Below, in pieces: positions 1 to 33,093 of a DNA stretch of 33,093 bases. Origin of the DNA: Desulfamplus magnetovallimortis (GTDB taxonomy: Bacteria > Desulfobacterota > Desulfobacteria > Desulfobacterales > Desulfobacteraceae); contig NZ_LT828540.1 of NCBI RefSeq assembly GCF_900170035.1, positions 758,524 to 791,616 of the forward strand, read 5' to 3'. Within the stretch, counting starts at the first letter, position 1. Each line of letters opens with the position of its first letter. The notes under the pieces are model-generated. The model was not told the origin of the DNA and did not search any database. It saw nothing but the letters and a program-made list of their open reading frames with translations. The position numbers and the translations under genes are program-made.

Positions 1-2964
1 AAAATTTGAGGCCAGAGTGGATAATTTATAAGCGATTGATTTATCTGTTTTTTCTATTTCATTGATAGCATCATCAATGGATTCAATATCAAGTGCAACA
101 ATTGCCTGTTTTAGGGTATCAACAATTTCCTGTGGCAATTTTTTTAAACCATTTTCTGGATGATTTGATAATGATTCTGCATCATCGGCAAGGTCATGAT
201 GATGCACCCTTAGTATGCTCTCTCCTTGAGTGTGCGAGCTATCTTCATAGAGATATCTTACACCAAGATGGCGGGAGATGGCATCAAAAATATCTTCAGT
301 CAAAAAAGGTTTTCGTATAAAATCATCACATCCAGCGGAGAGTATTTTATGCTTTTGCTCCTCAAAAACACTTGCTGTCAAGGCTATGATAACCACATTT
401 TTGCCATTATCACTTTCTTTGATACGCCGTGACGCTTCATAACCGTCCATAACAGGCATACGAATGTCCATCCATATTAAATGGGGATGCCATGACTCAA
501 ATAGCTCAACCCCCTTAAGGCCGTTTTCCGCAGATCTCACCTGAAACCCTGCATCAAGAAGCAGTTGCAGAAGCAGATTCCGATTTTCTGCATTATCCTC
601 AACCACAAGAATACGAAAATGTTTTTGACCAGGGGCAATTGTTGAGACCCTCAATGTTGAATTCTGCCTGGAGCTACCAAGGGATTCATCAACAGCAACA
701 GGCTGTAAAGGAATGGTAAACCTGAATGTTGAACCTTTGCCAACATCACTTTCAACGGTCAGCTCTCCTTCCATAAGGCGGACATATTCATGGGATATGG
801 AAAGCCCAAGCCCCGTACCCTCGCCTGATTTAATTCCGGTATTTGTCTGTGAAAATTTTTTGAAGAGTTTGGACTTTTCTTCAGGAGCAATCCCCACACC
901 AGTGTCACTCACTTCAAAAGTAATAAACATACTCATTTCTGATTCATTACTGACGCCTGATTTACTTCTGATGTCTGAGTCATTCCATCTTTCAGATTCA
1001 TTCCTTGTTTCCGGTAGATCCCTTTTTTCAGACTCTTCGCTCCATATTTCTGATACATTACTTTTTCCAGATTCACCACTGATTTCCGGAGAAAAACAGA
1101 AAAACTGACCACATACAACCCTTAAAGTCACACTCCCCTCTTTTGTGAATTTAACAGCATTACCGAACAGATTAATGAGAACCTGCTTAATTTTCTGCTG
1201 ATCCCCTTTAAACCACACAGGTATCTCAGGATCTATATCTTTTACAAGTTGAAGTTCTGTGTTAGCAAACCTTGGCTCAATCATTGAGATAACATCATTA
1301 ATAAGCTGATGTAAATCAAAAGTGGAAATTTCAATTTCAAGCCTGCCCGCTTCAATCTTTGACACCTCCAGGATATCATTGATCAAAACCAGCAGATGCA
1401 TGCCACTCTTTAAAATAATACCTGTTCTTTCCTTTTGTTCAGAGGTTGAGTTAGTGTCATTTTTCATTAACTGACTAAAGCCGATAATGGCATTAAGAGG
1501 AGTTCTGAGCTCATGACTCATATTGGCAAGAAAATTACTTTTTGCCATATTGGCAGCATCTGCCGCTTTTTCTGCTTCTTTTCTTATTCTTATCTCCTGT
1601 TCCAGCGCATTATAGGAGGTCTCAAGACGTGAGGTCATAATATTAAATGATTCGGCAAGCTCACCCAGCTCATCCCTGCGGTTTTGCACAAGATCAATCC
1701 TTCGGGAAAGATCTCCTTTGGTTACATCAACTGCCGCATCCCTTACAGATGAAATTGCACGTGCAAGTCGCCTTCCAAAGAAAAATGCCACAATAAGACT
1801 CAATAATATTACCGCTGAATATACCATTAACATTCTTTTTTGAAGTTGGTATATTGGCGCAAGCACATCTTCCACCTGATGACCCATAAAAAGCACCCAG
1901 TCAAGCTTATTAAGCGAATGTTTTGATGCATTTACTGGAAACAGTGATTGATCTTCCCCATTTTTTGAAAGGGATGCGCTGGCATAGATTTTATCCTTTG
2001 CCCCCTCCCTTACTATAGTGAATCCTTCGGGTGAAATGGACGTTTTAAAAAAGGGACGTTCCGAGACATCTTCAAGAAAATTGAAGGGTTTGCTTGAATA
2101 GATCAGTTTTCCGGAAACAGTGGCAACCTTTATATCTGTGTATTGATGCATCCTTGTTATGCTTTTTACTTCACGAAGAATCCAGTGTGAAGATATAACA
2201 GATTTTACTACACCAACAGGTTTATTATCAGGCTCATCCAAACGAACGGCAACTGTCATACCATAGCCCTGAACAGATGCATCATGTTGCACTTCTGAAA
2301 TATAGAGACCATTGGACATGGCCTGCTGCCACCACTGTTCATCTGACTGATCATAATCCTCAACTATATTGGACATGGCCACAACTGCCCCATACCTGTT
2401 TGTAAGAAATATCTCGGAAAAAATACTTTGGCCCCTGTTTCTCTCGTAAAAATAGATAAAGAGTTCCCTTAAAAGCATGGAAACGCTGTTATTTGAAAGC
2501 CTTGCAATAAGAGGAATAATATTGTCAACTGCAAGTTCTCCCTTCTCCTGGGGAGGCAGTGCCAACGTATCCCAGAATAAAACAGGATTAACCCTCCAGA
2601 TCTCCATGAGCCTCGTTATATCGCCGGCACCTGTACCATGCTGTAATGAAGTGGTTGTTTTTCTCCATAAGATATCATTATCACGAATATAGTCATGGGG
2701 TGTTATCATACTGTCAAACCGTCTGTTTGAATCATCAAGATACTCCATGATTTCCGGCCTTAAGGCAATGGTCTGGAGAGACTCCACCTTAAAGGAGAGA
2801 ATATTTACGATCTGATCATGCATCACCTGGGCCATTCGTACCATATTCCGGCCATATGATATCTCAAGGGCATTACTGCTGACATTAATAGAATAGAGAC
2901 CCAACACAGAAAGCAGCAGCAATAAAAAAAACACGAGAATGGAAATTTTATTCCTTATACGCAT
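1..2964 (-). CDS. Membrane hybrid sensor histidine kinase with receiver domain (3' end cut by window)
   Basis: The frame is open for 988 codons to the window edge with no stop, so the C-terminus is missing. It has an N-terminal membrane helix (about residues 6-26), a large extracytoplasmic sensor region (about 30-370, Cache-like by position; inferred), a second helix (377-397), HAMP, a HisKA domain with H-box NMSHELRTPLN (His ~484), an HATPase domain (N-box with NLFGNAVKF ~602, DTGVGI ~686, GEGTGLGLS ~713) and a receiver domain with phospho-acceptor Asp ~833 in WMDIRMPVMDGYEA and RKPF lysine ~884. The tail resembles the short helical end common after receivers in this kinase type. A Ser/Glu/Asn-rich insertion of about 55 residues (about 618-672) sits inside the HATPase domain. 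ATG 2964 is preferred; ATG 2994 is in frame but lies inside a dispersed repeat. Ligand unknown. Confidence 0.93.
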   Translation of the reverse strand, partial: MRIRNKISILVFFLLLLLSVLGLYSINVSSNALEISYGRNMVRMAQVMHDQIVNILSFKVESLQTIALRPEIMEYLDDSNRRFDSMITPHDYIRDNDILWRKTTTSLQHGTGAGDITRLMEIWRVNPVLFWDTLALPPQEKGELAVDNIIPLIARLSNNSVSMLLRELFIYFYERNRGQSIFSEIFLTNRYGAVVAMSNIVEDYDQSDEQWWQQAMSNGLYISEVQHDASVQGYGMTVAVRLDEPDNKPVGVVKSVISSHWILREVKSITRMHQYTDIKVATVSGKLIYSSKPFNFLEDVSERPFFKTSISPEGFTIVREGAKDKIYASASLSKNGEDQSLFPVNASKHSLNKLDWVLFMGHQVEDVLAPIYQLQKRMLMVYSAVILLSLIVAFFFGRRLARAISSVRDAAVDVTKGDLSRRIDLVQNRRDELGELAESFNIMTSRLETSYNALEQEIRIRKEAEKAADAANMAKSNFLANMSHELRTPLNAIIGFSQLMKNDTNSTSEQKERTGIILKSGMHLLVLINDILEVSKIEAGRLEIEISTFDLHQLINDVISMIEPRFANTELQLVKDIDPEIPVWFKGDQQKIKQVLINLFGNAVKFTKEGSVTLRVVCGQFFCFSPEISGESGKSNVSEIWSEESEKRDLPETRNESERWNDSDIRSKSGVSNESEMSMFITFEVSDTGVGIAPEEKSKLFKKFSQTNTGIKSGEGTGLGLSISHEYVRLMEGELTVESDVGKGSTFRFTIPLQPVAVDESLGSSRQNSTLRVSTIAPGQKHFRILVVEDNAENRNLLLQLLLDAGFQVRSAENGLKGVELFESWHPHLIWMDIRMPVMDGYEASRRIKESDNGKNVVIIALTASVFEEQKHKILSAGCDDFIRKPFLTEDIFDAISRHLGVRYLYEDSSHTQGESILRVHHHDLADDAESLSNHPENGLKKLPQEIVDTLKQAIVALDIESIDDAINEIEKTDKSIAYKLSTLASNF

Positions 2965-2970
2965 CTTGAA

Positions 2971-3040
2971 TTTTACCGTGAAAATGACTATCATTTTTAC
3001 ATTTGGGCATGGTTAGTACACAATTAATCATACCTGTTTA
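2971..3040 (-). repeat. Dispersed repeat family F, copy 1 (possible IS end remnant)
   Basis: About 70 bp that match 25477-25543 in inverted orientation, best over the 13-mer ATTTTCACGGTAA and the preceding CCCAAAT-TAAAAATG-TAG stretch, with scattered transitions. It lies directly upstream of the kinase start at 2964 and contains the alternative ATG at 2994. The pattern resembles terminal sequences of IS21-type elements (recollection, not verified), and no transposase is nearby. Confidence 0.6.
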
Positions 3041-3070
3041 TTAGGAAGTCTCAATAACATGCTGATATAT

Positions 3071-3242
3071 TCAAAATCGACACCTATGATCTTGTAAGCC
3101 TTGTCAACACTGTCTGAATCAGGATTCCCAAGATTAACAAGATAAGGCAAGATTATCTATCCTGAGCATCCTATCCATCCTGGTTATCCTGGTTCAGACA
3201 ACTGCAATAACTTCGGAAAAAGCAATAATATGTCGATTTTGA
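3071..3242 (+). repeat. Dispersed repeat family A (172 bp, inverted-repeat ends), full copy 1
   Basis: Starts TCAAAATCGACA and ends TGTCGATTTTGA, a perfect 12-bp terminal inverted repeat. A nested inverted repeat begins GTCTGAATCAGGAT; its right arm here is ATCCTGGTTCAGAC, with one base differing from a perfect complement. The centre is rich in AGGAT/ATCCT words about 9 bp apart. No ORF is present. It lies between the kinase and the lipoprotein gene. The DNA or its transcript could fold into a long hairpin. Function unknown; MITE-like. Confidence 0.85.
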
Positions 3243-3248
3243 GGATAT

Positions 3249-3298
3249 ACATCGGCTTTCATGTTTTGTTGTGATGCGTCAGCAAACATAGGGGTTTA
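3249..3298 (-). repeat. Dispersed repeat family B, partial copy (reverse orientation)
   Basis: On the minus strand this reads ATGTTTGCTGACGCATCACA and then ACATGAAAG, matching the 80-bp tandem units at 23579-23738. It lies just past the stop codon of the lipoprotein gene (3296). Confidence 0.6.
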
Positions 3299-4432
3299 TC
3301 TAAAAAGAATATTACCATTTATAATTTGTGCAGGAAAGATAGGAAAAAGAATATCTTTTTTTCCACTTTTAAGTTCAATGTTTCCAAAAACACCTGAATA
3401 GACAAAACCCTTTTCAAACATACCCTTGAGAGCATCCATGGTCACAGGCTGATCTTCAAGAATCCCTGATAAAATATAGATAAAATCATACCCGTTTGCT
3501 GAGTACTGGGTAAATGGTTTTCCAAACTTTTGATTGTAACGGTTTTTAATCTCGTCAGTAAAATGAAAATTCTTATTATAAATGGCAGGAGCTGTAACAT
3601 AAACATTTTCAGCTTCAGGTATAGAGGTAACAGAGGGCAGTGTCGCTGTTGTGGTGGAGATAATATCACCCTGATATCCGATCTCACGGAGAGCTTTCAG
3701 AATATTTATAATATGCACATCAAAGCCTATGACGCAAACGGCTGAAGTCTCTTTTATAAGCTCCACCTCAGCGGAAAATTTTTTTCCAGATAGAGGAAAC
3801 GGAGCAGGAACTATTTTTGAGCCAAATGCTTTGCATCTCTTTTCCAGATCCCTGAAAACAGATGTGCCATATGCATCATCAAGATAAATGACGCCAAACC
3901 CCTTTGTGGTATGTCCAAGCTGCTCAAAAAGTTCTGCTAGGGGTGGAGCTTCATGCTCAGCAGTAGGCCAGTATCTATATACCCAATCCCCGGTTTTTGT
4001 CAATTCAGGCGCTGTGGCCACAAGTCCCACCATAAGGCGTTTTCTCTTTTCAGCAATGGGGGCAAGTTTTATAGAAAGAGAACTCAATGACGAAACAATC
4101 ACAATGGGATTTTTCTCTTCAAGTGCATCAAATGCACTTTTACCAGGATCCAAGAAGTTGCCTGAAGATGACAAACCATCCGGAGGCGGGGCAGTTGCAT
4201 CCTCAATTACAAGCTCAATTGCTCGTCCATTAATGCCGCCACGCTCATTAATCTCCTCAACAGCCATGATAAGGCCGTCCCTTATCTCTTCTCCAACATA
4301 GGAAGCAGGGCCTGTAAGAACAAGAGCTGCTCCAACACGTACAGGAGAAGCATTCTCTGTACAGGAAATGGTTGAAAGAAACAAAAAAATGGTTATCAAG
4401 AACAAAAGTGACTTTATCAATTTTCTGGCCAT
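3296..4432 (-). CDS. Periplasmic amino-acid-type substrate-binding lipoprotein (Peripla_BP_6/LivK-like)
   Basis: 378-residue extracytoplasmic solute receptor. The N-terminus MARKLIKSLLFLI is a signal peptide with a plausible lipobox ending at Cys24 (STISC), so a membrane lipoprotein is expected. The mature start VRVGAALVLTGPASYVGEE and the following EEINERGGINGR are typical of branched-chain amino-acid binding proteins (type I periplasmic fold). ATG 4432 is chosen because AGGAG sits 8 nt upstream; an in-frame TTG at 4438 is possible. No permease or transport ATPase of the Liv type is adjacent. The upstream neighbour is the ABC-F gene (31 nt gap) and the next gene downstream is a hybrid sensor kinase, so a sensing rather than transport role is conceivable (inference). 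Ligand cannot be told. Confidence 0.88.
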   Translation of the reverse strand: MARKLIKSLLFLITIFLFLSTISCTENASPVRVGAALVLTGPASYVGEEIRDGLIMAVEEINERGGINGRAIELVIEDATAPPPDGLSSSGNFLDPGKSAFDALEEKNPIVIVSSLSSLSIKLAPIAEKRKRLMVGLVATAPELTKTGDWVYRYWPTAEHEAPPLAELFEQLGHTTKGFGVIYLDDAYGTSVFRDLEKRCKAFGSKIVPAPFPLSGKKFSAEVELIKETSAVCVIGFDVHIINILKALREIGYQGDIISTTTATLPSVTSIPEAENVYVTAPAIYNKNFHFTDEIKNRYNQKFGKPFTQYSANGYDFIYILSGILEDQPVTMDALKGMFEKGFVYSGVFGNIELKSGKKDILFPIFPAQIINGNILFR

Positions 4433-4463
4433 ATTCAAAGCTCCTTATGTATATCATTTAGCT

Positions 4464-6383
4464 TCAGGCAGTTTTAAGGTTTTCAAGCTCTTCCCACCTT
4501 TCATAAAGATTATTCACAGTTTCCTGGGCATCATTTAGCATGGAACATACCTTTGCAAGCTCTTCAGGATTATCTGTTACATCTGGTTCCTGGATTCTTG
4601 ATTGGAGATTTTCAAGCTGTGCCTCTGCCTCCATTATTTTTTCTTCCATCTGCTCAAGCTCAAATTTGTGCTTGTAGGAAAATGCCTTGCCCTTTTTGTT
4701 TTTACTGCTACTTCCATTTTTATGTTTAGCAGCTTTAAGAGTGTCAGGATTATCGCTGTTTTTCACACTTTTTGAAGTTGCCTTTTTTGATTCTTTCTGT
4801 CTCTCAAGGCATTGCCTGTAATCGGCAAAAATATAAGCCCCTCCAATACCGTCAAGATAGAGCACAGAAGTGGCAATCCTGTCCAGCAAAAACCTGTCAT
4901 GGGTGACAATGACAACAGCTCCAGGAAACTCAAGAAGACTCTCTTCAAGGACTTCAAGGGAGGGAATATCAAGATCATTTGTTGGCTCATCAAGAAGCAG
5001 AATGTCAGCAGGTTTAAGCATAAGCTCGGCAATAAGTATCCTTGCCTTTTCTCCACCTGAAAGTCGCCTTATGGGCAGAGTTAGCTGATCTGGTGTAAAT
5101 AGAAATTTTTTTGCCCATGATACCACATGAAGGCTTTTGCCCTTGTAAACAACAGCATCTCCTGCCGGGCTTAAGGCATCTTTTAGCGTCATATCGGGGT
5201 CAAGGCGGGATCTGTTCTGGTCAAAAACAGCAATTTTAAGATTTTCAGCACGTTTTACAGTACCTTCATCAGGTTCCACAATATTTTCAAGGATCTGCAT
5301 GAATGTGGTTTTTCCACTGCCGTTTTCCCCCATAAGACCAAGACGCGTGCCTGGAAGCAGCTTTAAAGTTATATTTCTGAAAAGAGTTCTATTACCGGCA
5401 CTATTATTACCGACACTATTAAATATATTTTTATCAGGAGTACTCTCCCCATCGTTAATCCTGTTGGACAAAGCAACACTTTTTCCAACATTATGGCAAA
5501 CAAGAAGCTGCCTTGTTTTTCTGTCAGTTGTATGAAAATCAATGTCAACCGTGCCGGTCTGACGATTACGATGTTTGACTCTTGATAGTTCCAGCCTAAG
5601 TTGCTCTGCCTGATCAATCCGGTATTTGGCCTTGGTTGTACGTGCTTTGGCTCCCTGGTTGAGCCATGCGGTTTCCCGTCTCATCTTATTTGAGAGAATC
5701 TCTTCCTGTTTTAACTGTGCATCAAGAAGAGTTTCTCTCTGCTGCATGAAGTGCTTATAGCCTCCGTTGGCTGCAAGATAACCTTCGGGATAGCACTTTC
5801 CTATCTCCATGATCCTGTGACAGACATTTTCAAGAAAACATCGGTCATGACTTACCACCACAAAGGCAAAATCGCCACCACCAAGAATCTCTTCAAGCCA
5901 CAGAATTCCATTGATATCAAGATGGTTGGTAGGTTCGTCAAGAAGCAACAGATCAGGCTCAAGGCAAAGGGCGCGGGAAATTGCAAGTCGCTTTTTCCAG
6001 CCACCGGACAATGTTTTGCATAGGGCATGTTCGTTTTCAAATCCAGATCTTCCCAGCATTCGCTTTATTCGCCTGAATTTTTCCTGGTCATCAACAGGCT
6101 CATGGGATAGAGCTTCCATAAGTGTCTCTTCAATGCTTTTGTCAGGCTCAAGCTCATCTTCCTGGGGAAGATATACAAGGCGGGTCAACTGCTTCAGATA
6201 TCTCTCTCCGCCATCGGCTGAAGCTCTGTCTGCAACAAGCTTGAGAAGAGTTGACTTTCCGCTGCCATTACTGCCTATCAGGCCAAGTTTCTCTAAAGCT
6301 TTAACATTAAAGGAGAGATCTTCAAAGAGATTATCTTCACCATAGGTTTTATAGAGAGATTTATAACTGAATAAAAGTGTCAT
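4464..6383 (-). CDS. uup: ABC-F family ATPase, Uup type
   Basis: 639 residues with two soluble ABC cassettes and no membrane segments, the ABC-F arrangement of ribosome-associated ATPases. Cassette 1: Walker A GSNGSGKST (37-45), signature LSGGWKKRLA, Walker B LLLLDEPTNHLD. Cassette 2: Walker A GENGSGKTT (about 351-359), signature LSGGEKARIL (about 439), Walker B LLLLDEPTNDLD. A lysine-rich linker leads to a C-terminal coiled coil (about 565-638), the hallmark of Uup, which is linked to DNA-structure or ribosome functions in other bacteria. An Asn/Asp/Ser-rich insertion (about 305-330) interrupts the start of cassette 2. ATG 6383 has no clear Shine-Dalgarno sequence. The lipoprotein gene follows after 31 nt. 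Confidence 0.93.
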   Translation of the reverse strand: MTLLFSYKSLYKTYGEDNLFEDLSFNVKALEKLGLIGSNGSGKSTLLKLVADRASADGGERYLKQLTRLVYLPQEDELEPDKSIEETLMEALSHEPVDDQEKFRRIKRMLGRSGFENEHALCKTLSGGWKKRLAISRALCLEPDLLLLDEPTNHLDINGILWLEEILGGGDFAFVVVSHDRCFLENVCHRIMEIGKCYPEGYLAANGGYKHFMQQRETLLDAQLKQEEILSNKMRRETAWLNQGAKARTTKAKYRIDQAEQLRLELSRVKHRNRQTGTVDIDFHTTDRKTRQLLVCHNVGKSVALSNRINDGESTPDKNIFNSVGNNSAGNRTLFRNITLKLLPGTRLGLMGENGSGKTTFMQILENIVEPDEGTVKRAENLKIAVFDQNRSRLDPDMTLKDALSPAGDAVVYKGKSLHVVSWAKKFLFTPDQLTLPIRRLSGGEKARILIAELMLKPADILLLDEPTNDLDIPSLEVLEESLLEFPGAVVIVTHDRFLLDRIATSVLYLDGIGGAYIFADYRQCLERQKESKKATSKSVKNSDNPDTLKAAKHKNGSSSKNKKGKAFSYKHKFELEQMEEKIMEAEAQLENLQSRIQEPDVTDNPEELAKVCSMLNDAQETVNNLYERWEELENLKTA

Positions 6384-6437
6384 TTTAATTTATTTTTCAA
6401 TTTTTTGTGGTTATATTTTATTGCCCAGTAAACACTC

Positions 6438-6572
6438 ATGAGTAATTGGGTTTAATTAACTTAGGAATGAGTCTTAAATAATTTGCCCATTTCAAAACAA
6501 GCGACCACTTTAAGCCGTACTTTTGAGAGTTCTAATTGGACACCTTATTTCGTACTCATTCCTTACCCAAAC
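6438..6572. repeat. Imperfect inverted repeat of about 135 bp, single copy seen
   Basis: The left arm (6438-6470) contains GAGTAATTGGGTTT and AGGAATGAGT; the right arm (6552-6572) reads ACTCATTCCTTACCCAAACTC, roughly its complement with a gap. Non-coding, upstream of the ABC-F gene. It looks like another MITE-like element, but no second copy lies in the window. Confidence 0.4.
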
Positions 6573-6710
6573 TCCCCCTTGCAAGTCTGTAAAATGTGGC
6601 TGGGGCTAGTTGAATGGACAAGTTATTAAAAATCAATTCCGACATCTGATTTACCATTTTTTCCCAATTTATGCCAGCGTGAATGATTCTGTATCACCAT
6701 ATTGCCAAAC

Positions 6711-6750
6711 AAAAAAAACCCCTTGCAGTAAAGCTTTGCAAAGGGTTTTT
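6711..6750 (-). terminator. Rho-independent terminator after the selenoprotein gene
   Basis: On the minus strand AAAAACCCTTTGCA pairs with TGCAAGGGGTTTTT around a loop of about 9 nt with one mismatch, then the T run continues. On the plus strand the T run is shorter. It ends the transcript that carries the selenoprotein and probably the upstream ABC1-like kinase. Confidence 0.8.
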
Positions 6751-6802
6751 ACTAAACAGCAAACCTTCCATCAAAAAGATAAGGTTTTTGGGTCTGCTTC
6801 AT

Positions 6803-6821
6803 GATCAGCTTACAGCCAATC
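6803..6821 (-). promoter_or_regulatory. SECIS-like hairpin following the second UGA (codon 73)
   Basis: On the minus strand GATTGGCT and AGCTGATC form an 8-bp stem (two G-U pairs) closed by the loop GUA. The stem starts 13 nt after the UGA at 6835-6837 and the loop begins after 21 nt. A G as first loop base and this spacing fit known bacterial SECIS elements. It lies past the stop codon, which a bacterial SECIS near a C-terminal Sec codon would require. Confidence 0.6.
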
Positions 6822-6825
6822 TTTT

Positions 6826-7053
6826 TTACACACGTCAGCTTTTGCCGTTGAATCCTATGGTTACCTCTCCTTCCTTTAGAATCACCGGTACGTTTCTGGC
6901 ACCACCGGAAATTTCAAGCATGGTATCAAGATTGGAAGGCTCCATTATGACATCAAAATAACTGAATTCGATATTCTGTTTTGTGAATGCTTCACGAGCA
7001 GCCGTTGTGTGGGGTCAGCTACTTTTGCCGAAAATCTTGTTCTTGCTTTCCAT
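6826..7053 (-). CDS. Uxx-star-like glutaredoxin-type selenoprotein with two in-frame UGA (Sec) codons
   Basis: 75-residue protein read through TGA at codon 13 (7015-7017) and codon 73 (6835-6837), stopping at TAA 6826-6828. The start is firm: AAAGGAGAG lies just upstream of ATG 7053. N-terminus: MESKNKIFGKSSUPHTTAAR, where U sits in the position of the first redox Cys of a thioredoxin/glutaredoxin fold. The middle has IEFSYFDV and the cis-Pro-type NVPVILKEGEVTIGF; the end is GKSURV-stop, i.e. U-x-x-stop. This fits what I recall as the Uxx-star family of glutaredoxin-like (seleno)proteins. SECIS-like hairpins follow each UGA (6983-6995 and 6803-6821) and a strong terminator follows the gene. 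It lies 105 nt behind the ABC1-like kinase on the same strand. Likely role: thiol/selenol redox chemistry; substrate unknown. The alternative, a Cys-protein gene decayed to two stops, is unlikely given the intact frame and signals. Confidence 0.85.
6983..6995 (-). promoter_or_regulatory. SECIS-like hairpin following the first UGA (codon 13)
   Basis: On the minus strand GTGAA-GCA-TTCAC is a perfect 5-bp stem with a 3-nt loop whose first base is G, beginning 19 nt after the UGA at 7015-7017. It lies inside the coding sequence, as bacterial SECIS elements do. The stem is short, so a larger alternative fold cannot be excluded. Confidence 0.5.
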
Positions 7054-7158
7054 TTGCACTCTCCTTTTTTAAATGTTCAAAGTGTCAGAATTGCCATCTT
7101 CCGAGTGAGTTACTTGAAAATGGCACAATCTGATTTCATACAGGGTTCACAAGCCTTA

Positions 7159-8892
7159 CTATACCCTGACCATATCCCATCCAAATTTGAGAATAGCCTT
7201 TTGAACATCAAAAAACAATGAAATGCTGTATTTATAAAAATTCCATAACTCATGAATAATCATGCCCTGAAGCCTGAAATGGGCAACATCACTTGCAAGC
7301 CTTAAAACAGCAGCAAGAACTACATATTCATCCCTGTCAAAGTCTGGATCAATGTCAGCAAGCACTCCCTTGAGGGTTACCAGTGATTTTTCAAAAACAA
7401 GAAGATCAGGAGAAAAAACAACTCCAAGATACATGATCTGTTCAATCAGGGATTCCACAGAGGAGAGTACGCCGGTTATACATGTACCCCTTGATTCAAC
7501 ATTTTCGGAAACTATATCCATGACCTTTTTTCCAAGCTCTGAATCCGAAGTTATTGTCCCTCCGGACATAATATCTGCGGCATAGTATATCAAGGTTGAA
7601 TTGCCGGCTATCAATCCTGAAATCATTAAAACCACTGCCATACGCTCCAGGCGGCTTAGACGGCCTACCATTGCCCAGTCATAGAAGATTATCTCTGGTT
7701 TGTTGTCCCTGAACCGGTAAGCTATATTACCTGCATGTGGGTCACCGTGAAAGATGCTTTCACGCTCAAGGTCAATAATGGGTCTGAGAATACAAAGCTG
7801 GGTCACCTTTTTTGCAATGGAACGCCTCTGTTTTAAAGAGAGATGGGACACATCGGTGATTTTGGTGCCGTCAAGGCGTGTCATAACTGTGACATTCGGA
7901 GTTGAAAAAGGCATTTTTTGGGGTATATATACAGAAGGTTCAGCACTGTAATATTTAGATACAGCCTCAAGATTCTTTTGCTCAAGATGCAGATCCACCT
8001 CATTTTGGAGCAGCCAGCTCACCTGGTCAATGGTACCTTTAAACTGAAAATTTCCAAGCCCCCACTCATCTTTGTTTTCATCAAGATACTCTCCAAGGTG
8101 CCCCCACAAAGCAAGTTCGGCTGCCATGTTTTTCTTTATGAATGGCTTGACCATTTTACAAACAACAGGTTTTGGGCTCTTTAAAAAATCATTGTTTTTA
8201 CCAGGGATTTTTTTACTGTTCATTTGAGTTGGCAATTCAATGTACATTTTAGCCGGAATAACAGCACAGACACTTGCTTCTGCAAGAATATTCTCCTCCA
8301 GCTCAAGATATAGAGAGCGGCACTGATCTGATTGAGCCGGATGGCTATTTTTTCCATGTACAAGATCGTCAACAAGAACACCTGAAAGATCCTTGAATGT
8401 AACTGTTGCCATGTTGTCTTCAAGATCAACAAGTGATTTTTTAAAGTCTTCTTCAACTCCAGGGCTTCTACCTATGATCTGACTTAATTTATGGAGAGTT
8501 GGCATATCCTTTACTAATGTGCATATGCGCTTGCCAGAGTCTGCATCCATGGGAAGCGTGAGCTGATCAACAATTTTGTCAACAATCCGCTCTCTGGAAA
8601 GGTGAGTTATAAGATAAACAGCACCTTCCAGAACAACTTTACGGAACTTGGCATACTGGGGCGGGAGAAAACCATCCACGCCTGCTGAAACAAGCATGGT
8701 TCTGATTACAGAAGGCAGATTTCCTTTTGAGATATCGTCCGAGACTATTTCCATTGTACGCTGAAAAACAACCGATCTGGGCGGAGTTTTCCCATCAATC
8801 AGTGACAGAACTTCCAAATATTTTGAAAAAGACAAATTGGCATCTGTGTTTTCAGAGGTCTCATTCTTCTTCTCTTCTGTGGTATTTATCAT
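7159..8892 (-). CDS. ABC1/UbiB-family atypical kinase-like protein
   Basis: 577 residues. The C-terminal two thirds match the ABC1 (UbiB/AarF/COQ8) kinase-like family: a candidate ATP-binding Lys ~244 in VVCKMVKP, a Glu-containing helix (NEVDLHLEQKNLEAV) in place of the family ELDF-EAxN motif, the catalytic-loop equivalent HGDPHAGN (about 380-387) and the metal-binding DFG equivalent YDWAMVG (about 402-408). I do not see a KxGQ motif, the family signature before the kinase core, so this is a divergent member. Other ABC1 proteins act in quinone or isoprenoid-lipid metabolism; the substrate here is unknown. The first 150 residues are helical and unrecognised. ATG 8892 has AGGGA 8 nt upstream. 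The selenoprotein gene follows after 105 nt. Confidence 0.85.
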   Translation of the reverse strand: MINTTEEKKNETSENTDANLSFSKYLEVLSLIDGKTPPRSVVFQRTMEIVSDDISKGNLPSVIRTMLVSAGVDGFLPPQYAKFRKVVLEGAVYLITHLSRERIVDKIVDQLTLPMDADSGKRICTLVKDMPTLHKLSQIIGRSPGVEEDFKKSLVDLEDNMATVTFKDLSGVLVDDLVHGKNSHPAQSDQCRSLYLELEENILAEASVCAVIPAKMYIELPTQMNSKKIPGKNNDFLKSPKPVVCKMVKPFIKKNMAAELALWGHLGEYLDENKDEWGLGNFQFKGTIDQVSWLLQNEVDLHLEQKNLEAVSKYYSAEPSVYIPQKMPFSTPNVTVMTRLDGTKITDVSHLSLKQRRSIAKKVTQLCILRPIIDLERESIFHGDPHAGNIAYRFRDNKPEIIFYDWAMVGRLSRLERMAVVLMISGLIAGNSTLIYYAADIMSGGTITSDSELGKKVMDIVSENVESRGTCITGVLSSVESLIEQIMYLGVVFSPDLLVFEKSLVTLKGVLADIDPDFDRDEYVVLAAVLRLASDVAHFRLQGMIIHELWNFYKYSISLFFDVQKAILKFGWDMVRV

Positions 8893-8930
8893 TATTATAT
8901 CCCTGTTCTTTTATAATTTTGGCATCGTTA

Positions 8931-8942
8931 CAAGGTAAACAA
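8931..8942 (-). promoter_or_regulatory. TTGTTTACCTTG motif upstream of the ABC1-like kinase
   Basis: The minus strand reads TTGTTTACCTTG about 40 nt before ATG 8892, with an AT-rich TTATAA about 15 nt further on. The same 12-mer lies in the candidate promoter of the double-ACT gene (29917-29928). Either a shared -35-like region or a regulator site; weak evidence. Confidence 0.25.
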
Positions 8943-9016
8943 TACGCATAAAAGAACCGGATATAAATAGAGCACTCTTTTTTATACACTTCTTTTACAT
9001 TACACACTTCTACTAT

Positions 9017-9117
9017 AAGAGTCCTAACTTCTCAAATCCACCACCACATATTGTACTTTCAATTCTTTGAAAAATACTATCTGTGGTCTCCATTTAGAGA
9101 AGTTATGACTGACGAGT
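9017..9117 (+). repeat. Dispersed repeat family C (101 bp, inverted-repeat ends), copy 1
   Basis: Nearly identical to the reverse complement of 27313-27413 (about five differences). The ends form an imperfect inverted repeat: AGTCCTAACTTCTC at the left and GAGAAGTTATGACT near the right. Non-coding, in the gap upstream of the ABC1-like kinase. Confidence 0.8.
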
Positions 9118-9162
9118 ATAGTATTCCAGATAATTAAATTGATAATGGAAAAGTCTAACAAT

Positions 9163-9216
9163 CTCTTATCTGGATTAATTTTTTTGACCAAATAAAATAT
9201 TTTTCTGGAAAGCTAT
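9163..9216 (+). repeat. Dispersed repeat family D (about 54 bp), copy 1
   Basis: AT-rich segment including AAAATATTTTTCTGGAAAGC, matched in reverse complement by 32001-32056. In both places it abuts a family A repeat, but in opposite relative orientation. Confidence 0.6.
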
Positions 9217-9220
9217 ATAC

Positions 9221-9316
9221 TCAAAATCGACACCTATGATCTTGTAAGCCTTGTCAACACTGTCTGAATCAGGATTCCCAAGATTAACAGGATAAGGCAG
9301 GATTATCTATCCTGAG
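9221..9316 (+). repeat. Dispersed repeat family A, truncated copy 2
   Basis: Begins TCAAAATCGACACC and matches the first ~96 bp of the copy at 3071, then stops after ATCCTGAG. The right half and right terminal repeat are missing. It ends 17 bp from the cysS stop codon and could serve as its 3' hairpin. Confidence 0.8.
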
Positions 9317-9333
9317 TGTCTTCTGTTATGCTC

Positions 9334-10872
9334 TTAAACAAATTTCCAGGTTGTTCCTCCAGGCCCATCTTCCAGAACTATTTTCATTTCATCAAGTTGT
9401 GCTCTTATCTCATCTGCTCTGGCAAAATTCTTTGCCTTTCGTGCCTCTGTTCGCTCGGCAACAAGGCTGTCAACAAAAGCAGGATCAATGCCTTTCATGG
9501 CAATTCCTTCCTCTTTTTTGCTTCTGAAATATTCTGCCGGATCATGGGAAATAATACCAAGTATCTCACCCATTTTCTTAAGATCTGAACAGATAGTTTC
9601 TAATTTTTCTTTTTGGGAAGATGACAATGTTTCACTATTTTGCAATGATTCACTGTTGTCATCAAGGATTTTATTGCCCTTTCTCACACAATCAAAAACA
9701 GCAGCCATACCCCTTGCTGAGTTGAAATCATCATCCATTGCTTCCCTGAAGATAGCAAAGTCTTCTCCTCCTGAAACATTCCCAGAGCTTTTAGCTCCGG
9801 AATATAAAGTATTACCATCTTTGGTTCCGGAACTTTTATCTTCGGAAAAGTCAAAGCATGGTTCAAGGAGAAGCTCAACCCCTGCCTTCTGTGCCCTGTC
9901 AAGGAATCCATATATCTTGTCAAGGCTTGAAATAACTTCATCCATTGAATTTTCATTATAGTCAATGGGGCTTCTGTAGTGCTTTGACAGAAGAAAAAGA
10001 CGTATGACCTCTGGATGATATCTCTTAAGAACATCTTTTATCATTGTGAAGTTGCCAAGGGATTTTGACATCTTTTCGTTGTTTATATCCACAAAACCAT
10101 TATGAACCCAGTATTTAACAAACTGGCATCCGGAAAGAGCCTCTGACTGGGCAATTTCATTTTCATGGTGCGGAAATATAAGATCCTTTCCACCACCGTG
10201 TATATCAAAGCCCTCACCAAGATAACGGTTACTCATTGCGGAACATTCAATGTGCCATCCGGGTCTTCCGGGCCCCCAGGGGCTTTCCCATGCAGGCTCT
10301 CCCTCCTTTGCAGGTTTCCAGAGTGTAAAATCCATGGGGTTTTTCTTGTTTTCATCAACGGCAATTCTTGCACCGGCAATCATATCATCAGGATTTCTGC
10401 CGGAAAGTTTCCCATATCCTTCAAATGATGAGATTGAAAAAAAGACGTCACCACCTTCCACATGATAGGCTTTTTTATTTTCAATCAGCTTTGAGATAAA
10501 GTTTATGATATCCTGAATATGTTCAGTTGCTTTTGGCTCAATGGTTGGCCTTAAAACATTCAGGGAATCCATCTCGTTGTGGAACTCTTTGATATATTTT
10601 TCAGATATATAAATAGGATCATGGCCTGTTTCATTTGCCTTGTTAATGATCTTGTCATCCACATCTGTAAAGTTTCTCACATAACATACATCATATCCAG
10701 AGGCTCTAAACCATCTGAATATCACATCAAAAATAACAACAGATCTGGCATGACCGATGTGACTTGTATCATAGACAGTGGGGCCGCAGACATACATTCC
10801 CACCTTTCCTGGTTTCAGAGGTACAAACTCTTCTTTCTTTCCGGTCAGTGTGTTATAAATTTTCAAGCTCAT
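9334..10872 (-). CDS. cysS: Cysteinyl-tRNA synthetase
   Basis: 512-residue class I aminoacyl-tRNA synthetase that charges tRNA-Cys. Cys29 in YVCGPTVYD is the first zinc ligand, HIGH is at 38-41, the WHIECSAM and [15 protein letters not shown] blocks supply further zinc and active-site residues, and KMSKS is at about 266-270. The usual length is about 460 residues; part of the excess is a Ser/Gly/Asp-rich insertion (about 341-372) before the anticodon-binding region, flanked by normal sequence (FDFSEDK and [10 protein letters not shown]). ATG 10872 lies 6 nt after the ispF stop codon and its ribosome site overlaps that stop, so the two are translationally linked. Confidence 0.97.
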
Positions 10873-10878
10873 ATTTGT

Positions 10879-11379
10879 TCATCCTGATTTTTTTGAAATT
10901 TTCCTTATTAAAACAACGGCATGGGCAGCAATGCCCTCCCCTCTTCCCTCAAAGCCAAGTCCTTCTGTAGTGGTTGCTTTTACATTAACAGATTCAGGGG
11001 AGATTTCAATGGTTGACGCAATTTTATGAGACATTTCATCCTTGTAAGGCTCAAGCTTCGGGGCCTGTGCAAACACAGTTGTGTCAATATTTTCAATGGC
11101 GTAACCCGCCTCATTGAGTATATTGGCACATCGCTTCAAAAGTATTAGGCTTGAGATATCCTTGTACAATGGATCAGAGTCAGGGAAATGCCTGCCTATG
11201 TCCCCAAGACCTGCTGCGCCAAGAATTGCATCACACACAGAATGAACCAATACATCTGCATCGGAGTGCCCTCTAAGGACTTTATCAAAGGGAACAGTCA
11301 CACCGCCAAGAATCAATTTACGGCTAACGTCATGCACAAGAGCATGTACATCATATCCGGAACCTATTCTGAATGTCAT
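10879..11379 (-). CDS. ispF: 2-C-methyl-D-erythritol 2,4-cyclodiphosphate synthase
   Basis: Catalyses the MEcPP-forming step of the non-mevalonate isoprenoid pathway in the cytoplasm; the family works as a homotrimer. IGSGYDVHAL carries zinc ligands Asp10 and His12, and HSDADVLVH gives the third, His46; DIGRHFPDSDP and GLGFEGRGEGIAAHAV are also family blocks. The start is ATG 11379 (AAGGA about 10 nt upstream), giving 166 residues, near the usual ~160; the longer frame to 11418 adds 13 unlikely residues. First gene of a two-gene operon with cysS, a pairing known in other bacteria. Confidence 0.96.
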   Translation of the reverse strand: MTFRIGSGYDVHALVHDVSRKLILGGVTVPFDKVLRGHSDADVLVHSVCDAILGAAGLGDIGRHFPDSDPLYKDISSLILLKRCANILNEAGYAIENIDTTVFAQAPKLEPYKDEMSHKIASTIEISPESVNVKATTTEGLGFEGRGEGIAAHAVVLIRKISKKSG

Positions 11380-11464
11380 AATTTGTGATTTCCTTTTTTC
11401 CAGTTTAACATGCTGCATTCTCTTATTGTTTCTTTACGGCAAGCATGCGCGAATTATTATATAT

Positions 11465-11517
11465 AACGTACATAGCGGATGGCCGCCACAATCAAATAGA
11501 TGAAAGCTATTTTAAAT
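11465..11517 (+). repeat. Dispersed repeat family B, copy
   Basis: Reads ACGTACATAGCGGATGGCCG and then GAAAGCTATTTTAA; GCGG-ATGG-CCGC can form a short hairpin. It matches 11727-11778, 16901-16950 and 23501-23550. Confidence 0.65.
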
Positions 11518-11526
11518 GTCATTTTT

Positions 11527-11634
11527 TGGCATCCTTCATATCATACAGAAAGTACTTTACACTTTCCAGAACAGTATCCCCGAAAAACGGGCATTCTTTT
11601 CGGGAAAGTGTAAACTGGGAAATGAAAGATGCCC
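11527..11634 (+). repeat. Dispersed repeat family E (108 bp, inverted-repeat ends), copy 1
   Basis: The ends are TTGGCATCCTTCAT and ATGAAAGATGCCCA (imperfect inverted repeat). Inside, TTTACACTTTCC and GGGAAAGTGTAAA form a second inverted repeat, and CCCGAAAAACGGG a small central hairpin. A second copy lies at 32940-33046. Non-coding. Confidence 0.75.
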
Positions 11635-11726
11635 ATTTTTTTTGGAAATTTCTGGCTTAAACACTCTTATTATGGCATGATTTTTAACATGAGGAACTAT
11701 TGCTGTTTTCTTGTTGCTCTAAAACC

Positions 11727-11778
11727 AACATGGCGGATGACCACCACAATCGAAGTGTTGAAAGTCATTTTAAAACTT
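11727..11778 (+). repeat. Dispersed repeat family B, copy upstream of the P-loop gene
   Basis: Reads ATGGCGGATGACCACCACAA and then GAAAGTCATTTTAAA. It ends about 45 bp before ATG 11825, the same kind of placement as the copies before hflX and the OleC-like gene. Confidence 0.65.
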
Positions 11779-11824
11779 ACACAATAAAGTCAATGAAGTA
11801 ACTCAAAAATATAAAGAGATCATT

Positions 11825-12685
11825 ATGACCCCTTCCCCTCTTTCAGAAAATATAATAAGAATAGCCGACCGGCTTGGATTCAAGTCAAAAACGTCCACAC
11901 GTCTTCTGATTGCAGCAGCCATAGAAACCGGACACTCGATTTTAAAAAGACCCGGAATTAAAGCCACCCTGGAATCAAAATATATGCAACTTGTAAATCA
12001 GGAACCTGAAAACCAGGCTTATCCTGAAGTTGTCAACAACCATATCAACTCCATTGTATCATTTTTCAGAAGATATTCACTCTTTCCGGAAAGGCTTGGA
12101 ATTGATGGCGTTCCTGGAAGCGGAAAAAGCACCCTTGCACGCCTTTTAGCTGAAAAATACAATATGTCCTGGCGCTCCCTTGATCACACGAATATGGAAA
12201 AAGCGGTTGATCTCAGTGAAAAAGACACAATTTATGAACATCACAGACTTTTCAGGACACAAAATATCGACAATTTTGATGCCATCATATATATAGATGA
12301 ACCTGTCTCTCTGTCCATGCAAAAAGTGCTTCACAGAAAAAGGGGAGGATATCTTCTGGAGCTTATGAACTATGAACTACTTAAAAATGTTGGTAAAAAG
12401 GCATTTGAAGTCGGCGATGGTGATATTTTTAATGTCCCGGAAAGCTTTCTCAAGATAAAACTGAGACCTGCCAAAGGCTTCAAAGTTATGGAAAACCTTT
12501 GCAGGGAACTTGAAATGACTCCTGAAAAAGCGTCCCGTTTCTCAAAAGAGCAGCTTCTTTTTATCTCACTTGGCCACAGACCCAGAAAGGGATTTACAGC
12601 CTACGCAAATCCGTTGACCTTTACAGGTGATATTTTTGATGGCCTTTTAAAGGGTTTGCATGCTGCATCTTTTAGAAGATCATAA
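11825..12685 (+). CDS. P-loop NTPase of unknown function
   Basis: 286 residues, not assigned to a named family. The clear feature is a Walker A motif, GVPGSGKST (95-103), preceded by LGID, with a possible Walker B strand AIIYIDEP (hydrophobic run then D-E) near residue 157, like small kinases and nucleotide-loop enzymes. The first ~75 residues look helical; no signal peptide or membrane segment. It could be a nucleoside/sugar kinase-like or ATP-sensing protein. The PAP2 phosphatase gene starts 5 nt after the stop, so the two are one transcript, and the heptose kinase lies further downstream beyond a repeat. AAGAGAT before the ATG is a modest ribosome site. Confidence 0.8.
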   Translation: MTPSPLSENIIRIADRLGFKSKTSTRLLIAAAIETGHSILKRPGIKATLESKYMQLVNQEPENQAYPEVVNNHINSIVSFFRRYSLFPERLGIDGVPGSGKSTLARLLAEKYNMSWRSLDHTNMEKAVDLSEKDTIYEHHRLFRTQNIDNFDAIIYIDEPVSLSMQKVLHRKRGGYLLELMNYELLKNVGKKAFEVGDGDIFNVPESFLKIKLRPAKGFKVMENLCRELEMTPEKASRFSKEQLLFISLGHRPRKGFTAYANPLTFTGDIFDGLLKGLHAASFRRS

Positions 12686-12690
12686 GCTGC

Positions 12691-13260
12691 ATGCCATTAG
12701 GAAATTTTAAGCAGATGCTTCAAAAGATGATTGAAAAAATGGTTGAAAAGAGTGTTTTGTTGAACAGAATCATGCTGATTGATGAATCTGTCTCTGTTTT
12801 TATGGAAAAAAATGAAAACCCGTGGTGCAGCAAAATATTGGGTTCTCTTACCCACATTGGAGACGGGCCTGTATGGATACTCTTTTACTTTTGTGCGCTT
12901 TTCTATCACAACCATCCATTTATAATCGTTGTTTACCAGTTGATTGCAGGGGAGATTCTGGGTCTTTTGATCATAATAGTGATACGCTATGTGGTAAAAA
13001 GGGCGCGGCCGCAACCCAGAAAGTCATCAATCATACACTGGAACAACTATTCTTTCCCCTCCCAGCATGCATACCGTGTTGCACTTGCTGCAACCATTGC
13101 AGGCCTCTGGTGCGCTGAACTTACGCCTGCCCTTTTTTTTGTGGCAGCCATTGTCTCTTTCAGTAGAATTTACCTTTTAAAGCACTATCTGTCAGATGTA
13201 ATAGCAGGTGCATCAGGGGGATTAGTATGCGCCTTAATATTGTACAACTTACTTTTATAA
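12691..13260 (+). CDS. PAP2-family membrane phosphatase
   Basis: 189-residue integral membrane protein of the type 2 phosphatidic acid phosphatase family, which removes phosphate from lipid phosphates or undecaprenyl diphosphate. All three motifs are present: KRARP (103-107) for the KxxxxxxRP motif in shortened form, PSQH (123-126) and SRIYLLKHYLSD with catalytic His165 and Asp169. Helices include the stretches around WILFYFCALFYH, LIAGEILGLLIIIVI, VALAATIAGLW and the C-terminal VCALILYNLLL. The first ~25 residues (Lys/Met-rich) may not be translated, since ATG 12691 has no clear ribosome site; ATG 12718 is an alternative. Close linkage to the P-loop gene and the heptose kinase suggests an envelope-lipid substrate (inference). 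Confidence 0.85.
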   Translation: MPLGNFKQMLQKMIEKMVEKSVLLNRIMLIDESVSVFMEKNENPWCSKILGSLTHIGDGPVWILFYFCALFYHNHPFIIVVYQLIAGEILGLLIIIVIRYVVKRARPQPRKSSIIHWNNYSFPSQHAYRVALAATIAGLWCAELTPALFFVAAIVSFSRIYLLKHYLSDVIAGASGGLVCALILYNLLL

Positions 13261-13432
13261 TCAAAATCGACATCTAATTGCTTTTTTGCAGTTTCGGAAT
13301 TTGTCTGAATCAGGATAGCCAGGATAAAAAGGATGTTTAGGATAGATAATCCTGCCTTATCTTTGTTAATCTTGGGTATCCTGATTCAGACAGTGTTGAC
13401 AAGGCTTACAAGATCATAGGTGTCAACTTTGA
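13261..13432 (-). repeat. Dispersed repeat family A, full copy 3 (reverse orientation)
   Basis: Begins TCAAAATCGACA immediately after the TAA of the PAP2 gene and ends TGTCAACTTTGA, 30 bp before the proposed heptose kinase start. The internal TTTGTCTGAATCAGGAT and ATCCTGATTCAGACA form the nested inverted repeat. The body is inverted relative to the copy at 3071. It fills the whole gap between two co-directional genes. Confidence 0.85.
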
Positions 13433-13462
13433 GTAAACATGATAAAGCACAGGAGAGACAGC

Positions 13463-14473
13463 TTGGCAAAAAATAGACCCATTCCGCAACTGAATGATTT
13501 TCAGAATGCAAATATTCTGGTGATAGGAGATATAATGCTGGACTGCTACCTTTGGGGAAAGGTTGAGAGAATTTCACCGGAAGCTCCGGTACCCATTGTA
13601 CATGCCCAGAAAAAGACATACATGCTCGGAGGTGCCGGCAATGTGGCACTTAACCTATCATCACTTGGGTGCAACTGCAATATCATAGCACTGTGCGGCA
13701 TGGACAGTGCTGGAAGCAGAGTTGAAAAGATGCTTGAAGAAAACAGAATATCTTGCCATCTGCTTAATGATGAGAACCGCATGACCATAACAAAAACAAG
13801 GATCATGGCAATCAAGCAGCAGCTTCTCAGAATTGATGAAGAGAAAAAGCATGTGCTGTCAGAGAATGAAAAAGAGTCTCTTCTGACCAGAATAAAAAAG
13901 ACACTCCCTCAATATCATAGCGTCATTCTGTCAGACTACGGTAAGGGATTATTGCAGACACAAGGTTTTACAGAATCTGTCATCTCCCTTTGCAGGAGTC
14001 AAAAAATCCCTGTTCTTGTGGATCCAAAAGGGAGGGACTGGGAAAGATACAACAACGCAACCTGCGTAACACCAAACAGTGCTGAACTCAATCTTGTGGC
14101 CGGTGAAATGGAATCTGGTGATAATTCGGAAAATCCACTTGAAGAGGAAAAGCTCCTTGTGGAGATATCACGCAAAATCAGAGAAAGGTATGGGCTTGAA
14201 TGGCTCCTTGTAACCCGTGGACCAAAAGGGATGTGTCTTACAGGAAAAGATGAAAAACCTTTTATTGTGGCCACCCAGGCACGACAGGTCTATGATGTAT
14301 CCGGTGCAGGGGATACAGTTATATCAGTGCTTGCTGCCGGCCTCTCCATTGGTCTCTCATTTGAAGATGCTGCACTTCTTGCCAATAAAGCAGCCGGCAT
14401 TGTTGTGGGCAAGGTTGGAACTCAGCCTGTAACCAAAGATGAGCTGGAACTCGCCATAAATACTAACAACTAA
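13463..14473 (+). CDS. rfaE1: D-glycero-beta-D-manno-heptose-7-phosphate kinase (stand-alone RfaE1/HldE kinase domain)
   Basis: 336-residue PfkB/ribokinase-family enzyme phosphorylating heptose 7-phosphate at C1 for ADP-heptose and LPS core synthesis. ILVIGDIMLDCYLWGKVERI, SPEAPVPIV, GGAGNVALNL, SDYGKGLL, VDPKGRDWERY, TPNSAELN, VTRGPKGM and the anion-hole/catalytic DVSGAGDTV (Asp ~284) match the HldE kinase module; the nucleotidyltransferase half is absent and must be encoded elsewhere. The start is placed at TTG 13463 because AGGAG lies exactly 7 nt upstream; an ATG at 13439 gives eight extra residues but lacks a ribosome site and lies 6 nt beyond a family A repeat. Confidence 0.92.
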   Translation: MAKNRPIPQLNDFQNANILVIGDIMLDCYLWGKVERISPEAPVPIVHAQKKTYMLGGAGNVALNLSSLGCNCNIIALCGMDSAGSRVEKMLEENRISCHLLNDENRMTITKTRIMAIKQQLLRIDEEKKHVLSENEKESLLTRIKKTLPQYHSVILSDYGKGLLQTQGFTESVISLCRSQKIPVLVDPKGRDWERYNNATCVTPNSAELNLVAGEMESGDNSENPLEEEKLLVEISRKIRERYGLEWLLVTRGPKGMCLTGKDEKPFIVATQARQVYDVSGAGDTVISVLAAGLSIGLSFEDAALLANKAAGIVVGKVGTQPVTKDELELAINTNN

Positions 14474-14542
14474 AAAAAGGGATAAAAATAGCAACATCTT
14501 CAACTTGGGCTCAGTAAATGCACTCAGACTTTTATTGCCAGG

Positions 14543-15691
14543 TTATTTTGTGTAGATAATAAGCCTGTCCCCGGGGTGAATCACACTGTTTTTTTTCAGA
14601 TTGTTCCATCCGAGAAGAGTGGAAAGCGGAACCCCGTATCTTTGGGCAATCATGGAAAGCCCCTCCCCTTTTCTTACAACATGATATTTTTTTGAAGTAG
14701 AGCTGCCGCTGTTGCCGGAAGAGCTGTTTTTTTGTTTCCAGCTTGAATAGCTGTTTGAAAATGCCCTTTCAAATCCCCTTTCTCTACCATGGGGTACGAA
14801 GATTTCATATTTTCCGGAAGTGAGGTGATACCCCCTGATATCAGGATTTAGATCCTTGATCTCCTTAAATGTAGTCTCTGCTGCACTGGCAATCAGAGTA
14901 AGGGGAATCCTTGAGGGTAAATTAAGGTTAACCTTTGAAAACTGCATTACAGGATATAGATCTTCACTGGTATAATTAAAGCCGTATTTTCCAGGATTTT
15001 CCATGATCTCTCTTGCGGCAATAACCTTGAAAACGTAGCGCTGGGTTTCAAGGTACAGATAGAGCTGGTAGTAATCATTGATTTCCTGAAACGAAATTTC
15101 ATTGGAGAGGCCACTCTCCCCCATGTTATAGGCTGCCATTGCAAGTGCCCATGAATTAAACTGTCCATAAAGTTTTTTTAAATAGGCGCATGCAGCTCTT
15201 GTTGATTTAAAAAGATTTCTTCGTTCATCAATTGATGAATCCACTCTCAGACCAAACCTTCTTGCAGTATCAGGAATAAACTGCCAGAATCCCACAGCAC
15301 CCTTTGATGAACCCGCATTTGCCCTCAAACCGCTCTCTATTACTGCAACGTACTTTAATTCATCAGGAAGCCCCTCTTCTTTCAGAATACGCTCCATGTG
15401 GGGAAAATACTGGGATGCCCGCTTTATCCAGAGAATAACCTGTGCACGATCCCACAGAGCCAGAAGCATCTCTTTTTCAAGGCGTTCCCTGACATCGTGT
15501 ATGTGGACAGGTATTTTTTCTCCGCACAGATTAAGGGAACCACTATATCTTGTGCTTTTGAATAGAGATGGCAGTGGCTCCATACGTTCAATTGAAAACT
15601 CCTGATCAGCCGCTGACACATATATGGCGGGGATCAAGAGCGAAATTGCAAGTATTGCAATGGGCAGCAACGTCCTGAAGAAAATTTTCAT
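14543..15691 (-). CDS. mltD: MltD-like membrane-bound lytic murein transglycosylase with LysM domain
   Basis: 382 residues. Signal peptide MKIFFRTLLPIAILAISLLI ending near VSA; an SLT domain with catalytic Glu ~119 in AVIESGLR, followed by GAVGFWQF, TARRFGLRVD and MAAYNMGESG; and one C-terminal LysM (YHVVRKGEGLSMIAQRYGVP, IHPGDRLIIY) binding peptidoglycan. It cleaves murein with 1,6-anhydro product in the periplasm. MltD of E. coli carries two LysM repeats; here one is seen, with a Ser/Gly linker before it. The start is ATG 15691 with AGGAG about 7 nt upstream; the frame extends to 15745 but that would hide the signal peptide. Convergent with the heptose kinase gene. Confidence 0.93.
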   Translation of the reverse strand: MKIFFRTLLPIAILAISLLIPAIYVSAADQEFSIERMEPLPSLFKSTRYSGSLNLCGEKIPVHIHDVRERLEKEMLLALWDRAQVILWIKRASQYFPHMERILKEEGLPDELKYVAVIESGLRANAGSSKGAVGFWQFIPDTARRFGLRVDSSIDERRNLFKSTRAACAYLKKLYGQFNSWALAMAAYNMGESGLSNEISFQEINDYYQLYLYLETQRYVFKVIAAREIMENPGKYGFNYTSEDLYPVMQFSKVNLNLPSRIPLTLIASAAETTFKEIKDLNPDIRGYHLTSGKYEIFVPHGRERGFERAFSNSYSSWKQKNSSSGNSGSSTSKKYHVVRKGEGLSMIAQRYGVPLSTLLGWNNLKKNSVIHPGDRLIIYTK

Positions 15692-15867
15692 TACTACGCT
15701 CCTTATTTTTAAATTACCGTGAAAATACCCCCTGATTATTTTCATGGCCCGGGGTTACCTCTGAATTCGACCATGAAGTTTTAGTTAAACACAAATATAA
15801 ACAATTGTACACCAAAATCCATAAAACATACCTATAGTTGCCCTTTCAAGGCATGAAAATCATCTTT

Positions 15868-15912
15868 CATGAAATTGTTTTTTTCTTCTTTCATGAGATT
15901 GTTTTTTTTGAC
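15868..15912 (+). repeat. Two near-identical 20-bp direct repeats
   Basis: TTTCATGAAATTGTTTTTTT and TTTCATGAGATTGTTTTTTT lie 4 bp apart in the leader of the following gene. Read as coding they would give an implausible Phe/Leu-rich N-terminus, so they are more likely leader DNA. Confidence 0.5.
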
Positions 15913-15946
15913 TTTTTACCCTGTCTCGGTTAAATATGATTCCGTT

Positions 15947-16699
15947 ATGTTTGGAAAAAAGAAAAAAAATAAAGAGGCCTCGGATACACCTTCAGACAGT
16001 GCTGCCGGAAAAGAAACAAAGGAGTCTAAAAAAGGCAAAGGTAAAGGAGCAACGGAAGAGCTTCCCCAGCCGGAATCCAATGCAAAAGGCAGCGGAAAAA
16101 AGAAAAAATTTTTTACTATAAAAAAAATGATCTTTATCCTTATGCTGCTTGCTGCTGTTGCCATTGCCGGTTTTGTTGTCTATCGTATCTATTTTAAGAA
16201 AGCTGATACTGCAACAGCAGGATATGCACAGCAGGAGCTTGTAAATATAACTTTGCCTGAAGAGATCCTCCGCTTTTCATATGACTTTATGCCGGCCATA
16301 TACGATTCCCTGCGTACATTTAACAGCGAGGTTATTCTTCTTGAAAATGAAATTGAACGCATAAAAGCCATTGCAGAGCAATATCCTGATCAAAAAAAGA
16401 TTGCTGAAAAAGAGATAAAAATCTGGGAAAAAGAAAAAGATAAGATGAAGAAAGCCTATGAAAAAATCGAGACAAAGGTGGAAGCTCTCTATGTCTCATA
16501 CAGGGTAAATCAGGATGCAGGACTTCAACTTGTTGATGAACAGAAAGCAGAAATTGCCCAGAGTGCACAGGATGCCCTTACGGGGTCACTTGCATTGACT
16601 GAACGCCTTAAAACAGTGGCTCCTGAAGTTATTCCCGAGGGATTTGTAAAAGGCAATATATATAAAATAAAAAAGAAAATTACAGAGTTAACAAATTGA
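15947..16699 (+). CDS. Membrane-anchored coiled-coil protein, unknown
   Basis: 250 residues if started at ATG 15947 (MFGKKKKNKE); the frame is open upstream to ATG 15869, but that part is encoded by a direct repeat and neither start has a good ribosome site. The N-terminal ~60 residues are Lys/Gly/Ser-rich and cytoplasmic, one membrane helix follows (MIFILMLLAAVAIAGFVVY), and the remaining ~160 residues are helical and charged (NEIERIKAIAEQYPDQKKI and onward), likely a periplasmic coiled coil. No enzyme motif. It starts back-to-back with mltD, which may point to a cell-envelope role, but no function can be assigned. Confidence 0.7.
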   Translation: MFGKKKKNKEASDTPSDSAAGKETKESKKGKGKGATEELPQPESNAKGSGKKKKFFTIKKMIFILMLLAAVAIAGFVVYRIYFKKADTATAGYAQQELVNITLPEEILRFSYDFMPAIYDSLRTFNSEVILLENEIERIKAIAEQYPDQKKIAEKEIKIWEKEKDKMKKAYEKIETKVEALYVSYRVNQDAGLQLVDEQKAEIAQSAQDALTGSLALTERLKTVAPEVIPEGFVKGNIYKIKKKITELTN

Positions 16700-16718
16700 G
16701 TCACCATCTCCTAATAAC

Positions 16719-16890
16719 TCAAAATCGACATCTTATTGCTTTTTCAGAACTTATTGCATTTGTCTGAATCAGGATAACCAGGATGAATAGGATGTCCAGG
16801 ATAGATAATCTTGTATTATCCTGTTAATCCTGGGAATCCTGATTCAGACAGTGTTGACAAGGCTTACAAGATCATAGGTGTCGACTTTGA
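16719..16890 (-). repeat. Dispersed repeat family A, full copy 4 (reverse orientation)
   Basis: TCAAAATCGACA at the left end and TGTCGACTTTGA at the right (one mismatch), 172 bp, same orientation as 13261-13432 and with the same nested GTCTGAATCAGGAT / ATCCTGATTCAGAC pair. It lies 20 bp after the stop of the coiled-coil gene. Confidence 0.85.
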
Positions 16891-16900
16891 GTAATAAGGA

Positions 16901-16980
16901 GATGATGTATGCTCGCCACAATCTAAGTGTTGAAAGTCTTTTTAACAACAAGATTATGCAGACTTTCTAATAAAGAACCC
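16901..16980 (+). repeat. Dispersed repeat family B, copy directly upstream of hflX
   Basis: Contains GCTCGCCACAATCTAAGTGT, TGAAAGTCTTTTTAAC and the distal GACTTTCTAATAAAGAACCC, which matches the end of the 80-bp units at 23579-23738. It ends 5 bp before ATG 16986, so it forms the 5' leader of hflX. Confidence 0.65.
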
Positions 16981-16985
16981 ACAAA

Positions 16986-18710
16986 ATGAAAAAAATCATC
17001 GGCAGTACAACCGGCCTTAAATCGACACAAATCAAGGCGCTTGAAAATCTCTATCTTTTCAGAACCCCACCTGAAGAGCTTATAACAGAACAACAACTTA
17101 ATGCCCTGACAGCCATTTCCCATGATATACGGCGTCAGGTCGGCCTTCTTATAAACCGTGCAGGAAAAACAGTTCATGTTATTGCAGGAGATCCCCACAG
17201 AATCGTCATTCCTGATACTCCTGATTACAAGGCACTTCCTGGACGACTGAAAGGACTCAGGTGTATCCACACCCATCTTGTTCCTGGGGAGTCTCTTACA
17301 ACAGATGACGTAACAGACCTTTCGCTTCTTCGACTTGATTTTATGGCAGCAGTGACCATAACCCCTGAAGGTGAGCCTGACATAATTTATCCTGCCCACA
17401 TTCTGCCCACTGAAGAGGGTATTCCATATGAACTTGTTCCACCGGTAACAATTAACAATCTTGACATTAACTGTAATGCCTTGATTATGGCCCTGGAGTC
17501 GGAACTTGCCAGAAAAAATGCACTCTACAGGACAGAAACTGATGAAGAAAAGGCAATGCTTATACATGTCACAACAGGAGACCCACTTACCTCACAGGCA
17601 TCACTTGACGAACTTGAAGAGCTTTGCACCTCAAGCCGTATCCATGTAACAGGCAGAGCCATCCAGCGGAGAAAGGTCATTGATCCCAAATTTGTTGTTG
17701 GAAAAGGTAAACTTGAAGAGATTACCATCAATGCAATCCAGCGTCATGCCACAATGATGATTTTTGATACAGAGCTTACACCTGCCCAAATTCGCTCCAT
17801 AACTGATTTTGTTGAGATGAAGGTTATTGATCGAACCCAGCTTATACTTGACATCTTTGCAAACCGTGCCAAAAGTCGGGAGGGAAAACTTCAGGTGGAG
17901 CTTGCCCAGCTTAAATATCTTCTGCCAAGACTCATCACCAGAAACACCGCAATGTCAAGACTGACAGGAGGCATAGGAGGAAGAGGGCCTGGAGAGACCA
18001 AACTTGAAATAAACAGAAGAAGGGTAAGAGACAGAATTGTAAAACTTGGCAAGGAGATCAAGCAGATAAGAAAACAACGGAACCAGCAGAGAGCAAAAAG
18101 AAACAGAAAACAGGTACCGGTCATATCCATTGTTGGTTATACCAATGCTGGCAAATCAACTCTTCTGAACACCCTTACACAAAGCGAAATACTTGCCGAG
18201 GACAAGCTCTTTGCAACCCTTGATCCGTCAAGCAGACGTCTGAGATTTCCAAAGGACATAGAGGTAATCATTACAGATACTGTGGGATTTATCCAGAACC
18301 TGCCGGAGGAGTTGATGGAGGCATTCCATGCAACCCTTGAAGAGCTTGAGGATGCTGATATTCTTCTCCATGTTATTGATATCAGCAACCCCCGATATGA
18401 ACAGCAGATGCAGTCTGTTGAGAAAATTCTTGCAAAACTTAAACTGGATGAAATCCCCCTTATTTATGTATTTAATAAACAGGACAGAATAGAGCTTGCC
18501 ACCTTTGACAATATGTGGCTTCTTAACCAGGGTGTACTGATCTCGGCAACAAAGCAGGAAACCCTTAAACCACTTGTAAGCCGACTTGAAGAGATGGTGA
18601 ATAATCGTTACGAAGCAAATAATTATTACAATAATGCCCTGCCGAGGGAAACTAACCAAAGCATGTTAGAACCAGCCCCATCCATCCAGAAGGAAAATGA
18701 TTATGAATGA
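16986..18710 (+). CDS. hflX: Ribosome-associated GTPase HflX
   Basis: 574 residues. Known HflX binds 50S subunits and splits stalled or hibernating ribosomes. Seen here: the HflX subdomain with VVGKGKLEEI and TRNTAMSRLTGGIGGRGPGE, a coiled-coil linker (IVKLGKEIKQIRKQRNQQRA), and a G domain with G1 GYTNAGKST (384-392), G3 DTVGF (about 430) and G4 NKQD (about 497-500). At 574 residues it is longer than the ~430 of E. coli HflX because of an extra N-terminal domain of about 170 residues (IIGSTTGLKSTQIKALENLY, IHTHLVPGESL), seen in some other bacteria. ATG 16986 has no strong Shine-Dalgarno sequence and lies right after a family B repeat. The GGDEF gene overlaps its end by 8 nt. Confidence 0.95.
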   Translation: MKKIIGSTTGLKSTQIKALENLYLFRTPPEELITEQQLNALTAISHDIRRQVGLLINRAGKTVHVIAGDPHRIVIPDTPDYKALPGRLKGLRCIHTHLVPGESLTTDDVTDLSLLRLDFMAAVTITPEGEPDIIYPAHILPTEEGIPYELVPPVTINNLDINCNALIMALESELARKNALYRTETDEEKAMLIHVTTGDPLTSQASLDELEELCTSSRIHVTGRAIQRRKVIDPKFVVGKGKLEEITINAIQRHATMMIFDTELTPAQIRSITDFVEMKVIDRTQLILDIFANRAKSREGKLQVELAQLKYLLPRLITRNTAMSRLTGGIGGRGPGETKLEINRRRVRDRIVKLGKEIKQIRKQRNQQRAKRNRKQVPVISIVGYTNAGKSTLLNTLTQSEILAEDKLFATLDPSSRRLRFPKDIEVIITDTVGFIQNLPEELMEAFHATLEELEDADILLHVIDISNPRYEQQMQSVEKILAKLKLDEIPLIYVFNKQDRIELATFDNMWLLNQGVLISATKQETLKPLVSRLEEMVNNRYEANNYYNNALPRETNQSMLEPAPSIQKENDYE

Positions 18711-19530
18711 TTATGAATGGTTAAAAAGTGTCAAAGAACTGAATCAGATTGTTTTTAATATTAACATTGCAAAATCCAATGAAGATCAAATTAATGCAGG
18801 AAATGCTCTTTTTGCATATACAGTAAGACAAGATATTAATGAAGAGCTTAGAATGCTTGCTGAAAATATTGCCATGCTCATGGTTCAGAAAGAAGGCAGA
18901 GAACTGCATCTTGAGTTTATGGAAGGGGATCTTGAAAAAACATGCAGTGAACTTCACACAGCAAAGCATGATCCCCTTACAGGGCTTCCCAACAGAGGAC
19001 TTTTCAATGCAAACCTTGACTCCATGTTTGAAAAAGCAAAAAAAGAGAACAGAAAACTTGCTCTGCTACTTCTTGATTTGGACAGGTTCAAACCTGTAAA
19101 TGACACATATGGACATGATGCTGGTGATGAGCTTCTGAAGCAGTCTGCAAACCGCATCAGTGAGGCAGTTGGAGATTCCGGCTGCGCAGGTCGCCTTGGA
19201 GGAGATGAATTTGCAGCCTTTTTGCCGGATATAAAGGATCAACAGGAAGCATGTCAGGTTGCCCAAAAGATACTTTTAAGCATAAAAAAACCATTTCAAC
19301 TTGAAGCTGCAACGGTTTTTATTGATTCTTCAATTGGAATCAGCTTTCTTGACCATACAACAAAAGATCCCTGTGATCTTGTCAAAAATGCAGATGTTGC
19401 AATGTATGAGGCCAAAAATGCAGGCAGGGGAAGGTATGTGGCATATATACCGGAAAAAAGAATTGTGGAAGGGAATGAAAAAAATAAAAATCGGTTTATT
19501 GAGGCACGCCTTCAAGGGCAGCCAGAATAA
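18703..19530 (+). CDS. GGDEF-domain diguanylate cyclase
   Basis: 275-residue soluble protein. Residues ~1-85 are helical and unassigned; the rest is a GGDEF domain that makes cyclic di-GMP from two GTP. Conserved parts: HDPLTGLPNRGLF, LLLDLDRFKPVNDTYGHDAG, active-site GGDEF (166-170) in GRLGGDEFAAF, and DVAMYEAKNAGRGRYV. No RxxD inhibitory site precedes GGDEF (SGCAG stands there), so allosteric product inhibition is probably absent. ATG 18703 has AAGGA 8 nt upstream inside hflX and overlaps the hflX stop, so the two are translationally coupled. Its 3' end overlaps the convergent GTPase gene by 35 nt. Confidence 0.92.
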   Translation: MNDYEWLKSVKELNQIVFNINIAKSNEDQINAGNALFAYTVRQDINEELRMLAENIAMLMVQKEGRELHLEFMEGDLEKTCSELHTAKHDPLTGLPNRGLFNANLDSMFEKAKKENRKLALLLLDLDRFKPVNDTYGHDAGDELLKQSANRISEAVGDSGCAGRLGGDEFAAFLPDIKDQQEACQVAQKILLSIKKPFQLEAATVFIDSSIGISFLDHTTKDPCDLVKNADVAMYEAKNAGRGRYVAYIPEKRIVEGNEKNKNRFIEARLQGQPE

Positions 19531-21217
19531 CATTTTTCATGTTTTCCCTTAACTGGGCATTATCAGGCTTTGTTATACTGGATGTTTTATGCTGCCGTGC
19601 CTCTCTGTTGTTATGTAAATTTTTCACATTATCCTTTTCGTTGCCCTTGGTTTTTCCGCATATACTTTTAAAAAATAGCTGGCACACCTCTTTTGATGAA
19701 TTACTCCACTTGACAGTAACTCCTTCTCTGAGATGCTCAGAAATCTCATTGAAAAGGTTCTCTGTGACCTCACGGCGGGCATGTGCCCAGTTGATTACAC
19801 TGCCGTGAAAAATAAGCAGACGATCAAGAAGAATATACATAAAATTAAGATTGCAAAGAGGCCCTATTTGAAGCTTATCCCTGCCAAGGGGTACCCCCTT
19901 GAAGCTAATCTCTGCCATCTGCTTTCCCTTCAGCATTGCATATCCAGCTCCAAGGATTCCACCAATTGTTGAAAAAACTCCAAATGTCAACCCTGCTGCT
20001 GCAACATCAAGAACAACCCCCACAGCCCCGCCTGCGGCTCCTGCTGCAAGTGCGGTTTCCCTTGGAGATAATCCCAGAAACTGCCATGTCTTTTCACTAA
20101 AAAGATCTTCATTTAATATTGAGTTCTCAGGGAGTTCACAGTTAAAAATATTATGCCTGTATAATTTGCGTATTTTGTAGTGAGTTCTCTTTTCAAGGAC
20201 TTCAACCTCTTTTCTGAATCTCTCCTCAAGGGTAGCTTTGAGATCTTCAAACTTCTGATTTCCGCTTATGGTACCTGTAACAGAAAGAGACATGATCTCT
20301 TCAAGCATCCTGACAGCCATGGATGCTGTAAGAGTGTTTCTGGCACTCCAGTCATTCCTGAATGCATCAATTACGCAATTCAAGGCAGGCTGCCAATCCT
20401 GGTCAACCCCTTTAAGGCTTTCAAGGAGATCAATCCTTTCTGCCCATGTTGCTTTGTGAGCGTTAAAAATTCTTATGGAATTAAAGTGGCGCCGAAATTC
20501 TGTTTTCCACTGTTCAAGCCACGCTGTATCATCTTCCTTGCAATTAATAATTGACATTCTTGGTCTTGCGGTCAGGCGAAGGATCTCCATTTCAATGCGG
20601 TCGCTGGTCCTGAGGGGCCTTGAACCATCAACCACATATATGATACCTGCTCCTCTGGCCACAGGGGTCAGGAGTTCACACTCATCCCTGAAATCAGGAT
20701 TATTTTGGTGCTCTTTGATAAAATTATGCAACAAAAGTTCATCAGGACCATTGTATTTCTGCATCCATGCCAGGGTCTCCCTTGGATTTTGAAAACCCGG
20801 AGTGTCAACAAATGTTATAATCTCTTTTCCGTCAATGGTCACCGGAAAGGACTGGCAGAAAATGGTTTCCCCTGGTATTGGACCTATACGCACAGAATCA
20901 TCTTCAGCAAGGGTTGAAACCACAGAAGATTTTCCTTCATTGGGATGGCCTATAATGGCAAAAACAGGAATTTTTTCCTGATCTGTTTGCAGTTTATCCC
21001 TGGTCATACTATCTTTTGTCAGTTTATCTTCGACCACATTATCATTTTGCAGTTTATCTTTGCTCACGTTATCATTTTGCAGGCTATCATTTTTCAGGTT
21101 AGCATTTTGCAGGTTATCGTTTTTCAGGTTAGCATTTTGCAGGTTATCGTTTTGCAGGTTATCGTTTTGCAGGTTATCATTTTGTTGTTTATCACTTTCT
21201 TTATTTGAATAATTCAT
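19496..21217 (-). CDS. DUF3482-type GTPase with N-terminal five-residue repeats
   Basis: 573 residues. After a repetitive N-terminus (about 13-75; 13 five-residue units such as DNLQN, ANLKN, DKLQN) comes an Era-like GTPase domain with G1 GHPNEGKSS (about 88-96), G3 DTPGF (about 135) and a VVDGSRPLRTSDRIEMEIL block. A C-terminal region with a glycine/alanine-rich hydrophobic hairpin (ALAAGAAGGAVGVVLDVAAA, TFGVFSTIGGILGAGYAML) suggests membrane insertion or contact. This matches the GTPase/DUF3482 family, usually encoded beside a DUF2868 membrane protein, as here (62 nt upstream). Function unknown; an inner-membrane complex is likely (inference). AAGG lies about 9 nt before ATG 21217. Confidence 0.85.
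   Translation of the reverse strand: MNYSNKESDKQQNDNLQNDNLQNDNLQNANLKNDNLQNANLKNDSLQNDNVSKDKLQNDNVVEDKLTKDSMTRDKLQTDQEKIPVFAIIGHPNEGKSSVVSTLAEDDSVRIGPIPGETIFCQSFPVTIDGKEIITFVDTPGFQNPRETLAWMQKYNGPDELLLHNFIKEHQNNPDFRDECELLTPVARGAGIIYVVDGSRPLRTSDRIEMEILRLTARPRMSIINCKEDDTAWLEQWKTEFRRHFNSIRIFNAHKATWAERIDLLESLKGVDQDWQPALNCVIDAFRNDWSARNTLTASMAVRMLEEIMSLSVTGTISGNQKFEDLKATLEERFRKEVEVLEKRTHYKIRKLYRHNIFNCELPENSILNEDLFSEKTWQFLGLSPRETALAAGAAGGAVGVVLDVAAAGLTFGVFSTIGGILGAGYAMLKGKQMAEISFKGVPLGRDKLQIGPLCNLNFMYILLDRLLIFHGSVINWAHARREVTENLFNEISEHLREGVTVKWSNSSKEVCQLFFKSICGKTKGNEKDNVKNLHNNREARQHKTSSITKPDNAQLRENMKNVILAALEGVPQ
20990..21190 (-). repeat. 15-bp coding tandem repeat (about 13 units)
   Basis: On the plus strand the unit is TTTTGCAGGTTATCG, with a 30-bp higher-order form alternating TTTTGCAGG and TTTTTCAGG versions; units are nearly identical near 21090-21190 and decay toward 20990. 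On the minus strand each unit encodes five residues of the [D/A]-[N/K/S]-L-x-x type. The gradient suggests repeat expansion from the 5' end of the gene. Confidence 0.85.
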
Positions 21218-21279
21218 TTTAATTTGCCTTTTTGGTGTAAATTGTTGCAGCCGTATTAAAATCTAAATCTGCATATTCT

Positions 21280-23376
21280 TTACATTTTTTCCATAAAGAG
21301 CCATGGATCGTTAAGGTTTGATGCCTTCATTTTCCATATTCTCCAGTCTGTTTCACCCACAGGTGCAAAATTTGTTTGGTTTTGAGGTTTTCCAACAAGG
21401 GATAGCACCAACGGTTTTTTCTTCCCCAGAACTCCTCTGAGCCGTTTCAGAAAAAGCATTGTCTCTTTTATGGGGGGCTGCCAGGCTTCCTGCAAAAAGA
21501 TCACCCCTGGCTCTTTTTCTGTCCGATTTTCTGAATTTTTGGTGCGACAATTAACATAATCAAAAGCTGCCTTCTCAATTTCATCAAGAGCAATATATAG
21601 ATCCATTCCAGCCTGAACCGTTTTCAATATACGACATAAAAAACGAGACTCCACATTTTTTATAAAAGAGGCGTTATCCTTGAGATAATTAATCTCTTCC
21701 GGAATCAGGAGAATAAATGAAGGATGTGAAGGCAGTTTTTCATTTACACGGTTAACGAGCTGATTTTCATTCACACGGTTAAAGGACAGTTTCTCATTTT
21801 TATTCTGAATATGCAGTTCTTCACTCTCATTCTGTAGATGCAGATTGTTATTTTCATCATCCATATCCTCCTCATTGGAAAATCCAATATTACCACTGCC
21901 AGGCTTTTCATTTTTTATTGCATAGGAAATCGCATCGTCAGAAATGCCATCGTTAATTTCAGAAAAGTTGGTTTTATAAAATGGAGAAGATGAACTTTTT
22001 TTTTCAGGTGTCAGCATGCGCCCAATTACCCTTGAACAACTGGCATGATCAAAGGAAATTGTCTTCAAGGAGCGCTTCTGCGCAAACCAGCCGGAAATAA
22101 AAAATATTATGCGTGGTAACAGTCCATATACTGCAACTGCCATGCAAAGAAACGGCCACCATGACACAAGGTTTTCCGTTGCAAGGCTATATATGCCATC
22201 TTTTAGAACCATTCTGCTTCCCATGATCTGTTCAAGTGAGGGCACTGCAAATCCTGAAGGCTCTATCCATGACCATGGCGTTGCCACAAGTGTTACTATT
22301 TTATGCACAACATCAGGGCCAAACTGAAGAGTTGACTGCCATCCAAAAGCAGTGTCAAAAAACAAAACCTTGAAAAGCATATAACATATGACCGAACAGT
22401 TGAATGCAACCCCAAAAAGCTGCATTGCCATGAACAAAGGCCAGAAAAAAACCAGTCCATAAACCTTCTGGCCATTACGAATAATACCAATTGCAGATAG
22501 AAAAGCCTGTTTCTGATCATGTGATATCCTTTGGAGCAAACTCCGGTTCATAAACATAAAAAGCTTTTCAACAGCAGTATATAAAAAAGGATATGGAACA
22601 AACGCAGATTGAGAGATGAGCTTCATCTTAAGCACTAAAGAGAACAAAATAAAAAAGAGAATAAGTGCAAGCTGTGGAAACAGAATAAAGGCCAGAAAAT
22701 ATGAAATATTTAAAGGTTGCTGGCCTGTATATGAAAAAAATGAAACACATAAAGCCAATCCGGTAAAAATCCCTGATGTAACAAGAATTATACGAAGTAC
22801 ACTCATTAGCTCTTCGTAAAGATTTCCGGGAGTCAACTCATCTTTAGCAGAAAAAAAGCTTCCATCACTAAAGTCTCCTGGAATTTTTGAGTCCGGCCAT
22901 GACTTTTCAGAAAGATTTGCAAGCCAGACAGACATTAATCTCCTCCTGAAGGATGCATTTAATCCGGCTCTATGTAAAAGATCAGGATTATTATTCTCCT
23001 GCCTTTGTTCTGGTTCAAGAATATGGTTTAAATAGATTTTCCTGTCCCTTTCAGCCAAGAGAGCTTCATCTTCACACATCATCTCCTGATTCAAAGCATA
23101 TTCAAGATCAATGATGCGACCAGGAGTCCACTGGTTATCACTTGAATCAGTGTTTTTGCGGGCACTGATTTTAAAAACTGATTTATCAGGGCTGTTTTTT
23201 TCGATATTAACCTCCATCTTGATATCTCTTCTCAACAATTGGCAACCTGCCAAGACATGAGTCCTGTCAAATATGATCTCCGTCTTTTTATACCTTTCCT
23301 TTACAGGATATGCAACTTTTTGAAAAAGTGTGGAATGATTGAGTGAGATGTTTTGTCCCAGCTTTGTATTTTCCAA
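21280..23376 (-). CDS. DUF2868-type integral membrane protein
   Basis: 698 residues. The N-terminal region includes RIIDLEYALNQEMMCEDEAL, as in DUF2868 proteins. Membrane segments: ILVTSGIFTGLALCVSFFSY, FLAFILFPQLALILFFILFS, GLVFFWPLFMAMQLFGVAFN, VICYMLFKVLFF and PFLCMAVAVYGLLPRIIFFI. A soluble C-terminal domain follows (PSFILLIPEEINYL, GVIFLQEAWQPPIKE, KKPLVLSLVGKPQNQTN), which may dock with the GTPase encoded next. Between membrane and C-terminal parts is an Asn/Glu/Lys-rich repetitive linker (about 500-550). The frame starts at TTG 23376 without a ribosome site; ATG 23217 (AGAG upstream) is a real alternative, giving 645 residues. Confidence 0.82.
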   Translation of the reverse strand: MENTKLGQNISLNHSTLFQKVAYPVKERYKKTEIIFDRTHVLAGCQLLRRDIKMEVNIEKNSPDKSVFKISARKNTDSSDNQWTPGRIIDLEYALNQEMMCEDEALLAERDRKIYLNHILEPEQRQENNNPDLLHRAGLNASFRRRLMSVWLANLSEKSWPDSKIPGDFSDGSFFSAKDELTPGNLYEELMSVLRIILVTSGIFTGLALCVSFFSYTGQQPLNISYFLAFILFPQLALILFFILFSLVLKMKLISQSAFVPYPFLYTAVEKLFMFMNRSLLQRISHDQKQAFLSAIGIIRNGQKVYGLVFFWPLFMAMQLFGVAFNCSVICYMLFKVLFFDTAFGWQSTLQFGPDVVHKIVTLVATPWSWIEPSGFAVPSLEQIMGSRMVLKDGIYSLATENLVSWWPFLCMAVAVYGLLPRIIFFISGWFAQKRSLKTISFDHASCSRVIGRMLTPEKKSSSSPFYKTNFSEINDGISDDAISYAIKNEKPGSGNIGFSNEEDMDDENNNLHLQNESEELHIQNKNEKLSFNRVNENQLVNRVNEKLPSHPSFILLIPEEINYLKDNASFIKNVESRFLCRILKTVQAGMDLYIALDEIEKAAFDYVNCRTKNSENRTEKEPGVIFLQEAWQPPIKETMLFLKRLRGVLGKKKPLVLSLVGKPQNQTNFAPVGETDWRIWKMKASNLNDPWLFMEKM

Positions 23377-23500
23377 ACAGGCACAAGAAGAATATCAGGT
23401 TTCATTGTATTTTTTTATATGTTAGGTTTACAAAGAAAATAATCTGGGTTAATAAACGGACTCGTTACTCATAAATCACTTAAAGGAACACTACCTTATT

Positions 23501-23550
23501 ACGTACATTGCGGATGACCGCAACAATTGAAAGAATGAAAGTCGTTTAAC
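23501..23550 (+). repeat. Dispersed repeat family B, copy with perfect hairpin
   Basis: ACGTACATTGCGGATGACCG with TTGCGG-ATGA-CCGCAA as a perfect 6-bp hairpin, then GAATGAAAGTCGTTTAAC. Upstream of the OleC-like gene and next to two further units. Confidence 0.7.
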
Positions 23551-23578
23551 AAAGAGACCCTTACGGGGAATTTCATAC

Positions 23579-23738
23579 CCCCCATGTTTGCTGACGCATC
23601 ACAACGAAACATTAAAGTAGTTGTATATCAGTATGTTATGGAGATTTTCTAATAAAAACCCCCATGTTTGCTGATGCATCACAACGAAACATGAAAGTAG
23701 TTTTAGATCAGCATGTTATGGAGACTTTCTAATAAAAG
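23579..23738 (+). repeat. Tandem duplication of an 80-bp family B unit
   Basis: Units 23579-23658 and 23659-23738 each begin CCCCCATGTTTGCTGA and end TTTCTAATAAAA; they differ at fewer than ten positions. TGATGCATCA in the second unit is a perfect palindrome, TGACGCATCA in the first is not. The second unit ends 8 bp before ATG 23747 and forms the leader of the OleC-like gene. Confidence 0.85.
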
Positions 23739-23746
23739 AGATAGAC

Positions 23747-25411
23747 ATGACCAACAACGTCAATATTTCACACTGGCTCAAAAAGAGCTGTACCAGACAC
23801 CCATATAAAAGAGCTGTTGTATATCCATCTTCCAGGGATCGCTACGGAAGAGTGCTATACAGCCAGATTACCTTTGCCCAGCTTGATGCTGAATCTGATT
23901 TTCTTGCCCACGGCCTCAAGGAGGCAGGGATTAAAAGAGGCGTGAGAACAATCCTCATGGTTATGCCTGGAATTGAATTTTTTTGTCTGACATTTGCCAT
24001 GTTCAAGGTGGGTGCAATACCTGTGGTAGTAGATCCCGGAATGGGAATAAACAGAATGCTCTCATGCTTTCGCCAAAGCTCACCTGAAGCCTTCATAGGC
24101 ATTGAAAAAGCCCATTTGCTTAGGGTACTAAGGCCTGCTACCTTTAAATCAATTCACACACATGTCACAGTTGGCAAGAGATGGTTCTGGGGTGGATACA
24201 CCCTTGAAGATCTCAGAAAAGTCACCATTGAGCCATTTCCCGTTGCCGATACTGTGGAAAATGAAACTGCCGCCATTCTTTTTACAACCGGCAGCACAGG
24301 GCCTGCAAAGGGTGTTGTCTATACACATGGCAACTTTGATGCCCAGATCAGGCAGATCCAAAGCCATTTTGGTATTGAGGAAGATGAGATTGACCTGCCT
24401 ACATTTCCCCTGTTTGCCCTTTTTGACCCGGCTCTTGGAATGACGGCCGTCATTCCTGACATGGATCCGACAAAGCCTGCATTTGTAAACCCTGAGCGGA
24501 TCATTGAAGCCATTGAAAATCATGGAGTCACAAACATGTTTGCATCCCCTGCCCTGCTGAATCGGGTGGGGGCATACGGCAAGGAGCTGGAGCTTCGCCT
24601 TCCATCCCTTCGTCGTGTAGTATCAGCAGGAGCTCCGGTTTCACCTGCAAATATTGAGCAGTTTTCCACAATGCTTAACCCTGATACTGAAGTACATACT
24701 CCGTACGGTGCAACGGAAGCTGTTCCTGTCCTTTCCATTGCAAGCAAAGAGATTCTTGGAGAGACTCGTAAACTAAGTGAACAGGGTTTTGGCATGTGCA
24801 TCGGACGTCCCATATGCGACACTTCCGTGGAACTCATCAAGGTAAATGAAGAGCATATCGGGAAGTGGTCCCGGGATCTTCTTGTTGCAGACAAGGATGT
24901 CGGTGAGATAACAGTAAAAGCTCCTCTTGTGACAAAAAACTACTTTCAGAACCCCAAGGCAGAGCTTTTCTCAAAGATACTTGATGATGAAGGAGGTGTA
25001 TGGCATCGAATGGGTGACCTTGGCTGGCGCGACACCAGAGGAAGAATCTGGTTTTGCGGCAGAAAGAGCCACAGGGTTATCACTGCCCAGGGGACACTTT
25101 TTACAATTCCTTGTGAGGCCATCTTCAACAATCATGATCAGGTATTCAGAAGCGCACTTGTGGGAATCGGTAAGCCAGGTAACCAGATCCCTGTTATATG
25201 CATTGAACCCCTACCAGGGGTGCGTCACCAAAAGGATTTCATTGCAGAGATGCATGAGCTTGCGGCATCCCATCCTCTTACCCAGGACATTGAGCACATA
25301 CTTATTCACAAATCATTTCCGGTTGATATTCGCCACAACTCAAAGATATTCAGAGAAATTCTTGCGGAATGGGCAGCCAAAAAGCTTAAAAACCATATTA
25401 CAGAATCCTGA
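23747..25411 (+). CDS. oleC: OleC-like AMP-forming ligase / beta-lactone synthetase
   Basis: 554-residue adenylate-forming (ANL superfamily) enzyme. The ATP-binding P-loop TTGSTGPAKGVVYTHGNF starts at ~180, an A5-type YGATEAVP lies about 325, A7 is RMGDLGWRDTRGRIWFCGR and the late GRKSHRV core matches OleC rather than ordinary fatty-acyl-CoA ligases. In characterised systems OleC converts a long-chain beta-hydroxy acid to a beta-lactone during head-to-head olefin synthesis, with OleA, OleB and OleD. None of those genes is in the window, so the pathway is either completed elsewhere or the enzyme does something else. AGAGA precedes the ATG. Assignment to the family is firm; the exact substrate is inferred. 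Confidence 0.82.
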   Translation: MTNNVNISHWLKKSCTRHPYKRAVVYPSSRDRYGRVLYSQITFAQLDAESDFLAHGLKEAGIKRGVRTILMVMPGIEFFCLTFAMFKVGAIPVVVDPGMGINRMLSCFRQSSPEAFIGIEKAHLLRVLRPATFKSIHTHVTVGKRWFWGGYTLEDLRKVTIEPFPVADTVENETAAILFTTGSTGPAKGVVYTHGNFDAQIRQIQSHFGIEEDEIDLPTFPLFALFDPALGMTAVIPDMDPTKPAFVNPERIIEAIENHGVTNMFASPALLNRVGAYGKELELRLPSLRRVVSAGAPVSPANIEQFSTMLNPDTEVHTPYGATEAVPVLSIASKEILGETRKLSEQGFGMCIGRPICDTSVELIKVNEEHIGKWSRDLLVADKDVGEITVKAPLVTKNYFQNPKAELFSKILDDEGGVWHRMGDLGWRDTRGRIWFCGRKSHRVITAQGTLFTIPCEAIFNNHDQVFRSALVGIGKPGNQIPVICIEPLPGVRHQKDFIAEMHELAASHPLTQDIEHILIHKSFPVDIRHNSKIFREILAEWAAKKLKNHITES

Positions 25412-25476
25412 ACACTCAACCTATCTACCACTGGACAAATGGAAGTCTGCCGACCAATGGATATCTATTTTCAAGG

Positions 25477-25543
25477 TAAACGGACATAATTGCGTATCAA
25501 TCACCCCCAAATATAAAAATGTTAGCCATTTTCACGGTAAAAA
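25477..25543 (+). repeat. Dispersed repeat family F, copy 2
   Basis: Matches 2971-3040 in reverse complement, including ATTTTCACGGTAAAA. It overlaps the last codons and the stop of the AAA-ATPase-like gene (stop at 25532), which may therefore have been altered by the element. Confidence 0.6.
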
Positions 25544-27130
25544 CAGCTCATGCTTCCAGTCTGATATATTACGGTTGTTAGTGTCAAAGTTGATGCCCAT
25601 AAGATGGACGGTTTTACCCCTTTTCAAAAAGGGGTCTGCATAATTTTTATCTTTTATCTGCTGAATGGCAATTTCACTACTCTGATTGCACTTGAACTCC
25701 AGTATATAAATTTTTTCCTTAAACTCCACTACCATATCAATTCTGCCTTTGCAGGTTAAAACCTCACTGTGGGCACGTACACCAGAGGCTGAAACCATAA
25801 GATAGAACAAGGTGTGAAAATATGCTTCGTCTCTGTGGCTCTCAAGGATGTTGGGAATGGATGCGTAAACAGATTTAATGGTATCCATGAACGATTCAAG
25901 GTCATCCGTGCGAAGATATTTAGAAAGCAGTATGAAACGGGCATACTCACCTCCTCCATCTCCATCTGTATAAGAATAGAAAATGTTTTCGATAAATGCA
26001 GTTTTGACTTCACGGTTTGGATAATCAAATGTATAAAGTTCTTCATCCACATCTTTTATGGTAATGTAGCCGGCCTGAAAAAGCAGAGCATCAAGGTGGG
26101 GGGTTTCAAGATCATACATACTGAATAAAGCTTTAGTGGAATGCAGCTTTTCAATTTCAGGAATATGCCATTTTTTTTCATTAATGAGGTTTACCAGAAA
26201 AGAAGGAGTGCCGGTTTCAAACCAGTAATTTTCAACAGCCATATATTTAAGTGCTGTCATGAGGGAAAAGGGGTTGAACACCTTTATTTTCCTCTTTGAA
26301 AAACGATAGCCATTGTAATGGTTAATAAGTAGATCCATCACATGATAAGGCTCATGGCCATTTTCATCTGCCATCCGTTTTATGTAGGGCATTAAATACT
26401 TTTCAACCTCATCCATTGTATAGCCAAACATATCAGCATACAAATTGAGCATGGTAATATCGGTCAGGTTATTTAGCTCGGAAAATATGGATACCTGGCT
26501 GAATTTGGATACACCTGTAATAAACACAAAACGGGTTATGGGAGAAATTTTTACACCTTTTATAACACCAAAAAAATCTTTTAAAATATCCCTATTTCTT
26601 TTTGCAGTTTCAAGTGCATCATCTCCCTTGCCAAGATGATCAATAAGGGGCTTGTCATACTCATCTATTAAAAAGACAACCGGCATACCGGTTTTTTTGC
26701 TAAGGGCAATGATAAGCTCCCTGAACTTGCCTTTTATAAATGATCGTTTAAGCTCTATGCCGTGACTGGAGGCAATTTCAGTTAAATGCTCCTCAATGCT
26801 CTGCTTAAGCATATCTGGAGTTTCATGACTTATCTCATTGAAATCAAGAGTTATAACAGGATACGGCTTCCACTCCCATCTAATATCTGGGATATTCTTT
26901 TCATCTTTTATCCACAAGCCTTCAAACAGTTCTTCCCTGCCTTCAAAAAGGCATTTCAAAGTTGAAACCATAAGAGATTTACCAAACCTTCTGGGACGAG
27001 ATAAAAAATAGTATTTTCCATCACTTATCATCTGATAAATGTGTCTGGTTTTATCCACATAGATGTCTTTATTGAGTCTTATACTCTCAAATGAAGAGTT
27101 GCCTGTGGGAAGTGTTGGCAGGTTGTTCAT
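25532..27130 (-). CDS. AAA-ATPase-like protein with PD-(D/E)XK nuclease-like domain
   Basis: 532 residues of the AAA-ATPase_like/DUF1703 type. Near the N-terminus YVDKTRHIYQMI and FLSRPRRFGKSLMVST hold a variant Walker A (Lys51 in RRFGKS); VVFLIDEYDKPL is Walker B; FVFITGVSKFSQVS follows. The C-terminal domain has the nuclease core GRIDMVVEFKEKIYILEFKC (D, then E-x-K), as in the PDDEXK_9 family. These proteins occur in many copies in some anaerobes, and their role is unknown; mobile or defence links have been suggested but not shown here. ATG 27130 has AAGGAG at good spacing. The 3' end overlaps a family F repeat. Confidence 0.88.
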   Translation of the reverse strand: MNNLPTLPTGNSSFESIRLNKDIYVDKTRHIYQMISDGKYYFLSRPRRFGKSLMVSTLKCLFEGREELFEGLWIKDEKNIPDIRWEWKPYPVITLDFNEISHETPDMLKQSIEEHLTEIASSHGIELKRSFIKGKFRELIIALSKKTGMPVVFLIDEYDKPLIDHLGKGDDALETAKRNRDILKDFFGVIKGVKISPITRFVFITGVSKFSQVSIFSELNNLTDITMLNLYADMFGYTMDEVEKYLMPYIKRMADENGHEPYHVMDLLINHYNGYRFSKRKIKVFNPFSLMTALKYMAVENYWFETGTPSFLVNLINEKKWHIPEIEKLHSTKALFSMYDLETPHLDALLFQAGYITIKDVDEELYTFDYPNREVKTAFIENIFYSYTDGDGGGEYARFILLSKYLRTDDLESFMDTIKSVYASIPNILESHRDEAYFHTLFYLMVSASGVRAHSEVLTCKGRIDMVVEFKEKIYILEFKCNQSSEIAIQQIKDKNYADPFLKRGKTVHLMGINFDTNNRNISDWKHELFLP

Positions 27131-27453
27131 GGATCACTCCTTAATTCTGTGTCCAGAAATTGGAGGGTATTCTTAAAATCAGGATATTCTGTATTAATAA
27201 ATTGTTCGGTGGTGTCCCAAATATGTTGATGAGCTCTTCACAAACCTTGATTCAGCAGGGCTTTCACAAAAAGATATCAACACTTTTATGACACTACCAA
27301 TTGTTCATTGTAACTCGTCAGTCATAAGTTCTCTAAATGGAGACTACAAATAGTATTTTTCAGAGAATTGAAAGTACAATATGTGGTGGTTGATTTGAGA
27401 AGTTAGGACTCTTGAGATTGTAAGAACAGCTATTTTTCCTGATTCAGACAAAT
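27131..27453. other. Gap between the AAA-ATPase-like and DHH-CBS genes
   Basis: Holds a family C repeat (27313-27413), a 23-bp fragment of family A (27438-27460, reading CCTGATTCAGACAAATTCAG) and, at 27201-27312, a coding-like plus-strand fragment of uncertain meaning. Nothing else recognised. Confidence 0.55.
27313..27413 (-). repeat. Dispersed repeat family C, copy 2 (reverse orientation)
   Basis: Reverse complement matches 9017-9117 with about five differences over 101 bp; ends ACTCGTCAGTCATAAGTTCT and AGAAGTTAGGACTCTTG. It lies downstream of the DHH-CBS gene, with a family A fragment between. Confidence 0.8.
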
Positions 27454-28752
27454 TCAGTCTGGAAGAAGATCATAAAAATAGAGCATGACATCGGAACGGG
27501 TGACAATTCCTATCACCCTGCCATCTTCAATAACAGGGATTCTGCCGATATCGTGCTTGATCATGAGACGTGCAGCATCAATGGCGCTTCTGGTATGGTC
27601 AATGGTTATCACATCCCGGCTCATAAAAGCCTTTACAGGAGACTGCATGTGACTGTTTTTCTTTATTTTTCTGAAATCCCTTCTGGAGATGACCCCCACC
27701 ACATTTTCATTTTCATTAACTACAGGAACACCTGTGCATCCGGTTTCTCTTAATATCATGGCAACCTCGTCAATGGTTGTATCCTCAGTAACCGTCACAA
27801 CAGGATATGACATGATATCGCTCAACATGATTGATGTTTGCTGATTGCCCCTTATCATTTCAATCAGCATCTCTTCAATAACATCGGGATTGGTTGCCTT
27901 TAAAAGGGCAGACCCTGCTCCGGGATGGCCGCCGCCCCCCATACTTCTCATTATAAGGCCAATATTAATCTGCTCAAGATTACTTCTTCCGATAACCATA
28001 CAGCGATCTCTTTCAGTGTCTCTAAAAATGGCAAATGCAGCATCAACATTGACGATTTCCCTGTACATTTGAACCACAACAGAAAGATTCTGCACATGCC
28101 CCTCAATATCCATCCTTGCAATGCTTATGCTGAAGCCCGAAACCTCCATACGTTCAGCATTCTGTATCATTTCAAAAAGGATATCTTTCTGCTTCTTTCC
28201 ATATGAGTGTCTTAAAAATGTTGACAGGATCTGAAGATCCGCCTTTCTGTCAAGAAGATAGGCTGCAGCAAGGGCATCTTTGGAAGTGGTTGAGGTAAAT
28301 GTAAGATTTCCGGTATCCTCGTACAGTCCCATAATAAAAAGGGTTGCCTGAATAGGAGTGATGAGCTTTCTTAATTTCTGGATTTCCATGAGCATCAGGG
28401 TAATATTTGCGCCAAGTTCCTCCCTGTAAACCTCATCTGCTTTTATATCCCCCTCGGGATGGTGATCCCAGTTGATTATTTCAACATTACTTCTTGTTTT
28501 TAAAGGCGCCATTCCATCAAGACGCCTCCAAGAATTAGTATCCACAACAACCATGGATTTAACCTCCTCAAGCTTTATCTCACCCGGAGAGTAAAACCCA
28601 AACAGATCTTTGTGAATGGACAAAAAAGACTTTAGATTAGGATTGACAGAACCAGGCAGCACAGGCTTGGAACCAGGATAAATAATAGTACCCGCCACAA
28701 GGGAGGCAAGTGCATCAAAATCAGTACCTTTATGGGTGGTAATAATCTGCAT
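27454..28752 (-). CDS. DHH-DHHA1 phosphoesterase with paired CBS domains
   Basis: 432 residues. The DHH phosphoesterase part has the metal motifs TDFDALAS (10-17), VVVDTN (about 68-73) and WDHHPEGD (about 95-102); DHHA1 follows with MGGGGHPGAGSA (about 274-285). Two CBS domains (about 312-365 and 375-430: VTVTEDTTIDEVAMIL, GVPVVNENENVVGVISRRDF, IGRIPVIEDGRVIGIVTRSD) likely bind adenosine nucleotides. This order is the N-terminal half of the large DHH-CBS-poly(A) polymerase/CCA-adding enzymes; here the frame ends after CBS with no polymerase. It could be a natural short nano-RNase/pAp phosphatase-like protein or a 3'-truncated enzyme; repeats begin right at its stop. AAGG lies 8 nt before ATG 28752; 33 nt after the membrane protein gene. 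Confidence 0.88.
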   Translation of the reverse strand: MQIITTHKGTDFDALASLVAGTIIYPGSKPVLPGSVNPNLKSFLSIHKDLFGFYSPGEIKLEEVKSMVVVDTNSWRRLDGMAPLKTRSNVEIINWDHHPEGDIKADEVYREELGANITLMLMEIQKLRKLITPIQATLFIMGLYEDTGNLTFTSTTSKDALAAAYLLDRKADLQILSTFLRHSYGKKQKDILFEMIQNAERMEVSGFSISIARMDIEGHVQNLSVVVQMYREIVNVDAAFAIFRDTERDRCMVIGRSNLEQINIGLIMRSMGGGGHPGAGSALLKATNPDVIEEMLIEMIRGNQQTSIMLSDIMSYPVVTVTEDTTIDEVAMILRETGCTGVPVVNENENVVGVISRRDFRKIKKNSHMQSPVKAFMSRDVITIDHTRSAIDAARLMIKHDIGRIPVIEDGRVIGIVTRSDVMLYFYDLLPD

Positions 28753-28785
28753 GGGGAACCTTTTTCTCTTAATCAGAGCAACAGT

Positions 28786-29760
28786 TTATGGATTTTTTTT
28801 CTTTCCTCTCTCTTCATATTCAACGTCTGAATATTCAATCATGGCAGGCTCTTTCTCCTTGTAATTGTCAGGAGGTGGCAAAGCATTGTCATAACGTGCA
28901 TATTCCATCTTGATTTCATATTTACGGATTTCAGTCTGTGCATCCAGGCTTTTTCTGGCAAGTTGATACTTCATATACATAAACCAGGCAAAAAGCAGAA
29001 ACACTGCAATGAGAACAGCAAGGAAAAACCACTTGAAATTGAGTATTGTCTCAATACCAACCTTTGCAAGAAATGTCAGAAGATCTGGAATAACGATATA
29101 AAGAAGCACAGCCGAAAGTATCAAAAAACCGATAATAAAAATATTAAGGCGACTGAGCTGATTAAGAACAGTTTCAGCAGAGCCTGTAACTCCAACTTGG
29201 GTCTGCCCTGACCTGCGTGCCTTTGATTTTGTCCATCTGCGTTTTTTCTTTCCTTCCCCGTCAGGCTTTGCACCATCTTCTATTTCAGACTCTTCTTCGC
29301 TCTTTCCATCTTCACCATAAGATTCATTCTCATCCTCTTCAAAGAGTTTTTGTTGAGCCTCGTCATAGTCGGCACCGCTTTTTTTGCCATAAAGAAGAAC
29401 CATGACCGATCTCAGAACAAAGGCAAGCAGAAGAACAAGGCCAACAGGAATACCTATTGCAGAGGCAAGCCATGCCCTAAAAGGAAAAGGGACATCTTTG
29501 CTGACCAGCTTAACCTGATAGTCATCAATGGAACCAAAAGTATTTTCAAAGTAATATTTATTAAAATTGGTCAATGTCGAACCTTTGACCTGGTAAATAA
29601 CTTCTCCGGAATCATCAAGAACATTCATCCACGACTGCCGCCCTGACTTCATTACCGCCACAGCAAAAATTTCAATTTCAATGAGAAAAAAACCAACAAT
29701 TACTATGATCATGAGCATTTTATAGTCTCTGATCAAATCCGACCAGTTTTTGTTTGCCAT
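28786..29760 (-). CDS. Four-helix membrane protein with charged linker, unknown
   Basis: 324 residues, no family recognised. Four predicted membrane helices (about 15-37, 98-127, 208-237 and 243-266) put both ends in the cytoplasm. A small extracytoplasmic domain (about 38-95, SWMNVLDDSGEVIYQVKGST) lies between helices 1 and 2; a cytoplasmic linker between 2 and 3 is very acidic (EEDENESYGEDGKSEEES) and then very basic (KKKRRWTKSKARR). The tail (about 267-324) is charged, with KYQLARKSLDAQTEIRKYEI probably helical. It precedes the DHH-CBS gene by 33 nt and should share its transcript. AGGGA before ATG 29760. Confidence 0.75.
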   Translation of the reverse strand: MANKNWSDLIRDYKMLMIIVIVGFFLIEIEIFAVAVMKSGRQSWMNVLDDSGEVIYQVKGSTLTNFNKYYFENTFGSIDDYQVKLVSKDVPFPFRAWLASAIGIPVGLVLLLAFVLRSVMVLLYGKKSGADYDEAQQKLFEEDENESYGEDGKSEEESEIEDGAKPDGEGKKKRRWTKSKARRSGQTQVGVTGSAETVLNQLSRLNIFIIGFLILSAVLLYIVIPDLLTFLAKVGIETILNFKWFFLAVLIAVFLLFAWFMYMKYQLARKSLDAQTEIRKYEIKMEYARYDNALPPPDNYKEKEPAMIEYSDVEYEERGKKKNP

Positions 29761-29916
29761 TTGATTTCCCTGTTATCTTTAGTTCTACTTTTATTTACTT
29801 CTATAAATTGTCTGCATCAGGATACCTGAATTTTCAAGGCAGTTTATCAAAATGCAATATATAATAACAGCATATTTTATGATTCATATTTTTTTATCTC
29901 CACATTCTTTCAATTT

Positions 29917-29943
29917 TTGTTTACCTTGGCTTTAGAATATAAT
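29917..29943 (+). promoter_or_regulatory. Candidate promoter for the double-ACT gene
   Basis: TATAAT (29938-29943) is a perfect -10; TTGTTT (29917-29922) is the best -35, but with a 15-bp spacer. It lies in the 253-bp divergent gap, about 70 bp before ATG 30014, and contains the 12-mer TTGTTTACCTTG also found upstream of the ABC1-like kinase. Confidence 0.4.
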
Positions 29944-30013
29944 ATGAAAAGTTTTCTCAATTTCAATGAAGCATTAAAATTTATTTTACCTCATCAGGAG
30001 TTTATGTGTTTTT

Positions 30014-30586
30014 ATGGATAAATTAATAATAACCGTCCTTGGCAAAGACAAACCTGGTATTGTTGCATCTGTTGCCAAAAGCCTTTACCAGATGGACTGC
30101 AATATACAGAATGTCAACCAGATGATTCTGCAGAATGAATTTGCAGGTTTTTTTGTAATAGATCACCCTCCGGAACTTGATATGGAAAAGATCACAAGCA
30201 GATTGACCAAGGATCTGGAAGGGAAAAAACTTCAGGTCTATATTGATGAACTTGCTTCTCCAGCAAATGGTCTCTCCAATGGATATGAAATAGATTCAGG
30301 TTCTGAAGAAACCTTTCTTATTACCACCATAGGACCTGATCAAAAGGGGCTTGTGGCAAAGTTTACTGAGATAATTGCAGAGTTCAATGTAAATATCACA
30401 AACCTTAAAGCTGTTTTCAAGGGTGGAGACGAGCCTTCGGCAAATATAATGAATTATCAGGTTGCAATCCTCCCGGATACTGATCAGGCAGGGCTTTTTA
30501 AGCGCCTTAGAGCAAAAGCTGCTGAACTTGGCCTTGATATAAGCATCCAGCATAAAAATATTTTTGAAACCATTAACAAGATTTAG
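30014..30586 (+). CDS. Double-ACT-domain protein (GcvR-like)
   Basis: 190 residues with two ACT domains, ligand-binding folds that usually sense amino acids: the first begins LIITVLGKDKPGIVASVAKS, the second FLITTIGPDQKGLVAKFTEI, each with the G-x-D-x-x-G-(I/L)-V pattern. There is no catalytic domain or DNA-binding motif. The layout is like GcvR of enterobacteria, but the neighbour (UPF0210 gene, 19 nt downstream) suggests a role with that protein; single-ACT UPF0237 proteins are often paired with UPF0210. The AGGAG at 29996-30000 is 13 nt from ATG 30014, and an intervening ATG (30004) opens a five-codon frame overlapping the start, so initiation here is unusual. Confidence 0.88.
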   Translation: MDKLIITVLGKDKPGIVASVAKSLYQMDCNIQNVNQMILQNEFAGFFVIDHPPELDMEKITSRLTKDLEGKKLQVYIDELASPANGLSNGYEIDSGSEETFLITTIGPDQKGLVAKFTEIIAEFNVNITNLKAVFKGGDEPSANIMNYQVAILPDTDQAGLFKRLRAKAAELGLDISIQHKNIFETINKI

Positions 30587-30605
30587 CGCGGGCAGGAAGA
30601 AAAAA

Positions 30606-31979
30606 ATGTTCAATTCCCATGAAATATTGTCAACCATAGAGATGGTTAAAAACGAGCATCTTGATGTTCGCGCTGTCACACTTGGCATCAACCTTTTTGA
30701 CTGCGTAAGCCACGATCTTGAGGTTTTCAAAAAAAAGATCAGGGCAAAAATAATTAAAAACGCTTCTGAACTTGTAACTGTGTGCGATGCTGTGGGTGAA
30801 AAATACGGCATATCTGTTGTCAATAAACGCATATCTATAAGTCCCATAGGGCTTGTGGCAGCCCCTTTTTCAGCTCCCGAGATGGTTGAAATTGCACATA
30901 CTCTCAACGACATTGCCCGGGAGGTCAACATAGACTTCATGGGAGGCTTTACAGCTCTTGTTGAAAAAGGCATAGCTTCCGGAGATCGTGCATTGATTGA
31001 CGCCCTGCCCCAGGCCCTTGCAGAGACCCAGCGGCTTTGTGCATCTGTAAACGTTGCAACAACCCGCTCCGGCATCAATATGGATGCAGTGCTTGATATA
31101 TCCCGTGCCATCAAAAAGGCCGCACTACTCACCGCAGACGAAGACGGCCTTGCCTGTGCAAAGCTTTGCGTATTTGCCAACATTCCCCAGGACATGCCAT
31201 TTATGGCTGGTGCATATCTTGGTGTGGGCGTGTCAGATGCAGTTATCAATGTCGGGGTCAGCGGCCCTGGTGTTGTAAAAAAGGCAATTGAACGTGCACT
31301 TGAAAAAAATCCAAAACTTCGCCTGGGTCAGATTGCAGAGATCATAAAGAACACGGCATGCAAGGTAACCCGGGTTGGAGAACTGATCGGTCGTGAAGTT
31401 GCCCAGACTCTTAATATAAAATTTGGAGTTGTTGATCTCTCTCTTGCACCTACCCCAACTGTTGGGGACAGCATAGGAGAGATATTCCAGGCACTGGGAC
31501 TTACAAGTATTGGTGTCCCAGGCTCCACAGCAGCACTTGCAATGCTAAACGATGCTGTTAAAAAAGGCGGTGCATTTGCAAGCTCCCATGTGGGGGGATT
31601 AAGCGGAGCATTTATACCTGTAAGCGAAGATCTCAATATTGCAGAGGCTGCAGACAAGGGTTATCTTTCCATTGAAAAACTTGAGGCCATGACCTGCGTC
31701 TGTTCAGTAGGACTTGATATGGTACCAGTTCCAGGTGATATTTCGGAAGAGACCCTTGCCGGCATCATTGCAGATGAGATGGCCATTGGCATGATCAACA
31801 ACAAGACCACTGCCACACGCCTGATACCGGTTCCTGGGAAAAAGGCAGGTGACAAGGTATATTTTGGCGGTCTTCTGGGGGAAGCAAGGATAATGGATGT
31901 GCCACATGCCACAAATAAAGACTGCTTTGTAAGGTATGGAGGAAGGATTCCTGCACCCATACACAGTATGAAGAATTAG
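30606..31979 (+). CDS. UPF0210/PFL family protein (DUF711)
   Basis: 457 residues matching the UPF0210 (DUF711, PFL family) type: VRAVTLGINLFDCVSHD, NKRISISPIGLVAA, DFMGGFTALVEKG, SVNVATTRSGINMDAV, DEDGLACAKLCVFAN, GVGVSDAVINVGVSGPGVV, GVVDLSLAPTPTVGDSIGEI, GSTAALAMLNDAVKKGG and VCSVGLDMVPVPGDI. The function is not established; the fold is related to glycyl-radical-type barrels by name only. ATG 30606 is used because AGGA lies about 9 nt upstream; a TTG at 30564 would overlap the preceding gene. 19 nt separate it from the double-ACT gene, so one operon is likely. Confidence 0.92.
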   Translation: MFNSHEILSTIEMVKNEHLDVRAVTLGINLFDCVSHDLEVFKKKIRAKIIKNASELVTVCDAVGEKYGISVVNKRISISPIGLVAAPFSAPEMVEIAHTLNDIAREVNIDFMGGFTALVEKGIASGDRALIDALPQALAETQRLCASVNVATTRSGINMDAVLDISRAIKKAALLTADEDGLACAKLCVFANIPQDMPFMAGAYLGVGVSDAVINVGVSGPGVVKKAIERALEKNPKLRLGQIAEIIKNTACKVTRVGELIGREVAQTLNIKFGVVDLSLAPTPTVGDSIGEIFQALGLTSIGVPGSTAALAMLNDAVKKGGAFASSHVGGLSGAFIPVSEDLNIAEAADKGYLSIEKLEAMTCVCSVGLDMVPVPGDISEETLAGIIADEMAIGMINNKTTATRLIPVPGKKAGDKVYFGGLLGEARIMDVPHATNKDCFVRYGGRIPAPIHSMKN

Positions 31980-32000
31980 CCTTGTTGTTAACAAAGTATG

Positions 32001-32056
32001 TATAGCTTTCCAGAAAAATATTTTATTTTTTGGTAAAAAAATTAATACAGATAACA
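32001..32056 (-). repeat. Dispersed repeat family D, copy 2 (reverse orientation)
   Basis: TATAGCTTTCCAGAAAAATA and the following AT-rich run match 9163-9216 in reverse complement. Again it lies next to the left end of a family A element. Confidence 0.6.
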
Positions 32057-32061
32057 GATAG

Positions 32062-32224
32062 GACACCTATAACCTCTTGAGCTTTGTCAATACTGTCTGA
32101 ATCAGGATTCCCAAGATTAACAGGATAAGGCAGGATTATCTATCCTGAACATCTTTTTTATCCTGGTTATCCTGATTCAGACAAATTCAGTAACTGGAAA
32201 AAAGCAAGAAGATGTCGGTTTTGA
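32062..32224 (+). repeat. Dispersed repeat family A, copy 5
   Basis: GACACCTATAACCTCTTGAG at the left (terminal repeat worn away) to GATGTCGGTTTTGA at the right. The nested GTCTGAATCAGGAT and ATCCTGATTCAGAC arms are intact. Same orientation as 3071-3242. Confidence 0.8.
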
Positions 32225-32280
32225 GTAGATTACAGGCATAAAAAAGTATCAACTGACTTACGCCGAGCAGTAGCACCAAG

Positions 32281-32673
32281 CTATATTGATATATATGTAA
32301 TAGGTTGATATAATAACATCTCTTGAATAAAACGAAAATCCTTCTGATTCAGCGTGTACAACTCGTATTTATGAATAAGGGATGTTGCTGCAATCAGGGC
32401 ATCAGGAAGACTAAGTTTATGGCTCAAACAGTATATTTCCATCAATTCAAGAAACCTGTCAGAAATGTTGTTCGTCAATGGCAACACCGTCATCAAGGAG
32501 AGATGCTCCTTGATTTTCCTTAATTCAACTTTATCAAATGCCCCAAAATAGAGCTCAGCCTGAGTAATAGCACTGATAGCTATACGTTTACAACCTATAG
32601 CCTGCAATTCCTGGATAATTTTTGGTGTGTTTTTATAAAATTCTATTAGTATATTAGTATCACAAATAATCAT
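32281..32673 (-). CDS. vapC: PIN-domain ribonuclease toxin, VapC-like
   Basis: 130-residue PIN-domain protein. Acidic active-site residues: Asp5 (MIICDTNILIEF), Glu40 (ISAITQAELYFG) and Asp91 (LSLPDALIAAT), as in VapC endoribonucleases that cut tRNA or other RNA when free. The start is ATG 32673, overlapping the antitoxin stop as ATGA, with AAGG 8 nt upstream; a GTG at 32691 would add six residues and is less likely. The 4-nt overlap is typical of a toxin translated after its antitoxin. Confidence 0.92.
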   Translation of the reverse strand: MIICDTNILIEFYKNTPKIIQELQAIGCKRIAISAITQAELYFGAFDKVELRKIKEHLSLMTVLPLTNNISDRFLELMEIYCLSHKLSLPDALIAATSLIHKYELYTLNQKDFRFIQEMLLYQPITYISI

Positions 32674-32909
32674 TTGTTTTGCCTTGGCCACGCCTTATGA
32701 CGAAGATTAATGACAGAAATATCCCTTTCACTCCACAATCCGGCATAGGAGAAAAATTCTTCACTCCTGTCATGTTCCCCACTAAGAGTTCTTTGGGCAA
32801 TCTCTTGATCTTCGTCAGATGAAACATGCAGGACAAAATCAAGGGATTTCAGAACGCTATATAGTAGCTGGGCTTTATCAGGATCCTTAATTTTTACAGT
32901 AAGTTGCAT
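32670..32909 (-). CDS. vapB: VapB-like antitoxin
   Basis: 79 residues. The N-terminal half (MQLTVKIKDPDKAQLLYSVL) is probably the dimerising/DNA-binding part but shows no classic AbrB or RHH signature that I can name. The C-terminal YAGLWSERDISVINLRHKAW has the G-x-W-x-x-R-D-I...R-x-x-A-W pattern seen in toxin-wrapping tails of VapB-type antitoxins. AAGGA lies 8 nt before ATG 32909. Stop overlaps the vapC start. Family label is by pairing and tail motif. Confidence 0.85.
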   Translation of the reverse strand: MQLTVKIKDPDKAQLLYSVLKSLDFVLHVSSDEDQEIAQRTLSGEHDRSEEFFSYAGLWSERDISVINLRHKAWPRQNK

Positions 32910-32939
32910 ATTTGTTATCCTTATTTGTCAATTATATCT

Positions 32940-33046
32940 TGGCATCCTTAATATGACACCAAAAGTACTTTACACTTTTTTGTGAAAGATTCCCGCCATT
33001 CAGAGTTTTCTCTCCGGAAAATGTAAACTGAAAAATGAAGCATGCC
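32940..33046 (+). repeat. Dispersed repeat family E, copy 2
   Basis: Left end TTGGCATCCTTAATATGACA, AAAGTACTTTACACTT inside and right end AATGAAGCATGCCGA, aligning over its length with 11527-11634. It lies just upstream of the vapBC operon, in its likely promoter region. The remaining ~45 bp to the window edge show no gene. Confidence 0.7.
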
Positions 33047-33093
33047 GAAAAGTCAGCCCGAAGAACGCTCTAAGTTCACAGTATAGGAATTCT

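Follow-up and report, generated by a model that had tools for sequence, protein, structure and literature searches.

The minus strand of the window, by which we mean the whole stretch of 33,093 nucleotides analysed here, very probably encodes at positions 7053 to 6826 a member of UXX-star selenoprotein family 1, with selenocysteine (Sec) at codons 13 and 73. The assignment is drawn from sequence comparison. The window protein is a good further example of a family already catalogued with two Sec, rather than a new kind. As a dual-Sec case it is clear, and comparison with relatives supplies evidence for each of its recoding signals. The gene comprises the following elements.

6826–7053, minus strand: UXX-star family 1 gene of 75 residues (MESKNKIFGKSSUPHTTAAREAF...GKSURV-stop), from the frame and the NF041114 match.
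7059–7064, minus strand: ribosome binding site, GGAGAG, preceding the start codon ATG (7051–7053), read from the sequence.
7015–7017, minus strand: UGA codon 13, predicted Sec and first residue of the UPHT (UxxT) motif, with Cys in some relatives.
6835–6837, minus strand: UGA codon 73, predicted tail Sec of the UXX-stop ending.
6826–6828, minus strand: stop codon TAA, read from the sequence.

The preliminary description had placed a frame of 75 residues on this strand, with UGA at codons 13 and 73 and a terminal TAA, and all of these details proved exact; the ribosome site that it had reported on the minus strand is the GGAGAG preceding the ATG. With UGA read as U, UPHT occupies residues 13–16 and URV-stop residues 73–75. 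The C-terminal stretch is VTIGFNGKSURV followed by TAA, in which the tail Sec codon, two further codons and the stop succeed one another as the NF041114 pattern requires. The translation contains no Cys, and the two U are its sole chalcogen redox residues.

With U replaced by C, the frame matched NF041114 ("UXX-star selenoprotein family 1") at 97.7 bits in a profile search (E 3.3e-28, cut-off 72); the match spans residues 7–75 and profile positions 3–70 of 70 and so reaches the last position of the model. The wider NF041212 scored 80.2 bits (cut-off 66) under the same substitution, and Pfam Glutaredoxin (PF00462) scored 40.8 bits (cut-off 22.9, E 2.6e-10). The NF041114 and Pfam matches indicate that the frame is not due to chance. 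The preliminary description had named the Uxx-star glutaredoxin-like family correctly; the frame, first taken for thioredoxin-like, is glutaredoxin-like instead. The window protein has the whole-length match, the UxxT motif, the two Sec and the UXX-stop tail in common with the NF041114 family. Nothing essential differs; the window copy stands apart in its weak first hairpin and in being without the gene neighbours of most relatives read. NF041211, UXX-star (seleno)protein family 2, is related by profile at 55.9 bits, below its cut-off of 100. According to PMC13188914, that family has one Sec and the motif GxGU, in contrast to the two Sec and UxxT of the window protein.

Table 1 of the same 2026 review (PMC13188914) equates UXX-star family 1 with Distant Grx-like protein 1 and lists it under NF041114 with the motif UxxT and two Sec, so both the family name and the dual Sec are already in print. 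The idea of two Sec in one small protein was thus borne out by comparison, and its novelty was not. For the listing of Distant Grx-like protein 1, the review cites Zhang and Gladyshev 2008 (its reference 61); in the passages of that paper available to us (PMC2398784), the family is not spelled out by name. A 2022 review (PMC9312934) also gives Distant Grx-like protein 1 as UxxT in the part consulted. Among the searches made, PMC13188914 was the only literature pairing "UXX-star" with selenoprotein or glutaredoxin. A search of the text of PMC12013277 gave no occurrence, and a literature search for two in-frame UGA codons in a glutaredoxin-like protein returned no publication. In the literature, of which coverage was partial, we met neither the greater conservation of the tail Sec nor the LOG and PTS neighbours described below, and neither point is claimed here as unpublished.

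The genome that contains the window (6.68 Mb, 97.3% complete) carries the machinery for Sec decoding. A check for selA, selB, selC and selD, proposed when the frame was first noticed, found all four above their cut-offs: selA at 595.6 bits, selB at 361.5 bits, selD at 370.4 bits and tRNA-Sec (selC) at 76.6. One in-frame TGA lies inside selD, so the selenophosphate synthetase probably contains Sec too; this gene is at G000:C7:116941-117864 (L002). Of 58 relatives, 18 have a match to NF041114 above its cut-off; in a sample of 389 genomes from the class the number is 171, and both surveys found none among 14 control genomes. Since selA exceeds its cut-off in 54 of the 58 relatives, its co-occurrence with UXX-star (17 of 18 genomes, the exception being G014, which is 70% complete) is uninformative.

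Both Sec sites recur among the relatives. The comparison set consisted of the window gene and 42 loci over the family cut-off, which were the best-scoring matches rather than a random sample; 12 loci under the cut-off (L023–L034) were left out. Three of the 42 (L062, L069 and L075), each with two TGA inside, were set aside because no TAA or TAG follows in frame, and 40 sequences (the window and 39 loci) were kept. Site 1 is UGA in 38 of these and Cys in two (L053 and L064), while site 2 is UGA in all 40. The stop falls two codons after site 2 in every sequence except L064 and L073, where it falls after three. In the protein alignment, which covers 35 of the 40, both sites (Sec and Cys merged) are invariant, as are G9, K10, P14, T16, R20, P56, G70 and others. 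A contig scan with the window protein alone as query confirmed no relative. A second scan used a pattern that required Cys at site 1 and is therefore silent on how common Sec is there; it returned 35 loci, whose record titles name Desulfobacterales, other Deltaproteobacteria, Acidobacteria, Anaeromyxobacter and others. Four of them (L107–L110) resemble ordinary glutaredoxins. Among the other 31 (L076–L106), picked for Cys at site 1, the tail UGA is kept in 29; L076 repeats L053 over the stretch compared. L095 has Cys at the tail site (CGV-stop) and also at site 1. Homologues with Cys in place of each Sec had been sought as a check, and both positions have such counterparts, site 13 in L053, L064 and L076–L106 and site 73 in L095 alone. 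In these sets, chosen for Cys at site 1 or for the best family scores, the sequences suggest that the tail Sec is more constant than the N-terminal one; its constancy may be overstated, because the loci read were the best-scoring ones and Sec13/Cys73 forms were not sought. The comparison suggests which Sec is the fixed one and points experiments at the tail. A separate observation concerns L097, which has Cys at site 1 and Ser at the tail site and ends in TSGV-UGA; it is possibly a Sec-free or inactive form.

The predicted structure is that of a small glutaredoxin. An AlphaFold2 model (pLDDT 94.1) shows four strands and helices at residues 14–25 and 39–49, lacks a C-terminal helix, and has residues 71, 73 and 74 marked as strand or bridge. 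The best Foldseek matches were Archaeoglobus Grx-1 (3ic4, TM 0.80) and the cGrx1 entries 7c10/7c12 (0.77), with NrdH (1h75) at rank 22 and TM 0.75; these TM values are by query length, and E fell below 0.001 for only two matches. In a profile search against structures, site 1 aligns with the first Cys of 3ic4 and of cGrx1. The Pfam score and the match to 3ic4 place the protein within the classical glutaredoxin fold. It shares its fold with the dithiol glutaredoxins and NrdH, and with 3ic4 and 7c10/7c12 also the place of its first redox residue. In contrast to these proteins, it has no second motif Cys, the site reading UPHT rather than CxxC or CxxS, it lacks the C-terminal helix in the model, and it carries a tail Sec.

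These features lead us to propose a minimal glutaredoxin-like oxidoreductase in which the tail Sec73 is the resolving partner of Sec13, a reading to which we give about an even chance. Cys is absent from the protein, UxxT offers no second redox residue, and outside the two sites neither Cys nor Sec occurs in 36 of 39 family proteins (the window protein included). Taken together, these facts make Sec73 the simplest partner for Sec13 or Cys13. In the proposed mechanism, a minimal fold of the glutaredoxin/NrdH type, free of Cys and of the usual C-terminal helix, would present Sec13 at the start of helix 1, where it would attack a disulfide or another oxidised substrate. Sec73 on the tail would replace the missing second Cys of a CxxC motif as the resolving residue, forming an intramolecular Se–Se bond between residues 13 and 73, or a Se–S bond in the Cys13 forms, which some reductase would then reduce. 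In thioredoxin reductases with C-terminal Sec, the Sec near the C-terminus can partner the N-terminal redox site. The preliminary description had invoked these enzymes, and the likeness of the tail Sec as a possible partner is one of analogy only: a protein of 75 residues is too short to hold flavin and NADPH domains, and no homology was seen.

Alternatively, the two selenols of the same dual-Sec protein might hold a soft metal or metalloid such as Hg, Cu or As between them, with no disulfide turnover, which we consider somewhat unlikely. This alternative would account for a protein with two Sec, no Cys and a UxxT motif that is without the usual second redox residue, and metal binding or other substrates are suggested for these Sec in the part of PMC13188914 consulted. 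It accords less well with the fold matches, which are to glutaredoxins and NrdH, and with [U/C]PxT, which 39 of 39 proteins have where the catalytic site normally lies. In addition, no metal gene was recognised among the 14 largest clusters of neighbouring genes, as judged by reading rather than by family search. Redox turnover through Sec13 and Sec73 remains the preferred reading; against it counts that the conserved neighbours in the relatives do not indicate a redox partner.

Whichever chemistry applies, SelB would decode each UGA by means of a separate hairpin, that of UGA73 lying in the 3' untranslated stretch. The candidate RNA elements are listed below.

6988–7000, minus strand: predicted first SECIS hairpin, stem TGCT/AGCA, loop CGTGA, from wobble-site pairing in relatives.
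6803–6821, minus strand: predicted second SECIS hairpin, GATTGGC-TGTAA-GCTGATC, with compensatory changes in six of six pairs.
6714–6750, minus strand: probable intrinsic terminator hairpin with a T-rich 3' arm (-17.3 kcal/mol, z -3.37).

The second hairpin is wholly past the TAA, its stem beginning 13 nt and its loop (TGTAA) 20 nt after UGA73. In the window it folds at -7.7 kcal/mol (z -1.89), a value equalled by 12 of 200 shuffles, and a longer stretch around it gives -10.9 kcal/mol (z -1.34). Compared across 39 distinct sequences, the helix has both partners changed in each of its six pairs, with a covariation score of 0.518 versus 0.203. Pairing holds in 88.4% of cells, compared with 70.9% when shuffled and 11–55% when slid; the structure was drawn by hand from the same alignment, and the slid versions are at a disadvantage for that reason. 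The limits of the bacterial SECIS model given in PMC13188914 put the loop 16–37 nt downstream of the UGA and ask for a G among its first two nucleotides. A scripted search after UGA73 returned a hairpin in 38 of the 40 sequences, with loops starting at 16–21 nt, and none in L057 and L064; since the script sought only loops that obey those limits, the limits themselves are not findings. Covariation thus supports a predicted second SECIS hairpin for UGA73. Rfam had no matches in the window. A pattern scan reported no terminator, presumably because the loop of the one listed above is 9 nt long and the scan allows 8, and a consensus scan of the minus strand found no promoter.

This hairpin bears directly on whether UGA73 is a real stop, with only UGA13 read as Sec and the protein ending at residue 72. 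Very few codons follow UGA73, and the final stop is itself UGA in 14 of the 40 sequences, which shows that UGA does act as a stop in the family. Against this stand the retention of UGA at the tail site throughout the comparison set and in nearly all the Cys13 homologues, the Cys found there in L095, the regular spacing of the following stop (two codons later, three in L064, L073, L079 and L096), and the covarying hairpin at SECIS distance past the stop. Termination at UGA73 is accordingly highly improbable. The remaining explanation, that two nonsense mutations or sequencing errors have disrupted a glutaredoxin-like gene, would fit two in-frame stops under the standard code but has a negligible chance: among the loci read, those of 37 other genomes have both UGAs too, and sequence conservation continues beyond each. 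Sec decoding, originally proposed from the two in-frame UGA codons, is therefore backed by the family match, the sel genes and this conservation, and none of the outcomes that the preliminary description had set as refuting it was encountered. The other frames of the window that UGA interrupts were listed and read by eye; none was judged worth following.

The predicted first hairpin lies inside the coding sequence, with its stem 14 nt and its loop 18 nt after UGA13. It falls on codons A18-A19-R20-E21-A22; of its four pairs, two connect third codon positions, which allows synonymous sites to be compared between sequences with Sec (U13) and Cys (C13) at site 1. Position 19.3 forms a Watson-Crick pair with 21.3 in 37 of 38 U13 sequences versus 16 of 32 C13 sequences; in the 35 U13 sequences with residues A and E there, the pair is T-A in 29 and C-G in 5. 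Positions 18.3 and 22.3 form a standard pair, of six types, in 36 of 38 U13 versus 13 of 32 C13 sequences. When the letters at 22.3 were reshuffled within the U13 set, the mean was 20.1 and the maximum 30 of 38 in 20,000 shuffles. Synonymous sites thus pair far more regularly where a UGA needs decoding. The C13 control is only partial, because 19.3 still pairs with 21.3 in 11 of the 18 C13 sequences that keep A19 and E21. A22 is gone in half of the 32 distinct C13 sequences, and where it is kept 18.3 pairs with 22.3 in 6 of 16. The C13 set also differs from the U13 set in lineage, and the sequences share ancestry and are not independent. In the window itself the hairpin is weak: it folds at -3.2 kcal/mol (z +0.64), no better than shuffles and short of the -7.5 limit of the bacterial SECIS model published in PMC13188914. 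A longer stretch around it (-5.8 kcal/mol, z +0.46) folds otherwise, and another hairpin in the stretch after UGA13 scores higher by simple pairing. The first SECIS hairpin is therefore a prediction that the comparison supports, though it is weak in this copy.

The 14 sequences that end in UGA (L009, L010, L013, L016, L017, L019, L055, L059, L061, L065, L067, L068, L072 and L074) carry this stop three codons past the Sec UGA, 9 nt nearer the hairpin. Such a UGA would come under the 16 nt limit, which may explain why it is read as a stop. More tentatively, and with somewhat less than an even chance, the observations might be joined into a single account: the tail Sec would be the essential residue of the family and the N-terminal one exchangeable, the protein would be a Cys-free redoxin cycling through a 13–73 diselenide, and in the sisters with UXX-UGA endings hairpin spacing alone would set Sec apart from stop over 9 nt. 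These sequences offer a ready-made test of SECIS spacing as the determinant of UGA meaning, and a protein that lacks Cys and carries just two Sec lends itself well to testing whether diselenide redoxins occur in nature.

Two genes adjoin the UXX-star gene in the window.

7159–8892, minus strand: UbiB-like gene, best match below cut-off.
4464–6383, minus strand: ABC-F-type ATPase gene, best match Uup, below cut-off.

Neighbours in the relatives were examined in 38 loci (L005–L074) with flanks of at most 1.5 kb, some ended by contig edges. A TIGR00730 (LOG-type) gene lies downstream of UXX-star in 25 of the 38; this identity comes from a family search on one of the 25 (L007), with which the other 24 were grouped by BLAST. 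Upstream, on the opposite strand, are HPr-like genes in 22 and PtsI-like genes in 21 of the 38 loci, both named by sequence reading. None of the three is beside the window copy, and a LOG query against the window genome, run without a positive control, gave no match. Elsewhere in the window, positions 1–2994 of the minus strand encode an open-ended sensor histidine kinase of 998 residues with a response-regulator part, as identified by reading. Its ATPase domain contains an odd Ser/Glu-rich insert of repeated SE/ES units.
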